A stretch of DNA of 64,000 nucleotides from assembly GCA_007694905.1 (NCBI GenBank), contig REEU01000186.1, forward strand, positions 1 through 64,000, written 5' to 3'. The position numbers were made by a program, and so were the translations under genes. Each line of letters begins with the position of its first letter. Within the stretch, counting starts at the first letter, position 1. The notes below the pieces were generated by a model. It worked only from the letters and a program-made list of their open reading frames with translations. It had not been told where the DNA came from and did no database searches. This document shows, piece by piece, positions 1-64,000 of this stretch. The DNA comes from Gammaproteobacteria bacterium. Its GTDB lineage: Bacteria > Pseudomonadota > Gammaproteobacteria > Pseudomonadales > Azotimanducaceae.

Positions 1-3000
1 AGCGTCCCCGTTCGAACGTGTAGATGATGTCGGCGCCGGTGGACTCGCTGCTCGATTCCGTGACGAGTTCCAGGTTGGAGGTGATCGTGTAGCGGATACG
101 AAACACGTTGACCGGATCGAACAGGCCGATGCCGTAGCTGACGAAAATGCGCGGCGTGACATACAGTCCTGCGACCAGCGCCGCCTGGCTCGGGTCCGCC
201 GGCGCGCCGGCTTCGCCGGTGCCGGTTTCGATGGCCAGCTGATCGATGCCCAGCCGATCGCCGATGTTGCGCGCGAGAAAGTCACCGCCGCGTACCCCGA
301 GGGTCAGCGCGGCCTGGGACAGCGCCGACTGCTCTCCCGCGGGAGCCTCCTGGAGCGACCGGCCGAGGACGAGCCAGGACAGCTGCTCCTGTTGCACCAT
401 GGGCGGTTCCGAGAACAGCGTGAATTCCGGCGACTCGAGCGTACCGCGGACGTTGGCGCCGACGAGAATGTCATCGCGCGGACGCCGCACAGCCCGCAGG
501 TCCACGCCCGGCTCCGTCAGCGGACCCCCGGCCCAGAAGATACGCCCGCTATCAATGACCAGGCCCTGGCCATAGGCTTGATACTCGCCGTCGAGAATGC
601 GCAATTCGCCCGTCCCGGTGATCGGTCTCTCCGGCCGCTCGACAATCTGCAGGTTCCCCTCGAAGCGCGCGGTCAGACCGAACCCATCGAACCTGACGTC
701 ATCGCCAAGGCGCAGCCGCACACGCGCGTGTAGCGCCGGGCCGACCGCTTCGGGCCCGACCTCCTCGCTGTCTTCCTCGAGGAGGACCTGGTCAGTGGAC
801 GCGCGCACTGAACCGGCGGGTACTTCCTCGGGCGTGATGTCCGCAAACGGGATCAGTACCTCCCCATCGATGTCGATCCGCCCCGCGCCCACCGTGACGA
901 CCAGATCCGGACTGATCGTCGCGCGGGCGTCGCGCATGTTCACGGCTTCGAAGTCAGCGCCTTCGATGCGCAGGTTGGCCGTGGGCACGTCGAGGAACGG
1001 ACTGACCTCGCCGCTGATGTCGATGCTGCCGTCTCCGGAGACAGCGCGGGCCGAGATGTCCAGGCTGTCGCCACCGTCCCCGCGCACTTCCAGGCCGATG
1101 TCCGCAAGCAGGATGCCGATATCCGGGAGCCGGACCTGACCCTCCTCGACCGTCAGGGCGCCCATCAATGCAGGGCTTTCGAGCGTCCCGCCGAACTCCA
1201 GGTTGCCGAGAACACTGCCACGCACATCGGACAGATCGGGCAGGAACTCGCTGATGAAAGCCAGGTCCGGGATGTCGAGGTCGAACGCGCCTTCGAGGGG
1301 CCGATCTGCAAATGCCGTGTCGTTGCCGGGATCTTCGAGGCGGGCGTCGAGCCGCAGGTGGCCGTGCTCCAGGATCAGCGCCACCTCTGCCGTGGCAGCT
1401 TCCGGCGCCAGCGCGAGTCGGGCATGACTCGGCTCCAGGCGGAGGCGCAGGTCATCGGCCTCCCGCGGATCAAGCGCTTCAAGCACGATGTCGCCTGCCG
1501 TGGTCGTCAGATCGACTTCGCCGACGAATGGTCCGTCCCCACGCTGGCTCACGCTGCCGTTCGCACCGACCGCACCGCTGATGGCATACCCCGTCGGCAG
1601 CAGCGAGGCGAAGTAGTCGAACCCGAGGTCCGTGAGCTCGAACGCAACGTCGAGCGCGTCCGGCGTCTGGTCCGCACCCAGGCACAGCCGCGCGTCACCA
1701 CTACCCCAGCAATGCCGGGAGACGCTGACCCGACCCACCCCCACGCGGCCATTGGCAGCATCGATCAGCTCCCACGGCGCCAGCTCAGGATACTCGAGGC
1801 GCGCCTCGGTCATGCTGAAATGCCACAGCGGATCGGCGTCGGCGGGCTCCTCGAGGCGGCCGTCGAGCCCGACGCCCACGGCACCCTCGCTCGAGCGCAG
1901 GACGAGCTCGAGGCGATGGTCGTCTGGTCGACCCGAACCCTCGAGCTCGAGCCGCTCGAGCAGGATGCCGTCGAGATCGCCGCCCTCGAGCCTGAGCGTG
2001 AGCGCCGATGCCGCCGCGCCCGCGAGATCGAGGTCAGCATCGAGGACGAACTCCGCGAGCGTGTAGCCTTCGAACTCGAATTCCGATCCGGCCAGATCTG
2101 CGGTCACACGTGGTCGCGGCAGCGTCCCGGTGACGGTCCCGCTGCCCGCGAGGCGACCCTTCAGGTCGGCGTAGAGTTCTGCAAGATCGGGGGCGTCCAC
2201 GTCGAAGCGCAGATCCACGGCTTCGTCCATGCGACCTTCCGCGGACACGCGCGTCCCGCCCAGCGCGAGTTCGAACAGGTCCAGGGCAACGACCTGCGGC
2301 TGCGCCTCGTCACCATCGGTGACCTGGGAAAACCGGCCCCGCGCCCGCATGGCAAGCACTTCGTCGCGCAACGTGCCCGCGACGTCGAGTTCATGCAGCT
2401 CAGCACGGAGGGTGTTGCCATCGAGGGCAGCGTCGGCGACCAGCGTGAAACCGATGCGGCCGGGCAGGTCCTCCCGCAGCACCGCTGGATCGATGTCCTC
2501 ACCCGCGAGCTCGATCCGGCCGGTCACTTCCGGCTCCCAGGACACGTTTGCCTGGCCGGTGATGTTGCCCGCCTCGGTGAGCGCGGCGAGATCGAGCGCG
2601 ATCTTCTCCATGTCGCCGCGCCCGGAAAGCTCAAGGGCGAGCCGCGGCAGCTCCGGAAGGTCGAGCGCCGTGCTCACCTCGAGACGATAGTCGTTGGCGG
2701 ATCCGGTGAACGCGACCTGGCCCCGCTCGATGCGAACGTCAGGCGTATCGTCGAGCGGCCACTGCAACCGGTCCCACGTCATGGTGACGTCCGCGACGAA
2801 GTCGTCGGCGAAGGACACGCGGCCGGCGGCTTCGAGGCGACCATCGTGAGTAGGCTGGGTAATCACCAACTCGCGCAGGTCCAGCGTTTCCGGACCGACC
2901 ACTGCCGAGAGGCGGGCGTCGATACGGCCCTGGTCGATGTCATCCACGCGCGCGTCGAGATCGACGCCGAGCGCATCGAAGGGGCCCTCGACGCGGGCGT

Positions 3001-3868
3001 CGAGGCTGACGGTCATCGCCATCATTTCGGGATTGATCGCCGCGGTTTCCAACCGCTGCACCCGGGCGGTGGCGGCAACATGGGGGGCGGCGTCTGCATC
3101 ACTGCCCGCCGTGCGCACGAGGTCGGTGAGCAGCGCGGACAGTTGGAGGTTGTAAGGCGCCGCGACGGTCTGTTCGAGGTTGAGTTCGACCAGGCTGCCG
3201 TCAATGCCGATCGCAGCGTTCACTTCAGGCAGATCCGGCAGCCGAGCCGTCCAATCGAGGTCAGCGGCAATGGGATAGTCGCCGGCCAGGCTCAGCGTGG
3301 CCTTCCCCTCGAGGGAGAGCAGCGGCGATGCGACCGAGATGCGCTCCACTACGAGCTGCGCGTCGCGCAGATTGGCCACGAGCAGCACTTCGTCGATCTC
3401 GATTGGATCCGCGTCCGGGGCCGGAATGATGACCGCGTCGCGGAGCGCCACACGCTCGAGCTCCACCGCAACATAATGACGAATCCGCTCCGGCAGTTCG
3501 AAGGGATCCACCGGCTCAGGATCGACCTCGGGCTCGGTCGGAAGCAGCTCGACGTGCAGACCGGAAGCAGTGAGTTCGTGGATGACCAGTCGCCCGCGCA
3601 TCAACGCGCCGGATGTCCAGCGCAGTTCGGCGCGCTCGAGGCGCAGGCGCATGCCTTCGTCGTCGACTGCGATGTCGTGCAGCACCACGCGATCGCGCAG
3701 GCGCCCTTCCACGGCACCGATCGCGATGCCGTCTGGCAGCATCGGCGCCGCCCGATCGAACGCGAAGCGGGTGCCGCTCTCGGTGGCGATGACCCACGAC
3801 AGGACCAGCACGGGCAGCACGATCAATACCGTGAGAACGACCAGCGTGACCTTCAGCCACCGACTCAC
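1..3868 (-). CDS. tamB: Translocation and assembly module subunit TamB (3' end cut by window)
   Basis: Inner-membrane-anchored periplasm-spanning protein that works with the Omp85 protein TamA in outer-membrane protein and lipid transport. The frame is open from a GTG at 3868 to the window edge, 1289 codons. Residues 5-28 form an uncleaved hydrophobic anchor followed by a long beta-rich body. The C-terminal TamB (DUF490) domain is clear from the motifs YGQGLVIDSGRIFWAGGP, VRGTLESPEFTLFSEPP and VSYGIGLFDP, and the last visible residues DIIYTFERGR resemble the usual C-terminus, so only a few residues are probably missing. The GTG overlaps the tamA stop codon (GTGA), which implies translational coupling. 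E. coli TamB is about 1259 residues. Confidence 0.93.
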   Translation of the reverse strand, partial: MSRWLKVTLVVLTVLIVLPVLVLSWVIATESGTRFAFDRAAPMLPDGIAIGAVEGRLRDRVVLHDIAVDDEGMRLRLERAELRWTSGALMRGRLVIHELTASGLHVELLPTEPEVDPEPVDPFELPERIRHYVAVELERVALRDAVIIPAPDADPIEIDEVLLVANLRDAQLVVERISVASPLLSLEGKATLSLAGDYPIAADLDWTARLPDLPEVNAAIGIDGSLVELNLEQTVAAPYNLQLSALLTDLVRTAGSDADAAPHVAATARVQRLETAAINPEMMAMTVSLDARVEGPFDALGVDLDARVDDIDQGRIDARLSAVVGPETLDLRELVITQPTHDGRLEAAGRVSFADDFVADVTMTWDRLQWPLDDTPDVRIERGQVAFTGSANDYRLEVSTALDLPELPRLALELSGRGDMEKIALDLAALTEAGNITGQANVSWEPEVTGRIELAGEDIDPAVLREDLPGRIGFTLVADAALDGNTLRAELHELDVAGTLRDEVLAMRARGRFSQVTDGDEAQPQVVALDLFELALGGTRVSAEGRMDEAVDLRFDVDAPDLAELYADLKGRLAGSGTVTGTLPRPRVTADLAGSEFEFEGYTLAEFVLDADLDLAGAAASALTLRLEGGDLDGILLERLELEGSGRPDDHRLELVLRSSEGAVGVGLDGRLEEPADADPLWHFSMTEARLEYPELAPWELIDAANGRVGVGRVSVSRHCWGSGDARLCLGADQTPDALDVAFELTDLGFDYFASLLPTGYAISGAVGANGSVSQRGDGPFVGEVDLTTTAGDIVLEALDPREADDLRLRLEPSHARLALAPEAATAEVALILEHGHLRLDARLEDPGNDTAFADRPLEGAFDLDIPDLAFISEFLPDLSDVRGSVLGNLEFGGTLESPALMGALTVEEGQVRLPDIGILLADIGLEVRGDGGDSLDISARAVSGDGSIDISGEVSPFLDVPTANLRIEGADFEAVNMRDARATISPDLVVTVGAGRIDIDGEVLIPFADITPEEVPAGSVRASTDQVLLEEDSEEVGPEAVGPALHARVRLRLGDDVRFDGFGLTARFEGNLQIVERPERPITGTGELRILDGEYQAYGQGLVIDSGRIFWAGGPLTEPGVDLRAVRRPRDDILVGANVRGTLESPEFTLFSEPPMVQQEQLSWLVLGRSLQEAPAGEQSALSQAALTLGVRGGDFLARNIGDRLGIDQLAIETGTGEAGAPADPSQAALVAGLYVTPRIFVSYGIGLFDPVNVFRIRYTITSNLELVTESSSESTGADIIYTFERGR

Positions 3869-5661
3869 AGATCGGCTCCTATGCTGAGATGAATGCGGAA
3901 GTCGTCGTCGGCGTCGAACGGATGCGCCACGTCGAGGCGGATCATGCCCACCGGCGAGCGCCAGCGCAGCCCGACGCCGGCGCCGGTTTTCGGCGAGAAG
4001 CTCCCGCTGAACGCATCGCCGGAATCGACGAAGGCCGCCGCGCCGAAATTACCGTAGAACAGGTAGTCGACTTCGACACTGCCAACGAGGAGATACTCAC
4101 CTCCGATCACGTCGCCGGCAGCATTGCGATCACCGAGATTCTGAAAACCATACCCGCGCACACTGCGATCACCACCGGCAAAGAAACGCTGGGAGGGCGG
4201 CAGGGCCGTGAAATCGTCGGTGAGCAGGGCCCCGGTATCCGCTCGCAGCAGCAATCGGGCATTAGGGCCCAGGGCGCGCACAAACCGTGTGTTGGCCCGC
4301 AGTCGGGTGAACGATACGTCGGAGAAGACAGCGCTCGCTCCTGCCCGCGCATCGATATCCACGGAATACCCCTGGGTCGGAAACATGAGGTCATTGCTGC
4401 GCTCCCGGGTCAGGGTGATCCCCGGAAAGAGCAGGTCCGAAGTCTGGCTCGGCTCATCGCCGAACTCGAACTGCTCGCGCTGCACCTGCATGTACAGACG
4501 CCGCCGGAACCCCTGCCAGCCGACGCTCTGACCAACGCTGAATGAGAACTGGTTGGTTTCGGCATCCCCGATCTCGATTTGTCGCGCCGTCGCCGTGAAA
4601 TCAAGTCGGTCCCTGGCCACGTTACGGATGGGGATCTCGTAGCGCGCGGTGATCGCGCTCTCGATGGGTGAATACTGGATATCCGACCGGAACCGATGTC
4701 CGTGGCGATTGACCCGGCGCAGCTGCACGCCGAGATTGGCCCGCGGACCGGTATCCGTGGCGAAACCGGCGCCCACCGTGTACCGCTGTGGCCGCGACGG
4801 CTGGGTGCGCACGCTGATCGGAATGCGATACTGCTCGTCGACGTTCTCAGCATCCACGTCGATCTCGACGTAAGTGAAGTACTGGGAGTCGTTCAGGGCG
4901 AGCTGCAGATCGAGCAGCCGGCGCACGTCATAAGGATCGCCCGGCTCGATATCGACGAAGCGCGCAATGAAATTCGGGTCGAGGCGCTCCGTTTCGATTT
5001 CGACCTCGCCGAAATAGAAGCGCGGACCGGTATCGAGCACCAAAACGATGTCCGCCTCGGTTCGATTCGGCAGAACCCGGATCTGGCGCTGGCGCCATTC
5101 CGCGTCGAGAAAGCCCTGGTCATAGGCGGCGTCGAAGATGCGGTCGCGCGCCGTCGAGAACCGCCGGTGCACCAGTTGCTCGCCTTCCCTCAGTTCGGCG
5201 GCGGCAATGGCCCGCTCGACGGCCGGATGATCCGCCCCTTCGCCGGTGACTTGGATCGTCACGGTGCGCAGGGTGGCCGGGGGGCCCGGGTCGATGGTGT
5301 AACGCGCCTCTAAACCGTTGTCGCGGTCGATGAGTTCGGCGTCGATTTCCGGCAGGTAATAGCCGAACGGGATCAGTGCCTCGCGAATCTCTCTCGGTGC
5401 CGCGCGATGCGCCCGCTGAATCGCACTACGTGTGACCTGCCGGCTCTCGCTGCCGGGTTCAATCTGCGCGACGATCCTGCGGCCATCGAGTGCACGAACG
5501 CTGAGCAGTTGATTGACGTTGTCGCGCGGAGCACCGTCGATGCCGCGAATGGTCACGTTCAGCGAGCTGCGCGGTTCGTCCGCCAGCCCCGGCAGGGCCG
5601 GCGACAGCAACAACAGCATTAGAAGGATGTGGATGGACGGTCTCGGATCGCGCCTGAGCAT
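3865..5661 (-). CDS. tamA: Outer-membrane assembly factor TamA (Omp85 family)
   Basis: Beta-barrel outer-membrane partner of TamB. POTRA-type repeats follow the signal peptide, then a 16-strand Omp85 barrel with the lid-loop motif VRGY (in RSVRGYGFQNLGDR) and a C-terminal segment GVGLRWRSPVGMIRLDVAHP. The chosen ATG at 5661 gives a standard signal peptide (MLRRDPRPSIHILLMLLLL...LADEP) and a protein of about 598 residues, close to the family's usual 577-600. An in-frame ATG at 5739 would add 26 residues in front of the signal peptide and has only a poorly spaced purine-rich site, so it is less likely. tamB follows with a 4-base overlap. Confidence 0.93.
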   Translation of the reverse strand: MLRRDPRPSIHILLMLLLLSPALPGLADEPRSSLNVTIRGIDGAPRDNVNQLLSVRALDGRRIVAQIEPGSESRQVTRSAIQRAHRAAPREIREALIPFGYYLPEIDAELIDRDNGLEARYTIDPGPPATLRTVTIQVTGEGADHPAVERAIAAAELREGEQLVHRRFSTARDRIFDAAYDQGFLDAEWRQRQIRVLPNRTEADIVLVLDTGPRFYFGEVEIETERLDPNFIARFVDIEPGDPYDVRRLLDLQLALNDSQYFTYVEIDVDAENVDEQYRIPISVRTQPSRPQRYTVGAGFATDTGPRANLGVQLRRVNRHGHRFRSDIQYSPIESAITARYEIPIRNVARDRLDFTATARQIEIGDAETNQFSFSVGQSVGWQGFRRRLYMQVQREQFEFGDEPSQTSDLLFPGITLTRERSNDLMFPTQGYSVDIDARAGASAVFSDVSFTRLRANTRFVRALGPNARLLLRADTGALLTDDFTALPPSQRFFAGGDRSVRGYGFQNLGDRNAAGDVIGGEYLLVGSVEVDYLFYGNFGAAAFVDSGDAFSGSFSPKTGAGVGLRWRSPVGMIRLDVAHPFDADDDFRIHLSIGADL

Positions 5662-5829
5662 GCTCAATGCGACCCGCTGCGCAACAGGCCCGCTCGCCGC
5701 ACACGTCGAGAGAGATCGAAACCGCTGAATTGCATGCATTCTTCCAATCGACGGACGAGCGTCTCGGGCCGGAGCGCAGCGGACTCGACGCCTCGCAGCG
5801 TGCCGGCATGGTCGGAGCTTCGTCCGCTC

Positions 5830-6204
5830 TCATCCCTGTCCCGTGTCCAGCCCGCAAGCCCACCGAGGGCGAGGGCGTTCCGCGGGATCATCGTCGTACG
5901 ACGATGGTTCGCAACCGCAAGCGAACAGACACCATCTGAAGCCAGGGTGCGCGCCGACGCACCGACGCGATGGCCGATGTCCGCTTGCGTCGTCAGCATA
6001 GGCAGGAACGTCAACCGGGTCCAACTCGCCTCGGGTTGGTGCAGCCAAAGTCAAACGGCGCTCGGGGAGGTCCTTGAGGTAGCGCTCGGAGTCCTCCCAG
6101 TCAACGGGCGTTCCCGTGGTCATGCCTCGCGCGGCTCCCGCCGCGTCCTTCAGGTAACGCGCCTTCTTCTTGTCGTAATACTCCTGGACCGGATTGCTGT
6201 GCAT
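5830..6204 (-). CDS. Small hypothetical protein, doubtful
   Basis: An open frame of 124 codons in the otherwise gene-free gap of about 700 bases between tamA and the SDR gene. An AGGA lies 6 nt before the ATG. The first 75 residues look like real protein: acidic and lysine-rich, with PVQEYYDKKKARYLKD and ELDPVDVPAYADDAS. The last 45 residues are rich in Cys, Arg and Pro and look like untranslated sequence, so the gene may be shorter, decayed or spurious. I recognise no family. A second frame on the same strand (5664-6014) runs into tamA and is no more convincing. Nothing else in the gap looks like a gene. Confidence 0.3.
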   Translation of the reverse strand: MHSNPVQEYYDKKKARYLKDAAGAARGMTTGTPVDWEDSERYLKDLPERRLTLAAPTRGELDPVDVPAYADDASGHRPSRRCVGAHPGFRWCLFACGCEPSSYDDDPAERPRPRWACGLDTGQG

Positions 6205-6324
6205 GTCGCATCCTGAGCAAGACCCGAGATCGCCGTTCAACGCAAGGCTCGCCGCGATAGATTTATCAATGGAATCAGATACCTGATCTGGTCCGACCCC
6301 GAGAAACCCGAGAAACCCTGTGTC

Positions 6325-6347
6325 GCCTGCCCGGGTACTGGGCAGGC
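6325..6347 (-). terminator. Hairpin downstream of the SDR gene
   Basis: Thirteen bases after the SDR stop codon lies an 8-bp perfect stem (GCCTGCCC/GGGCAGGC) with a 7-nt loop. There is no T-run, only TTTCTC repeats further on, so it could terminate transcription or merely protect the 3' end of the mRNA. Confidence 0.4.
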
Positions 6348-6359
6348 ACCGTCGCCGGG

Positions 6360-7226
6360 TCAGCGCTTGCGCAGCTCGGGCGCCGCGCCGGTACTGCCCT
6401 TGGTGATGCCGGAGTAGCGCGAATCGCGCCCGGACGTCTTTGGGAACTTGCGCGACAGTTCCGGTCCTGCGGCCGTGAGACCACCGTCGACGATGACCTT
6501 TTCGCCGGTCACGAAGCGGGCGTCGTCACTGGCTAGAAACAACGCGACCCCGGCGATGTGATCACCGTTGCCACACTCCGGCCAAGGCTGGGCCTGCGCG
6601 AAGCGTTCCTCCAAGACCTCCACGGGACCACCTGCTGCGGCCAGCGGTGTGGCGATGAAACCGGGGCAGATGGCATTGACGCGAATGTGATCGGATGCGA
6701 GTTCCACCGCGGCACCCATGGTCATGTTGATGACGGCAGCCTTGGCTGCCGAGTAGGCCAGCGGACCCCCGTCGCCGGAGAGCCCGGCGATGGACGCGGT
6801 GTTGATGATGGCACCGCCCCGCCCCTGGCTGCGCATGACGCGGGCGGCGTGCTTGATGCCGAGAAACACGCCCCGGGTCAGCACACCGAACGTGTAGTCC
6901 CAGTCTTCGACGGTGGTCTCCGTCAGCGGCCCGATGGCGCCGCCCACGCCGGCATTGTTGAAGACCACGTCGAGACCACCAAAGGACTCCACTGCGCATT
7001 GCACCATGGCGTCGATATCGGCTTCGTCGGCGACGTCGGTCCGAATGAAGCGGACGCAGTCGCTGTGTCCCCGCGCGGTCGCTTCGGCGACGGTGTCTTC
7101 GCCTGTTGTCGTGTTGAAATCCGCAATGACGACTTTCGCGCCCTCGTCGAGAAAGCGCAGCACGGTGGCCCTGCCCATCCCGCTGGCACCGCCCGTAATG
7201 ATGGCCACCCGATCCTTCAATCGCAT
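6360..7226 (-). CDS. SDR-family NAD(P)-dependent oxidoreductase
   Basis: Classical short-chain dehydrogenase of 288 residues. The N-terminal Rossmann motif is TGGASGMG (about residues 11-18), NNAG is near 90, the catalytic Ser lies in INTASIAG and the catalytic Tyr/Lys in YSAAK, followed by the PGFIATP segment and a C-terminal VIVDGG. An acidic residue after beta-2 (VVIADFN) suggests a preference for NAD. After the SDR core there is an unusual basic, Ser/Gly-rich extension of about 35 residues. Substrate cannot be read from the sequence. It lies 132 bases downstream of yejF on the same strand and probably has its own promoter. Confidence 0.9.
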   Translation of the reverse strand: MRLKDRVAIITGGASGMGRATVLRFLDEGAKVVIADFNTTTGEDTVAEATARGHSDCVRFIRTDVADEADIDAMVQCAVESFGGLDVVFNNAGVGGAIGPLTETTVEDWDYTFGVLTRGVFLGIKHAARVMRSQGRGGAIINTASIAGLSGDGGPLAYSAAKAAVINMTMGAAVELASDHIRVNAICPGFIATPLAAAGGPVEVLEERFAQAQPWPECGNGDHIAGVALFLASDDARFVTGEKVIVDGGLTAAGPELSRKFPKTSGRDSRYSGITKGSTGAAPELRKR

Positions 7227-7358
7227 CCCGTTCGCTCCCGTTTCGCCATGGGTCTGCCAGCATAGGCAGTCTCCGGATTGCTGACGAGCATTGCAGAAGA
7301 CGTGGGGCTGGCAGCTCGGTCGTCGTGTCGCCTAGAGCTTTGCTCCAACGCGTTGACC

Positions 7359-8958
<1,600 letters not shown>

Positions 8959-8966
<8 letters not shown>

Positions 8967-10047
8967 GCTCACCTCCCACCACGGTGCGCCGCGGATCGAG
9001 TGCGTCACGCACCGCCTCGCCGATGAAGATCAGCAGGATCAGCATCAGCGCCAGGGTGAAGAACCCGGACAGGCCGATCCACGGCGCGTGCAGGTTCGCC
9101 TTGGCCTGGGCCAGCATCTCACCGAGGGAAGGGGATCCCGGCGGTAGTCCGAAACCGAGGAAGTCGAGTGCGGTGAGCGTGGTGATCGCTCCATTGAGGA
9201 TGAACGGGAGAAAGGTGAGGGAGGCCACCATGGCGTTCGGCAGAACGTGACGCCGCATGATGGTGAGATCGGAGACGCCGAGCGCACGTGCTGCACGGAC
9301 GAAGTCGAGGTTACGGGCACGCAGGAATTCCGCGCGCACCACACCCACGAGAGTCATCCACGAAAACAGCACCAGGGTGGCGAGCAGCCAGCCGAAATTG
9401 GGCTCCACCAGACTGCCGAGAATGATCAGCACGAACAGGATGGGCAGGCCGGACCAGATCTCGACCACCCGCTGCCCCAACAGGTCTGTCATGCCGCCGA
9501 AGTAACCCTGCAGCGCGCCGACGCTGATGCCGATGATCGAGGCGAGGATGGTCAGGGCGATGCCGAAGGATACGGACAGTCGGAAGCCGTAGATCAAACG
9601 CGCCAAGACGTCACGCGCAGCGTCGTCGGTGCCGAGCCAGTGACGCGCGGACGGTGGCGCCGGAACCGGCTGGTCGATGCCGTAGTCGATGGTCCGATAG
9701 CTGAAGCGAATGGGCGGCCAGATCGCCCAACCGCCGCCCGCTTCGAGGAGCTCCGTGATGTGCGGATCATGAAAGTTGGCGGCAATGGGCAGTTCGCCGC
9801 CAAGGCTCTGTTCGGTGTAGGTGACGAACACCGGTACGTGCAGACTGCCCTGATGGTAGAGCAGGATCGGACGATCGTTCGCGATCAGCTCCGCGCCGAG
9901 GCTGGCGATGAACAGCGCCGTGAAAATCCACAGGGAGTAGTAGCCGCGACGATGGGCGCAGAAGATCTGCCAGCGGCGCCGCGCCACGGGGCTGAGCTCA
10001 AAGCGCCGCGGACGTCCGAGCAGGACGGATGGGTTCGCCGTGGTCAC
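8959..10047 (-). CDS. yejE: Peptide ABC transporter permease YejE
   Basis: Inner-membrane permease of 362 residues. The N-terminus carries the YejE/OppC-type segment [20 protein letters not shown] with the first membrane helix, then a periplasmic domain ([23 protein letters not shown]), and the C-terminal transport domain with the EAA-type loop [21 protein letters not shown] that docks on the ATPase. Its ATG overlaps the yejB stop by 4 bases. Confidence 0.94.
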
Positions 10048-11120
10048 ATCTGCCTCGATTCGAAGTCGATGCGCGGATCGACGAACACATAGGTCAGATC
10101 ACCGACCACGTTCAGCACCAGGCCGAGCAGCGTAAACACGAACAGGGTGCCGAACAGGATTGGGAAGTCGCGTTTGAGTACGGCCTCGTAGCCAAGCAGG
10201 CCGAGGCCGTCTAACGAGAAGATCACCTCGATCAGCAGTGCCCCGGTAAACAGGATGCCCACGAAAGCTGCGGGGAAACCGGCGATGACGATGAGCATGG
10301 CATTGCGGAACACGTGACCGTAGAGCACGCGGCGTTCATTGATGCCCTTCGCACGCGCCGTGAGGACGAACTGCTTGCCAAGCTCCTCGATGAACGAGTT
10401 CTTGGTCAGCATGGTCAGCGTGGCGAAGCCGCCAATGGTGATGGCCGTGACCGGCAGCGTCAGATGCCAGAAGTAGTCACGCACTTTTTCTAGGAAGGTC
10501 ATCTCGTGAAAGTTCGGCGAGGTCAGGCCCTGCAGTGGAAAGACATCCCAGTAGGTTCCACCGGCGAACAGGACGATCAGGAGAATGGCGAACAGGAAGC
10601 CGGGGATCGCGTAGCCGACGAAGATCAGCACGCTGGTCCACACATCGAAGGTGGTCCCGTCCCGCACCGCCTTGGCGACCCCAAGGGGGATGGAGATCAT
10701 GTAGATCAGCAGCAGCGACCAGAGCCCCAGTGAAATCGACACCGGCAAGCGCTCGATGACAAGTTCGATGACCGGGCGGTCCTGAAAGTAGCTGTTGCCG
10801 AAATCGAGCCGAACGTAGTTCCACATCATCAGCACGAAACGTTCGTGCACCGGCCGGTCGAATCCGAAGCGCCGCTCGAGGTCGGCGATCATGGCCGGGT
10901 CGAGGCCGGCGGACGCGAGCCCGCTGTCGTCCGTGGCCGCCGCCGCCGCATCGGCGCCGCCCATGCCTGCGGTCGCTGAGGCACCGGGTGCCATGAGTTC
11001 TGCAAGGACCTGCTCGACGGGACCGCCGGGGGCGAACTGCACGATGATGAAATTGATGACCATGATCCCGAACAGGGTCGGGATGACCAACAGCAAGCGC
11101 TTGAGCAGATAGGCGCCCAT
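10044..11120 (-). CDS. yejB: Peptide ABC transporter permease YejB
   Basis: Inner-membrane permease of 358 residues. The N-terminus [19 protein letters not shown] is typical of OppB/YejB proteins. A soluble insert rich in Ala and Gly (around residues 40-75, [19 protein letters not shown]) precedes the [19 protein letters not shown] segment. The EAA loop is [24 protein letters not shown]. It forms the membrane channel with YejE and lies 98 bases downstream of yejA. Confidence 0.94.
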
Positions 11121-11218
11121 GGCGGGTCAGTGCGTCACAGCGCCGATGCGCCAAAGCGCGCTGAGGAACGCGGCGGCCCCAGACCTGCCATGGAGTTGCC
11201 TGGTTTGCCCTACGCCGT

Positions 11219-13141
11219 TCACGGTGCCTCCCTGTCGAGATCGGCCAGGCCGCGCTCGACCCGGGCTGCGCGCTCGGCATCCCACCACCAGAGATCCTGC
11301 CATCCTACCCGCTCCAGTGGATAGCCGTCGGGCTTCCCGAACTTGTCCCACCACACCACGGCCGTGAAGGTCTGGGAGGCGCCGGGAAGCAGATAGCCCT
11401 CCCACATCAGCACCCGGTCGGCGGCGCGCACGGCAGCAAGAAAGGTCTCCAGCTGATCGGCCTCGATGACGGCCTCGGTAAGCGCATCCACCGCCGGGTG
11501 GCGCACGTATCCCCAGTTGACGCCGAAAGGCTGCTCGGCCGCTGCGCTGCCGAAGTGATTGCGTAGCGCGAGACCGGGCAGCCAGTAGGGGTAGAAGACC
11601 ATCTGGCTGGCATCGAAGCGACCGGTGCGCAGGCGATAGAGCCAGTTCGAGGTTTCCGGCACCCGGACGCTGGTGTCGATCCCGACCCGTTCCAGAATGT
11701 CCGCATACGGCATGACATTCCGGGCCTGGATGTTGGAGATAAACACGAACTGGATGCGGAAACGTTCCCCCGTTTCCTCATGCACCAGTCGCCCACGGTC
11801 CAGCACCCACCCCGCCTCGCGGAACAGCTCGATCGCACGCGTGAGATGCGCCCGGTCGATGCCCTGACCCGTCTGCCGTGGTGGTTCAAAGGGCGCAGTG
11901 AACAGGCGCTCGGGAAGGTGGTCCCGCCAGGGCTCGAGCAGGGCGAGTTCAGCGCCTTCCGGCACCCCGGTGTGCGCCAGAATCGAGCCGTGAAAGAGAC
12001 TCCGTCCACGCTCAAAGAATCCGAAATTGAGGATGTCGTTGATCCAGTGCCAGTCGTAGAGCAGCGCCAACGCCTCACGTACCCGCCGGTCCTGGAATCG
12101 CTCGCGACGGAGATTCCAGAAGATGGGCCAGTGCAGCCCTGTCGGCCGGTCAAGAGCGAACTTGTACTGTCTGAACAACCCGGCGCGCGCCGCAGGGAAG
12201 TCGTACTGGGTGGTCCAGTTTTTCGCCATAGTCTCCTCGCGGACATCGATGAGGTGTCCGCGATGGGCTTCGAGCATCACCTGCTCGTCCCGGAAGTAGT
12301 GGTACTCGATGCGGTCGAAGTTGAAGCGGCCGACCATAACCGGCACCTCGGCGCCCCAGTAGTCCGGCACCCGTTCATAGACGACCTTGCGGCCGACATC
12401 GAACTCTGCGATCCGGTAGGGGCCGCTGCCCAGCGGCGGCTCCAGCGTGGTCACCGTGATGTCCCGGTCCGCCCAGTAATGCTTAGGAAGGACCGGCAGC
12501 ACGCCGATGGACTGGGGAATGCTCGGGTTTGGCGTCGCGCGTGGATCCAGCCAGTAGCGCACTTCCCGCTCACCGATGGCCTCAGTATGGGTCACGTCAC
12601 GCAGCACGCTGCGGATCCAGGGCTCCGCGTCCGTCTTGTAGAACTCGAACGTGAACATCACGTCGTCGATGGTGACCGGCTCGCCGTCGTGCCAGCGCGC
12701 ACCTTCCCGCAGACGGTAATCCACGAAAGCCAGGTCCGGGTCCACCCGGACCGCTTCCGCGAGCCGCCCATACATGCTGTTCGGCTCGCCAGAGGTCGCT
12801 TCGAGCAGGCGGTCATAGAGCAGGCTGGTAGGCGGCAACGCCGCCAGACCCTCGGCGGAACGCCCACTGCTGATGAGGCTGTTGAAGTTGTCCCAGGTTC
12901 CGAGAACCGGGAGTCGCAGGGTTCCGCCCTTCGGCGCGTCGGGATTGACGTAGTGGAGGTGACGGAAGTCGGGGCCATGCTTCAGCGGCCACAGCAGTTC
13001 GAAGCCATGGCAATACCCGTCCGGCTCCGTGGGACAGGCCATCTCCGAAGGCGACGCAGCCTGCATCGCCAGCATGCCGACAAGCGCGGCGGCGAACCTT
13101 CGCGCAGACGCTCGCGAATTCAACACAGTCTGTCTGGCCAT
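11219..13141 (-). CDS. yejA: Extracellular solute-binding protein YejA (peptide importer)
   Basis: Periplasmic family 5 solute-binding protein of about 640 residues that delivers oligopeptides to YejBEF; in E. coli the system also imports microcin C. The start at 13141 has a strong ribosome-binding site (AGGAGGGGGAG) and opens a signal peptide (ARRFAAALVGMLAMQAAS). The mature N-terminus carries a CPTEPDGYC pair that could form a disulfide, then the YejA hallmark HGFELLWPLKHGPDFRHLHYVNPDAPKGG. It heads the yejABEF operon and is divergent from the serine hydrolase gene. A TATGAT sequence at 13186-13181 is a plausible -10 element, but its -35 is weak. Confidence 0.94.
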   Translation of the reverse strand: MARQTVLNSRASARRFAAALVGMLAMQAASPSEMACPTEPDGYCHGFELLWPLKHGPDFRHLHYVNPDAPKGGTLRLPVLGTWDNFNSLISSGRSAEGLAALPPTSLLYDRLLEATSGEPNSMYGRLAEAVRVDPDLAFVDYRLREGARWHDGEPVTIDDVMFTFEFYKTDAEPWIRSVLRDVTHTEAIGEREVRYWLDPRATPNPSIPQSIGVLPVLPKHYWADRDITVTTLEPPLGSGPYRIAEFDVGRKVVYERVPDYWGAEVPVMVGRFNFDRIEYHYFRDEQVMLEAHRGHLIDVREETMAKNWTTQYDFPAARAGLFRQYKFALDRPTGLHWPIFWNLRRERFQDRRVREALALLYDWHWINDILNFGFFERGRSLFHGSILAHTGVPEGAELALLEPWRDHLPERLFTAPFEPPRQTGQGIDRAHLTRAIELFREAGWVLDRGRLVHEETGERFRIQFVFISNIQARNVMPYADILERVGIDTSVRVPETSNWLYRLRTGRFDASQMVFYPYWLPGLALRNHFGSAAAEQPFGVNWGYVRHPAVDALTEAVIEADQLETFLAAVRAADRVLMWEGYLLPGASQTFTAVVWWDKFGKPDGYPLERVGWQDLWWWDAERAARVERGLADLDREAP

Positions 13142-13285
13142 CGCTCCCCCTCCTGCAGCGTGCCACGACCTTCTGCAACCATCATAACGGCTTCGGCACC
13201 CTGCACCAGGATTGAAACCGAATTGGGCAGTACGCTCACGGTGAGGCAAACTGAGCTGCCATCAACGCGACGGGAATCATGCATC

Positions 13286-14488
13286 GTGCGCCAGTTTCGA
13301 CCCACTGCCCTGCTCGCCCTGCTCGCGCTCGCGCTCGCGCCGCTGGCTGAGACCCAGGATACGGATCTGGAACAACGACTGCTGGCCGCCCGCGACCGCC
13401 TCGGCGCCGTGATGGACGACCCGGCCGGCCATCGCGTCCAGATTCTTCTCACCCGTGTCGAACGCGGTAGCGGCGGCAGGCGCGAACTGATTCGGGAGCA
13501 GTTTCGTAGCAATGCTGACGAGTACTTCTACCCCGCCAGCGTAATCAAGTTTCCGATCGCTGTCGCCGCGCTGGAATGGCTCAACGACCTCGATGTTCCC
13601 GGGCTTGATCGGGACACCACCATGCTCACGGACGCGGCGCGTCCTGCCCAGACGCCCGCCACCGAAGACGCGACGGCCCCTCGTGGCATGCCCAGCGTCG
13701 CCCACTACATCCGCAAGCTGTCCATCGTCAGCGACAACGACGCCTCCAACCGGCTGTTCGAGTTGCTTGGAACAGACGAACTCAAGGCTCGACTGGCTCG
13801 TTGGGGGATGACTGAAACACGGCTCACCCACCGCCTGGCGGTGCGCCTGCCGCCGGAGGAGAACCGGCACTTCAATCCGGTGCGTTTCGTCGATCAAGAT
13901 GGAATCGTTCATGCCGTGCCGGCTCGGACCGGCGCCAATCTCGCCGCCGGCGTCGAGCCGATACCACTGGGTGTGGGCGAACTGATCGCCGGGGCATACG
14001 TGGAAGGACCCAAGGACTTTGCCGGGTTGAACCACATGCCGCTCGCCGAGGTGCATGGCCTGCTAGAGGCCATCGTGTTTCCGGACCTCGTCCCGGAAGC
14101 CACACGTCCGGGCATCACCACGTCTGACCGCGCGTTGTTGCTCGAGGCCATGCGCGTGATGCCTTCGGAGAGCGACATCGAAGCGTATCGGGATGCTGAT
14201 CGTTTTCCCGACGGTTTCGCCAACTACTTCATCATGGGGCGCGATCCAAGCCGCCTGCCCAAAGGCGTGACCATCACGAACAAGGTCGGCCGCGCCTACG
14301 GTTTCCTGACGGAAACTGCACACATCGTCGATTCGGTCTACGAAGTCGAGTTCCTGCTCAGCGCCACGGTTCACGTCAACGCCAACAGGATCTACAACGA
14401 CGATGATTACGAGTACGACGAGCTCGGTTTTCCGTTTTTGGCTGAACTGGGCAGGCTCATGCTGGAGCACGCACGCAAGACGCGTTGA
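13286..14488 (+). CDS. Periplasmic serine hydrolase, class A beta-lactamase-like
   Basis: About 400 residues starting at a GTG; a hydrophobic signal peptide (TALLALLALALAPLAETQ) follows directly. The frame is open far upstream, but that part is antisense to yejA. The three penicillin-recognising motifs are present: S85-V-I-K88, S149-D-N151 and K333-V-G335, the last replacing the usual KTG. The family (Beta-lactamase2 type) includes true beta-lactamases and many cell-wall or unknown hydrolases. The large insertions, acidic tail and altered KTG argue against calling this a resistance enzyme. It converges on manA with only 6 bases between them. Confidence 0.82.
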   Translation: MRQFRPTALLALLALALAPLAETQDTDLEQRLLAARDRLGAVMDDPAGHRVQILLTRVERGSGGRRELIREQFRSNADEYFYPASVIKFPIAVAALEWLNDLDVPGLDRDTTMLTDAARPAQTPATEDATAPRGMPSVAHYIRKLSIVSDNDASNRLFELLGTDELKARLARWGMTETRLTHRLAVRLPPEENRHFNPVRFVDQDGIVHAVPARTGANLAAGVEPIPLGVGELIAGAYVEGPKDFAGLNHMPLAEVHGLLEAIVFPDLVPEATRPGITTSDRALLLEAMRVMPSESDIEAYRDADRFPDGFANYFIMGRDPSRLPKGVTITNKVGRAYGFLTETAHIVDSVYEVEFLLSATVHVNANRIYNDDDYEYDELGFPFLAELGRLMLEHARKTR

Positions 14489-14494
14489 ACCAGC

Positions 14495-15703
14495 TCAGAC
14501 GTTGCTTCGGCAGCGCCACAGCGTGCCGCCGTGAACATTGCACTGGTAGCGAAGTCCGTGCGGAATAAGACAGGCCTCACCGCCGGCAAGCGGCAGCCGC
14601 TGACCGGAAGCTTCGACCACGGCCGCTGCGTCTCCAGGCTCCGAGAGCGCGAGCAAAAGCTCCGGACCTTGTGCCGTGAGCGGAGCCTGGGGGCCAACCA
14701 CGCGTTGCAGCTCGAATTCCGTCGCTGTCGTGACATGACGTCCGGAGGCATCCGGTTCGAGGATCTCCGGCGCCGGCAGGTCACAGCGCAGCACCGCGAG
14801 CAGTTCAGCCGCGTCCACATGCTTGGCCGTGAGCCCGGCACGCAGCACGTTGTCCGAAGCTGCCATGACCTCGATGCCGCAACCCTGAAGATAGGCATGC
14901 GGTACGCCAGCACCGAGGAACAGTGCCTGGCCGGGCGCCAGCTGCCGCAGTTCCAGAAGCAGGCAGAACAGGAGACCCCGATCCGGAGGCGCCCCGAATC
15001 CCAGTGCGCGCTGGGCACGCAGCGCCCAGTGCGCGACGGCGTCGGCAGCCGCCAGCGCTTCGAGACGTTCGATAAAGCGCAGCAGGGCCGGGCGGATGCG
15101 TTCCTCGGGCAACGCGAACCACGCCTCGAGCAACCCCTCAAGGGATTCCGCTGCCGGTTCGAGTGACGGCAGCAGACGGCTGATCTCCGGAAATCGTGCC
15201 AGCTGCGCACGCATGTCCCCCCAGGCCCGGAATCCACACAGGGCATGGAAGTCGGTGAGGGCGACGATCAGCTCCGGTTTGTGGTGCGGGTCGCGATAGT
15301 TGCGCTCGGATGCATCACGGGGAATGTCTGCCGCTTCCTCCCGGTCATAACCTTCCCGGGCCTGCACGGCATCGGGGTGCACCTGAACGGACAGAGGCCG
15401 GGCGGCAGCCAGCAGCTTGACGAGATAAGGCAGGCGCCCGAACGTCGCGCTCACGCCGGGACCGAGCAGGTCCCTGTGCGCGTCTCCGATCACGACGTCG
15501 AGGGCGCGGTCGCCGCTGCGACGGCCCGTGAGCGGACGGACGAAGGATGGCGCCGCGGGATGGGCGCCATACCAGGCTTCCGCCCAGGGCCTCCCGTCCG
15601 GCGGCCGGCCCAGCGCGCTCGGAATGAACGACTCGTCTCCCCAGGCGTAATGCTGGAGCCGGGGTTCGAGCAGCAGGATCTCTCGGTCTTGACGGTCTGT
15701 CAT
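14495..15703 (-). CDS. manA: Mannose-6-phosphate isomerase, class I
   Basis: Interconverts fructose-6-phosphate and mannose-6-phosphate, feeding GDP-mannose and polysaccharide synthesis. At 402 residues it matches type I PMI enzymes. The zinc site is visible: Gln and His of LSVQVHPD, Glu of HHKPELI, and the His of GVPHAYLQG. The N-terminal QHYAWGDESFIPSALG is also typical. It lies downstream of the WS/DGAT gene on the same strand with 48 bases between them, but no functional link is evident. Confidence 0.94.
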   Translation of the reverse strand: MTDRQDREILLLEPRLQHYAWGDESFIPSALGRPPDGRPWAEAWYGAHPAAPSFVRPLTGRRSGDRALDVVIGDAHRDLLGPGVSATFGRLPYLVKLLAAARPLSVQVHPDAVQAREGYDREEAADIPRDASERNYRDPHHKPELIVALTDFHALCGFRAWGDMRAQLARFPEISRLLPSLEPAAESLEGLLEAWFALPEERIRPALLRFIERLEALAAADAVAHWALRAQRALGFGAPPDRGLLFCLLLELRQLAPGQALFLGAGVPHAYLQGCGIEVMAASDNVLRAGLTAKHVDAAELLAVLRCDLPAPEILEPDASGRHVTTATEFELQRVVGPQAPLTAQGPELLLALSEPGDAAAVVEASGQRLPLAGGEACLIPHGLRYQCNVHGGTLWRCRSNV

Positions 15704-15751
15704 CGCTGGCGCGGCTCGCCTCGGGAAGGCCGATCATTCAGGGGCTCTGCG

Positions 15752-17269
15752 CTACGGATTCCAGTTGCTCCCAGAGGACTGATCCGGCGCAGCCGCCGCC
15801 ATGTTGTCGGCGTGTCCGTCCCAGGTCGTGGCAGCGGGCAGGGCCTCTTCGCCCAGCGTCCGGCGCGCAGCGCTGAGCATGTCTGCAAAAGCCTCCTCGA
15901 TGCAGGCCGCGAAGCGTTCCGGGTCCGGCATGATCTCGCGACAGGACGTGAAGCTGATCGTCAGGCGTCCGTCGTAGCTCAGCACCGGAATGAACAGGCC
16001 GATGGAGTCGCCCACCGGACCGAGGCCGTACTGGGTCACCAGCCGGGCGCCGTTCATGTACAGGGGCACCTGGGGCCCAGGAACATTGGTGATCACGCAG
16101 TTGAACAGCGGGCTGATCATGTTGCCGAGCCCCATCTGAGTCACCAGCCGCCCCGCCAGTGCCAGCGTCGCCGCAGGAATGTGCTTGTTGATGTCGGTCA
16201 TCAACCGGGCGCCGTAGGCGTTGCTCAACTCCTTGGCGTCGCGGGTATGGGCATGCACCGCTGCCAGGCGCTCCAGCGGATCAGGGATGTCGGTGCGAAT
16301 CGCCACGGCCAGGGCAGAGACCTGATTGCCGCCGGCACCCTTCTCGTTGTCCACGCGCACGTTCACCGGCGCCATGGCCACCAGGGACTCCGGCGGCAGG
16401 GCGGAACGAGCGAGCAGGTAGCTGCGGATCGCGCCGCCGCAGATGGCCAGCACTGCATCATTGATGGTCGCACCGGGCAGGGCGCGGCGGACGGTCTTGA
16501 TGTCCGCAAGGTCGAAGTCACGGCCCTCGAAGACGCGATGGGCTGACACCGGGGCGTTGAAGATGGTCTTCGGCACCTCGCCTGCGGACTTCAGCTCATG
16601 TCGCTGCAGGCGGCGCCGGGTCTCGGCGACCACGGGCACCGCGTGGCTCAGCACCTTCAGCAGTTTGAAGGGTTGGCGAATGTTGTTGCCATAGGTCCGC
16701 ACCAGCAGCTCCAGCGCGGTGGGCGGCTGCTCGGCGACCCAGGTCCGATCCGGGGCCACGACGGTGCCTTCCGGTCCCAGATCATGCAGCGCAGCAGTGA
16801 TTTCTGCCCCCGTGGCGCCATCGATCGCGGAGTGATGAATTTTTGCCAGCAGGGCGTAGCTGTCCGGCGGCAGGCCCGCCACGTTGTGCAGGCCCTCGAT
16901 GATGTAGAACTCCCACAGCGGCCGGCTGACGTCGAGCTGTCGGGCATGCAGGCGCGCAGCCTGAATGCAGAGCTGCCGCCAGTCGCCGGGTTTCGGTAAC
17001 GCGATGTGGCGAACGTGGAACTCCAGGTCGAAGTTCGGATCCTGGATCCAGTAGGGGTAATCCAGTGCCATGGGCACCTGGACCAGTCGCTGCCGGAACG
17101 CCCGTGCGCGATGCAGGCGGCTCTCGATGAGCTCAAGGATCTGCTTGAAGCGAACCGCACCGCCAGGTGCGGTCTGCTGATCGTAGATGTTGATGCTGCC
17201 GATGTGCATCGGCATTCGCGGTGACTCGAGATAGAGAAAGGTCGCGTCCTGACCGGTCAGCTGTTCCAC
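15752..17269 (-). CDS. Wax ester synthase / acyl-CoA:diacylglycerol acyltransferase (WS/DGAT)
   Basis: Condenses acyl-CoA with a fatty alcohol or diacylglycerol to make wax esters or triacylglycerol storage lipid at the inner membrane. The catalytic motif HHxxxDG is present as KIHHSAIDGATG (about residue 140), and the family's second block is seen in NVRVDNEKGAGGNQVSALAV and the C-terminal NCVITNVPGPQVPLYMNGARL. The GTG at 17269 (MEQLTGQDATFLYLE) has GGAGG 7 nt upstream and gives 505 residues; the 27 codons before it are not conserved-looking. No fatty acyl-CoA reductase is in the window. Confidence 0.92.
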   Translation of the reverse strand: MEQLTGQDATFLYLESPRMPMHIGSINIYDQQTAPGGAVRFKQILELIESRLHRARAFRQRLVQVPMALDYPYWIQDPNFDLEFHVRHIALPKPGDWRQLCIQAARLHARQLDVSRPLWEFYIIEGLHNVAGLPPDSYALLAKIHHSAIDGATGAEITAALHDLGPEGTVVAPDRTWVAEQPPTALELLVRTYGNNIRQPFKLLKVLSHAVPVVAETRRRLQRHELKSAGEVPKTIFNAPVSAHRVFEGRDFDLADIKTVRRALPGATINDAVLAICGGAIRSYLLARSALPPESLVAMAPVNVRVDNEKGAGGNQVSALAVAIRTDIPDPLERLAAVHAHTRDAKELSNAYGARLMTDINKHIPAATLALAGRLVTQMGLGNMISPLFNCVITNVPGPQVPLYMNGARLVTQYGLGPVGDSIGLFIPVLSYDGRLTISFTSCREIMPDPERFAACIEEAFADMLSAARRTLGEEALPAATTWDGHADNMAAAAPDQSSGSNWNP

Positions 17270-17321
17270 GTTTATCCCTCCGCACCCTGGAAGACGATGA
17301 TGCCAGTCGCTCGCAGCAGTG

Positions 17322-18179
17322 TCAGGCGTTGACCAGTGTCGGGGAAGCACCCGCTGTCATCACTCGACCCGTCACGGACAGCTCGACGGCCAGGGGCAGG
17401 TGATCGGAGAACACGCAGGGCAGGGCTTCGGCGCTGTGGACCGTGAGATCGGATGACACCAGGACGTGGTCCAGTTCCTGCCGCGGCCGCCAGCTCGGAT
17501 AGGTGAACACAGGATCGAGCAGCGCCGGGCGCAGGCCGGATCCTGCCAGGGGCGAGCGCTCCAACAACACGCTGCGCGAGGTGTTCATGTCGCCCATGAC
17601 GATGAGCCGCGGACGTCCACCGAAGCGATCTGCAAGCCAGGCCAGTTGCCTGCGCCGGGCCCGGAAGCCCAGCGATAGATGAACGCTGACCACCAGCAGC
17701 GGCAGTCCGTCGTCCATCGGATACTCGGCGATGATCGCACCGCGACCCGGGATGGTGGAGGGCAGGCTGGCGTCCTCGAGCGCAGTGGGCGCGGTCCGCG
17801 ACAGAAGGCCATTGCCATGTTGGGCAAAGCGCCCGAGACGCCGATTGCGCTGAATGTACCAGTAGGGCAGGTGGGCGCGACCGGCGAGGAAGGCCACCTG
17901 ATTGAGAAAACCGCTGCGCAGACTGCCTGCGTCCACCTCCTGCAGACCGATCAGGTCGTAACCCGCGAGCATCGCGCCAATGCGTTCGAGATTGAACGGG
18001 CGGCCAGGATCATGCAGCACCTGGCGCCAGCCGCCGGTGACGTACTCGTGGTAGCGCTGAGTGGGAATGCCCGACTGGATATTGAAGGACAACAGCCGAA
18101 TCCGCGCTGGCAGCTGGTCCGGTGCAGCGAGACCACTGCCCGCATCAGCGATCGGAGACACCCACACCGGCGACTGCAT
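17322..18179 (-). CDS. Endonuclease/exonuclease/phosphatase family protein
   Basis: Metal-dependent phosphodiesterase or phosphatase fold of about 285 residues. The fold's catalytic series is complete: LLSFNIQSG, LQEVD, the GDMN motif in VMGDMNTSR, DHVLVSS and the terminal SDHLPL. There is no signal peptide or membrane segment. The ATG at 18179 lies inside the end of the upstream DsbA-like gene (35-base overlap); earlier codons in this frame only mirror that gene. The same neighbour order (polA, engB, cytochrome c4, dsbA, this gene) is known in Pseudomonas. The substrate is unknown. Confidence 0.85.
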   Translation of the reverse strand: MQSPVWVSPIADAGSGLAAPDQLPARIRLLSFNIQSGIPTQRYHEYVTGGWRQVLHDPGRPFNLERIGAMLAGYDLIGLQEVDAGSLRSGFLNQVAFLAGRAHLPYWYIQRNRRLGRFAQHGNGLLSRTAPTALEDASLPSTIPGRGAIIAEYPMDDGLPLLVVSVHLSLGFRARRRQLAWLADRFGGRPRLIVMGDMNTSRSVLLERSPLAGSGLRPALLDPVFTYPSWRPRQELDHVLVSSDLTVHSAEALPCVFSDHLPLAVELSVTGRVMTAGASPTLVNA

Positions 18180-18840
18180 CGGTTCGGGCCCGTCTGAGAA
18201 GATGATCCACCACGTCGAGCATGGCCGCATTGGACCCCGCCATGCGGCCTTCGGTGCGCCACGTCCCCGCCACGACCAGGGTGGGTACGCCGCCGACCTG
18301 CCAGACGCGGCCAAGCGCCAGGGCCTGCTGCACCGAAGAGGCCACTTCGTGGCTGTCGAAGGCCGCCAGAAAGTCCTGCCGCGAGCGACAACGACCACTA
18401 AGGGAGCCGCGTACGGTGTCCGCATAGAAATCTGCGATGGCCTCGGCGTCGCGGAAACTGCGACCCTGTTCGTGGATCGCTGAGAACATGGCGTCATGGG
18501 TGACGTCGAGAACGCCACAGACTTCGGCGACGTAGTAAGCCTCGGCCAGCAGCATCCAGGCGCGATTGAAGACCGCGGGAACACGCTCGAAACGGACATC
18601 AGATGGCAGACCTTCCACCCAATCCGCCAGCGCCGATTCGAACGCATGGCAGTGGATGCACGCGTACGAGAACAACTCCTGGACGACCACGGTCCCTGCA
18701 TCATTCGCCGTGGGCACCGACAGCGCCGCGTAGTGCTCGTTCTCGCGGAACGATTCGACCCGCAACTGTGCCGAGACCGCAGGCAGCAGGGCACACAACA
18801 CCATGGCCCCGATACAGCGGACCGCCACTGAAGGTCTCAC
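18145..18840 (-). CDS. dsbA: Periplasmic thiol:disulfide interchange protein, DsbA family
   Basis: Thioredoxin-fold oxidoreductase of about 231 residues that introduces disulfides into secreted proteins. The GTG at 18840 has GAGG 5 nt upstream and is followed by a signal peptide (VAVRCIGAMVLCALLPAVSA). The active site is CIHC in FSYACIHCHAFE (E. coli has CPHC), and the cis-proline loop is GGVPTLVV. It starts 8 bases after the cytochrome c4 stop, so the two are likely co-expressed for periplasmic cytochrome and disulfide biogenesis. Confidence 0.92.
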   Translation of the reverse strand: MRPSVAVRCIGAMVLCALLPAVSAQLRVESFRENEHYAALSVPTANDAGTVVVQELFSYACIHCHAFESALADWVEGLPSDVRFERVPAVFNRAWMLLAEAYYVAEVCGVLDVTHDAMFSAIHEQGRSFRDAEAIADFYADTVRGSLSGRCRSRQDFLAAFDSHEVASSVQQALALGRVWQVGGVPTLVVAGTWRTEGRMAGSNAAMLDVVDHLLRRARTDAVAGVGVSDR

Positions 18841-18847
18841 AGGATCC

Positions 18848-19489
18848 TCAGTGGAGGCCGCGGATGTAGGCTGCGACCGCCTCGATTTCACGATCATTCA
18901 TGTTCTGCGCCACGCCACGCATCACGCCGCCCATGTCGGCATCGGTTTCCCGTTCGCCGTCCCGATAGGCTTTGAGCTGCAGCACCGTGTACTGCTCCGG
19001 CTGCCCGGTGAGCATTGGATAGGCAGCAGGGCCATTGCCGCGGCCGGACGGGGAGTGGCAGGCGATACAGGCGGCGACCCCCTTGTTCGCGATCCCGGCG
19101 CGATAGATCCGCTCACCGAGTTCAAGCTGCTCCGCCGCAGCCTCAGCCGTACCTTCGGCAATAGGCTGATCCGCATAGAAAGCAGCGAGGTCCATCAGCT
19201 GTTGGTCTGACAGGTGCTCAACCTGGCCCATCATCAGAATGGCTTGACGATCGCCAGACTTGAACGCACGCAGCTGTTTGAGCAGATAGCTGTAATGCTG
19301 GCCGCCGAGATTCGGGTACTCGGGGCCGATGCCACGGCCATCTGAACCGTGGCAGGCTATACAGGTGGCGGCGACCGCTTGGCCCGCCTCCGGGTCACCA
19401 CGCGGAGCTTCCTCCGGCGGCGAGATCGACGCCATCACGAGGGCGCCCGCGCTCATTAGGACAAAGGACGAGATCAGATTGCGCAACAT
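18848..19489 (-). CDS. Diheme cytochrome c4
   Basis: Periplasmic electron carrier with two tandem cytochrome c domains: CIACHGSDGRG (about residue 43) and CIACHSPSGRG (about 140), each followed by GPxYPxLxGQ and a later Met-rich heme-ligand segment (ILMMGQ; MGGVMRGVAQNM). The start at 19489 opens a signal peptide (LISSFVLMSAGALVMASIS); an upstream in-frame start at 19546 would put 19 odd residues before it. Cytochrome c4 donates electrons to terminal oxidases, which fits the aa3 oxidase cluster elsewhere in the window. Confidence 0.92.
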   Translation of the reverse strand: MLRNLISSFVLMSAGALVMASISPPEEAPRGDPEAGQAVAATCIACHGSDGRGIGPEYPNLGGQHYSYLLKQLRAFKSGDRQAILMMGQVEHLSDQQLMDLAAFYADQPIAEGTAEAAAEQLELGERIYRAGIANKGVAACIACHSPSGRGNGPAAYPMLTGQPEQYTVLQLKAYRDGERETDADMGGVMRGVAQNMNDREIEAVAAYIRGLH

Positions 19490-19664
19490 GGTTGAATCCG
19501 TTCGGAGCGTGAATGCTTGGGACGAACCCGGTTGACGTCCGGCCACCGTGCGTGACGGTTACCGACAACCGGAGGCCGTCAGGCTGCTAGACTGCGATGA
19601 CCCTGCTTTCGGGTGTGTAACCTGGAGAGTATAACCCAACAGTCGCCGCCAGCGGGAGGCATGC

Positions 19665-20426
19665 TTGGCAAGACGACCCGCCACGCCCGGCGCACGCAAG
19701 CGTCCCAAGACCCAACGCCGCCCCGCGCAGGCCACCGCCGTGGACGCGCTCCCTTATCTGCTGTCCGACTTCGAGCGCAGCGCCAAGGGACCTGGCGATG
19801 CGCCGCCGGATCAGGGCCGCGAAGTGGCCTTCGCAGGTCGCTCCAACGCCGGCAAGTCCAGCGTGCTGAATCGGCTCACCGGGCAGCGCAGTCTGGCGCG
19901 GACCAGCAAAACGCCGGGGCGGACCCAGCTGCTGAACTTCTTCCGCGTCAGCCCGCAGGCCTGCCTGGTGGACCTGCCGGGCTACGGCTACGCCAAAACC
20001 GACCGCAGCACGCGTGACGCGTGGCAGCAGCAGGTCGAAGGCTACCTGGCAAGCCGCCGGGCGCTAGTGGGCGTGGTCCTGGTCATGGATATTCGGCATC
20101 CGTTCCAGCCCTTCGACGAGCAGATGATCGGCTGGGCCCGCGCGGCGGACATGCCGCTGCTGGTGCTGCTGAACAAGGCCGACAAGCTCGGCTTCGGCGC
20201 CGCCAGCGCAGCCCTGCAGCAGGCCCGCCACCACCTTGCGGACATGCCGGCAGCCGAGCCGCTGCTGTTCAGCGCACTGCGAGGCCAAGGGAGCGAGCAA
20301 GCACTCACTATCCTGAGAAGCTGGCTGGGATTGGACGCATTAGAAGTGCCATCGGATGGGGGTGCCCCGGCCCCGCGGGGGGGCGGGACCGGGGCTGCCG
20401 GAGACGTCTCGGGGGGTGACGTCTGA
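19665..20426 (+). CDS. engB: Ribosome biogenesis GTPase EngB (YihA/YsxC)
   Basis: GTPase needed for late 50S subunit assembly. The G motifs are intact: GRSNAGKSS (residues 58-66), DLPGYG (103-108) and NKAD (170-173). The start is a TTG with GGGAGG 5 nt upstream; an ATG 4 bases earlier is out of frame. At 253 residues it is about 40 longer than E. coli EngB. The extra length is a basic N-terminus and a Gly/Ala/Pro-rich tail (from about 229) whose DNA overlaps the hairpins of an antisense RNA candidate. It converges with polA, as in E. coli and Pseudomonas. Confidence 0.94.
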   Translation: MARRPATPGARKRPKTQRRPAQATAVDALPYLLSDFERSAKGPGDAPPDQGREVAFAGRSNAGKSSVLNRLTGQRSLARTSKTPGRTQLLNFFRVSPQACLVDLPGYGYAKTDRSTRDAWQQQVEGYLASRRALVGVVLVMDIRHPFQPFDEQMIGWARAADMPLLVLLNKADKLGFGAASAALQQARHHLADMPAAEPLLFSALRGQGSEQALTILRSWLGLDALEVPSDGGAPAPRGGGTGAAGDVSGGDV

Positions 20427-20475
20427 CCGGATCATTGAGGATATCGGGGATGGGAAGGGGCAATGATCCGTCCGG
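20364..20475 (-). ncRNA. Probable sigma-E-driven small RNA at the Spot 42/ErsA locus
   Basis: This RNA would run on the polA strand from just after polA into the antisense of engB's 3' end. A GGAACTT/TCCTAA promoter lies immediately upstream. Three hairpins follow: a 10-bp perfect stem CGGATCATTG/CAATGATCCG (20470-20428) with a 23-nt pyrimidine-rich loop containing CCCCTTCCCATCCCC; a 7-bp stem (20424-20402) with loop ACCCCCCGA; and a 13-bp stem with one U-G pair (20395-20364) with loop CCCCCC. C-rich loops are what Hfq-type RNAs use to block ribosome-binding sites. Known context: E. coli spf and P. aeruginosa ErsA (sigma-22-dependent) sit between polA and engB. No U-run follows the last hairpin, so the 3' end is uncertain. 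Confidence 0.55.
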
Positions 20476-20481
20476 CATGTA

Positions 20482-20510
20482 TTAGGACTGCCCCCGCGAA
20501 AGAAAGTTCC
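20482..20510 (-). promoter_or_regulatory. Sigma-E/AlgU-type promoter downstream of polA
   Basis: GGAACTT at 20510-20504, a 16-nt spacer, then TCCTAA at 20487-20482. The -35 matches the sigma-E/AlgU consensus exactly and the -10 fits TCnnA. It starts 20 bases after the polA stop codon and points into the polA-engB gap, with the first RNA hairpin beginning about 12 nt past the -10. Confidence 0.6.
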
Positions 20511-20530
20511 CGGCGCCGTGTCCGACTGTC

Positions 20531-23230
20531 TCAGTGCGCCTCGTCCCAGTTCGCGCCCACCCCGACATCCACCAGCAGCGGCACCGCCAACTCGGCCGCA
20601 GCCTGCATCCGCTCCCGCACGGTCTCTCCGAGGGCCTCCGCCGCGTCCTCGGCGACCTCGAATACCAGCTCATCGTGGACCTGCATGATCATGAGCGCGT
20701 CCGGACCCGTCGCCTGCATCCAACCGTCGAGATCGATCATGGCGCGCTTGATGATGTCCGCGGCACTGCCCTGCATGGGCGCGTTGATGGCAGTTCGTTC
20801 GGCGGCCTGCCGGCGCTGCTGGTTCTGGACCCGAATCTCCGGCAGGTACAGGCGGCGCCCGAACAGAGTTTCCACGTAGCCCTGCTCGCGAGCCTGGGCC
20901 CGGGTCCGGTCCATGTACTCGCGCACGCCCGGGTAGCGCTCGAAATAGCGGTCGATGTAGGCCTGGGCTTCGCCGCGGGCAATGCCGAGTTGGCGCGCGA
21001 GACCGAACGCGGACATCCCGTAGATGAGGCCGAAGTTGATGGCCTTCGCGTTACGACGCTGATCTGCGCTCACGGCCTCGAGATCAACGGCGAACACCTC
21101 CGCCGCAGTGGCCCGATGCACATCCAGGCCATCGTCGAACGCAGCAAGCAGGCCCGCATCTCCAGACAGGTGGGCCATGATCCGCAGCTCGATCTGAGAG
21201 TAGTCCGCCGCCAGCAGGACCCGCCCTTTCGGTGCCACGAAGGCCTGACGGATGCGCCGCCCCTGGGCGCTTCGAATGGGGATGTTCTGCAGGTTCGGCT
21301 CCGACGAGGACAGGCGCCCCGTGGCCGCGACCGCCTGATGGTAGGAGGTGTGGATGCGACCGGTATCCGGATCGATCTGCCGCGGCAGGGTGTCGGTGTA
21401 GGTGGACTTGAGCTTCGCAAGCGAGCGGTAGTCCATGATGATGCGGGGCAGCGGATAGTCGTGGGCCAGCTCGGCGAGCACCGGTTCGGCCGTGGACGGC
21501 GCGCCGCCCGGGGTCTTTCGGATCACTGGCAGCCCCAGCTTCTCGTAGAGGATCTGCTGCAGCTGGCGGGTGGAGCCGAGGTTGAACGCGCCACCCGCCT
21601 CCTCGTGGGCCTTCGTTTCGAGTTCCTGCATCAACTCAGCGAGCTCTGCGCTCTGCTGTTTCAGCAGGCGGGCATCCACCAGCGCGCCATTGCGCTCGAT
21701 CCGGGACAGGACAGGGACCAGCGGCATCTCGATTGCATCGAACACCCGAGCCAGGGTCGGTTGCGCTTCCAGCCGCGGCCACAGCAATTCGTGCAGCTGC
21801 AGCGTCACGTCGGCGTCCTCCGCGGCGTAGGGACCTGCCTGTTCCAGACCCACTTGGTCGAACGTGAGCTGCTTGGCGCCCTTGCCGGCGACGTCGGTGA
21901 AGGACGTCGTGCTGCGACCGAGGAACTTCAGCGCCATGTCGTCCATGTTATGGCGAGTACCGACGCTGTCGAGGACGTAGGACTCCAGCATGGTGTCGTA
22001 GCGAACCCCGACAAGCTCGATACCGACGCGTGCAAGCACGCTCATGTCGTACTTCAGATTTTGACCGATCTTCTCGATGGCCGGATCCTCGAGCAGCGGT
22101 TTGAGGGCATCGAGCACGGTGTTCGCCGGGAGCTGGTCGGGCGCGCCCACGTAGCGGTGACCGAAGGGCACGTAAGCGGCCTCGCCAGCGGCCACCGCGA
22201 ACGACACCCCCACGAGATCGGCCCGCATATAGTCGAGACTGGTGGTTTCCGTATCGAAGGCAAACCGGCCGGCCTCCCGCAGGCGCTGCACCCAGCGGTC
22301 GAGCTCCGCCTGTTCGAGGACGATGGCATAGTTCCGCTCCGGAGCACTCGCGTCCTCGCGCCCGTCCGCTTCCAGGGCGCTGCTCGCCTCGGTGATCCAG
22401 CCTTTGAACTCCAGATCCCGATAGTGGCCGAGCAGCTGCTCCTGATCCGGCTCCTGGGCCGCCAGCTCCTCGGGTCCGAAGCCCAGGTCCAGATCGCAGC
22501 GGATGGTGGCCAGCTCGCGATACAAGGGCAACTCATCAAGGGCGGCCCGCAGATTCTCCCCCAGCTTGCCTTTCACCGCGTCCGCCGCCGCCATCAGCGC
22601 GTCGAGATCGCCATGCTCAGTGAGCCACTTCGCCGCCGTCTTGGGGCCGACCTTCTCGACACCGGGGATGTTGTCGACGGTGTCGCCGGCCAGGGCCAGC
22701 AGGTCGATGATGCGCTCCGGGGGAACGCCGAATTTCTCCTGCACGGCGTCCGCGTCGAGCACAGTGTCCGTCATGGTGTTCACCAGCGTGATACGGTCGC
22801 TGACCAGCTGCGCCATGTCCTTGTCGCCGGTAGAGATCAGCACGGATTCCCCTCGCGCCTCCGCCTCGCGCGCCAGAGTGCCGATGACATCATCCGCCTC
22901 GACGCCGGGTTCGACGATCAGCGGCAGGCCCATGGCCCCCACGATTTCGTGAATGGGCTTGATCTGCGCCCGGAGCTCATCGGGCATGTCGGGACGGTTG
23001 GCCTTGTAGTTGGCATACAGCTCGTTGCGGAAGGTGTCGCCAGGCGGGTCGAAAACCACTGCAATGGGGCTGTCCGGATAATCCGCCATGAGCTTGCGCA
23101 GCATACCGATCACGCCCTTGACGGCGCCAGTGGGCCGGCCGTCGGACGTGGTCAGGGGCGGCAGCGCATGGTAGGCGCGGAACAGGTAGGACGATCCGTC
23201 CACGAGAATGAGCGGTTTGTCGTCCGCCAT
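20531..23230 (-). CDS. polA: DNA polymerase I
   Basis: Gap-filling and Okazaki-fragment polymerase, about 899 residues. The N-terminal 5' nuclease domain begins MADDKPLILVDGSSYLFRAYHALPP. The middle 3'-5' proofreading domain keeps its acidic residues (FDTETTSLDY, NLKYDMSVLA, YAAEDAD), so proofreading is probably active. The polymerase domain has motif A (LLAADYSQIELRIMAHLSGD), the O-helix (RRNAKAINFGLIYGMSAFGL) and motif C (MQVHDELVFE). The ATG at 23230 starts at the family's conserved N-terminus; the frame extends upstream but that part is antisense to the DUF2782 gene. Confidence 0.96.
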   Translation of the reverse strand: MADDKPLILVDGSSYLFRAYHALPPLTTSDGRPTGAVKGVIGMLRKLMADYPDSPIAVVFDPPGDTFRNELYANYKANRPDMPDELRAQIKPIHEIVGAMGLPLIVEPGVEADDVIGTLAREAEARGESVLISTGDKDMAQLVSDRITLVNTMTDTVLDADAVQEKFGVPPERIIDLLALAGDTVDNIPGVEKVGPKTAAKWLTEHGDLDALMAAADAVKGKLGENLRAALDELPLYRELATIRCDLDLGFGPEELAAQEPDQEQLLGHYRDLEFKGWITEASSALEADGREDASAPERNYAIVLEQAELDRWVQRLREAGRFAFDTETTSLDYMRADLVGVSFAVAAGEAAYVPFGHRYVGAPDQLPANTVLDALKPLLEDPAIEKIGQNLKYDMSVLARVGIELVGVRYDTMLESYVLDSVGTRHNMDDMALKFLGRSTTSFTDVAGKGAKQLTFDQVGLEQAGPYAAEDADVTLQLHELLWPRLEAQPTLARVFDAIEMPLVPVLSRIERNGALVDARLLKQQSAELAELMQELETKAHEEAGGAFNLGSTRQLQQILYEKLGLPVIRKTPGGAPSTAEPVLAELAHDYPLPRIIMDYRSLAKLKSTYTDTLPRQIDPDTGRIHTSYHQAVAATGRLSSSEPNLQNIPIRSAQGRRIRQAFVAPKGRVLLAADYSQIELRIMAHLSGDAGLLAAFDDGLDVHRATAAEVFAVDLEAVSADQRRNAKAINFGLIYGMSAFGLARQLGIARGEAQAYIDRYFERYPGVREYMDRTRAQAREQGYVETLFGRRLYLPEIRVQNQQRRQAAERTAINAPMQGSAADIIKRAMIDLDGWMQATGPDALMIMQVHDELVFEVAEDAAEALGETVRERMQAAAELAVPLLVDVGVGANWDEAH

Positions 23231-23306
23231 GATTTCAGCCACCCTATCTACCATTGCTCGAACGCTGGGCGGGACGCCGGAACGCACCGCCAGGGAGATC
23301 AACGTG

Positions 23307-23606
23307 ATGCACGCGTCACCACTACGCCACCTGCCGAGATGCCTGCTGTTCGCCCTGTTGCTGGCGTCATCGCCCCTGTTAGCGAGCGACGCGGTGATCG
23401 CGTCACGGGGACAGGACGTGACCATCATCGAGGGCCGGGAGCGGACCGTCTACGAGTACCGTCAGAACGGCATCCTGAGGATGATCCGGGTCGTCCCGGC
23501 CGTGGGCCGGCCCTACTATCTGGCCCCCGCAGATCCCACGCGAGGATACGGCAATCTGGAACAGGCGGACATGTTGATCCCGAAGTGGATCCTCGTCGAA
23601 TTCTGA
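23307..23606 (+). CDS. DUF2782 family protein, exported
   Basis: Small protein of about 99 residues with a signal peptide (HLPRCLLFALLLASSPLLASDA) and a compact domain: VTIIEGRERTVYEYRQNGILRMIRVVPAVGRPYYLAPAD. It matches the DUF2782 proteins found between polA and thrB in pseudomonads; the function is unknown. A GTG at 23304 with GGAG 6 nt upstream is an equally possible start. It is divergent from polA and ends 13 bases before thrB, so it probably shares thrB's transcript. Confidence 0.85.
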   Translation: MHASPLRHLPRCLLFALLLASSPLLASDAVIASRGQDVTIIEGRERTVYEYRQNGILRMIRVVPAVGRPYYLAPADPTRGYGNLEQADMLIPKWILVEF

Positions 23607-23619
23607 TACCGTCCCGATC

Positions 23620-24564
23620 ATGGCCGTTTTCAGGGAACTGACCGAGGACGACGCTCGCGCCGCTTGTACCGCGTGGCAACTCGGCGAGTTCGTGAGCGTG
23701 GCGCCGACGGCCCAGGGAATCGAGAACAGCAACTTCTTTCTGACCAGCGCGCGCAAAGGGCAGCAGCACGAGTGGGTGCTGACACTGGGTAACGCCGAGT
23801 TTCCGACCACCACGCTGGATACCCTGGTCCGGCTCGACGCGGCCGGCCTGCCGGTGCCGGTCCCGCTGCGGCACCGCAGCGGCGCGCGCAGCGGTCGCAT
23901 TGCCGGTGCTCCGGCCCTGCTCGCGCCGCGTTTTCCCGGAAGCCACCCCGATCGACCTGACATCGATCAGTGCGCAGCGATCGGACGCTTCCTGGCGCGG
24001 ATGCACTTGGCGACCGCCGGTGTCGGCGGGCCCGACCATCCCCGCGACGCCGCCTGGATCGCTGCCCGCGTGGCCCATCACGGTCCACGCCTCGGCGCTG
24101 AGGAGCAGGCCCGTCTGGCCGCGGCGCAGCGGGTGCTCGCCAGCGTGGCGGAGCGCCGCGACTGGAAGCAGCTGCCGGCGGGACTGGTCCACGGGGATCT
24201 GTTCCGCGACAACGCCTTGTTCGATCGCGGTGGCCTGCGCGCAGTGATCGACTTTCACCACACGGCCAGGGCAGCGCTGCTGTTCGATCTGGCGGTGGCC
24301 GCCAACGACTGGTGCTCGCACCCGAATGGACGGCTGGATGGGGATCGACTCCGGGGGATCATCCGCGGCTACGCGGGACTGCGGCCCCTGACTCGGGAGG
24401 AACGCTGGATGTGGCCAGTGATGACCCTGCTGGCAGCGCTGCGCTTCTGGCTTGCGCGCCTTGATTCACCGCGCAAGCCGCCGCAAGAGATGGGACGATT
24501 GCTGGACTGGCGCCTGCGCGAGGCGGCCCCCCTCAGCCCTGCGCTGACGGATACAGCAGCGTAG
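23620..24564 (+). CDS. thrB: Homoserine kinase, type II (APH fold)
   Basis: Phosphorylates homoserine in threonine synthesis. This is the aminoglycoside-phosphotransferase-like ThrB of pseudomonads, not the GHMP-type enzyme of E. coli. Visible motifs: QGIENSNFFL near residue 33 (nucleotide loop), the catalytic HGDLFRDNALF (about 190), metal-binding VIDFHH, and the family-typical C-terminal ALRFWLARL. Length 314 matches the family. It lies in the conserved polA/DUF2782/thrB neighbourhood. Confidence 0.92.
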   Translation: MAVFRELTEDDARAACTAWQLGEFVSVAPTAQGIENSNFFLTSARKGQQHEWVLTLGNAEFPTTTLDTLVRLDAAGLPVPVPLRHRSGARSGRIAGAPALLAPRFPGSHPDRPDIDQCAAIGRFLARMHLATAGVGGPDHPRDAAWIAARVAHHGPRLGAEEQARLAAAQRVLASVAERRDWKQLPAGLVHGDLFRDNALFDRGGLRAVIDFHHTARAALLFDLAVAANDWCSHPNGRLDGDRLRGIIRGYAGLRPLTREERWMWPVMTLLAALRFWLARLDSPRKPPQEMGRLLDWRLREAAPLSPALTDTAA

Positions 24565-24585
24565 CTGGCAGCCCGACACCGTCGG

Positions 24586-25593
24586 TCAGGCGCAGCGCAG
24601 GACGAATACGGAGAACAGGGCTTCCGCATCCGTCCATTCGGCCACCGCGTCGAAGCCGACTCCCGCCGCGAGTGCGCGGAACTCGTCCGGTGCGTACTTG
24701 TAAGAATTCTCGGTGTGAATCGCCTCGCCCGCAGCGAGTTCGAACTGCGCGCCGCCCAGCGTGAACGCCATTGCACGGTCGGCCACCAGATGCATCTCGA
24801 TGCGTCCGGCCTCCTCGTCATAGTGGGCACGATGCCTGAAAGCCATCACGTCGATATCACCATCAAGGGCCCGGTTCAGATGGACCAGGATGTTGCGATT
24901 GAACGCGGCGGTGACCCCGCTCGCATCATTGTAGGCCGCCTCCAGGCGCGCCTTCGCCTTGCGGCGGTCGACGCCGATCAGCAGCTGCCCGCCGGGGCCC
25001 AGCGTATCGCGTACAGCAGCGAGGAACCTGGCCGCTTGAGGCCGCTCGAAATTGCCAATGCTGGAGCCGGGAAAGAATCCCGTGATCGGGACCGCGGAGC
25101 CGTGGCGGCGAGGAGGTTGCCAGGGCAGCGTCAGACCGTTGCCGTAATCCGTGCAGATCGCATGGACCTCAAGCCAGGGGTAGTCGCCTGCCAGCGCTTG
25201 GGCGGCCTCGAGCAGGTGTTCACGGGAGATGTCCACCGGCAGGTAGGCCAGCGGCCGCAGCTCTTCGAGCAGCAAACGGATCTTGCGACTCGAGCCGCTG
25301 CCATACTCAAGGAGCACATCGCCACGGCCGAGAACGCTGCCAATGGCTTCGAGATGAGTCTCGAGAAGTCCGATTTCGGTTCGCGTCGGATAGTACTCAG
25401 GCACTCGCGTGATGGCTTCGAACAGCTCAGAGCCACGCTGGTCGTAAAAGTATTTGGGCGCGATACGCCGTGGCGTGGCTGCAAGGCCGGCGAGCACCTC
25501 CTCGCGCATGTCCGCCAGTTTCGGTTTCAAGTCGTGCAGGGTGACCCGGTCCCGGGGCGACAGCTCCGCGCTTTTCGTGTCCGTTCGACCCAT
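24586..25593 (-). CDS. egtD: L-histidine N-alpha-methyltransferase EgtD
   Basis: SAM-dependent enzyme that makes hercynine (trimethylhistidine), the first step to ergothioneine. It has 335 residues (characterised EgtD proteins are about 320). The SAM site is LLEYGSGSSRK (about residues 94-104), then LPVDIS, the FFPGSSIGNF block and IGVDRRK. The N-terminal KYFYDQRGSELFEAIT and YPTRTE motifs are typical. The ATG at 25593 lies 5 bases after the egtB stop, so both are made from one message. Confidence 0.94.
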   Translation of the reverse strand: MGRTDTKSAELSPRDRVTLHDLKPKLADMREEVLAGLAATPRRIAPKYFYDQRGSELFEAITRVPEYYPTRTEIGLLETHLEAIGSVLGRGDVLLEYGSGSSRKIRLLLEELRPLAYLPVDISREHLLEAAQALAGDYPWLEVHAICTDYGNGLTLPWQPPRRHGSAVPITGFFPGSSIGNFERPQAARFLAAVRDTLGPGGQLLIGVDRRKAKARLEAAYNDASGVTAAFNRNILVHLNRALDGDIDVMAFRHRAHYDEEAGRIEMHLVADRAMAFTLGGAQFELAAGEAIHTENSYKYAPDEFRALAAGVGFDAVAEWTDAEALFSVFVLRCA

Positions 25594-25598
25594 GGCCG

Positions 25599-26906
25599 TC
25601 ACACATCCTGTGCCAGTCGGACGCCGGTGAACTGCCAGCGATCGGGGGGATAAAAGAAGTTGCGATAGCTGCTGCGCAGGTGATCCCGCGGCGTGGCGCA
25701 GGAGCCGCCCCTCAGCACCAGCTGATTCGCCATGAACTTGCCGTTGTACTCGCCAAGCGCTCCCGGTGGCGGGCGGTACCCCGGATAGGGACCGTAGGCA
25801 CTGGCGGTCCACTCCCAAAGATTGCCATGCAACGCAGCCAATGCACCAGCGGGCTGCGCCACCGGGTGGAGGACGCCCTCATCGAGGAAGGCGCCGTCGG
25901 CCCCGGCAGCCTCTGCAGCAGCCTCCCACTCCGCCTCGGATGGCAGACGACAGTCCGCCCAGCGCGCGTAGGCATCCGCTTCGTAGCCACTGAGATGACA
26001 GACCGGCAACTCAGGGTCCACCTGCTGGACACCTGCCAGGGTGTAGGTCCACCACTCGCCTTCCTGCTCGAACCAGTACAGGGGCGCCGATACCCCCGCT
26101 CCGCCAGACGCCTGCAGCCAACTCCAGCCATCGGCCAGCCAAAGCTCCGGGCGCCGGTAGCCATCGTCTGCCATGAACGCAAGATACTCACCGGCCGTGA
26201 CGCAGCGGTCGGCAAGCCGATACGGCTCCAGCCACACACGATGGCGCGGCGTCTCGTTGTCGAAGGCAAAACTGCTGCGCCCGGTGCCCGCACCAGCTTC
26301 GCGACCGATCTCGACAAGACCACCGGTACGCTCGGAAAACGTGAGTCGTTCCGCCGGCGGCGACTTCCGCTGCACGATTGCAGCTGGGTGGACGGGGTGC
26401 AAAGGATTATGGCCGAAGGCGTACTTGAGATCGGTGATCAACAGCTCCTGGTGCTGTTCTTCGTGATTGACGCCAAGCACGAGACGGCGCAGCACTTCAT
26501 CGCTGCCACCCCTGTCGAGGAGACGCTCCATGGCAGCGTCCACATGCCGCCGATAGGTCATCACCTCGGCCACGGTCGGCCTGGAGAGCTGGCCGCGTCG
26601 AGCACGTGGAAACTGCTCGCCGACGGCGTTGTAGTAGGAATTGAACAGAAATTCGAAGCGCGGATCCAACGGCAGATAGTCGGCCTGGAACGGCTTGAGC
26701 AGAAAAGTCTCGAAGAACCAGGTGGTATGGGCCAGGTGCCACTTCGGCGGGCTGGCGTCGGCCATGGGCTGCACGCCCAGGTCCTCCACCTCCAGCGGCT
26801 GCACCAGGCCGCAACTCCGGGCACGGACAGCACGGTAGGCGGTGAGCGCATGTCCGCCAGACAAGCCGTTCAAGCGCTCGGTAGCTTGCGTCACGATCGA
26901 ACCCAT
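25599..26906 (-). CDS. egtB: Ergothioneine biosynthesis protein EgtB (iron-dependent sulfoxide synthase)
   Basis: Couples hercynine to a thiol donor with O2. The N-terminal DinB-like domain carries the iron ligands: His in WHLAHTTWF (57/60) and the HEEQH pair (His148/His152). The C-terminal FGE-sulfatase domain has VTAGEYLAFM, LPSEAEWEAAA, NLWEWT and the terminal VLRGGSCATP. No egtA or egtC is nearby, so cysteine may be the sulfur donor, as in two-gene egtBD systems; that is inference. The gene starts 51 bases after sco and may be the tail of the oxidase-assembly operon. Confidence 0.94.
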   Translation of the reverse strand: MGSIVTQATERLNGLSGGHALTAYRAVRARSCGLVQPLEVEDLGVQPMADASPPKWHLAHTTWFFETFLLKPFQADYLPLDPRFEFLFNSYYNAVGEQFPRARRGQLSRPTVAEVMTYRRHVDAAMERLLDRGGSDEVLRRLVLGVNHEEQHQELLITDLKYAFGHNPLHPVHPAAIVQRKSPPAERLTFSERTGGLVEIGREAGAGTGRSSFAFDNETPRHRVWLEPYRLADRCVTAGEYLAFMADDGYRRPELWLADGWSWLQASGGAGVSAPLYWFEQEGEWWTYTLAGVQQVDPELPVCHLSGYEADAYARWADCRLPSEAEWEAAAEAAGADGAFLDEGVLHPVAQPAGALAALHGNLWEWTASAYGPYPGYRPPPGALGEYNGKFMANQLVLRGGSCATPRDHLRSSYRNFFYPPDRWQFTGVRLAQDV

Positions 26907-26957
26907 CCTTTACGGCCCGGGAGTATGGGTGCCCGTGTGTGGCAGACGAAACCGCTG

Positions 26958-27602
26958 TCAGGAGCGATCCGCCAGAGTCCGATAAGCGGTCAGGACACGA
27001 TCCGGCGTATGCGGCAGCCGGATGTACCCATGATAGTGCCCACGAGGATTGAAGATCACAATATTGCCTGTGTGATCCACCACATAGCCGTCAGGCTCCT
27101 GCTCCGAGGGCACCTTCGCGAACGCCACGCTGACCTCGCGTGCCAGCGCTGCGATGTCAGCCCGCTCACCGGTGGCACCGACGAACTCAGGATCAAAGTA
27201 GCGCACGAACTCAGCCAGCACCTCGGGCGTGTCCCGCTCCGGATCCACAGTGAACAGCACCACGTCGAAGGGCTCCCGTTCCGCCGCTTCCAACAATTGG
27301 CGCCGTGCTTCGGCCAGCACTGCGAGCGTCACCGGGCAGATGTCCGGACAATGGGTGAACCCGAAATAGGCAAAGGTCCATTGGCCGCGCAGGTCGGCGT
27401 CGGTGAACGGCGTTCCATCCTGGCTGACGAGCCGAAACGGCGACGGCGCGCGGGCCTGGGGCAGGACAACGGTGCCATGGTCTTCGCGCAGCTGATCATC
27501 GCTGAGCCCGGGCTGGCGCAGGATGCTGTTCACGAACAGACCGAGCACCAGCGCGATGAACAGCGCACAGCCAATGAGCGTAGCGCGAATACCTGAGGAC
27601 AT
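26958..27602 (-). CDS. SCO1/SenC copper chaperone for cytochrome oxidase
   Basis: Membrane-anchored thioredoxin-fold protein of 214 residues that loads copper into the CuA centre of subunit II. One N-terminal membrane helix (ATLIGCALFIALVLGLF) is followed by the copper-binding FGFTHCPDICP (CxxxC) and the conserved His in VVDHTGNIVIFNP. Its ATG overlaps the cyoE stop by one base (TGATG). It is the last oxidase-assembly gene before egtB. Confidence 0.93.
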   Translation of the reverse strand: MSSGIRATLIGCALFIALVLGLFVNSILRQPGLSDDQLREDHGTVVLPQARAPSPFRLVSQDGTPFTDADLRGQWTFAYFGFTHCPDICPVTLAVLAEARRQLLEAAEREPFDVVLFTVDPERDTPEVLAEFVRYFDPEFVGATGERADIAALAREVSVAFAKVPSEQEPDGYVVDHTGNIVIFNPRGHYHGYIRLPHTPDRVLTAYRTLADRS

Positions 27603-28540
27603 CAGCGAGCTCCGGACGTTCCGGACCAGCCCACTCCCATCAGCTCCGGATAGACGTAGTGGTCCACGAGCAGGAACACGAACAGCACCATCAGGTAGAG
27701 GATGGAGTAGCGGAAGGTCTCCATGGGCGCCCGTGGATTACGACCGATGAGCAGGACCACGGCCCAGTAGAGGAACCCGGCACCGAGACCCACGGCGGCC
27801 GCCAGATACAACAGTCCACTCATGCCGATCACGAACGGCATGAGGCTGATTGCCACCAGGATCAGCGTGTAAAACAGGATGTGCCACTTCGTGTAGAGCT
27901 CACCGTGGGTCACGGGCAGCATTGGCATGTCGATGGTCTCGTACTCGTCCTTGCGCTCGATGGCCAGCGCCCAGAAGTGAGGCGGCGTCCAGGCGAAGAT
28001 GATGAGCACGAGGAGCAGTGCGCCCGGCTCGATGGTTCCCGTGACCGCGGTCCAGCCGAACAAGGGGGGCGCGGCGCCAAAGAGGCCGCCGATGACGATG
28101 TTCTGCGGTGTCGCCCGCTTCAGATACAGCGTATAGACGAGACCGTAGCCCACCCACGAGGCAAGGTTCAGCCACGCGGTGAGCGGATTGACGAAGGCCA
28201 CCAGGATGGCCATGCCGATGATGCCGGTCACGCCCGCAAAGACAATCCCGCGGGCGAAGGACACCCGGCCGGTCGCCACCGGCCGGTTGCGCGTGCGTGC
28301 CATGCGGGCGTCGATAGAGGCATCCGCAATATGGTTCACGGCCGCGGCCGATCCGGCCACCAGAGCGATACCCAGAATGCCGAACAGGACCGGTACCAGC
28401 GGCGGCAGACCCGGGGTGGCCAGGAAGGCGCCGACCGCTGCGCACAGCAGCATCAGCATGACCACCTTGGGCTTGCACATCTGGTAGTAGTCGCGCCAGG
28501 TGGCTCCGCCGTCTACCGCTCCCGAATACGTCTGGCTCAT
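27602..28540 (-). CDS. cyoE: Heme O synthase (protoheme IX farnesyltransferase)
   Basis: UbiA-family membrane prenyltransferase that farnesylates heme b to heme O; it is also called CtaB. It has 312 residues and about nine membrane helices. The first prenyl-diphosphate site is NHIADASIDARMARTRNRPV, and the second Asp-rich region is ERKDEYETIDMPMLPV. Its start overlaps the ctaA stop by 4 bases, giving a heme O to heme A pair that supplies the aa3 oxidase in this cluster. Confidence 0.95.
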   Translation of the reverse strand: MSQTYSGAVDGGATWRDYYQMCKPKVVMLMLLCAAVGAFLATPGLPPLVPVLFGILGIALVAGSAAAVNHIADASIDARMARTRNRPVATGRVSFARGIVFAGVTGIIGMAILVAFVNPLTAWLNLASWVGYGLVYTLYLKRATPQNIVIGGLFGAAPPLFGWTAVTGTIEPGALLLVLIIFAWTPPHFWALAIERKDEYETIDMPMLPVTHGELYTKWHILFYTLILVAISLMPFVIGMSGLLYLAAAVGLGAGFLYWAVVLLIGRNPRAPMETFRYSILYLMVLFVFLLVDHYVYPELMGVGWSGTSGAR

Positions 28541-29565
28541 GCACCCTTCCCGATGGTCGCGCGGACGCGATAGTTTACGGACACCATCACCAGCAGCAAC
28601 ACCGCCGCCACCGCATTATGGGCCGTCGCCACCACCAGCGGCAGGCTGAAGACCACATTCGCGATCCCGAGCAGTATCTGCACCAGCAAAACGCCCGCCA
28701 GAGTAATACCCAGCGGGGCAAGCTGCCAGGGGTGCGGTGTCCGCCACAGCCGCCAGGCGAGCAAACCCAGCACCAGAGCCACGATAATGGCACCAATACG
28801 ATGCGTCAGGTGAATCGCAATGCGGCCTTCGCTGTACATGAGTCCGCCAAGATAATTCGGCCCGACTTCCTGCAGCACGTTGAAGCCGTGGGCGAAGTCG
28901 GCCTCAGGCCACCAGCGGCCCTGACAGGTCGGAAAGTCCGGGCACGCCAGTGCTGCGTAGTTGGCGCTGACCCAACCGCCGAGGGCGATCTGTGCCACCA
29001 GCAGCACCATTCCCACCACCACCCACGGTCGCAGGCGCTGCAACAGGGCGCCTGTGTCTCCCGTGGCAGGTTCCCTGCGCCAACCCAGTCGCAGCGCGAG
29101 CAGCCACAGCAGCGACAGGGTGAGGAAACCACCCAGCAGGTGCGCTACCACCACCTGTGGCCAGAGCTTTAGGGTAACCGTCCAGGCACCGAACGCCGCC
29201 TGCATCGTGACCACGGCCAAGAGGATGAACGGCAGAACCACCGGCTGCTCAGGATCCTGCCTCCGACGCCAGGAAAAGATCGCGAGGCCGAGGATCACCA
29301 GGCCGAGGATGCCGGCAAAGTATCGGTGGACCATTTCAGGCCAGGCCTTGTCCACTTCGACCGGCGCATCCGGAAAGCGCATTTCGGCGATTTCGATGCG
29401 TTCCGCGCTCATGGGAATGCCGGCGAAGCCATAACAGCCCGGCCAATCGGGACAGCCCAGCCCGGCGTCCACCAGCCGGGTCCAGGCTCCGAGAATCACG
29501 ACGACGAAGCACAGGGCGATGGCACCCACGACGAAGCGGAACCCGGGTTTGCGATCGCGTATCAC
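28537..29565 (-). CDS. ctaA: Heme A synthase CtaA
   Basis: Oxidises heme O to heme A. Eight-helix membrane protein of 342 residues. The first loop has the cysteine pair in GCPDWPGCYG, and heme-ligand histidines are seen in EMVHRYFAGILGL, VVAHLLGGFLTL, LTHRIGAII and TAHNAVAA. A second cysteine pair occurs in ACPDFPTCQGRW. It lies between the thioredoxin-like assembly gene and cyoE. Confidence 0.94.
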   Translation of the reverse strand: MIRDRKPGFRFVVGAIALCFVVVILGAWTRLVDAGLGCPDWPGCYGFAGIPMSAERIEIAEMRFPDAPVEVDKAWPEMVHRYFAGILGLVILGLAIFSWRRRQDPEQPVVLPFILLAVVTMQAAFGAWTVTLKLWPQVVVAHLLGGFLTLSLLWLLALRLGWRREPATGDTGALLQRLRPWVVVGMVLLVAQIALGGWVSANYAALACPDFPTCQGRWWPEADFAHGFNVLQEVGPNYLGGLMYSEGRIAIHLTHRIGAIIVALVLGLLAWRLWRTPHPWQLAPLGITLAGVLLVQILLGIANVVFSLPLVVATAHNAVAAVLLLVMVSVNYRVRATIGKGA

Positions 29566-29586
29566 GATGAACTCCTCATCCCGGGC

Positions 29587-30249
29587 TCAGCCGATATTCG
29601 ACAGCCGCAGGAGCTGCTTGAGATCGGCCAGAAGATCCGAGCCGATCTGGTCGAGCCCGTGGTAAAGGATGACGTTGCCGAGCGGGTCGACGGTCAACAC
29701 TCCGGTGTCCAACCCCTCAACGCTGTCCGCTGCGCGCTCTCGGCCACGCAGGTTCCGAGCGGTGAGGGTCTGGCTCAACACCCCCGAAGGGCCACGCAGC
29801 AACTCCATCTCCGGCAGGCGCCGCTGCAGCGTACCAAAAAGGCCTGGCGCCGCCTCCGGGGTGATCACAGCGAACCGCAGGACGCGATCCTCGTCGCGGC
29901 CGAGCAGAATGTGCACCTGTCGCAGCAGTTCGATGGCCTCCACACAGGCGTCGTCACAGTGCGCACCCGGAAACACCAGCAACCGCCAGCGCCGCCTTTC
30001 TCCGGCAACCAGATGTTCGTCATCCAGGTGCCGCAACGCCAGTGTTTCGAGGTCTCCCGGAGGTTCGAGCAGCCAACCGCGGTTGGTCTGGGCGCCGGCA
30101 ACCATCCATGGCGCGCCGTAGTAGATGGACACGGCAGCACCCAGCGGCAACAGTGTAAGCGTGACCAGCATAACCAGGAACAGTCGGTTGCGCCGTACCA
30201 GCGACCTCGGCAGCGGCGCCTCGACTTTGTCGTCAGATCCTGCCTGCAT
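29587..30249 (-). CDS. Membrane-anchored thioredoxin-like protein of the oxidase cluster
   Basis: About 220 residues. A basic N-terminus and one membrane helix (LFLVMLVTLTLLPLGAAVSIYYG) are followed by a periplasmic domain with LLVFPGAHCDDACVEAIELL, a CxxxC resembling the SCO copper motif, and VLTVDPLGNVILYH near the end. The same position between surf1 and ctaA is occupied by an uncharacterised protein in Pseudomonas. A role in copper or thiol chemistry during oxidase assembly is inferred. The start at 30249 skips 33 upstream codons that overlap surf1. Confidence 0.82.
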   Translation of the reverse strand: MQAGSDDKVEAPLPRSLVRRNRLFLVMLVTLTLLPLGAAVSIYYGAPWMVAGAQTNRGWLLEPPGDLETLALRHLDDEHLVAGERRRWRLLVFPGAHCDDACVEAIELLRQVHILLGRDEDRVLRFAVITPEAAPGLFGTLQRRLPEMELLRGPSGVLSQTLTARNLRGRERAADSVEGLDTGVLTVDPLGNVILYHGLDQIGSDLLADLKQLLRLSNIG

Positions 30250-30268
30250 CACGCGGTTTCCTCGTGTG

Positions 30269-31006
30269 TCATGCCGGATCGCGTCGAAATGACGCGAAAC
30301 ACCAGCCCACCAGCAGGACCAATCCGAGGCCCAACCACTGCAGCGCATAGCCGCGATGGCGATCGGACGTCAGTCGCATGGCCCGGAAATTCCGAGTCTG
30401 CACGCCGGGCTGAGCCGCGTCTGCCACGAGCACCCTGGGATGCAGCTCCATCTCCAGCGCTTCGGCCAGCAGTTCCAGATCTAAGCGCTGTACCCGCAAG
30501 CCACTGTCGACGCGATCGAGCACCTCACCAAAGACCGGAGCCGGAGGCCGCAGGGGAGCTAACTGTCCGGTCAGGACGATCCTGGACGTCGGCAACGCAA
30601 CGTCAGGCAATTCGCTGCGATCAACACTGCCCTGGACCCAGCCCAGATTCACCAACACCCTTTGCTCAGCAAGCGACTCATCGGCAAACGGCACCAGCAG
30701 CTCGTAGCCGGCGCGACCATGCCAGGTGCGATTGTCCAGCCACACCCAGGGCGCCTCCAGGAACCGCCCTTCCACGCGCACAGGCTGCAGATCCGCGGCC
30801 GGGCCTTCGACCTGCGCCTGCGCCATGTCCGCTGGCGGTTGCGCTGCCATGGCTTCAAGCTGGGCCTCGAAGCGCTCCGCCTCGCCGGCCTTGCCCCACT
30901 GCCATGCAGCGAGGCCCGATACCAGAGGCAGAAAGACCGCAACGAATACGCTGAGCCAGAGCCCTGGCCGAAAACGTATCCGGTGTCGGGCGTCGTCAGC
31001 GCTCAT
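30269..31006 (-). CDS. SURF1 family oxidase assembly protein
   Basis: 245 residues with two terminal membrane helices (LWLSVFVAVFLPLVSGLAAWQWGKA and YALQWLGLGLVLLVGWCFASF) flanking a periplasmic domain, the standard SURF1 layout. Signature parts are the N-terminal GLAAWQWGKAGEAE, VRVEGRF...VWLDNRTWHGRAGYELLVPF and the C-terminal NRHxGYALQW-like SDRHRGYALQW. SURF1 proteins help insert heme a into subunit I. Confidence 0.92.
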   Translation of the reverse strand: MSADDARHRIRFRPGLWLSVFVAVFLPLVSGLAAWQWGKAGEAERFEAQLEAMAAQPPADMAQAQVEGPAADLQPVRVEGRFLEAPWVWLDNRTWHGRAGYELLVPFADESLAEQRVLVNLGWVQGSVDRSELPDVALPTSRIVLTGQLAPLRPPAPVFGEVLDRVDSGLRVQRLDLELLAEALEMELHPRVLVADAAQPGVQTRNFRAMRLTSDRHRGYALQWLGLGLVLLVGWCFASFRRDPA

Positions 31007-31083
31007 GAACGCCTCCTCGGACGCCGCATGCGATGCGCTATACTCGCCGTGTCCGTCGCGGGCGCCGGGACAGGACCTCCTGC

Positions 31084-31302
31084 ATGCTCCTCAAGATCCT
31101 GATCGTCATGCTCTTCATCGCTGTGCTGGTCTCGCTGTCCAGCGGCCTTGTGTTCCTGTTCAAGGATCAGGAAAGCGGCCGCAAGCGGGTGTTTTATGCC
31201 CTTGGGACCCGCGTCTGTCTCGCCGCAGCCCTGCTCGGCCTCGTGTTCTACGGACTCGTCAGCGGTGAGCTCGGTATGGGCGCGCCCTGGCACAACCCGT
31301 AA
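31084..31302 (+). CDS. DUF2909 twin-transmembrane protein
   Basis: Small protein of 72 residues with two membrane helices (LLKILIVMLFIAVLVSLSSGLVFLF and VCLAAALLGLVFYGLVSGELG) separated by a basic KDQESGRKRVFYALGTR loop. This is the DUF2909 pattern, found beside ctaE and surf1 in many gammaproteobacteria. It lies on the strand opposite to its oxidase neighbours and ends 8 bases before the ctaE stop. An earlier start at 31033 would only add an Arg-rich stretch. Confidence 0.85.
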   Translation: MLLKILIVMLFIAVLVSLSSGLVFLFKDQESGRKRVFYALGTRVCLAAALLGLVFYGLVSGELGMGAPWHNP

Positions 31303-31309
31303 GCCCGCC

Positions 31310-32230
31310 TCAGAAGACGTAGACGAACAGGAACAGGCCGAGCCAGACCACGTCCACGAAGTGCCAGTACCACGCGGTGGCCTCGAAGCCGAAGTGGTCT
31401 TCCTTGGTGAAGTGGCCCTTCAGGCAGCGCGCCAGCATTACGATCAACATGAATGTGCCCAGGGTCACGTGGAAACCGTGAAAGCCCGTCAGCAGGAAGA
31501 AGGTCGATCCGTAGATCCCTGAATCCAGGGTCAGACCCATGTCCCGGTAGGCCTGGACATACTCTTCGATCTGCACCCCGATGAACAGGATACCGAGCAG
31601 AACGGTGATACCGAGCCAGAGGTTGAGCTTCCTGCGATCGCCGGCTTTCAGCGCGGAGTGGGCCACGTGGATCGTGACGCTGGACGTCAACAGGATCACC
31701 GTGTTGTAGAACGGCAGGTAGGCCAGCCAATTGCTGAGCGAGGGCGCCGCCAGAGTCTCGCCCGGGCCGGCCCAGGCCGGATGCGGATTGGTCACGCCCG
31801 CCGCCCAGTCCGGAGAGAAGTCCGGCCACAGGTACTGACCTGCGATCCCTTTTTCACCCTCGCCGCCGAGCCAAGGCAGCGCGAAAAAGCGTATGTAGAA
31901 CAGTGCGCCGAAGAACGCAGCGAAGAACATCACCTCCGAGAAGATGAACCAGCCCATGCCCCAGACGTAGGAGCGCTTGACCTGAGAACTGTTCAGGCCG
32001 GCATGGTTCTCGGCGATGACCGCGGCAAACCAGCGATACAGTGCCACCGCCACCACGAGAAAGCCGACGAGCATCAACATCTCGTTACCGTGACCGCCGG
32101 TCTGAGCGGAGTTCATCCAGCTCGCCAGACCGTAGAGCATGACGCCCAGCCCGAACGCCAGCCACACCGGCAGCTTGCTCTCGCTCGGCACGTAGTAGAG
32201 TTCGTGCCCGCCCGCCTGTTCCTCTGCCAT
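31310..32230 (-). CDS. ctaE: Cytochrome c oxidase subunit III
   Basis: Seven-helix subunit III of 306 residues that stabilises the aa3 oxidase and its oxygen or proton channels. Typical sections: YYVPSESKLPVWLAFGLGVMLYG, the WFIFSEVMFFAAFFGALFY helix with its conserved Glu, TSSVTIHVAHSAL, and the terminal GFHGFHVTLGTFMLIV ... EATAWYWHFVDVVWLGLFLFVYV. Confidence 0.96.
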   Translation of the reverse strand: MAEEQAGGHELYYVPSESKLPVWLAFGLGVMLYGLASWMNSAQTGGHGNEMLMLVGFLVVAVALYRWFAAVIAENHAGLNSSQVKRSYVWGMGWFIFSEVMFFAAFFGALFYIRFFALPWLGGEGEKGIAGQYLWPDFSPDWAAGVTNPHPAWAGPGETLAAPSLSNWLAYLPFYNTVILLTSSVTIHVAHSALKAGDRRKLNLWLGITVLLGILFIGVQIEEYVQAYRDMGLTLDSGIYGSTFFLLTGFHGFHVTLGTFMLIVMLARCLKGHFTKEDHFGFEATAWYWHFVDVVWLGLFLFVYVF

Positions 32231-32274
32231 CGCCGTTCCTGCTCCTTAAGGCGTCAGCGCATCCGCGCGAGACG

Positions 32275-32877
32275 TCAGCTGCCTGCGGCGGTGCTCACGC
32301 TGCCGTGAACGTTCCGCATCTGTTCCGTGATGTCGAACATGGTGTAGGAGAGCGAAATGGTCGTGACCGCTCCCGGGAGGTCCCGATCGACGATGAAGCG
32401 CATCGGCATCTCCACCGACTCACCGGGCTGCAGGACCTGCTGCTCGAAGCAGAAGCACTGAGTCTTGTGAAAGAAGGCGGCGGCCCGGCCCGGGGCCACA
32501 GACGGGATGGTCTGTGCCACCATCACCCGATCGGTGGGGTTGTGGGCACGAAAGATCGCTTCGTGCATGCCGCCCGGAGTGACCCGCATGCCACCTTTAT
32601 CTGCAGCGAACTCCCAGACCATGCCGGCATTGACGTTGGTCACGAAGCGGACGTGAATTTCCCGCGACTCATCCGCCACCAAGTCCCCTTCGACATACTC
32701 GTACTGGCCCGCGGTCTTGCCGTTGAGCCCGGTGACCTCGCAGATCACCTCGTAGAGCGGAACGAGCGCGAAGGCAAACGCGAACATGCCGAGCGTTCCC
32801 AGGCCAAGCCGCATCACAGTGCGACGCGTGTTCGCGGCGGCCTCGGCTTGCCGTTGGCTATTGTCGGGCGTATTCAT
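32275..32877 (-). CDS. ctaG: Cytochrome c oxidase assembly protein CtaG (Cox11)
   Basis: Copper chaperone for the CuB centre of subunit I. It has 200 residues, one N-terminal membrane helix (VMRLGLGTLGMFAFAFALVPLYEVIC) and the copper-binding CFCFE motif (KTQCFCFEQQVLQPGE), then MPMRFIVDRDLP. It lies between ctaD (16-base gap) and ctaE, the usual order. Confidence 0.95.
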   Translation of the reverse strand: MNTPDNSQRQAEAAANTRRTVMRLGLGTLGMFAFAFALVPLYEVICEVTGLNGKTAGQYEYVEGDLVADESREIHVRFVTNVNAGMVWEFAADKGGMRVTPGGMHEAIFRAHNPTDRVMVAQTIPSVAPGRAAAFFHKTQCFCFEQQVLQPGESVEMPMRFIVDRDLPGAVTTISLSYTMFDITEQMRNVHGSVSTAAGS

Positions 32878-32893
32878 ATCAATATCTCCTGCG

Positions 32894-34477
32894 TCACTTC
32901 ACCTGCGGTGGCGTTGCGAACGTGTGGTAGGGCGCGGGTGACGGAACTGTCCACTCCAGCCCTTCGGCACCGTCCCAGACCTGGGCGGTGGCCTTCTGCC
33001 CGCCGCGAATGCTCTGAATGACCACGTACAGGAACAGCAGCTGGGACAAGCCAAATATGAAAGCACCTACCGTGGACCAGGCGTTGAAGTTGGCAAACTG
33101 CAGCGCATAGTCAGGGATCCGCCGCGGCATGCCGGCCAGGCCGGAGAAATGCATTGGAAAGAACGCCAGATTGACGCCGAGGAACGACAGCCAGAAATGC
33201 ACCTTCCCGAGGGCCTCGGAGTACATGTACCCGGTCCACTTCGGCAGCCAGAAGTAGACGGCGCTGAAGATGGAGAACAAGGAGCCGGATACCAGCACGT
33301 AATGGAAATGCGCCACCACGAAGTAGGTGTCGTGATACTGGTAGTCAGCCGGCGCGATGGAAAGCATCACGCCTGAGAACCCGCCTATCGTGAACAGGAA
33401 AACGAACGCGAGCGCAAACAGCATCGGCGTCTCGAACGTCATCGAGCCCTGCCACATGGTGCTGATCCAATTGAACACCTTCACGCCTGTTGGCACGGCA
33501 ATCAGCATGGTCGCGTACATGAAGAACAACTGACCGGCCAGCGGCATGCCCACGGTGAACATGTGGTGGGCCCAGACGATAAACGACAAAAAAGCGATGG
33601 ACGATGTGGCATAGACCATGGAGTCATAGCCGAACAGCCGCTTGCGCGAGAACGCCGGAATCACGTGGGAGACGATTCCGAACGCCGGCAGGATCATGAT
33701 GTAGACCTCGGGGTGCCCGAAGAACCAGAAAATGTGCTGGAACAGCACCGGGTCACCACCGCCTGCTGCATCGAAGAAGCTGGTGCCGAAGTGGATGTCG
33801 AACAGCATCATGGTGACCGCGCCTGCCAACACCGGCATCACCGCGATGAGCAGGTAGGCGGTGATCAGCCATGTCCAGACGAACATGGGCATCTTCATCA
33901 GCGTCATGCCAGGCGCACGCATGTTGAGAATGGTGGCGATGATGTTGATCGCCCCCATGATCGACGACGCACCGAGCAGGTGGATCGCGAAGATCACGTA
34001 CGTGACCGAGTCCGGTGCGTAGGTGGTCGACAAGGGCGCGTACATGGTCCAGCCGAAATCGGGACCGCCGCCTTCCATGAACAGCGTGGAGATGAGCAGC
34101 GCCGAGGCGAAGGGCAGAATCCAGAACGACAGGTTGTTCATACGCGGCAACGCCATGTCCGGCGCGCCCACCATCATCGGCAGCATCCAGTTCGCAAGCC
34201 CTACGAACGCCGGCATGATCGCGCCGAAAACCATGACCAACCCATGCATGGTGGTCATCTGGTTGAAGAAGTGCGGCTCCACGAAGGACTGTCCCGGCTG
34301 GAACAGCTCGGCGCGAATCACAAGCGCCATCACGCCGCCGGCGAGGAACATCAGGAAGCTGAACCACAGGTACATCGAACCGATGTCCTTGTGGTTGGTC
34401 GTGTAGAGCCAGCGGGTGATTCCCTTGGCCGGCCCGTGGGCGTGGTCGTCGTGGTGGGCGTCGATGACGGCGCTCAT
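32894..34477 (-). CDS. ctaD: Cytochrome c oxidase subunit I (aa3 type)
   Basis: Catalytic subunit of 527 residues with twelve membrane helices. Visible features: heme a ligand in MTTMHGLVMVF, the proton-channel FANWMLP region, the CuB/Tyr site WFFGHPEVYIMILPAFG, VWAHHMFTVGM with the two CuB histidines, and HDTYFVVAHFHYVL with the heme a and a3 ligands. The Glu-containing D-channel end is represented in the WFFGHPEVY helix. The terminal oxidase reduces O2 with electrons from cytochrome c. Confidence 0.97.
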   Translation of the reverse strand: MSAVIDAHHDDHAHGPAKGITRWLYTTNHKDIGSMYLWFSFLMFLAGGVMALVIRAELFQPGQSFVEPHFFNQMTTMHGLVMVFGAIMPAFVGLANWMLPMMVGAPDMALPRMNNLSFWILPFASALLISTLFMEGGGPDFGWTMYAPLSTTYAPDSVTYVIFAIHLLGASSIMGAINIIATILNMRAPGMTLMKMPMFVWTWLITAYLLIAVMPVLAGAVTMMLFDIHFGTSFFDAAGGGDPVLFQHIFWFFGHPEVYIMILPAFGIVSHVIPAFSRKRLFGYDSMVYATSSIAFLSFIVWAHHMFTVGMPLAGQLFFMYATMLIAVPTGVKVFNWISTMWQGSMTFETPMLFALAFVFLFTIGGFSGVMLSIAPADYQYHDTYFVVAHFHYVLVSGSLFSIFSAVYFWLPKWTGYMYSEALGKVHFWLSFLGVNLAFFPMHFSGLAGMPRRIPDYALQFANFNAWSTVGAFIFGLSQLLFLYVVIQSIRGGQKATAQVWDGAEGLEWTVPSPAPYHTFATPPQVK

Positions 34478-34502
34478 CTTGTTGCACTCCTGGACTTGCG
34501 GA

Positions 34503-35657
34503 TCACTGAGCCTCGGCGAAGCGGATCACGTCCACCGGCTTCACCACTTCTCCGTTGGCATGACCAAAGGCCTTACGCTGATAGTGCATGACCGATGCCA
34601 TGTCGACCGGATCGAGCACCGGACCGAACGCCTGCATGGCCGTACCGGGCCGCCCGTGATAGACCACGTCCATGTGAGATTCGAGATCACCCGCCACCAC
34701 ACCATTACCCGCAAGAGCCGGAAACACCGGGGGCACGCCCTGTCCCTCGGCCTGGTGGCAGGCGACGCAGTGGGTGGCGTAGACCGACTCACCGCGCGCA
34801 AACAATTCCTCGCCCGACCACTCCTGGGCGATCTGCTCTTCGAGCTGCTCATCCTGCGCCCGGGCCAGCTCGAGTCGCTCTGCGTACCAGGCATCGAACT
34901 CATCTTCGGGCAGGGCATGGACAACGATGGGCATGTAGCCATGGTCGATACCGCACAGTTCCGCACACTGGCCGCGATAGATGCCGGGCTCTTCGACGAT
35001 CGCCCAGATGTCGTTGATGAAACCGGGGATGGCATCGCGCTTCAGCGCGAAGTCGGGGACCCACCAGGCGTGAATGACATCGTTGGAGGTGAGCAGGAAG
35101 CGCACCTTCCGATTGATGGGAATAACCAGCGGATTGTCGACCTCGAGCAGATAGTGCTCACCCTTCTCGGCGCGTCCGAGGATCTGATCCCGCGGCGTTG
35201 ACAGGTTCGAGAAGAAGCTGAGCTGCTCGTTCAGGTCGTCGTCGAGATACTTGTACTCCCAGCGCCACTGATAACCGCGCACCTCGACCACCATGTCCTC
35301 ACCGCCGGAGTCATACATCTGCACCAGAACGCTGGTGGCCGGCACCGCCATGCCGATGAGAATGGCAAGCGGAATAAGTGTCCAGACGATCTCGAGTTTG
35401 GTGCTCTCATGAAATGTGGCCGGCGTGGCATTCCGGGACTTCCTGTGCAGCACGATAGAAATGAACATCGCGCCGAATACCACTACGCCGATGCCGACAC
35501 AGATCCAGAAGATCAGCATGTGCAGATCGTAGATGGCGCGGCTGATCTCGGTGACGCCCGGGGTCATGTTCCAACCGGACGCCGCTGCGGGGACAGCCAG
35601 GACGAGGGCAGCTGCCAGCAGAAGCCCGGTCGCCGTGAATCGCGTAGGGAAGAACAT
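34503..35657 (-). CDS. ctaC: Cytochrome c oxidase subunit II with fused cytochrome c domain
   Basis: About 384 residues. Signal peptide (TGLLLAAALVLAVPAAAS), two membrane helices, then the cupredoxin domain with the CuA site: His in NDVIHAWWVPD and the C-x3-C-x3-H-x2-M series in QCAELCGIDHGYMPIV. A C-terminal heme c domain is added (CVACHQAEGQGVPPVFP), as in caa3-type oxidases. The start at 35657 fits the signal peptide; upstream codons are not plausible. A CGGAGTCCTCCG inverted repeat sits over the likely ribosome-binding site and could mask it. It heads ctaCDGE. Confidence 0.95.
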   Translation of the reverse strand: MFFPTRFTATGLLLAAALVLAVPAAASGWNMTPGVTEISRAIYDLHMLIFWICVGIGVVVFGAMFISIVLHRKSRNATPATFHESTKLEIVWTLIPLAILIGMAVPATSVLVQMYDSGGEDMVVEVRGYQWRWEYKYLDDDLNEQLSFFSNLSTPRDQILGRAEKGEHYLLEVDNPLVIPINRKVRFLLTSNDVIHAWWVPDFALKRDAIPGFINDIWAIVEEPGIYRGQCAELCGIDHGYMPIVVHALPEDEFDAWYAERLELARAQDEQLEEQIAQEWSGEELFARGESVYATHCVACHQAEGQGVPPVFPALAGNGVVAGDLESHMDVVYHGRPGTAMQAFGPVLDPVDMASVMHYQRKAFGHANGEVVKPVDVIRFAEAQ

Positions 35658-35822
35658 TTTCGGAGGACTCCGTTTCGTGCCCGCCGCCCCGGTGCGTGAC
35701 CCGCACGCAACCCGGAACCGCAGGCCTGGACAACACACCGCATCACGCGACGCGTCATGTCGGACGCGAGCGCGCACCTCTGCCGCCTCGAAGCGGCGGT
35801 CGCCCGTGCGACCTGAGCTGGC

Positions 35823-36000
35823 AAAAAAAGATGGGCAGCGGACCGCGAGTGCAGGAAGCCGTGGAATCCGCGCTCGTCTACGACGCCACGAACCGACTCT
35901 GAGAGCTGCCCGGGTACTGCCAGATGACCCCGAGCCGCTTTGTGCTCCCGGCTGGCGACGCTAAGTCAGCCAATGGAGGAGCATCCTGTATTCCGCTGCG
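35823..36000 (-). ncRNA. Putative structured RNA or long 5' leader upstream of ctaC
   Basis: The gap of about 390 bases between ctaC and the zinc-ribbon gene has no credible ORF. A perfect extended -10 promoter predicts a transcript starting near 36000. Its 5' GCAGCGGA (35999-35992) is exactly complementary to TCCGCTGC at 35842-35835, just before seven U residues at 35829-35823, giving a closed RNA of about 178 nt. An inner CAGGA/TCCTG helix (35988-35984 with 35856-35852) and a hairpin TGCTCC/GGAGCA (35983-35943) enclosing GGCTG/CAGCC agree with this. It could be a separate RNA, with a 6S-like outline but no recognised 6S signature, or a leader with an attenuator for the oxidase operon. Further hairpins lie at 35797-35782 and 35709-35693. 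Confidence 0.4.
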
Positions 36001-36006
36001 GCCAGG

Positions 36007-36034
36007 ATTATAGCAACCGGCCCGCAGAACACAA
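36007..36034 (-). promoter_or_regulatory. Extended -10 promoter upstream of the ctaC leader
   Basis: TATAAT at 36012-36007 preceded by TGC (extended -10, TGnTATAAT), with TTGTGT at 36034-36029 as a 3/6 -35 at 16-nt spacing. It points toward ctaC, whose ATG is about 345 nt downstream of the predicted start. It is the best sigma-70 -10 match I saw in the window. Confidence 0.6.
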
Positions 36035-36049
36035 TTGAAGACGGACCGA

Positions 36050-36301
36050 TTATGGCGGGGGCTTGCGTTTCGGCGGGTGAAACTGCAGCGGCCGCGTACC
36101 ATCAGATGCGGGTCGGCGGGGGCGGTCGAGTCGACCCTTGGGGACCGCTTCGCTGCCAGCCTGGACGAGCTCGTCGGCGAAATCGCAGGCGACGCATTCA
36201 CGCTGCGTCCGCCCTGCAACCGTGAACACGCGAATCCGGTCCTGGGCACCACATCGTGGACACACCGCTCCGGCGATGAAGCGTCTGGGACTCTCGCTCA
36301 C
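36050..36301 (-). CDS. Small zinc-ribbon protein, YheV/DUF2387 type
   Basis: 83 residues. Two CxxC pairs (AVCPRCGAQD and RECVACDFAD) separated by about 20 residues form a probable zinc ribbon, with a basic proline-rich tail. The pattern matches the YheV family (DUF2387), whose function is unknown. The ATG overlaps the prlC stop by 4 bases, so it is the last gene of the dprA-tsaC-aroE-prlC operon. Confidence 0.8.
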   Translation of the reverse strand: MSESPRRFIAGAVCPRCGAQDRIRVFTVAGRTQRECVACDFADELVQAGSEAVPKGRLDRPRRPASDGTRPLQFHPPKRKPPP

Positions 36302-38355
36302 GTCGGCGCCGCCTCCTTGACGATACCACTGTGCCGAAGCAGCGCCGACACATCGGGGTCGCGGCCACGAAAGCGACGGAACAGCTCCGAGGGTGGCTCG
36401 CTGCCGCCCCGGGCGAGCACCTCCTTAAGGAAGTCGGTACCCGCGGCCGGGGCAAAGATGCCCTCCTCTTCGAAGCGGGAAAATGCATCTGCAGACAGCA
36501 CCTCTGCCCACAAATAGCTGTAATAGCCGGCCGCATAGCCGCCTGAGAAAATATGGCCGAAAGCATTCTCAAAGCGATTGTTTTCCGGCGGCCGGATCAC
36601 GGCCACCTCGTCCCGAACCTCGTTCAAGATACGGCGGACCTGACCGCCGTCACCCGCGCGGTACTCGTGGTGGAGCCTGAAGTCGAACAGCGCGAACTCG
36701 AGCTGCCGCACCATGGCGATGGCGGATTGGAAGTTGCGCGCCGCCAGCAGCCGCTCGAGCATCTCGTCGGGCAGTGGTTCGCCGGTCTCGTAGTGGGCCG
36801 CAATCAGCGCCAGCGACTCAGGGTGCCAGCACCAGTTTTCCAGGAACTGGCTCGGCAGCTCCACCGCGTCCCATGGCACGCCGTTGATGCCCGCCACCGA
36901 TGCCACCTCCACCCGGGTGAGCATGTGATGCAGGCCGTGGCCGAATTCGTGGAACAGCGTGGTGACCTCGTTGTGAGTCAGCAGTGCGGGACGGTCCGGG
37001 CCCGGGCCGCCGAAATTGCAGGTGAGGAAGGCCACCGGGACCTGGCTGCCGCCGGGCGTCCGTCGCCGCCCGACGAACTTGCCCATCCATGCGCCGCCCT
37101 GTTTGTGCCGGCGGGCGAAGAGATCCAGATAGAAGCGCCCGACCAACTGTGCGCCGCCGCAGGCTGCGTTGGAATGGATCTCGAAGGTACGTACTGACGG
37201 ATGCCAGGTCGCCCAGCCGCTGACCTCCTCGACGCGAATGTCGAACAGACGCGACACGATCTCGAAGAGCCCGGACACCACGCGGTCCACCGGGAAGTAG
37301 GGGCGCAGCGCTTCCTCGGAAATCGAGTAGCGTGTCTGCCGCAGCCGCTCCGACGCGTAACCCACGTCCCAGGCCTGGAGCAGCTCGAGCCCGAGTTCGT
37401 TCCGGGCATAGTCTGCGAGCTCCTGATACTCGCGTTCTGCCTGAGGCCGGGCACGGCGCGCCAGATCACGCAGGAAATCGAGCACTTCATCCACCGAGCC
37501 TGCCATGCGATCCGCGAGCTGGCGCTCCGCCCAGCTGCCGAACCCGAGCAGCTCCGCCTGCTCCTTGCGCAGCGCCAGGATTTCTTCGATCAGCGGAGCA
37601 TTGTCGTAACCGCCAGCGCTGGGCCCCTGATCCGAGGCGCGCGTGGTCCACGCGTAATAGACCTCCTGCCTGAGGTCCCGGTCATCAGCGTGCATCATCA
37701 CGGCCTGGTAGGTGGGACCGTCCAGGGTGATGACCGGCTGCTCATGCCCGCGCTCCTCGCCGGCCTTCACCGCCTTCTGCCGGTCCGCATCCGGCAACCC
37801 GGCGAGCCGGGCCTCGGGCACCGGCAACTCGAAGGCCTCGGTGGCGTCGAGGACATGCTGGGAGAAGCGGTTGCTGCGTTCCGACAGGCGCGCACTGATG
37901 GCGCGGAACCGCTCCTGCTGGGGTTCAGGAAGATCGATTCCGGACAGCCTGAAGTCACGCAGCGCATGCTCGATGGCGGTGCGCCGCGCCGGCTCGAAGC
38001 CTGCAAAGGCGGCACTGTCCGCCAACCGACGATAAGCGTCGAACAGACCCCGATGCTGACCGAACATGGAATAGTATTCAGACAATCGCGGCAGCGCGGC
38101 CTCATAGACCTCGCGCAGCTCCGCGCTGTCTCTGACCCCGTGCAGGTGCGAGACGGGACTCCAGATCCGCGCCAGGCGATCACCTGCGGACTCCAGCGGT
38201 TCCACTACCAGATCCCAGTCCGGCGGTGCACAGGCCGCCGCCTCGATGACCCGCGCATTGTCTTCGAACACCCGGTCGAGGGCCGGGCCGAGGTGCTCCG
38301 GCCGAATGCGATCGAACGCTGGCAGCCGCACCGGATCGAGAAGAGGATTGCTCAT
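36298..38355 (-). CDS. prlC: Oligopeptidase A (M3 metallopeptidase)
   Basis: Cytosolic zinc peptidase of 685 residues that degrades signal peptides and other short peptides. The zinc motif is HEFGH in TTLFHEFGHGLHHML, and the third ligand Glu lies downstream in DAVELPSQFLENW. The N-terminus MSNPLLDPVRLPAFDRIRPEH is typical of PrlC. It overlaps aroE and the zinc-ribbon gene by 4 bases each. Confidence 0.95.
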   Translation of the reverse strand: MSNPLLDPVRLPAFDRIRPEHLGPALDRVFEDNARVIEAAACAPPDWDLVVEPLESAGDRLARIWSPVSHLHGVRDSAELREVYEAALPRLSEYYSMFGQHRGLFDAYRRLADSAAFAGFEPARRTAIEHALRDFRLSGIDLPEPQQERFRAISARLSERSNRFSQHVLDATEAFELPVPEARLAGLPDADRQKAVKAGEERGHEQPVITLDGPTYQAVMMHADDRDLRQEVYYAWTTRASDQGPSAGGYDNAPLIEEILALRKEQAELLGFGSWAERQLADRMAGSVDEVLDFLRDLARRARPQAEREYQELADYARNELGLELLQAWDVGYASERLRQTRYSISEEALRPYFPVDRVVSGLFEIVSRLFDIRVEEVSGWATWHPSVRTFEIHSNAACGGAQLVGRFYLDLFARRHKQGGAWMGKFVGRRRTPGGSQVPVAFLTCNFGGPGPDRPALLTHNEVTTLFHEFGHGLHHMLTRVEVASVAGINGVPWDAVELPSQFLENWCWHPESLALIAAHYETGEPLPDEMLERLLAARNFQSAIAMVRQLEFALFDFRLHHEYRAGDGGQVRRILNEVRDEVAVIRPPENNRFENAFGHIFSGGYAAGYYSYLWAEVLSADAFSRFEEEGIFAPAAGTDFLKEVLARGGSEPPSELFRRFRGRDPDVSALLRHSGIVKEAAPT

Positions 38356-39188
38356 GAGGGCTCCGCAGAATCAGCTTGTGGACGCAACTGCGCCAGCACG
38401 GGCGCAGTCTCTGGGCGAACGCCCCGCCAGATGAGAAAGGCCTCGGCCGCCTGCTCGACAAGCATGCCGAGACCATCTGCCACGCGGGCCGCACCGAGTT
38501 CCTGACAGCGGGTCAGGAACGACGTCGGGCGCGCAGCGTACACCATGTCGTAAGCGAACGTGTGTGCATGAACCACACCCGGCGCAAGCTCGGGTAGGGC
38601 GCCATCGAGACTGGCAGCGGTGGCGTTGATCAGCAGGTCTGCTGGCGGCAGCTCTGCCACGGGCATGGCCAGCACCGGGCCGAAATCGGCAAACCGGGAG
38701 GCCAGCGCGGCGGCCCGATCCGGCGACCGGTTGCCAATCACCAGACGCGCCACCCCAGCGTTCAGCAGGGGCTCGATCACGCCTGCGGCGGCGCCACCTG
38801 CTCCGAGCATGACCACGGTGCAGGCCTGCAGCGGGCACCTCAAGTTGCACTCGAGATCGCGCCGCAGCCCGATGCCATCGGTATTGAAAGCCGTGAGCCG
38901 ACCATCGGCTTCCCGGCGCAACGTATTCGCGGCGCCGGCTCGAGCGACGGCGGCATCGCAGGCATCGGCCAGCCCGATGGCCTCACCCTTGAACGGTAAC
39001 GTGACGTTGGCGCCGCGGCCCCCTGCCGCGAAAAAGGCCCGCGCCGTTCCAGCGAAGTCGTCGCGGGGCGCCTCGATGGCCTCATACGTGAGGGACTCAC
39101 CAGTCTGAGCAGCGAACAGGGCATGAATCCGGGGCGACAGGCTGTGCGCCACCGGATGGCCGAACACGGCGTACCGATCCGCCACCAT
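38352..39188 (-). CDS. aroE: Shikimate dehydrogenase
   Basis: NADPH-dependent reduction of 3-dehydroshikimate, 278 residues. Substrate-site motifs: HSLSPRIH, the catalytic Lys in NVTLPFKGEA and Asp in FNTDGIG. The nucleotide-binding loop is VVMLGAGGAAAGV and the NADPH-selective GNRSPDRA follows. The ATG at 39188 overlaps the tsaC stop by one base (TGATG); a longer frame upstream lies within tsaC and is not used. Confidence 0.95.
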   Translation of the reverse strand: MVADRYAVFGHPVAHSLSPRIHALFAAQTGESLTYEAIEAPRDDFAGTARAFFAAGGRGANVTLPFKGEAIGLADACDAAVARAGAANTLRREADGRLTAFNTDGIGLRRDLECNLRCPLQACTVVMLGAGGAAAGVIEPLLNAGVARLVIGNRSPDRAAALASRFADFGPVLAMPVAELPPADLLINATAASLDGALPELAPGVVHAHTFAYDMVYAARPTSFLTRCQELGAARVADGLGMLVEQAAEAFLIWRGVRPETAPVLAQLRPQADSAEPS

Positions 39189-39760
39189 CAGCCACCGCCC
39201 CGGATCACGCTGCCACCCGCAAGCGATCGGATTTCCGAGGGCCCCGTGTAGCCCCCGAGCCGTCCCGGAAGAACGTAATCGACGGCCGGACCAAAGTACT
39301 GACGCACGCGCAAAGCCGTGAGCGCCGGCACGCGACCCGACGGATTCGCGGACGTGGAAACCAGGGGCAGCCCAGAGCGTTCGCACAGCTCCCTGGCCTG
39401 ATCGTGACGCGTCACCCGGATCGCCAGCGTCGCATGGCGACCGCGCAGCAGCTCCGGCACCTCGCGCCGAGCCGGTATCAGCCAGGTGATCGGCTTGTCG
39501 GTGGGCGCCTCAATGCGCGCTCGATCCGAATCAGACACCTGTTCCAGCAGCGGCAGCACCTGAGCGAGCTCGGCACAGATCAGGATCAGCCCTTTATATG
39601 CAGGCCGGGACTTGAGTGTGAGGATCCTGCGCACCGCTGCCGGCGCAAACGGGTCGCAGGCCAGACCCCAGACCCCCTCCGTGGGATGAGCGACGACGCC
39701 ACCGGCCCGCAGGGTGGCTACGGCAATCTCGATATGCTGATGGTCGCTGCGCAAGGCCAC
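39188..39760 (-). CDS. tsaC: Threonylcarbamoyl-AMP synthase TsaC (YrdC/Sua5)
   Basis: Makes threonylcarbamoyl-AMP for the t6A37 modification of tRNAs that read ANN codons. It has 190 residues, the short TsaC form without a Sua5 C-terminal domain. Motifs: HPTEGVWGLACDP, LKSRPAYKGLILIC, the TWLIPA block and VSTSANPSG. It lies between dprA (55-base gap) and aroE. Confidence 0.94.
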   Translation of the reverse strand: MALRSDHQHIEIAVATLRAGGVVAHPTEGVWGLACDPFAPAAVRRILTLKSRPAYKGLILICAELAQVLPLLEQVSDSDRARIEAPTDKPITWLIPARREVPELLRGRHATLAIRVTRHDQARELCERSGLPLVSTSANPSGRVPALTALRVRQYFGPAVDYVLPGRLGGYTGPSEIRSLAGGSVIRGGG

Positions 39761-39815
39761 GCGGGTGGGTCCGGATCAGGCTGACAAGGCGGCGAGAATA
39801 GCATCCGCAGGGCGG

Positions 39816-40877
39816 CTACTGGAGCCGAATCCAGCGCTGCCGTTCACGCGCGATGCGGCCATCGAGTTCGAGTTCGAACAGGCGCGCATTGAGGGTGGCG
39901 GCATCGAGCCCGGAGCGCTGGAGCAGGGCATCGAACACCGTCCCGTCGGCATCCAGCAGTCCCAGCAACGGATCCTCCCGCCCGTCCTGCGACGCGGCGG
40001 CCTCGATATGGGGCGCTTCGGGACCCGCTGCTGCCAGACTTGCGGTCAGCTCGGACGGCAGTTCCTCAAGAATGTCGCCGACAGCGGCAACCAGCCTGGC
40101 GCCGTCACGAATCAGACGGTGGCAGCCCGCGCCGCCCGGGTCCCGGGCCGTGGTCGGCAGCGCGAAGACCTCGCGTCCCTGCTCGGCGGCCAGCCGGGCG
40201 GTGATCAGAGACCCGGATCGTTCGCTGGCCTCCACGACCACGACACCCAGGGCGAGGCCGGCGATGATGCGATTGCGGCGCGGAAAATGCTGCGGCGCCG
40301 GCGCCGTGGCCGGCAGGAATTCGCTGACCAGGGCGCCGTCGCGGCAGATGCGGTGAGCCAGATCGTGATGGCGCCTGGGATGGATGCGGTCCAACCCGCT
40401 GCCGAGCACCCCAACGGTCAGGCCACCGACTGCAAGTACAGCCTCATGGGCTGCACCATCGATGCCGAGCGCCAGACCGCTGGTGACGACAAACCCTGCA
40501 GCCGACAGCTCGCTGGCGATCCAGGCGGCATCCGCAAGCCCCCTGCGCGAGGCGCGCCGCGCGCCCACCACGGCGATCTGGGGACACCCCAGAACGCCGG
40601 GGTCCCCCCGCACGAAGAGCAGCGCAGGTGGATCCGGAATCATGGCGAGGACCGCGGGATAGCGGTCGTCGCCCGGCGTCAGCAGCACGATGTCACGCTC
40701 CGCACAGGAGTCGAGCACGCTGCGGATGCGAGCGTCGGGCACGCTGGCGCGCGCCGAGCCGATCCAGGCCCTGATCGGCTCGGTCATCGCCTCCGCGCGA
40801 AGCACATGCCCCCAGCGCATCGGCCCGACGCCTTCGGCCAACGCCAGCGCGATCCAATCCTCGACGGTGAGATCCAA
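39816..40877 (-). CDS. dprA: DNA-processing protein DprA
   Basis: Loads RecA on incoming single-stranded DNA during transformation. About 353 residues. The Rossmann-like core is clear: IAVVGARRAS, SGLALGIDGAAHEAVL, VLGSGLDRIHPRRH, SEFLP...HFPRRNRIIAGLA and SGSLITARLAAEQGREVFALP. A winged-helix C-terminus follows (VFDALLQRSGLDAATLNARLFELELDGRI). I start at TTG 40877 because GGAG lies 6 nt upstream and the N-terminus matches the family; the frame is open further up without conserved sequence. Confidence 0.92.
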   Translation of the reverse strand: MDLTVEDWIALALAEGVGPMRWGHVLRAEAMTEPIRAWIGSARASVPDARIRSVLDSCAERDIVLLTPGDDRYPAVLAMIPDPPALLFVRGDPGVLGCPQIAVVGARRASRRGLADAAWIASELSAAGFVVTSGLALGIDGAAHEAVLAVGGLTVGVLGSGLDRIHPRRHHDLAHRICRDGALVSEFLPATAPAPQHFPRRNRIIAGLALGVVVVEASERSGSLITARLAAEQGREVFALPTTARDPGGAGCHRLIRDGARLVAAVGDILEELPSELTASLAAAGPEAPHIEAAASQDGREDPLLGLLDADGTVFDALLQRSGLDAATLNARLFELELDGRIARERQRWIRLQ

Positions 40878-41039
40878 GGTATGCTCCAGAGCGATTCCTG
40901 GAGGGAAGTATCCGCCATTCGCCACCCCTGGCCAGGCGTGAAGCGCCCGTCGTCGTGTGCGCCTGCGCCCCCGCAACGCGTTCGATCCAGCGTACGGATT
41001 CACGACTTTGTCATCCGCAGACCTGCAACCTGAGCTAGC

Positions 41040-41978
41040 ATGCACAGGATGATGACTTCCCTGCGCAGCGTCGGCGTCTTGAGTCTCGCCCTCTGGCTCT
41101 CTGGCTGCTGCCCGGGCGATCAGACCGACGCCCGCGGCTGGCCGCGGGAACTGGTGCTGGGCCTGGTTCCGGCGCTCGAAGCCGAGGCACTGGTGGAGAA
41201 CCTGGATCCGCTGACGCAGCATCTGGAGGCCGAACTCGGCCTACCGGTGCGCAGCTTCGTGCCCGGGGACTACACCGGGCTGGTGGAGGCGCTCGGTTCC
41301 GGCCGCGCCGACATCGGCATGCTGCCCCCCTTCGCCGCGATGCTGGGCATGCGCCGCTACGATCTCGAGCCGGTGCTGATCTCGGTGCGTCTCGGGGAGA
41401 CCGGCTACCAGACCCAGTGGTTGACCAACGATGCCAGCGTCTGTGACGCAGCTCCCGAGCCCGATGCCAACGACATGCTGGCCTGTCACGGGTCCATCGA
41501 ACAGGTCCGCGGTCATACCATCGCCTTCACCGACCCGAACTCGACCTCGGGCTATCTGTTCCCGGCGCTGCAGCTGCTCGACGCAGGCATCGATCCCGAG
41601 TCCGACATCCGCAGTCTCTACGTCGGCGGGCACGATGCCGCGGTGCTGGCAGTGCGCGCCGGCAACGTACGTTTCGGCACCTCCTACGACGATGCCCGCA
41701 ACATGGTCCGACCGCAGTATCCTGACGTGGGCCAGCGGGTCATCCGATTCAATCACGCCCCCATGATCCCCAACGATGGCGTCACCCTGCGCCCGGGCCT
41801 GCCGGAAGACCTGCGCCAAGCCATCATGGATGCCTTCATGTCCCTCGAATCGACCCAACAGCACCTGCCCCGGGAAGAGCGGGTGCTGTGGGTGCTCTAC
41901 GAGATCGACGGCTTCCAACCGCTCACCCCCGGGGTCTACGACCCGGTGGCCGCCAGCTACGACCGCCTGCGGCGCTGA
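41040..41978 (+). CDS. phnD: Phosphate/phosphite/phosphonate-type ABC transporter binding protein (PhnD-like)
   Basis: 312-residue lipoprotein: signal sequence with lipobox LSGC (about residue 22). The PhnD-family body is recognisable in LVLGLVPALEAEALVENLDPLTQHLE, GLVEALGSGRADIGMLPPFA, FTDPNSTSGYLFPALQLLDAGID, VGGHDAAVLAVRAGNVRFGTSYDDA and NDGVTLRPGLP. It captures the substrate in the periplasm for PhnC/PhnE. The insert VCDAAPEPDANDMLACH contributes two cysteines. Ligand identity (phosphonate, phosphite or other) cannot be read out. It is divergent from dprA and starts the accessory block. Confidence 0.9.
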   Translation: MHRMMTSLRSVGVLSLALWLSGCCPGDQTDARGWPRELVLGLVPALEAEALVENLDPLTQHLEAELGLPVRSFVPGDYTGLVEALGSGRADIGMLPPFAAMLGMRRYDLEPVLISVRLGETGYQTQWLTNDASVCDAAPEPDANDMLACHGSIEQVRGHTIAFTDPNSTSGYLFPALQLLDAGIDPESDIRSLYVGGHDAAVLAVRAGNVRFGTSYDDARNMVRPQYPDVGQRVIRFNHAPMIPNDGVTLRPGLPEDLRQAIMDAFMSLESTQQHLPREERVLWVLYEIDGFQPLTPGVYDPVAASYDRLRR

Positions 41979-42004
41979 GCCATCACCATGCCGCAAGGAG
42001 CACC

Positions 42005-42796
42005 ATGATCCGCGAAGCCGCCATCCGATTCGAAGGCGCCCGGGTCGTCTACCCCAATGGCGCGGTGGGTCTCGCTAGCGTCGACCTCAGCATCGCCCCG
42101 GGGGAGTTCGTGGTGGTGGTGGGCTCGTCCGGCGCCGGCAAATCGACGCTGCTGCGGGCGGTGAACGGCCTGACGCCGCTCAGCGCCGGCAGCGTGGCCG
42201 TGCAGGGCCAGCCGGTGCCAAGAAGCGAAGGACGCGCGCTGCGCCGGCTGCGGGCCCAGGTGGGCATGATCTTCCAGGACTTCCGCATCACGCGCCGGCT
42301 GACGGTGATGACCAATGTGCTGGTCGGCCGCGTCGCCCATGTTCCCGCCTGGCGCGCCATGCTCAACCTGTGGCCGGCGGCGGATCGGGAGATTGCATTC
42401 CGGGCCCTGGAACGGGTGGGCATCACCGACAAGGCCTGGGTGCGCGCCGGAGACCTGTCCGGCGGTCAGCAGCAGCGGGTCGGCATCGCCCGCGCCCTGG
42501 CCCAGGAGCCCGCCATCATTCTCGCCGACGAACCGGTGGCTTCGCTGGACCCGGTGACCACCCACCAGATCATGCGCGACCTGGTGCGCATCAATCAGGA
42601 ACTCGGGATCACGACCGTGGTGAACCTGCACTTCCTGGATCTGGCGCGTCGCTACGGCCAGCGCATCGTCGGCCTGCGTAACGGTGAGGTGGTGTACGAC
42701 GGTCGCGCCGAAAGCGTGACTCAGGAGGACTTCCGCCACATTTATGGACGCGACCCGGACGCCGGCGACGTGCTCGACGGGCAGGCCGCTCGATGA
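42005..42796 (+). CDS. phnC: Phosphonate-type ABC transporter ATPase (PhnC-like)
   Basis: 263 residues. Walker A GSSGAGKST, signature LSGGQQQRVGIARAL, Walker B IILADEP, and the switch His in VVNLHFLDLA. The PhnC-type FQDFRITRRLTVMTNVLVGRV segment is present. The ATG at 42005 has AAGGAG 4 nt upstream; the frame extends back into phnD without support. It overlaps the first permease gene by 4 bases. Confidence 0.93.
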   Translation: MIREAAIRFEGARVVYPNGAVGLASVDLSIAPGEFVVVVGSSGAGKSTLLRAVNGLTPLSAGSVAVQGQPVPRSEGRALRRLRAQVGMIFQDFRITRRLTVMTNVLVGRVAHVPAWRAMLNLWPAADREIAFRALERVGITDKAWVRAGDLSGGQQQRVGIARALAQEPAIILADEPVASLDPVTTHQIMRDLVRINQELGITTVVNLHFLDLARRYGQRIVGLRNGEVVYDGRAESVTQEDFRHIYGRDPDAGDVLDGQAAR

Positions 42797-43584
42797 GCGA
42801 CGCTGTCACGCGACCGCTGCGACCGGCCCGGAACTGGGCGCTGATCATCGGCGCCGTCACGGCCGTCACTTTGATGACCTGGTGGTCTGGCCGGGGTATC
42901 CGTTTCTCGCTCACCGAACTCGCCTGCAACCTTCCGGGTGGCAGACGCCTGCTGGTGGAGTCCTGGCCGCCGGAGTTCAGCTTCTTTCCCCGGCTGCTGG
43001 CACCGCTGCTGGAGACACTGCAGATCGCGGTGGTCGGCACAGTCATCGGCGGCATCCTGGCGGTACCGGTGGCCGTCCTCGCAGCACGCAACCTGACACC
43101 CGGATTTCTGGTCTGGTTCGTTGATCGCAACTTCATGAACATCCTGCGTACGCTGCCGGACCTGTTCTGGGCCATGCTGTTCGCGGCCGCCGTCGGTTTC
43201 GGGCCCATTGCCGGCGCCCTGGCCCTGACGGTATTCACCGTTGCGGTGATATCCAAGCTCTGGTCCGAATCCCTCGAAGCCATCGACATGGGCGTACCGG
43301 AGGCCGTCCGTGCCAGCGGCGGCAGCTGGCTGCAGATGCTGCAGTTCGGCGCCATTCCGCAGGCCCTGCCGCACTATGTCTCCTACGCGCTGTACGCCTT
43401 CGAGCTGAACGTGCGGGCATCGATGATCCTCGGCCTCGTCGGCGCCGGCGGTATCGGCATGGTGCTCGAGACCCAGCGCAGCACCTTCGAGTACCCCCGG
43501 GTGACCCTGATCGTCCTCTCGGTGCTGGTGATCGTACTGATCATCGAGCAGGTCTCCGAAAGCATCCGCAGGCGGCTGATATGA
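42793..43584 (+). CDS. phnE: Phosphonate-type ABC transporter permease 1 (PhnE-like)
   Basis: 263-residue inner-membrane permease with about six helices and the EAA-type docking loop SLEAIDMGVPEAVRASGGSWLQMLQFGAIPQALP. RNFMNILRTLPDLFWAMLF is also typical of PhnE. It is translationally coupled to both neighbours (4-base overlaps) and pairs with the second permease. Confidence 0.92.
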   Translation: MSDAVTRPLRPARNWALIIGAVTAVTLMTWWSGRGIRFSLTELACNLPGGRRLLVESWPPEFSFFPRLLAPLLETLQIAVVGTVIGGILAVPVAVLAARNLTPGFLVWFVDRNFMNILRTLPDLFWAMLFAAAVGFGPIAGALALTVFTVAVISKLWSESLEAIDMGVPEAVRASGGSWLQMLQFGAIPQALPHYVSYALYAFELNVRASMILGLVGAGGIGMVLETQRSTFEYPRVTLIVLSVLVIVLIIEQVSESIRRRLI

Positions 43585-44366
43585 CGCCGGGCACCACGCT
43601 GCAACCACCCGCCGGCATAGGCTGGGCCACCCGCGTCACGCTGGTCATCGCCTTTACGTTCCTGATCTGCGCCTGGGCCATCGATCTGACACCGGCTGCG
43701 CTCGCAAACCTTCCCAGGCAGATGGCAATGGTGCTCAGCTTTTTCTACCCCGCAGACATGGACTACGGCTGGTCCAGGGTACTGCCGGCCCTGCTGGAGT
43801 CCATTCACATCGCTTGGATCGGCACCATCATCGGCGCCGCGATCTCCCTGCCGCTGGCTTTGCTCGGCGCACGCACACTGTTTCCACGCATCGCCCGCCT
43901 GGTGAAGCTGATTTCGGCCACGGCACGGGCGTTTCCCGAGATTCTGCTGGCCATCTACTTCGTCCCCATTGTCGGACTCGGCGCGTTCGCCGGCGCCCTC
44001 GCCATCGGTATCTCGTCCGTCGGCATGCTCACCAAGCTGGGCGCGGAAGTGGTGGAATCCATCGACATGGGCCCCGTCGAAGCGGTGCAGGCGGCGGGCG
44101 GTTCCCGGCTGCTGGCGCTGCGGTATGCTGTCGTTCCGCAGGTGCTGCCTGAAATCGTGGCGCACTGGCTGTTCCGCTTCGAGCTGAACATCAGGGCCTC
44201 CGCCGTACTCGGCGTGGTGGGCGCCGGCGGTGTCGGCGGCGTCCTGCTCAACACGCTGCGCTATCGCCACTTCGAGAAAGCCGCCGCCGTCCTGCTGCTG
44301 ACGATCGTGGTGGTGCTGATCATCGACATGATGTCGGGCGCGATCCGGCGCCGGCTGCTGAGGTAA
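43581..44366 (+). CDS. phnE: Phosphonate-type ABC transporter permease 2 (PhnE-like)
   Basis: 261-residue paralogue of the preceding permease, with the docking loop SIDMGPVEAVQAAGGSRLLALRYAVVPQVLPE and C-terminal FELNIRASAVLGVVGAGGVGG. Two unequal PhnE subunits next to PhnC and PhnD are known in several phosphonate and phosphite importers. It is followed 5 bases later by dgt. Confidence 0.92.
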   Translation: MTPGTTLQPPAGIGWATRVTLVIAFTFLICAWAIDLTPAALANLPRQMAMVLSFFYPADMDYGWSRVLPALLESIHIAWIGTIIGAAISLPLALLGARTLFPRIARLVKLISATARAFPEILLAIYFVPIVGLGAFAGALAIGISSVGMLTKLGAEVVESIDMGPVEAVQAAGGSRLLALRYAVVPQVLPEIVAHWLFRFELNIRASAVLGVVGAGGVGGVLLNTLRYRHFEKAAAVLLLTIVVVLIIDMMSGAIRRRLLR

Positions 44367-44371
44367 CGTTC

Positions 44372-45397
44372 GTGACGGACACATCCACCACAGCGGTGCT
44401 GCGCCTGAATCGGCGGGAGGACCGGGAACGGCTCGAGCATGCGCGGCTCTCGCCGCTGGCCACCAAGGTCACCGAGAGCCGGGGCCGGGAACAGCAAGAA
44501 CCCCCGGACCCGTTCCGGACCGCATTCGAGCGGGATCGGGACCGGGTGCTGCACTCAAAGGCGTTTCGCCGCCTGAAGCACAAGACGCAGGTCTTCATCA
44601 ATCCCGAAGGTGATCACTTCGTCACCCGCATGACCCACACGCTGCAGGTGACCCAGGTGGCACGGGCACTGGCCCAGGCCCTGGACCTCAACGAGACGCT
44701 GACTGAGGCCATCTGTCTCGGACATGACTGTGGTCACACGCCCTTCGGCCATGCCGGCGAGGCAGCGCTGTCAGAGCGGATCGCGGACGGCGAGTGGCTG
44801 CACGCGGATCAGGGTGTACGCATCTTCCGGGTATTGGAGCCCTGCAATCTGAGCTGGGAAGTGCTGGACGGCATCCGCGCCCACACCTGGCGCGTCAAAC
44901 CCCCGCCGGCTACCCCCGAAGGCTGGCTATGCCGGTATGCCGATCGCATCGCCTACCTCACCCATGACATGCTCGACGCCATGCGAGCCGGCGCGCTCGG
45001 ACGGAACAGCCTGCCGGCGTCCGTGGTCGACGTGCTCGGGGAGCCCAATGGGCGCAGCTGGATTCGCAGCATGATCTTCGCCCTGATCGAAGAATCCGCG
45101 GCCCGCGGCAAGGTGGTTATGGGCGCTGAGGTTCTCGGCGCCATGCGCGAGTTCCGCGACTTCATGTTCGAGAACGTCTACCTGCGCCCTGAAGCAGTGG
45201 CCCAGGCAGACAAAGCCCGCGGCGTCATCCACAGCCTGGTGGACCATCTCGAGCAGCATCCGGACGAGATCCCGGACTCCTACCGCATCGCGGATGCCCC
45301 GCTGTCACTGCAGGCGCTGGACTTCGTCGCGGGCATGACGGATCGCTACGCCCTGGCCATGCACGACCGGATCTTCCGGCCGCGCGGCCTGGTCTGA
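44372..45397 (+). CDS. dgt: Deoxyguanosinetriphosphate triphosphohydrolase-like protein (HD domain)
   Basis: 341 residues starting at a GTG. It hydrolyses dNTPs, probably dGTP, to the nucleoside and triphosphate. The HD metal site is complete: His in RMTHTLQV, HD in LGHDCGHTPFGHAGE, and Asp in YADRIAYLTHD. It is the type 2 short dGTPase. The 5-base gap after the permease makes co-transcription with the phn genes likely; whether the link is functional (triphosphate product, phosphate economy) is open. Confidence 0.9.
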   Translation: MTDTSTTAVLRLNRREDRERLEHARLSPLATKVTESRGREQQEPPDPFRTAFERDRDRVLHSKAFRRLKHKTQVFINPEGDHFVTRMTHTLQVTQVARALAQALDLNETLTEAICLGHDCGHTPFGHAGEAALSERIADGEWLHADQGVRIFRVLEPCNLSWEVLDGIRAHTWRVKPPPATPEGWLCRYADRIAYLTHDMLDAMRAGALGRNSLPASVVDVLGEPNGRSWIRSMIFALIEESAARGKVVMGAEVLGAMREFRDFMFENVYLRPEAVAQADKARGVIHSLVDHLEQHPDEIPDSYRIADAPLSLQALDFVAGMTDRYALAMHDRIFRPRGLV

Positions 45398-45400
45398 TTA

Positions 45401-47607
45401 TCAATTCCCGCGCCAGGTCACCGTCAACCCGTACATGCGCGGCTCAGCGATCACGCCGGCCGCGTTCTGACTCAGATTGAACGGACCACGGCCATCGATG
45501 GCCTGGGTCACGTGAACCTTGTCGGTGAGGTTGCGTCCCCAAAGGCTGATGTCGACGTTGTGATCCCGTAGCGACAATACCGCGCGGGCATCGAGCAGGC
45601 CGCGCCCGCTGTCCCCGATGAGGGCAAAGTTGCTCGGATCATAGAAGACCCGGCTGCGGTGGGAGTACTCGGCGTGCAGCGTCAGCCCCAGACGTGCATC
45701 GAGATCTGCGCGATACGTGGCGCCAATGTTGTAACTATGCTTCGGCGCCCGGGTCAGCCTGTTGCCGCTGAAGTCCACGCCTGCCTCATTGATGAAGTCC
45801 TTGTACTTGGTATCGAGGTACGCGTAATGCCCTGACAGGCTGAACGCGCTCGTGAGCTGGGCAAGCATCTCGAGTTCGATGCCCCGGCTGCGGGCATCGG
45901 CAGCGTTGTCGACGATCAGACGGGCGCCGTCGACCAGCTGGAAGACCTGCAAGTCGTCATAGTCGATGTGGAATGCGGTCAGGTTGGCGCGCAGCCGCCG
46001 GTCGAGCAGTTCCGACTTCAGACCGAGTTCGAACTGCCGCGCCTCCTCCTGATCGAACGGTGTTGACGCCGCGATGCCGTCGGGCGCGGTACCGTTGAAG
46101 CCACCGCTCTTGAAACCTTCGGCGACGCTGAAGTAAACCATCACCTCGTCACGCGGACGCCAGTCCACGGTTACTTTCGGCGTGAACGCATTCCAGCTCT
46201 TCGATGCGCTGATGTCGTAGGGCGCCGCTAGGAAACCGCCGGTGGGATCGAAACCGGCACCGCGGATGTCTGCCTTCTTCTTCTCATAGGTGTAGCGGGC
46301 GCCGACAGTGAGGTTCACGTCATCTGTGAACGCCCAGGTGCCCTGGCCGAAGAGGGCGTAGCTGGTGGTCTTGTTCTCCTGGAAATAGAAGGTGTTGAAA
46401 CTGGGAACCGTGCCGGGCGGGACCTCAAGCAACAGCAGCGCGATGGGCACGTCGTTGCCGGAGAAATCGTTGTTCTCGATGCGCTCGATATCGGCCCGGT
46501 AACCGTAGGCGCCTACCAGCCAATTGAAGCGACCGTCTTCGGTCTGATCGGCGAGCCGCAGTTCCTGGGAGAACTGTTCGATCTCGTCGATGGCATTGCG
46601 CACGACCAGCGGCGCGTCGGAACCGCTGAAGTCCTCCTGGATGTCGTAGTCACCTTTGCGCCATGCCGTAATGGAAGTCACTTCGCCCAGGTTCGAATCC
46701 CAGGTGAGGGTTGCGGACATGCCACCGACATCCCGGTCCTGAAATCCGTCCACGGTCTTCTCGTTGAGGAAAGGGTCCGGGCTGCAGGGTGATGGCGCGA
46801 ACGGCGACCCCGGCGCGAACCAGGGGAAGAAGATGAACTGCTCGCCGAGACACTCCCGGTTGTTGCCAGCCAGGCGATCCCGGGAATAGTCCGCCGTCAC
46901 CAGCAGATCCAGGTCGTCGCGCGGCGTGAACAGGAGTGACCCGCGCACAGTCACATTGTCCTCGTCGCTGAGCTTTTGGCCCGTCGTGGCACTCGTTGCA
47001 TAGCCATCACGCTCGGTCCAGGACAGGCTCAGTTTGCCCGCCAGCGTCTCCGCGAGGGGACCGCTCACGAGCCCTCGCAGACTGCGCCGGTCGAAATTGC
47101 CGATCGAAGCCTCCAGACGCGCATCGAAGGTCTCGGAGGGTCGCTCGGTGATCAGATTGATGGCCCCGCCGACGACGTTTTTGCCGTAAAGGGTGCCCTG
47201 GGGTCCGCGCAGCACCTCGACCCGGTCGAGGTCGAAGAAATCGAGATCCACGAAACCGGTGCGGCCCATGTAGACGCCGTCGATGAACACCCCGACGGAC
47301 TGGTCACCGGAGGCGGACTGGTCGGTGGAACCAATGCCGCGGATGAAGATCTGGGGTTGGACCGCATTGAAGCGACCCATGGTCAGCCCCGGGTGCGCTG
47401 ACTGATGTCGTCGAGCGAGGCAACGCCCGAAAGCCGCAGCGAATCGGCATCGAAGGCCGATATGGCGATGGGGACCTCCTGCAGACTTTCCGCCCGTTTC
47501 TGTGCCGTGACGATGATCTCGTCGAGCACTGCCCGTTGCTGTGCAGATGCAGTGAATGGCAACGTGGCCAGCATGACGCCGGCCACCGCTGTGATTCGCG
47601 GTGTCAT
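45401..47607 (-). pseudogene. TonB-dependent receptor, split by a single-base frameshift
   Basis: Outer-membrane gated channel for large or hydrophobic ligands. The true N-terminus is at 47607 (signal peptide MTPRITAVAGVMLATLPFTASA, then DEIIVTAQKRAESLQEVPIAISAF, the plug start) with a GGGGAGAGGGG site before the ATG, but that frame stops at 47383. The rest of the plug (IFIRGIGSTDQS, VEVLRGPQGTLYGKN) and the beta-barrel continue to 45401 in another frame. Adding one base to the GGG at 47391-47393 rejoins ...ISQRT to PGLTMGRF perfectly, so one base is missing from a C/G run: a recent mutation, phase variation or a sequencing error. The last residue is Asn, not the usual Phe. No other damage was seen. 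Confidence 0.88.
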
Positions 47608-47633
47608 GAGCCCCTCTCCCCAAACGGACCTTA

Positions 47634-47648
47634 AGTCTCGTTATGCAA
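47634..47648 (-). promoter_or_regulatory. Putative operator, copy A (TonB receptor promoter)
   Basis: AGTCTCGTTATGCAA on the + strand, 10 nt downstream of the predicted -10 of the receptor promoter. It shares 13 of 15 bases with copy B at 48765 and 11 of 15 with copy C at 51844. Position between -10 and start codon suits a repressor site. Confidence 0.5.
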
Positions 47649-47658
47649 TGCGCCTTCG

Positions 47659-47688
47659 AGTATGTTCCTGCGCTCTCGACAGTGTCAA
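47659..47688 (-). promoter_or_regulatory. Sigma-70 promoter of the TonB receptor gene
   Basis: A perfect TTGACA at 47688-47683, an 18-nt spacer and CATACT (4/6) at 47664-47659, about 52 nt upstream of the receptor ATG. Copy A of the shared motif lies just downstream. Confidence 0.5.
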
Positions 47689-47734
47689 GACAGGCCCGGG
47701 CAGCGCTTGGGAGGCGGTCGGTCGGGGGGATGCG

Positions 47735-48691
47735 TCATGCAAAGCGCCGTTCGGTGCTGCGCGGCGGCGGGCCGAACTGCGGCAAGACGTTATCGCGCAG
47801 CAGCGGGCCGCCGCAGTGGTCGCAGACCACGCTGATCACGAGCCGTGAGCCACACGGGCGGTGGGTGAGCAGCAGGGGCGGGCCCGCTTCGTTCGCGACC
47901 CAGCGATCGCCCCAGTCCATCAGGGTGAGCATGATGGGATACAAGGCGAGCCCTTTCCCGGTAAGAACGTACTCCAGCCTCCGGGGCCGCTCCTGATAGG
48001 TCCGGGTCGCGAAGATCCCGAGCTCGATCAGACGCTTGAGCCGATCGGAGAGAATGTTGGTTGCCAGCTGCAGGCTGGACCGCATCTCATCGAAGCGCCT
48101 GACCCCGAAGAAAGCAACGGCGGCCACCTGCGGCGTCCAGCGATCACCCAGCAGCTCCAACAGTTCGCCCGACACCTGCACCTTGCGCGGAGCAGGGCCA
48201 TCGATGGAGCTGCGTCGGCGGCGCCTGGGCTCACGGACGATCCAGCTGGCTCCAGGGCCGTCGCAGTAGGACACATCGCGGGCATGGACGGGATCGCCGC
48301 AGGTGGCGCAGACCAGCACCGGCTCTATGACTTGACCGCAATCGCGGTGCAGCAGCCGCAGCACGGGCTGACCCTCACCAGCCGCCCAGTGTCGTTGCCA
48401 GCGCTCACACATCAGCGCCACGTTGAACAGATCCCGGCCCTTGACCGTGAGTCGGTACTCGAAGCGCCAGTCACGCGCGTCCAGTGCCTGCCGCTCGAGG
48501 ATGCGATGGGCGACGAGATGCTTGAGGCGGTGGGTCAGGGTGCTGCGGGCGAGCCCGAGGCGGCGCTGGAAGTCATCGAAGCGGCGCACGCCGAAGAAAG
48601 CCTGCTGTAACAGCATGAGCACCCAGCGATCCCCGAGAATCTCCAGGGCGTGGGTCACGGAATTGGCGCGAATGTAGGCGGCTTTCATCAT
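47735..48691 (-). CDS. Transcriptional regulator with two fused HxlR domains
   Basis: About 318 residues. Two HxlR/MarR-like winged helices are in one chain: ALEILGDRWVLMLLQQAFFGVRRFDDFQ (from about 14) and LLELLGDRWTPQVAAVAFFGVRRFDEM (from about 180). Each is followed by a C-x9-C-x2-C cluster (CGQVIEPVLVCATCGDP; CGSRLVISVVCDHCGGP), probably a small zinc site. An Arg-rich linker joins the halves. HxlR proteins normally act as homodimers, so this is a covalent pseudo-dimer. The start is ATG 48691 or 48688 with no ribosome-binding site and a promoter -10 only 11 nt upstream, so the message may be leaderless. It is divergent from the acyl-CoA synthetase gene and probably controls its neighbours. 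Confidence 0.87.
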   Translation of the reverse strand: MMKAAYIRANSVTHALEILGDRWVLMLLQQAFFGVRRFDDFQRRLGLARSTLTHRLKHLVAHRILERQALDARDWRFEYRLTVKGRDLFNVALMCERWQRHWAAGEGQPVLRLLHRDCGQVIEPVLVCATCGDPVHARDVSYCDGPGASWIVREPRRRRRSSIDGPAPRKVQVSGELLELLGDRWTPQVAAVAFFGVRRFDEMRSSLQLATNILSDRLKRLIELGIFATRTYQERPRRLEYVLTGKGLALYPIMLTLMDWGDRWVANEAGPPLLLTHRPCGSRLVISVVCDHCGGPLLRDNVLPQFGPPPRSTERRFA

Positions 48692-48701
48692 GACAGGCGG
48701 G

Positions 48702-48731
48702 ATTATCGGGGTGCCGAGCCGCAGCTTGCAA
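48702..48731 (-). promoter_or_regulatory. Promoter of the twin-HxlR gene
   Basis: TTGCAA at 48731-48726, an 18-nt spacer and GATAAT (5/6) at 48707-48702. Because TTGCAA is a palindrome it can also serve as -35 for the divergent synthetase gene (weak -10 TAGCTT at 48749-48754, 17-nt spacer). Confidence 0.45.
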
Positions 48732-48764
48732 ACCCACAGACCGCTTGCTAGCTTCCAGCGTTCG

Positions 48765-48779
48765 AGTCTCGTTAGACAA
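48765..48779 (+). promoter_or_regulatory. Putative operator, copy B (twin-HxlR/acyl-CoA synthetase)
   Basis: AGTCTCGTTAGACAA in the 115-base gap between the divergent hxlR-type and synthetase genes, 10 nt after the synthetase -10 candidate. It is embedded in a wider inverted repeat, CGAGTC at 48763-48768 and GACTCG at 48782-48787. Confidence 0.5.
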
Positions 48780-48806
48780 GCGACTCGCAATCGGGCGGAG
48801 GGGACG

Positions 48807-50501
48807 ATGGCAGCAACCCGAGAGGAACGCATCCGTACGTTCACCGAACGCGGCTTCTGGACCGGGGAGACGCTCGATGATCTGCTGGGGGCGGCGGTGC
48901 GCGCACATCCCGAGCGCCTCGCCCTGGCCGACCAACCCAATCGGGACGCACTGTTCGGCGGCACCCCACAGCGACTCAGCTACGGCGAACTCGAGCGCCA
49001 CGTCAGCGCCTGGACCGAGGTCCTCGAACAGCAGGGCATCGGTGCCGGGGACGTGCTGGTGGCCCAACTTCCGAACATCACCGAATTCGTTCTGGTCTAT
49101 CTGGCGGTGGCGCGGATCGGCGCCGTCATCAGCCCGCTGCCGGTGCAATATGGTGCCCATGAACTGCGAATGGTGAGCCGCGAGCTGCCCGCGAAAGCCT
49201 ATCTCAGCATCACGCAGGTCGGCGGACAGGCCTACGGCAATCATGCCATGGGCGCCGACATCGCCTTTCCGAAACGCCTGTTCCTGGGAGGCGAAGCGCC
49301 GCAGGGCGGGCAGCCCGTGGACCCGGCATTCGCTGCGGCGCTGGCCGCACCGCGCGCCCCTGACGGCAAAAAGGGCGGCAAGAAAGGCGACGCCAACGAT
49401 GTCTTCACGGTGTGCTGGACGTCCGGCACCACCGGGACGCCGAAAGGCGTGCCGCGAACCCAGAATCAGTGGGCCGCCATTTCCTGGGCCACCTTCGACG
49501 CGGCGGAGTTGCGTGACGGCGACGTGCTGCTGAATCCGTTTCCGTTCGTGAACATGGCCAGCATCGGCGGCTTTCTGTTCAACTGGCTGCGCTGCGCGGC
49601 GACGCTGGTCCTGCATCATCCGCTGGATCTGCCCGTGTTCTTGCAGCAGATCGCGGCAGAGGGCAGCAGCTTCACCATTGCGCCGCCGGCACTGCTGAAC
49701 ATGCTGCTGAAACAGGAATCCCTGCTGGCCCAGGTCGATCTCAGCCGGCTGCGCGCCATCGGTTCCGGCTCCGCGCCGCTGTCCCCCTGGATGGTTCGCG
49801 GGTTCGCTGAGCAGCATGGCATCGACATCATCAATCTATTCGGCTCCAACGAAGGCATCTCCCTGGCAGCCGGTCCCCGGGAGATTCCCGATCCGGAGCA
49901 ACGCGCGACGCTGTTTCCACGTTTCGGCGCACGGGATCTCGAGTGGTCGAACCGGGTGGCAGCAATGATCGAGACCCGCCTTGTGGACACCGAAACCGGG
50001 GCTGAGATCACCGCTGTCGACAGCCCGGGAGAGCTGCAGGTCCGTGGCGCGACGCTGTTCGACGGCTACCTCGGAGACACCGCGGACAATGACGCGGCTT
50101 TCGCGGAGGACGGCTGGTTCCGGACAGGCGACCTGTTCGAGATCACCGGCAGCGGTGATCCGCCTGAGTATTATCGCTTCGTGGGGCGCTGCAAGGACAT
50201 CATCGTCCGCGGTGGCTACAACATTTCCCCGGACGAACTCGATACGTTGCTGGCATCGCATCCGAAGCTCGTAGAGGCTGCCTGCGTCGGGTATCCGGAC
50301 GATGTGCTCGGCGAAAAAGTGTGCGTGTACGTAGTCCCCAGGCCTGATGCAGAGGTGACGCTAGCCGACATCACCGGCTTTCTCGAGGAACAGGGCATTG
50401 CCCGATTCAAACTGCCGGAGCGGCTCGAAGTCATCGACAGGCTGCCGCGCAATGCCCTTGCCAAGGTGGTCCGTGGCGAGTTGCGCCAGCGCCTCGACTG
50501 A
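48807..50501 (+). CDS. AMP-dependent acyl-CoA synthetase/ligase
   Basis: Adenylate-forming enzyme of 564 residues that activates a carboxylic acid to its CoA ester. The P-loop is CWTSGTTGTPKGVPRT, the A5 block is NLFGSNEG, the A7 region is DGWFRTGD, A8 is GRCKDIIVRGGYNISPDEL, and the catalytic Lys is in LPRNALAKVVRG. Just before the P-loop is an unusual GKKGGKKGD insertion. The substrate pocket resembles the aryl- and cyclic-acid ligases loosely, so an aromatic or alicyclic acid is possible but not shown. GGAGGGG precedes the ATG at 48807. It is divergent from the regulator and converges on the thiolase. Confidence 0.92.
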   Translation: MAATREERIRTFTERGFWTGETLDDLLGAAVRAHPERLALADQPNRDALFGGTPQRLSYGELERHVSAWTEVLEQQGIGAGDVLVAQLPNITEFVLVYLAVARIGAVISPLPVQYGAHELRMVSRELPAKAYLSITQVGGQAYGNHAMGADIAFPKRLFLGGEAPQGGQPVDPAFAAALAAPRAPDGKKGGKKGDANDVFTVCWTSGTTGTPKGVPRTQNQWAAISWATFDAAELRDGDVLLNPFPFVNMASIGGFLFNWLRCAATLVLHHPLDLPVFLQQIAAEGSSFTIAPPALLNMLLKQESLLAQVDLSRLRAIGSGSAPLSPWMVRGFAEQHGIDIINLFGSNEGISLAAGPREIPDPEQRATLFPRFGARDLEWSNRVAAMIETRLVDTETGAEITAVDSPGELQVRGATLFDGYLGDTADNDAAFAEDGWFRTGDLFEITGSGDPPEYYRFVGRCKDIIVRGGYNISPDELDTLLASHPKLVEAACVGYPDDVLGEKVCVYVVPRPDAEVTLADITGFLEEQGIARFKLPERLEVIDRLPRNALAKVVRGELRQRLD

Positions 50502-50529
50502 GAAGCGCCGTCGCGACCGCGCGGCGTCG

Positions 50530-51765
50530 TCAGACCCCGACGATCAAACAGGCGTTCGCCGTACCCGAACCGCCGACGTTATAGGTTGCGACCGTCCGTG
50601 CGTCATCCACCTGCGTATCGCCTGCCTGGCCGCTGGTCTGGCGATAGGCGTCGAGCACCATGCGTACGCCCGTGGCACCCACCGGATGGCCGAGGCCGAT
50701 CAGCCCTCCGGAAGGATTGACCGGCACACTGCCATCGAAGTCGATGCGGCCGTCTTCCACCGCCTTCCAGCCTTCTCCCGGAGCGGTCATGCCGAAATGC
50801 TCGATGGCCATGTATTCGGTTACCGAGAAGCAGTCGTGGGTCTCGATGGCGTCGAGGTCCTCCGGACCGCGCAGCCCGGCACGGCCATAAGCATCCGTGA
50901 TGGCCTTGCGTACCCAAGGGAAGATGTAGCCGCCATCCGCGGCACTGCGTTCGAGTTTGGTCGCCATCAGCAGCGGGGCGGTGGTGTGACCCCAGCCCTT
51001 GATGCGCGGAATCGCATCCAGGCTCAAGCCCCGTTCCTGGGCATAGGCCTCGGCTCGCTCGCGCGACGCCAGGAACAGCACGGCCGCGCCGTCCGTGACC
51101 TGGCCGCAATCACTCTTGCGCATCCAGCCTTCGATAACCGGATTCGACTCGTCGTCATCCCGGGAGAAGCTGGCATCGGTCAGGCTCCAGGCGCGGGTCT
51201 GAGCCAGGGGGTTGCGCTTGGCATTCGCGAAGTTGATACGCGAAATGGCTGCCAGGTGGGCGGGGTCGAGACCATAGCGACGGTCGTACTCCTCCGCCAG
51301 GTCCGAGAACATCGCGGGCCAGAGATAGCGGGCGCCCTGCGCCTCGCGACCCGTCCAGGCCGCGGCACCGAGGTGCTCCGCCGCAGTCTGTCCGGGGACG
51401 TTGCGCATCATCTCCACCCCTACGACACCCACCAGATCGTAGTGACCCGCTAGGATGTCGGTCATGGCCGCGAGCACGGCCATGGACCCGGAGGCGCAAG
51501 CTGCCTCGTGCCGACTGCTCGGCTTGCCTTCGAAGCCGGGGTGCACATGTCCCATCATGCCGCCGAGCAGGCCCTGGCCGCAGAACAGTTCAGCGGCGAA
51601 GTTGCCGACATGCACCGCATCGACAGCGGCGGCCTCAAGATGCGCGCTCGCGAGCGCCGCCGCCGTGGTTTCGCTGATGAGATCGAACAGCGCTTTGTTG
51701 TTGCGGGTCCAATTGGCGGCAAAGTCGCTCTGGGCACCGCCCAGGATATAGACCGGTTCAGCCAT
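50530..51765 (-). CDS. Thiolase family protein (SCP-x-like acetyl-CoA acyltransferase)
   Basis: 411 residues. The acyl-accepting Cys is in EAACASGSMA (about residue 88), the second active-site block is IETHDCFSVTEY, the catalytic His is in GLIGLGHPVGATG, and the end reads YNVGGSGTANACLI instead of the CxGGGQG of classical thiolases, as in SCP-x-type enzymes that cleave branched or cyclic 3-ketoacyl-CoAs. The ATG at 51765 has a GAGGG site; the upstream frame overlaps the divergent promoter region. Together with the synthetase it suggests CoA-dependent chain shortening. Confidence 0.9.
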   Translation of the reverse strand: MAEPVYILGGAQSDFAANWTRNNKALFDLISETTAAALASAHLEAAAVDAVHVGNFAAELFCGQGLLGGMMGHVHPGFEGKPSSRHEAACASGSMAVLAAMTDILAGHYDLVGVVGVEMMRNVPGQTAAEHLGAAAWTGREAQGARYLWPAMFSDLAEEYDRRYGLDPAHLAAISRINFANAKRNPLAQTRAWSLTDASFSRDDDESNPVIEGWMRKSDCGQVTDGAAVLFLASRERAEAYAQERGLSLDAIPRIKGWGHTTAPLLMATKLERSAADGGYIFPWVRKAITDAYGRAGLRGPEDLDAIETHDCFSVTEYMAIEHFGMTAPGEGWKAVEDGRIDFDGSVPVNPSGGLIGLGHPVGATGVRMVLDAYRQTSGQAGDTQVDDARTVATYNVGGSGTANACLIVGV

Positions 51766-51843
51766 GGCATCACCCTCAAATGGTCGACTCAGCGGCGCGT
51801 CCACTTTCGCACCGGTACGGACTCCGCTAGTCTTGCGCGAAAG

Positions 51844-51858
51844 AGTTCGTTTATGCAA
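51844..51858 (+). promoter_or_regulatory. Putative operator, copy C (thiolase/carotenoid oxygenase)
   Basis: AGTTCGTTTATGCAA in the 127-base gap between the divergent thiolase and oxygenase genes. It shares TTATGCAA with copy A and the following GCGA with copy B. A TAGTCT at 51828-51833 is a possible oxygenase -10, again 10 nt before the motif. Confidence 0.45.
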
Positions 51859-51892
51859 GCGATCAGCCCCCGTGACCATGGAGCGATGTCCG

Positions 51893-53359
51893 ATGCCTAA
51901 GATCCGCGTCAACACGGTCCCGCACACCCTTGGCGAAAGCGACCACCCCTACCTCACGGGCGCCTGGACGCCGGTATTCGATGAATACGATGCGGACGAC
52001 CTCGAGGTGATCGGCGAGATCCCGCGGGACATCGACGGCATCTACTTCCGCAATACCGAGAATCCCGTCCACGATGCCATCGGCCTTTATCATCCCTTCG
52101 ACGGCGACGGGATGATCCACGCCATGACGTTCCAGGACGGACGCGCCCGCTACTGCAACCGCTTCGTGCGCACCCGCGCATTCGAGACCGAGCAGGAAGC
52201 CGGTCACGCGCTCTGGGCGGGCATCGCCGAGGACCCGCGTCGCTCGCTCCGTCCAGGCTGGGGGGCTCATGGTGGACTGAAGGATTCCTCGTCCACCGAC
52301 GTGGTTGTGCATGCAGGCAAGGTGCTGAGCACGTTCTATCAGTGCGGCGAGGGCTATCGGCTCGACCCGCATACGCTGGAAACCCTGGGCACCGAGGCCT
52401 GGACGCCGCTGGACGGCATTTCCGCACACCCTAAGGTGGACGAGGCCACGGGCGAGCTGCTGTTCTTCAACTACTCCACCCACGCCCCCTACATGCACTA
52501 CGGCGTCGTCGGCCCGGACAACCGCCTTGCCCATTACGTGCCGATTCCCTTGCCGGGACCGCGGCTGCCCCACGACATGGCGTTCACCCGCAACTACAGC
52601 ATTCTTGCGGACCTGCCGCTGTTCTGGGATCCGAAGCTGCTCGCGAAGGGCTTTCACGCCAACCGCTTCTATCCGGACCTGCCCACCCGCTTCGCCATCC
52701 TGCCGCGATACGGCGGGCCTGAGTCGATCCGCTGGTTCGAGGCGGAACCGACATTCGTGCTGCATTGGATGAACGCCTATGAGGAGGGCGACGAGATCGT
52801 TCTCGACGGCTACTTCCAGGAAAATCCTTCGCCCGCACCACTGCCCTTCGAGCACCGGGATCCCCGCATGGCCAAGCTGATGGCCTACGTGGACGAGCAC
52901 TCGTTCAAGTCCAGACTGCACCGCTGGCGCTTCAACCTGAAGACCGGAGCCGTGAAGGAGACCCACCTGGACGATCGCGTTCTGGAATTCGGCAGCTTCA
53001 ATCAATCCACTGCCGGCACACGGGGGCGTTACCTCTACTCTACAACCACCGAGCCGGGCTGGTTCCTGTTCGACGGCATCGTGAAGCACGATTTGGACAG
53101 CGGCCGCAGCTGGTCGCTGCCTTTCGGGGAGGGTCGCTACGGAAGTGAAGCGCCGTTCGCGCCTCGCATCGGCGCCGTGGCGGAGGACGACGGTTACCTG
53201 GTGACGTTCATCACCGATCTGGTGGCCGATCGGTCAGAGTGCGTGCTGCTCGACGCCGGAGACATCGAAGCGGGCCCGGTCTGTCGGATCCTGCTGCCGC
53301 ACAGGATCTCTAGCGGCACCCATGCCACCTGGGCACCGGGCAGCGCCGTCAGGGGTTGA
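51893..53359 (+). CDS. Carotenoid oxygenase family protein (apocarotenoid/lignostilbene dioxygenase)
   Basis: Non-heme iron dioxygenase fold of 488 residues that cleaves C=C bonds of carotenoids or stilbenes. The four iron-ligand histidines appear in order: ISAHPKVD (about 180), LPHDMAFT (about 228), FVLHWMNAYEE (about 290) and GTHATW near the C-terminus. The N-terminal LTGAWTPVFDEYDADDLEVIGEIPRDIDGIYFRNTENP is characteristic. The ATG at 51893 has GGAG 9 nt upstream; an ATG at 51878 is possible. No signal peptide. The last 11 bases overlap the convergent lysM gene. Confidence 0.92.
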   Translation: MPKIRVNTVPHTLGESDHPYLTGAWTPVFDEYDADDLEVIGEIPRDIDGIYFRNTENPVHDAIGLYHPFDGDGMIHAMTFQDGRARYCNRFVRTRAFETEQEAGHALWAGIAEDPRRSLRPGWGAHGGLKDSSSTDVVVHAGKVLSTFYQCGEGYRLDPHTLETLGTEAWTPLDGISAHPKVDEATGELLFFNYSTHAPYMHYGVVGPDNRLAHYVPIPLPGPRLPHDMAFTRNYSILADLPLFWDPKLLAKGFHANRFYPDLPTRFAILPRYGGPESIRWFEAEPTFVLHWMNAYEEGDEIVLDGYFQENPSPAPLPFEHRDPRMAKLMAYVDEHSFKSRLHRWRFNLKTGAVKETHLDDRVLEFGSFNQSTAGTRGRYLYSTTTEPGWFLFDGIVKHDLDSGRSWSLPFGEGRYGSEAPFAPRIGAVAEDDGYLVTFITDLVADRSECVLLDAGDIEAGPVCRILLPHRISSGTHATWAPGSAVRG

Positions 53360-54455
53360 GCACCTCGTCGAGCACGGCCAGCGGGCGCCGGGACTCGAGC
53401 ACCAGCCCGTAGGCCACCCGGTCGAAGACCCGGAACACCATCAGCAGTCCAGCCTCCTCGCTGGGCAGGCGGATGGACTCGTTGCGCTCTCGGTCGCGGA
53501 CCACCGCGCCCTGTTGCCAGATGGACAGCACATTCCCCGGAACGAGGCCTTCGCGCTCGCCCACATTCAGCACCACCACGGAGAGGTTGCCCACCTGGGT
53601 GACGCCGCCGAGAACCTTGATGATGCGTCCCCGGATGTTGCCGTCCGGCGCGCTAGGGAAGAAACGCGGCTCAAGAGGCCGAGCCTCCATGGGCAGGATG
53701 CGATCACCGATGCGGATGTCCTCCCGCGAACTGGTGACCAGCAGGGTGGCGATGTCCCGCTCTACTGAGGTGACTCGCCCGGCGCCGATCTCCTCGGCTT
53801 CGAGCCCGAGCAGCTCTCCGCTGTCAGGATCGATGAGGTTCGTGGCACGACGCACGACCGCGTAGCTGTCGCCGGCGCTGCCCAATTCCCGCCCACGAAC
53901 ATACATGCGGTCACCGGCCCCGGTCAGCAGCCGGCCGGAATCGCCCTGGACCACGTACGGCGCGTTCTCCAATTCCCGCGGACGCACCACCCGGTTGGCA
54001 GACAGGAATGGCCCGACGGCCTCGAGGTCAATGGTCGGGATCGCGGTGACGATGGGTTCGTAGCGAATCCGGGGCTCGAGCCGGACGGTATCATCGGGCA
54101 CCATCCGGACGGTGCGGGACGGGTCGCCACGCTCCAGCACCAGCGCCGGCTCGCCGTCGATCCACCGCAGGCGGATCACGTCACCGGGATAGATGAGGTG
54201 GGGGTTCTCGATTTCGGGATTGACCCGCCAGATCTCGGGCCAGAGCCAGGGCTCAGTGAGAAAGCGCCCGGAGATGTCCCACAGCGTATCGCCCCGCTGG
54301 ACGATGTAGACGCCGGGCTGATCTTCGCGGACCTGAGCCTCCACGGCCAACGGCGCGGCGAGGACCAGCAGTAACAGCAAGGCGCCTGCACCGCTCAGGG
54401 AGCCGGAACGCCAGCCCGGGCAAAGTGCCGTCATGCGGCACAGCATTTTCCTCAT
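53349..54455 (-). CDS. LysM-domain protein
   Basis: About 368 residues with a signal peptide (LSGAGALLLLLVLAAPLAVEAQ) and one LysM peptidoglycan-binding domain near the N-terminus (YIVQRGDTLWDISGRFLTEPWLWPEIWRVNPEIENPHLIYPGDVIRL). The rest is a beta-rich region with repeated short strands. It is the LysM protein that in many gammaproteobacteria lies divergent from def and next to dprA; here dprA is 12.5 kb away. The start at 54455 fits the signal peptide, and upstream codons do not look coding. A cell-wall role is inferred. Confidence 0.9.
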   Translation of the reverse strand: MRKMLCRMTALCPGWRSGSLSGAGALLLLLVLAAPLAVEAQVREDQPGVYIVQRGDTLWDISGRFLTEPWLWPEIWRVNPEIENPHLIYPGDVIRLRWIDGEPALVLERGDPSRTVRMVPDDTVRLEPRIRYEPIVTAIPTIDLEAVGPFLSANRVVRPRELENAPYVVQGDSGRLLTGAGDRMYVRGRELGSAGDSYAVVRRATNLIDPDSGELLGLEAEEIGAGRVTSVERDIATLLVTSSREDIRIGDRILPMEARPLEPRFFPSAPDGNIRGRIIKVLGGVTQVGNLSVVVLNVGEREGLVPGNVLSIWQQGAVVRDRERNESIRLPSEEAGLLMVFRVFDRVAYGLVLESRRPLAVLDEVLNP

Positions 54456-54527
54456 GACCCCGATCCCCGTATCATCGCCCGCTACGTGCCAGCTGTCGGC
54501 AGCACCCGCTGAGGCGTTCGCCCGAGG

Positions 54528-54557
54528 TTGCAAAACCCTTAGCTGACACCATTTTAG
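54528..54557 (+). promoter_or_regulatory. Candidate promoter of def-fmt-rsmB-trkA
   Basis: TTGCAA at 54528-54533 and TTTTAG at 54552-54557 with an 18-nt spacer, in an AT-rich stretch between the divergent lysM and def genes. The -10 match is weak. Confidence 0.3.
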
Positions 54558-54598
54558 CAACAGAATTTCCACTAGAACCAAAGATAGTTCACGTTCCC

Positions 54599-55102
54599 AT
54601 GGCGCGCCTCGAGATTCTAGAATTTCCTGATCCCAGGCTTCGCACCCGGGCTGCACCCGTGGGCGAGGTGGATGCCTCCATCCAGCAGCTGGTGGATGAC
54701 ATGCTCGAAACCATGTATGACGCCGAGGGGATCGGACTCGCCGCCACCCAGGTCGATGTTCACAAGCGGGTGGTAGTGATGGATATTTCCGAAGCCCGCG
54801 ACGAACCGCGGGTCCTTATCAATCCGGAGATCGAGTTGCTCGGCGGCAGCGTGGACAGCCAGGAGGGCTGCCTGTCGGTGCCCGGCTACTATGAATCCGT
54901 CGATCGCAACGAGCGCATCCGTCTGCGCGCGCTGGACCGGGACGGCACACCCTACGAGCTCGAAGCGGAAGGGCTCCTGGCGGTCTGCATCCAGCATGAG
55001 TGCGACCACCTCCTCGGCAAGCTGTTTGTCGACTATCTCTCCGGCCTGAAGCGGCAACGCATTCGCAAAAAGCTGGGAAAACGGCATCGCCAGAGCGCGT
55101 GA
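54599..55102 (+). CDS. def: Peptide deformylase
   Basis: Removes the N-formyl group from new proteins. 167 residues with all three motifs: GIGLAATQ (motif 1), EGCLSVP with the metal Cys (motif 2) and QHECDHLLG with the HExxH metal site (motif 3). First gene of an operon; its stop overlaps the GTG of fmt (GTGA). Confidence 0.97.
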
Positions 55103-56055
55103 GCACATCGCCGCATCGCATCGTCTTCGCCGGAACGCCTACGTTCGCAGCCAACATCCTCGACAGGATGCTGGCCGCCGGTCTGCCCCTGTGCGGCGTG
55201 CTCACCCAGCCGGATCGACCCGCCGGGCGGGGTCGCAAGCTGACCGCTTCGCCGGTGAAGCAGCGCGCGCTGGAGGCCGATCTGCCGATTCAGCAGCCCG
55301 CCTCGCTGCGGGGACCCGACGCCCAGACAGCGCTTGCGACCCTGGAACCGGACGTCCTGGTGGTCGCGGCCTATGGCCTGATCCTGCCGCAGGCGGTGCT
55401 GGAACTCCCCGAACATGGTTGCCTCAATGTGCACGCCTCACTGCTGCCTCGCTGGCGCGGGGCCGCGCCGGTCGAGCGCGCGATCATGGCAGGCGACACG
55501 GACACCGGTGTGTGCATCATGCAGATGGATGCGGGCCTGGACACCGGTCCGGTTCGACTGGCCAGGACCCGAAGCATCGGAGCGCTCGAGACCGGTGGCG
55601 AGCTCGAGTCCGCCCTGGCATCACTCGGCGCGGAGGCGCTGCTCGATGTCCTGGCGGATCTGGCACAGCATCCCACCGTGCCGCAGCCGGACACCGGCGC
55701 AACCTACGCCAGCAAACTCACCCGGGAGGACGCCAGGATCGACTTCGCCGACCCTGCCAGTGAGGTCGGACGCCGGATCCGCGCCATGAACCCGAGCAAA
55801 CCGGTGGCCGTGATCCGGGACGGGATCCGGGTCCAACTGCTGCGCGCCATTGGTATGGACACCCCCTGCGATGCGGCAGCCGGCACCGTCGTGGCTATCC
55901 AGGCCGAAGGCCTCGACGTGGCCTGTGGCGAAGGCATGCTGCGCATCCTCGAAGCGCGCGTGCTGCGGGGCAAGAGCAGCGTGATGGACGCGGCGACCCT
56001 GGCCCGGACCCAGGCCGATCTGCTGCATGAAGGGGCACAGCTTGAGCCCGCCTGA
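55099..56055 (+). CDS. fmt: Methionyl-tRNA formyltransferase
   Basis: Formylates initiator Met-tRNA. 318 residues (E. coli 315) from the GTG at 55099. Motifs: [12 protein letters not shown] at the N-terminus, [21 protein letters not shown], and the folate-site series [33 protein letters not shown] with the catalytic Asn, His and Asp. The C-terminal oligonucleotide-binding domain is complete. Confidence 0.97.
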
Positions 56056-57370
56056 AGCCCAAGGGGAGGGTGTCGCCGCCCGAGTGCGTGCAGCGCGCGT
56101 CCTCGCCGATGTGCTGGCGCGGCGCGCCACGCTGCCGGAAGCCCTGGCCCGACACAACGGCCCCACCGCAGACGACAGCTTCGTGCGCGAACTGTGCTTC
56201 GGGACGGCGCGCCACGCCCTGCGCCTGGACCATGAAGTTCGACGCCATCTGCGCCAAGCCCCACGCACGAAGGATTTCGATGTGCACGCGCTGCTGCTGC
56301 TCGGTGGCTACCAGCTCGCGCACACCGATGTGCCGGATCATGCCGCCGTTCACGCGACCGTCGCCGCCACCGCAGGACTGGGCAAGGGCTGGGCCCGGGG
56401 CCTGGTGAATGCGGTGCTGCGCAAGCTCGCTGGCGCGGACCTGCGGGGCGACGATCCGTCGCTGCCGGACGTCGCCCGCTTCGGCCTTCCGGAGTGGTGG
56501 CTGCAACGGCTTCGAGACGCCTGGCCGCAGGACTGGCAGGCCATCGTCAACGCCGGTAATGCCCGCCCACCCATGACCCTGCGCACTCGTCGTAAGCGCT
56601 CACTGACCCTGGCAGCGCTGGCAGAAGCCGGCATTGCGGCGCATGCGGGAACGCTCAGCGACACCGCCATCTATTTGGAGCGGCCGCTCCCGGTCACTGC
56701 GCTGCCGGGATTCGCCGACGGCGAGCTGAGCGTGCAGGACGAAGGTGCCCAGCTCGCTGCGCCGTTGCTCGGCGCGGCGCCCGGGGAACGCATTCTCGAT
56801 GCCTGTGCCGCGCCGGGCGGCAAAGCACTGCACCTGGCCCAGATGGAGCCGGCCGCAGAGATTCTGGCGCTCGATGTGGATTCGCGCCGCTGCCAGCGCA
56901 TCCGCGAGAACGTCGCCCGGGCAGGCGTCACCATCGATGTGCGGACCGGAGACGGCCGCACGCCCAGGCAGTGGTGGGACGGCAAGCCATTCGACCGGAT
57001 TCTGGTGGACGCACCCTGCAGCGCCACCGGCATTCTGCGCCGCCAGCCCGACATCCGGTTGCAGCGCGAAGCCGCTGACATGCCCGAGCTGCTGCGCCTG
57101 CAGCGTGATCTCCTGCGCAATCTCTGGCCGCTGTTGCGCATTGGTGGCAGGCTGCTTTACTGCACCTGTTCCGTGCTGGCGGAGGAGAACGAGGATGTGA
57201 TCGGCGCCTTCCTTGCGGAACACGACGACGCTCGTTGCCTGCCCGCCGTTTTCGGCAACGCGCCTGAGCAGGCCCGTCCACGCGCATTCGGGCAACAGCT
57301 GCTCCCCACCGTCGCGGAACACGACGGTTTCTTTTTCGCGCTGCTCGAGCGCAGGACGATCGCAGCATGA
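56042..57370 (+). CDS. rsmB: 16S rRNA m5C967 methyltransferase RsmB
   Basis: About 442 residues: an N-terminal NusB-like RNA-binding domain ([60 protein letters not shown]) and a SAM methyltransferase domain with [13 protein letters not shown], the active-site Cys in [18 protein letters not shown] and the second Cys in [15 protein letters not shown] prefer the TTG at 56042, which has AAGGGG 6 nt upstream; an ATG at 56027 is possible. Either way it overlaps the end of fmt. Its stop overlaps trkA by 4 bases. Confidence 0.95.
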
Positions 57371-58740
57371 AGATCATCATTCTCGGCGGCGGCAAGGTAG
57401 GCGGGACCCTCGCCGAGAACCTGTCCAGCGAGAAGTTCGATATCACCCTGGTGGATTCCGATCTGGGGCGGCTGCACCGGCTGCGGGAACGGCTCGACAT
57501 CCAGACTGTGGAAGGGCACGCATCACATCCGGATGTGCTCCGCCGCGCGGGGGCCGAGGACGCGGACATCCTGGTCGCCGTCACCAGCTCCGACGAGGTC
57601 AACATGGTGGCCTGTCAGGTCAGCTTCTCCATGTTCAGGACGCCAACAAAGATCGCCCGCATCCGCGCCAGCGCCTACTCGACCCGGGCCGGCTTCTTCT
57701 CTCGCGAGCACATGCCCATCGATGTGCTGATCTATCCGGAGCAGGTGGTCACGGACCACATCGAGCGCCTGCTGCAGCATCCCGGCGCCCTGCAGGTGCT
57801 GGACTTCGCCCAGGGACGGATGCAGCTGGTGGCGGTGAAGGTCTATTCGAACGGACCCCTGGCCGGCAAGGCAATCAGCGCACTGCGAGAACAGTTGCCC
57901 AAAGTGGATACCCGGGTCGCTGCCATCTTCCGCCGCGACCGTCCGATCACACCCCAGGGCGATACAGTGCTGGAGGTGGACGACGAGGTGTTTTTCCTCG
58001 CGGCCCGGCGCGACATCGGACCGGTGATGAGCGAACTGCGAGGTCACGAGAAACCCTATAAACGCATCATGATCGCGGGCGGCGGCAACATTGGGGAGCG
58101 GCTGGCGCGGACCCTGGAGCGCCGGCTGAACGTGAAGCTGATCGAATTCGATCCTGCACGCTGTCAGTTTCTGTCCGGCGCGCTCGACAGCACGGTGGTT
58201 CTGCACGGCGACGCCACGGACACCGAATTGCTGCTCGAGGAGAACATCGAGAACACCGACATCTTCTGCGCCCTGACCAACGACGACGAGGCCAACATCA
58301 TGTCGTCGATGCTGGCCAAGCGGCTCGGCGCACGCAAGGTCCTTACCCTGATCGGCAAGCCAGCCTACGTGGATCTGGTCCAGGGCGGACTCATCGATGT
58401 CGCCATCTCGCCACAGCAGGCGACGATTTCGGAGCTGCTGGTGCATGTGCGCAAAGCGGACATCGCCCGCATCCACTCGCTGCGGCGGGGCGCTGCGGAA
58501 GCCATCGAAGCAGTGGCCCACGGGGACGCCCGCTCGTCGCAGCTGGTCGGCCGCACCCTCGACGAGATCAAGCTGCCCAAGGGCACCACCATCGGTGGCA
58601 TCGTCCGGGGCGAGGAGGTTCTGATTGCCCATGACCATCTGGTGGTGCAGACCGACGACCACCTGATCCTGTTCGTGACCGACAAGCGCCGCATCCCCGA
58701 GGTGGAGCGCCTGTTCCAGGTCAGCGTGCACTTCTTCTGA
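57367..58740 (+). CDS. trkA: Trk potassium uptake regulator TrkA
   Basis: Cytoplasmic NAD(H)-binding gating subunit of the Trk K+ system, 457 residues. Two RCK modules in tandem: [15 protein letters not shown] (residues 4-18) and [16 protein letters not shown] (about 236-251), each followed by a TrkA-C domain. The conserved [12 protein letters not shown] and [20 protein letters not shown] helices are present. TrkH follows 25 bases later. Confidence 0.96.
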
Positions 58741-58765
58741 TCATGACCCGCGGCGTTCACTGACC

Positions 58766-60214
58766 ATGCACTTCAGCGCCGTTCTGCGGATCGCCGGCCT
58801 GCTGCTGATGCTGTTCAGCTTCACCATGCTGACGCCGCTGCCGTTCAGCTGGTACTACGGGGAAGCCACCGCGTACGTGTTCCTCGCCGCGTTCGGCCTC
58901 ACGTTCGCCGGCGGGCTGCTTGCCTGGCTGCCCGTCGCCCGTACGCGCCAGGAACTGCGCATTCGCGAGGGCTTTCTGGTGACCGCGGTGTTCTACCTGT
59001 CCCTGGGCCTGTTCGGCGCGCTGCCGCTGTGGCTGGAGGCGGGCGCATGGGCGAGCTTTACCGACGCGGCGTTCGAGTCCTTCTCCGGTCTCACCACCAC
59101 CGGCGCGACCGTAGCCACCGGCCTCGACGATCTGCCGCGATCCGTCTTGATCTACCGCCAACAGCTGCAGTGGCTCGGGGGCATGGGCATCATCATCCTG
59201 GCCATCGCCATCCTGCCCATGCTGGGTGTGGGCGGCATGCAGCTCTACCGGACCGAGATGCCGGGCCCGGTGAAGGACACCAAGCTCACGCCGCGCATCG
59301 CCGAGACGGCCAAGGCGCTGTGGTACATCTATCTGGCACTCACCGTGGCCTGCGGGGTGGGGTACTGGGCCGCCGGCATGTCGGCCTTCGATGCCCTCGC
59401 CCACAGTTTTTCCACCGTCAGCATCGGCGGCTACTCCACCTACGATGCGTCCCTCGGCCACTTCGACTCCGTTGCCGTGGAGAGCGTGGCCATGGTCTTC
59501 ATGGTGCTGTGCGGGATCAACTTCGGTCTCCATTTCGCCGTCTGGAACCGGCGCGCGCCCTGGCTGTATCTTCGGGACATGGAGGTGCGCGGGTACCTGG
59601 CGATGCTCAGCGTGGTCGCGGTGCTCGCGGTCCTGCTGCTCGGCGCCCACGGCGTCCTGCCCTGGCCCGAGGCGTTACGTAACGGGCTCTTTCACACTCT
59701 CTCCATCGCCACCACGTCCGGCTTCACGACCACGGAGTACAGCGCCTGGCCTGGGGTGGTGCCGTTCCTGATCTTCTTCGCTGCGTTCACTGGAGCCTGT
59801 GCCGGTTCCACCGGCGGCGGCCTCAAGGTGGTGCGGGTTCTGCTGATCATCCTCCAGGGTCTGCGGGAGGTCCGCCGCCTGATCCACCCGCATTCGGTAA
59901 TTCCGGTGAAGCTCGGCTCGGCGGTGGTGCCGGACCGGGTGGTGGACGCGATCTGGGGCTTCTTCTCGGCTTGGGTCGTGGCCTTCATGATGATCATGGT
60001 GGGCCTGCTGGCCACCGGTCTCGATTTCCTCACCGCCTTCTCGGCGGTGGGCGCCTGCCTCACGAACCTTGGCCCAGGCCTGGGGGAAGTGGCCGCTCAC
60101 TACGGCGATATCCCCTACTCAGCAAAGTGGCTCCTGTGCATCGCGATGCTCCTAGGGCGCCTGGAAGTGTTCACGATCCTGGTCCTCGTCACCCCAGCGT
60201 TCTGGCGCGGGTGA
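58766..60214 (+). CDS. trkH: Trk potassium transporter membrane subunit TrkH
   Basis: 482-residue K+ translocating subunit with four pore-loop repeats. Selectivity-filter glycines appear in FSGLTTTGATV, FSTVSIGGYSTYD, TSGFTTTEY and FSAVGACLTNLGPG. The GACAGSTGGGLKVVRVLL segment is typical of TrkH. It completes the potassium system with trkA directly upstream and ends next to a strong hairpin. Confidence 0.96.
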   Translation: MHFSAVLRIAGLLLMLFSFTMLTPLPFSWYYGEATAYVFLAAFGLTFAGGLLAWLPVARTRQELRIREGFLVTAVFYLSLGLFGALPLWLEAGAWASFTDAAFESFSGLTTTGATVATGLDDLPRSVLIYRQQLQWLGGMGIIILAIAILPMLGVGGMQLYRTEMPGPVKDTKLTPRIAETAKALWYIYLALTVACGVGYWAAGMSAFDALAHSFSTVSIGGYSTYDASLGHFDSVAVESVAMVFMVLCGINFGLHFAVWNRRAPWLYLRDMEVRGYLAMLSVVAVLAVLLLGAHGVLPWPEALRNGLFHTLSIATTSGFTTTEYSAWPGVVPFLIFFAAFTGACAGSTGGGLKVVRVLLIILQGLREVRRLIHPHSVIPVKLGSAVVPDRVVDAIWGFFSAWVVAFMMIMVGLLATGLDFLTAFSAVGACLTNLGPGLGEVAAHYGDIPYSAKWLLCIAMLLGRLEVFTILVLVTPAFWRG

Positions 60215-60215
60215 G

Positions 60216-60252
60216 CCCCACCGCCGAGTGCCAGTGGCACTCGGCGGTGGGG
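60216..60252. terminator. Perfect 37-base palindrome after trkH
   Basis: CCCCACCGCCGAGTGCCA, one central base, then its exact reverse complement, starting 2 bases after the trkH stop. A stem of 16-18 bp would form on either strand. No T-run follows on either side, so it is probably a bidirectional terminator or mRNA-end barrier between the convergent trkH and lpxL genes. Confidence 0.6.
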
Positions 60253-60345
60253 CGAACGGCCGGGCAGGGGGTCAAAAAAGCACAGCATCCCGCCAGGGAG
60301 AGCGGCGAAAAACTCCCTTACGAAGCGACTGCTGCACGCGGCGCT

Positions 60346-61236
60346 TCACCTACGGTAAGGATCGGGCCTTCCCGGCGGTGGCCGCTTGTAACGCTTGTAA
60401 GCCCAGAGGTACTGAGGCAGCAACGGCCGAACACAGTCCTCGATGCCGGCGTTGAGTGCGCGGGCGGCGATCTCTGGGTCGCTGACGTCGATCCCCTCGG
60501 CAGCGCTGAAACGCAAGTCGAACCCACCCTCTACGCGTGCCGCCACAGCGAACACGGCCCGGGCCCCCGTTCTTCTGAGCAGGCGCTGGACCAGCGTCAT
60601 GGTCAGGGCCTGGGCGCCGAAGAAGGGGACGTGGACACCAGCGTCCCGGGAGGGTACCTGGTCCGGCAACAACCCCACCGCTTCCCCCGCCCGCAGTGCG
60701 GCCAAGGCCGCCCTCAGCCCACCCGGACCGAGTGGATGCAGGCGGGCGCCGCTGCGGGCCCGGCGCTGGCGCAGCCAGGCCATGATCTGCGGCGGGCCTT
60801 CAGGGTCGAACAGCACCGTGAACGGCATCCGCCGCGCCACCCAGTGATTCAACACCTCCCAGTTACCGACGTGGGGGCCGAGCACAAGGCAGCCCCGATC
60901 TGTCTCCAGCAGACGGCCACCTTCGACATGGCGCACTGCGGCCAGGGCATGTTCCACGGGCGCCTGCCAGACCAGCCCAAACTCAGCGAGCAGGGCGCCT
61001 GCTTCCATGGCACTGCGACGCGCCAGGGCGAGCCGGGCGCTGGCGTCCAGATCCGGGAAGGCCAGTTCCAGGTTGCGGCAGATGACTTCGAACGTATGAC
61101 TACCCATGCCCGCCACGAAACGTCCGCCGCCGCGCCCGATCCGGCGGGACCAGCGCAGCGGCAGTGCCCGGGCAGCGGACAACGCGCCGCGCATGGCCAG
61201 CAGTAGGGTGCGCTCGGCTGCAGGTGCCGTGCGCAC
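60346..61236 (-). CDS. lpxL: Lipid A acyltransferase, LpxL/HtrB family
   Basis: Adds a secondary acyl chain to lipid A at the inner membrane. 296 residues from a GTG that lies 2 bases after the tag stop. The catalytic HX4E motif is in LGPHVGNWEVLNHW (about residue 121), with LLPDQVPSRDAGVHVPFFG (about 190) and a C-terminal PQYLWAYKRYKRPP. A first hydrophobic segment anchors it. Whether the added chain is laurate or another acid cannot be told. Confidence 0.9.
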   Translation of the reverse strand: MRTAPAAERTLLLAMRGALSAARALPLRWSRRIGRGGGRFVAGMGSHTFEVICRNLELAFPDLDASARLALARRSAMEAGALLAEFGLVWQAPVEHALAAVRHVEGGRLLETDRGCLVLGPHVGNWEVLNHWVARRMPFTVLFDPEGPPQIMAWLRQRRARSGARLHPLGPGGLRAALAALRAGEAVGLLPDQVPSRDAGVHVPFFGAQALTMTLVQRLLRRTGARAVFAVAARVEGGFDLRFSAAEGIDVSDPEIAARALNAGIEDCVRPLLPQYLWAYKRYKRPPPGRPDPYRR

Positions 61237-61238
61237 GT

Positions 61239-61817
61239 TCAGATGGTACCCAGCTGTGAGCAGGCGTCGTGCCGAGGACAGCTCAATAGGTGGTCGTTGA
61301 CCCGGCCACTGGCCTGCATCCAGGCATAGCAGATGGTCGGTCCCACGAAACGGAAGCCGGCTGCATGCAGACGCCTGGACAGATCCTTCGAAGCAGGCGT
61401 CTGCGCCGGCACTTCAGCGAGGGTTCGAAAGCGATTCTGGGCCGGCCGATCTGCCCCCTCCCAAAGCCATGTGCTGAGGCTCTCGCCACGGTCATGCAGG
61501 GCGAGCAGGGCACGGGCGTTGCCGATTGCGGCGGCGATCTTGGCCCGATTACGCACGATCCCTGCGTCCGCCAGCAAGCGCTCTTCATCGCTCCGCCCGA
61601 AGCGAGCAATCACTTCGGGCGCAAAGCTTTTGAACGCGCGCCGGAACTGCGCGCGCTTGCGCAGAATGGTGAGCCAGGACAGTCCCGCCTGCATGCCTTC
61701 GAGAATCAGCAATTCGAACAGGGCGCGCTCATCGCGGGAGGGCACCCCCCACTCTTCGTCGTGATACGCCACGTAGAGCGGATCGACCCCACACCAGCCG
61801 CATCGTTGGTTCGTCAT
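61239..61817 (-). CDS. tag: DNA-3-methyladenine glycosylase I
   Basis: Base-excision repair of 3-methyladenine, 192 residues. Family hallmarks: the N-terminal zinc-binding CGWCGVDPLYVAYHDEEWGVP with its conserved Tyr and Glu, ALFELLILEGMQAGLSW, IVRNRAKI, and the C-terminal FVGPTICYAWMQASGRVNDHLLSCPRH that supplies further metal ligands. The ATG at 61817 is right for the family; the frame upstream is antisense to gmhB. It is co-transcribed with lpxL. Confidence 0.95.
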   Translation of the reverse strand: MTNQRCGWCGVDPLYVAYHDEEWGVPSRDERALFELLILEGMQAGLSWLTILRKRAQFRRAFKSFAPEVIARFGRSDEERLLADAGIVRNRAKIAAAIGNARALLALHDRGESLSTWLWEGADRPAQNRFRTLAEVPAQTPASKDLSRRLHAAGFRFVGPTICYAWMQASGRVNDHLLSCPRHDACSQLGTI

Positions 61818-61950
61818 CGCCGCCTTGTACCCAGAGACAGGGAGCATCAGGATTCTACCCGCAGCGTCAGCAGGCGTAACGGGGCCAGCTTTCCCGAGGC
61901 CCCTGAATCCCGCAGAATGCCGGCCGCAGCACGGGCGCGGAGCGGAAGGC

Positions 61951-62505
61951 TTGGTAGCACCTACAGCAACGGTGATTCTCGATCGGGACGGCGTGATCAA
62001 TGCCGATACCGTCGAGTGTGTACGCAGCGTCTCTGCTTGGCAGCCGCTGCCGGGCAGTCTGGAGGCGCTGGCCCAGTTGCGGCGGGCAGGGTGGCAGGTC
62101 GTGGTGGCCACGAACCAGTCCGGGGTTGCGCGGGGCCTGCTCAGTCGGCGGGAACTCGCTTCGATTCATGAGCATATGTGTGGTGAAGTCAACGCAGCAG
62201 GGGGCGCTATCGGCGCCATTGCGAGCTGCACCCATGGGCCGGAGGAGTGCTGCGGGTGTCGCAAGCCGGCACCGGGGCTGATCCATCAGCTCGAAAGTCG
62301 CCTTGGACGATCGTTGCAGGACGCACCGTTCGTCGGTGACGCTGAGCGTGATCTGCAGGCAGCCCGGGCTGCAGGCTGCCGCCCGGTTCTGGTGCGCACC
62401 GGGAAGGGTCGCCGCACGGAGAAGGTCGCCGACCTGAGCGGAGTCACGGTATACGATGATCTGCGGGCATTCGTGCGCTGCCTGCTCGGGGAGACATCCG
62501 CTTGA
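61951..62505 (+). CDS. gmhB: D-glycero-beta-D-manno-heptose-1,7-bisphosphate 7-phosphatase
   Basis: HAD phosphatase of 184 residues in ADP-heptose synthesis for LPS core. HAD motif I is ILDRDGVIN, motif II VVATNQSGVARG, the Lys in GCRKPAPG, and motif IV FVGDAERDLQAA. The zinc loop is CTHGPEECCGC. The TTG at 61951 has GGAG 8 nt upstream. It is divergent from tag and overlaps plsC by 4 bases. In Pseudomonas glyS and glyQ lie next to gmhB; here they are absent from the gap. Confidence 0.92.
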   Translation: MVAPTATVILDRDGVINADTVECVRSVSAWQPLPGSLEALAQLRRAGWQVVVATNQSGVARGLLSRRELASIHEHMCGEVNAAGGAIGAIASCTHGPEECCGCRKPAPGLIHQLESRLGRSLQDAPFVGDAERDLQAARAAGCRPVLVRTGKGRRTEKVADLSGVTVYDDLRAFVRCLLGETSA

Positions 62506-63263
62506 TGAAGCTGTTGGCGATGCTGCGTAGCCTGTTGTTCACACTGGGCTACGTGATCACCACGGTGGTCTGGGGGTCACTGGGCGTGCTTACAGGGTGG
62601 CTCCTGCCTTACCGCGCCCGATTCATTTACATCATCGTGATCTGGACCCACATGGTCCTCGGGTGGCTGCGCATCACCTGCGGCATTCGCCACGAGGTGC
62701 GCGGGCGCGAGAATCTCCCCAAGGATCCCTGCGTGGTGCTGGTGCGGCATGAGAGCACATGGGAAACGCTGTTCCTGCAGGCCCAGTTCGCGCCCCAGAC
62801 GACCGTGATCAAGCGGGAACTGTTGCGCATTCCTTTCTTCGGCTGGGCCTACAGCATGCTGCGTCCCATCGCCATTGACCGCAGCGATGCCAGGGGGGCG
62901 CTGCGCAGCCTGATCCGCATCGGCAAGGAGCGTCTCGATGACGGTGCCTGGGTCCTGATGTTCCCGGAGGGCACGCGTATGGCACCGGGGGAAGTGGGTC
63001 GGTTTCAGCGGGGCGGCGCGGCCCTGGCCAATGCGGCCGGCTGTCCGGTGGTGGTGATCGCCCACGATGCGGGACGCTGCTGGCCGGCTCGGAGCTGGAT
63101 CAAGTCACCTGGGGTGATCCACGTCGAGATCTCGCCGCCCATCGAGAGCGTGGGTCGCAGCACCGGCGAGATCAACGACGCCGCCGAGGCCTGGCTCAAA
63201 GACGCGATGGCCCGACTCTACAATCGGGATAGCAGCCAGGACCGGCAGGCGGCTTCGGACTAG
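62502..63263 (+). CDS. plsC: 1-acyl-sn-glycerol-3-phosphate acyltransferase
   Basis: Makes phosphatidic acid for membrane phospholipids. 253 residues with an N-terminal membrane segment (SLLFTLGYVITTVVWGSLGVL). The catalytic site reads RHESTWETLF, i.e. HX4E in place of HX4D, as in the gyrB-linked Pseudomonas acyltransferases. The substrate block is FPEGTRMAPGE (about residue 150). It converges on gyrB across a 77-base AT-rich gap. Confidence 0.92.
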   Translation: MMKLLAMLRSLLFTLGYVITTVVWGSLGVLTGWLLPYRARFIYIIVIWTHMVLGWLRITCGIRHEVRGRENLPKDPCVVLVRHESTWETLFLQAQFAPQTTVIKRELLRIPFFGWAYSMLRPIAIDRSDARGALRSLIRIGKERLDDGAWVLMFPEGTRMAPGEVGRFQRGGAALANAAGCPVVVIAHDAGRCWPARSWIKSPGVIHVEISPPIESVGRSTGEINDAAEAWLKDAMARLYNRDSSQDRQAASD

Positions 63264-63340
63264 CCAGATGCTCGATGAGCCCCTCAAAAACACCTTAAGC
63301 AATTGTTTTAATTAAAATTAACCTTGCATTAACCGCGGAA

Positions 63341-64000
63341 TCAGACATCCAGATTCGCCACCGACAGCGCGTTGGTTTCGATGAACAACCGCCGAGGCTC
63401 GACCGCATCGCCCATGAGCGTAGTGAACACCCGATCCGCAGCCATGCCGTCCTCCACCGTGACCCGCAGCATGCGGCGTGTTTCCGGATTCATCGTCGTC
63501 TCCCAGAGCTGATCCGGGTTCATTTCACCAAGGCCCTTGTAGCGCTGAATGTCCTGCCCCCTGCGGGACTCCTTCATCAGCCATGCCAGCGCCTCTTCGA
63601 AGGTCGCCACCGGCTGAGTCTTGTCACCACGGCGCACGTAGGCACCGGGCTCGATGAGCTGGTACAGGCGCTCGCCGAGGGCGCAGATCTCCCGGTACTC
63701 GGCCGAGAGGAAAAAGTCCTGACTGAAACGAAGACGGCTGCGTACGCCGTGTTCGAGGGTGTTCACAACGGGCAGATAGACGTTGTGCTCAGCGTCGAAA
63801 TCCACCTCGAGGGAATACTGGGCCGTGCCGGTATCGGTGTCGCCCACCTGTTCTCGGAGCAGATCGGTCCAACTTTCCACTTCGGCCTGGCTGGCCAGGG
63901 ACTCCGCCGTGAGCGTGGGCAGATAGATCATCGGTCGAGTCAAGGCCTCGGGGTAAACCCGGCGCAACTGAGCGAGCCGCTTCTCGACCAGCTGATAGCG
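63341..64000 (-). CDS. gyrB: DNA gyrase subunit B, C-terminal part (5' end outside window)
   Basis: The last 219 codons of gyrB. The hallmark [26 protein letters not shown] and the terminal [19 protein letters not shown] identify GyrB rather than ParE. The GyrB-type insert of gammaproteobacteria (SWTDLLREQ...[14 protein letters not shown]) is present. The upstream TOPRIM and ATPase parts lie beyond the window edge, where recF, dnaN and dnaA would be expected. Confidence 0.97.

Follow-up and report, generated by a model that had tools for sequence, protein, structure and literature searches.

The region behind polA in this genome raises a simple question: do the hairpins found there belong to a regulatory small RNA and, if so, is that RNA one of those already described? 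In the window, by which we mean the entire 64,000-nt stretch of DNA that was analysed, polA (DNA polymerase I; 20531..23428, minus strand; assigned from its ORF and from relatives) is the upstream neighbor of the candidate RNA on the same strand. The gene convergent to the RNA (ORF 19665..20426, plus strand) we take to be engB/yihA, encoding a GTP-binding protein, a name that is backed by the original prediction and by synteny. The original prediction had placed a sigma-E-driven small RNA with three C-rich hairpin loops at this site and likened it to Spot 42 and ErsA. What it had observed is confirmed, and its interpretation is partly supported by the comparisons described below.

Promoter and predicted RNA

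The two promoter boxes that had been reported behind polA, GGAACTT and TCCTAA with a 16-nt spacer, are present at 20510-20482 on the minus strand, with TCCTAA (20487-20482) 16 nt after GGAACTT (20510-20504). We annotate them as a sigma-E/AlgU-type -35 element, GGAACTT (20504..20510, minus strand), and a -10 element, GTCCTAAT (20481..20488, minus strand), with 15 nt separating GGAACTT from GTC. Both boxes, including the exact -35 element, are kept in 6/6 genomes of the genus, and the sequence of the spacer varies. The window contains a single match to a loose form of the promoter pattern, compared with 0.18 expected, and 16/100 shuffles contain at least one, so a loose match alone is little proof. 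The strict form, GGAACTTT-N14-GTCNNAA, was searched for in five genus genomes (a set that excludes G005) and, as a sixth genome, G025; it is found as a single copy in each of the five genus genomes, always at the polA locus, and its backward control gave 0 occurrences in those five and 1 in G025. RpoE scores above its curated cut-off in five of the six genus genomes, the window's own among them, and G005 has weak matches only. Directly behind rpoE in five genus genomes (L217-L221, about 2091-2117 in the rpoE direction), there is another sigma-E-like site, GGAAC..-15-GTCNTA, which may serve the next gene as a promoter.

Assuming the usual sigma-E spacing, we place the 5’ end of the RNA near 20476, and with a 3’ end set by hairpin 3, the predicted sRNA would span 20364..20476 (minus strand), or about 113-120 nt. 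The three described hairpins (10, 7, and 13 bp) are found at 20470-20364 (minus strand), and the C-rich runs are present in all three loops as quoted. Hairpin 1 (20428..20470, minus strand, 10 bp) has a 23-nt C-rich loop, CCCCTTCCCATCCCCGATATCCT, hairpin 2 (20402..20424, minus strand, 7 bp) has the loop ACCCCCCGA, and hairpin 3 (20364..20395, minus strand, 13 bp) is terminator-like with the loop CCCCCC; each is supported by the fold and by covariation. By the folding model, the structure of 20350-20484 exceeds chance expectation (-65.3 kcal/mol, z = -6.5), and none of 200 dinucleotide shuffles folds as well.

Two features were omitted from the original prediction. One is an outer stem, which we call P0, that encloses hairpins 1 and 2 in the predicted fold. 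Its 5’ strand, TGCCGGA (20471..20477, minus strand), is seen in the folds and has compensatory changes at 3 of 7 pairs, and its 3’ strand (20396..20402, minus strand, with CCGGCA at 20401-20396) is likewise supported by fold and covariation. The U at 20402 belongs to P0 in the two-genus consensus and to hairpin 2 in the single-sequence fold. The other feature is the missing U-tract: hairpin 3 has none in the window genome, the tract is weak or absent across the genus, and in the sister genus g11 hairpin 3 is followed by T6-T7, forming an intrinsic terminator.

Conservation and covariation

A DNA search of 38 relatives found the RNA in 6/6 genomes of the genus (the window's own included) and in 0/32 others, and all six retain hairpin 1 including its C-rich loop. 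The sister genus g11 (five genomes) has the identical layout in different letters. We aligned the 11 sequences from these two genera (six and five, respectively; alignment A1), in which the four helices comprise 31 pairs, intact in 98.7% of cells. Conservation of the stems in relatives had been proposed as a check on the prediction, and it is borne out by compensatory changes at 10/31 pairs, spread over all four helices (3, 1, 2, and 4) and two genera. The covariation score of A1 is 0.368 versus 0.179 (sd 0.021) for shuffled alignments, with 0/500 as high, and it drops below 0.09 when the pairing partners are slid; since A1 consists of two groups of near-identical sequences, this is in effect one two-genus comparison. 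Two other measures separate the alignment from chance to a smaller degree, with 10 pairs changed on both sides versus 7.5 in shuffles (reached by 29/500), and a measure of further pair types that is reached by 468/500 shuffles.

Loci downstream of polA across the family

We searched 120 genomes of the GTDB family, found a PolA match in 113, and read the polA-downstream region in 110 of them, leaving out three (G180, G251, and G256). A PolA tree of 80 named and 30 family loci gave the family no firm position. On the sense strand, within 400 nt behind polA, a sigma-E-type promoter scoring 10 or 11 (maximum 11) is present at 45/110 loci, compared with 1/110 on the antisense strand and 13/1095 shuffles. 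The strong promoter is missing at the other 65/110 loci, so promoter loss or divergence is common. Three of the 45 promoter loci have no C-run behind the promoter: L112, which runs into N, and L115 and L116, which stop at contig edges.

Two designs recur at these loci. By sequence pattern, a two-hairpin RNA, CTTCGG..CCCC..CCGAAG, is found at 28 of the 110 in 35 copies, tandem in five loci and mostly accompanied downstream by a terminator hairpin that has a U-tract and a C-rich loop, and the window type is found at 11 further loci. A covariance model of the window type, R1, was built from A1, and matches 13/120 family genomes, all directly downstream of polA. Eleven of the 13 are training sequences, including the window RNA itself (20361-20477, 125 bits). 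The two outside the training set, G008 and G009, also fold with an outer stem enclosing hairpins 1 and 2, but their sigma-E-type promoter scores, 8 and 7, are not strong. For the two-hairpin RNAs, we built a second covariance model, R2, from 31 of the 35 copies, none of them window-type; its training alignment, A2, left out three incomplete copies and one divergent copy. None of 20 family loci has an Rfam match at the gathering threshold.

Comparison with described RNAs

The closest described RNA is sX13 (RF02232) of the Xanthomonadaceae, which the original prediction had missed. Like the window RNA, sX13 (115 nt) is downstream of polA and has three C-loop hairpins (4C/4C/5C), the third of them terminator-like. 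We noticed post hoc that TCCCATCCCC in the first loop is common to the window RNA and two of the three sX13 loci that we read. The sX13 Rfam model aligns to the window RNA over its full length with 15.4 bits (E 1.9), against a gathering threshold of 50. There are also clear differences. sX13 has a U-tract and the window RNA does not, no promoter score of at least 10 occurs at 3/3 sX13 loci whereas the window RNA has a strict sigma-E-type promoter, and the 5’ region of sX13 is unstructured as described in the accessible portion of PMC3771888, whereas the 5’ end of the window RNA is predicted to be paired in the outer stem. R2 matches sX13 in 3/3 loci above the Rfam cut-off (E 5e-6 to 6e-5), and on the sX13 loci R1 gives E-values of 0.011 (L251), 0.16 (L249), and 0.34 (L250).

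ErsA (Pseudomon-1, RF01719), from Pseudomonas, shares with the window RNA the polA-engB gap and C-rich stretches, and this likeness in place and promoter, as originally proposed, is supported by the sequence. ErsA is under sigma-22 (AlgU) control, and the window RNA has a sigma-E-type promoter by consensus only. The excerpted text of PMC8575079 describes three stem-loops and a U-rich unstructured domain in ErsA; the latter is absent from the sequence and fold of the window RNA, and the outer stem of the window RNA does not appear in the descriptions of ErsA to the extent that they were available. The ErsA Rfam model has no match to the window at its gathering threshold, nor at E <= 10 in 601 bases, and R2 matches the ErsA site in 5/5 loci confirmed by Rfam.

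Spot 42 (RF00021; loci from Enterobacteriaceae, Vibrionaceae, and Shewanella) also lies behind polA and has a terminator hairpin. Its Rfam model has no match in the window, so neither of the two covariance models suggested for testing the original prediction recognizes the RNA. In the one fold that we made (L069), Spot 42 has no C-rich loops of the window kind. On three Rfam-confirmed Spot 42 loci, R2 is weak (E 0.004, 0.32, and 0.96); these matches, at L069 2844-2925, L072 2929-2984, and L038 2951-3023, may reflect no more than a terminator behind polA.

Outside these polA-linked RNAs, 6C RNA (RF01066), known from Actinobacteria, has two hairpins with C6 loops like that of the window RNA, and its model gives 19.1 bits in the window compared with a gathering threshold of 47. 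By description alone, the Alpha-r7 sRNAs of Alphaproteobacteria are similar, with a polA locus, three stem-loops, and C-rich apical motifs in the account given in part of PMC3771888, and a further C-rich-loop sRNA is reported from Agrobacterium in the available text of PMC6234868. No Rfam family matches the window at its gathering threshold. Weak matches to mir-138, a snoRNA, and other families were set aside as chance. Because the Rfam models of sX13 and ErsA do not recognize it, we file the window RNA, on sequence grounds, as a polA-linked C-loop sRNA that is not a member of sX13 or ErsA.

Similar RNAs in other families

R2 has 29 matches on 80 named polA loci (E <= 0.01); every one is on the polA strand, and 28 fall no more than about 620 nt behind polA. 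They include the ErsA site in the five Rfam-confirmed loci, the ErsA-like place in other Pseudomonadaceae (named loci without an Rfam run), Salinisphaera shabanensis, a Methylothermaceae MAG, and others. R1 has five matches at E <= 1 on the same 80 loci (best 0.021), all behind polA. In 321 genomes of the class, R2 has 22 matches in 21 genomes, of which 13 have polA within 1.5 kb, four have engB alone, and five have neither; all 13 matches with E below 0.0015 are at polA/engB. Among the 17 class matches at polA/engB, the promoter score is, in raw counts, 10 or 11 at nine, 9 at four, and there is none at four. In 227 kb of sequence from 54 sources selected on other grounds, the window included, R2 gives a single match with E 0.06. 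When the 58 R2 matches are aligned, covariation is 0.582 versus 0.160 for shuffles, in an alignment that was fitted to the structure of the model. Calling the window RNA "its own variant", as had been done, is correct as regards the outer stem around hairpins 1 and 2, but the RNA does not stand alone: similar designs occupy the same place in other genera of its family and in other families of the class.

R1 was run on 30 sources, most of them chosen as R2 or sX13-model matches, with matches (E <= 1) in 23 of them and no match in the other seven. Outside the family it has 28 matches (E 0.005 to 0.6), all overlapping an R2 or sX13-model match on the same strand, which amount to 25 distinct places because L229 and L248 overlap. 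The sX13 Rfam model has matches in 7/145 genomes of the window's order, none above the cut-off, with four of the seven between polA and engB and three elsewhere. In the class it matches 15/321 genomes, three above the cut-off; we fetched nine of the 12 sub-threshold matches, of which five are at polA and four at neither polA nor engB, and one of the three that were not fetched (G330) overlaps the R2 match L227. We skipped a third model because MAFFT alignments of the class-wide three-hairpin RNAs (A3 and A4) lose the register of the stems; the consensus fold of A4 recovers hairpin 3 and misses hairpins 1 and 2.

We observed several variations in copy number and location. Salinisphaera shabanensis (L092) has three tandem copies, 39, 262, and 478 nt behind the polA stop, each with its own sigma-E-like promoter, and there are four-copy tandem arrays in G428 (L229, L248), G535 (L257), and G221 (L184, the last copy cut by the end of the stretch). 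At L227, L231, L235, and L244 (genomes G330, G266, G414, and G375, respectively), the RNA adjoins engB without polA nearby; polA is on another contig in G330 and G266 and 169 kb away in G414. From such loci, engB may be as faithful a neighbor of the RNA as polA. Similar three-hairpin C-loop RNAs are also seen at L245 and L240, with neither polA nor engB within 1.5 kb.

The window RNA has the traits proposed for this group, as it lies behind polA, has a sigma-E-type promoter, and forms hairpins with C-rich loops. R2 has no match to it at E <= 1 when the window is searched, and gives E 0.03-0.4 on some loci of its genus and the sister genus. Given that R2 misses it, the window type is linked to the others by position, promoter, layout, and weak R1 scores, and we consider it likely, not proven, that it belongs with the other polA-linked C-loop RNAs.

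Proposed mechanism and targets

The reading that we favor, with a probability of roughly 70%, is that the window encodes a trans-acting sRNA with its own sigma-E promoter, which would be induced by envelope stress and would use its C-rich loops to lower the translation of mRNAs with G-rich ribosome-binding sites. This reading draws on sequence features and on analogy with studied RNAs. The sRNA would be transcribed from the sigma-E (RpoE/AlgU-type) promoter downstream of polA, and would accumulate when envelope stress releases sigma-E. Its stable body would consist of the outer stem, which ties in the 5’ end and surrounds hairpins 1 and 2, followed by hairpin 3, with the three C-rich loops exposed. 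By analogy with sX13, these loops would base-pair with G-rich segments at, or close to, ribosome-binding sites, reducing translation. According to the sections of PMC3771888 available to us, sX13 has three C-rich loops, of which loops 2 and 3 matter most, represses mRNAs through their G-rich motifs independently of Hfq, and reaches higher levels at 37 degrees and in the presence of salt. ErsA, a sigma-22-driven RNA, has several mRNA targets and acts in part through Hfq, as far as the excerpts of PMC5819304 and PMC8575079 go; the two differ on the role of Hfq for one ErsA target.

Potential targets were sought as GGGAAGGGG-N3-9-ATG, the RBS-like complements of loop 1. There are 28 such sites in five genus genomes versus five for the backward control, and three more in G025, for a total of 31. 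We obtained loci for 30 of the 31 and compared ORFs of at least 30 aa. The ORFs starting at the sites show no similarity between loci, and no gene is common to the genomes, so target prediction from the C-rich seed of loop 1, another check proposed for the original prediction, pointed to no shared gene. Because sX13 represses hfq, we also inspected this gene, which is present in 6/6 genus genomes. There is no consistent G4 run in its ribosome-binding site in the six, and an AAGGGG in the coding start is dictated by the protein sequence and so proves nothing.

Alternative explanations

The hairpins could merely serve the polA mRNA, or both polA and engB, as a terminator or stabilizing 3’ structure, with no regulatory RNA at all. 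The position between convergent genes fits this, and hairpin 3 is terminator-like, with a T-tract in the sister genus. We nonetheless find this improbable. In each of five genus genomes, the sole strict sigma-E-type promoter is directed toward the hairpins; a terminator would not require the outer stem and the C-rich loops to be conserved to the extent observed; and experimentally studied sRNAs, namely ErsA and sX13, are among the look-alikes at the same spot (PMC3771888 and PMC5819304, in the portions available). An RNA controlling engB in cis is also conceivable, since in the window the final engB codons run antisense through hairpins 3 and 2, covering all of hairpin 3 and nearly the whole of hairpin 2; the frame ends there in a low-complexity tail, GGAPAPRGGGTGAAGDVSGGDV (20360-20426, plus strand). 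This overlap, which the original prediction had included in its account, is real in the window genome and is shared by some relatives only. The end of engB is readable in four genus genomes (all but G003 and G004), and the deep overlap from hairpin 3 into hairpin 2 is present in three of them (G000, G002, and G005), whereas in G001 engB terminates far from the RNA and in the sister genus g11 its stop is a few bases past hairpin 3. An overlap with this distribution is unlikely to be the purpose of the RNA, and the compensatory changes and C-loops argue for structure and for pairing in trans, so we consider antisense control of engB highly improbable.

A different doubt concerns relatives rather than function: the polA-linked C-loop RNAs of different families could be unrelated, having converged on the same locus and design. 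Sequences outside the stems and loops differ greatly, R2 does not recognize the window RNA, GC-rich hairpins with U-tracts are easy matches, and the available part of PMC3771888 has sX13 only in Xanthomonadaceae. The matches at neither polA nor engB (5/22 for R2 and 4/9 of the fetched sub-threshold class matches for the sX13 model) fit convergence as well. It is harder to explain by convergence that R2, a model from one family, has its best whole-genome matches at polA/engB of other families, that it matches both sX13 and ErsA, and that 227 kb from 54 sources chosen for unrelated purposes gave one match at E 0.06. On balance we regard convergence as unlikely, though less so than the two local explanations above.

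A possible shared origin and its significance

The alternative to convergence is that ErsA, sX13, and the window RNA may belong to one old family, as suggested by the same-spot look-alikes in other Gammaproteobacteria. In its full form, an idea to which we would give even odds, a single ancestral polA/engB-linked, sigma-E-driven C-loop sRNA gave rise to sX13, ErsA, and the window RNA. It would be widespread in Gammaproteobacteria as a general silencer, under envelope stress, of messages with G-rich starts. Several lineages would have amplified it into tandem copies, the window's genus and its neighbors would have redesigned it to include an outer stem, and Spot 42 could be a far-diverged member.

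ErsA and sX13 have been studied separately until now. In the open-licence literature, a body that most subscription papers fall outside of, we found no paper that mentions the two together, the sX13 paper (PMC3771888) alone pairs a small RNA with a position downstream of polA, and among the matches listed no title or abstract opening addresses a wider shared family. RNAs of similar design sit at the polA/engB locus in several families, and R1 and R2 provide two covariance models for testing the question of shared origin. If that origin is true, findings on ErsA and sX13 would inform each other, and a structured C-loop sRNA would join the envelope-stress response of many lineages.
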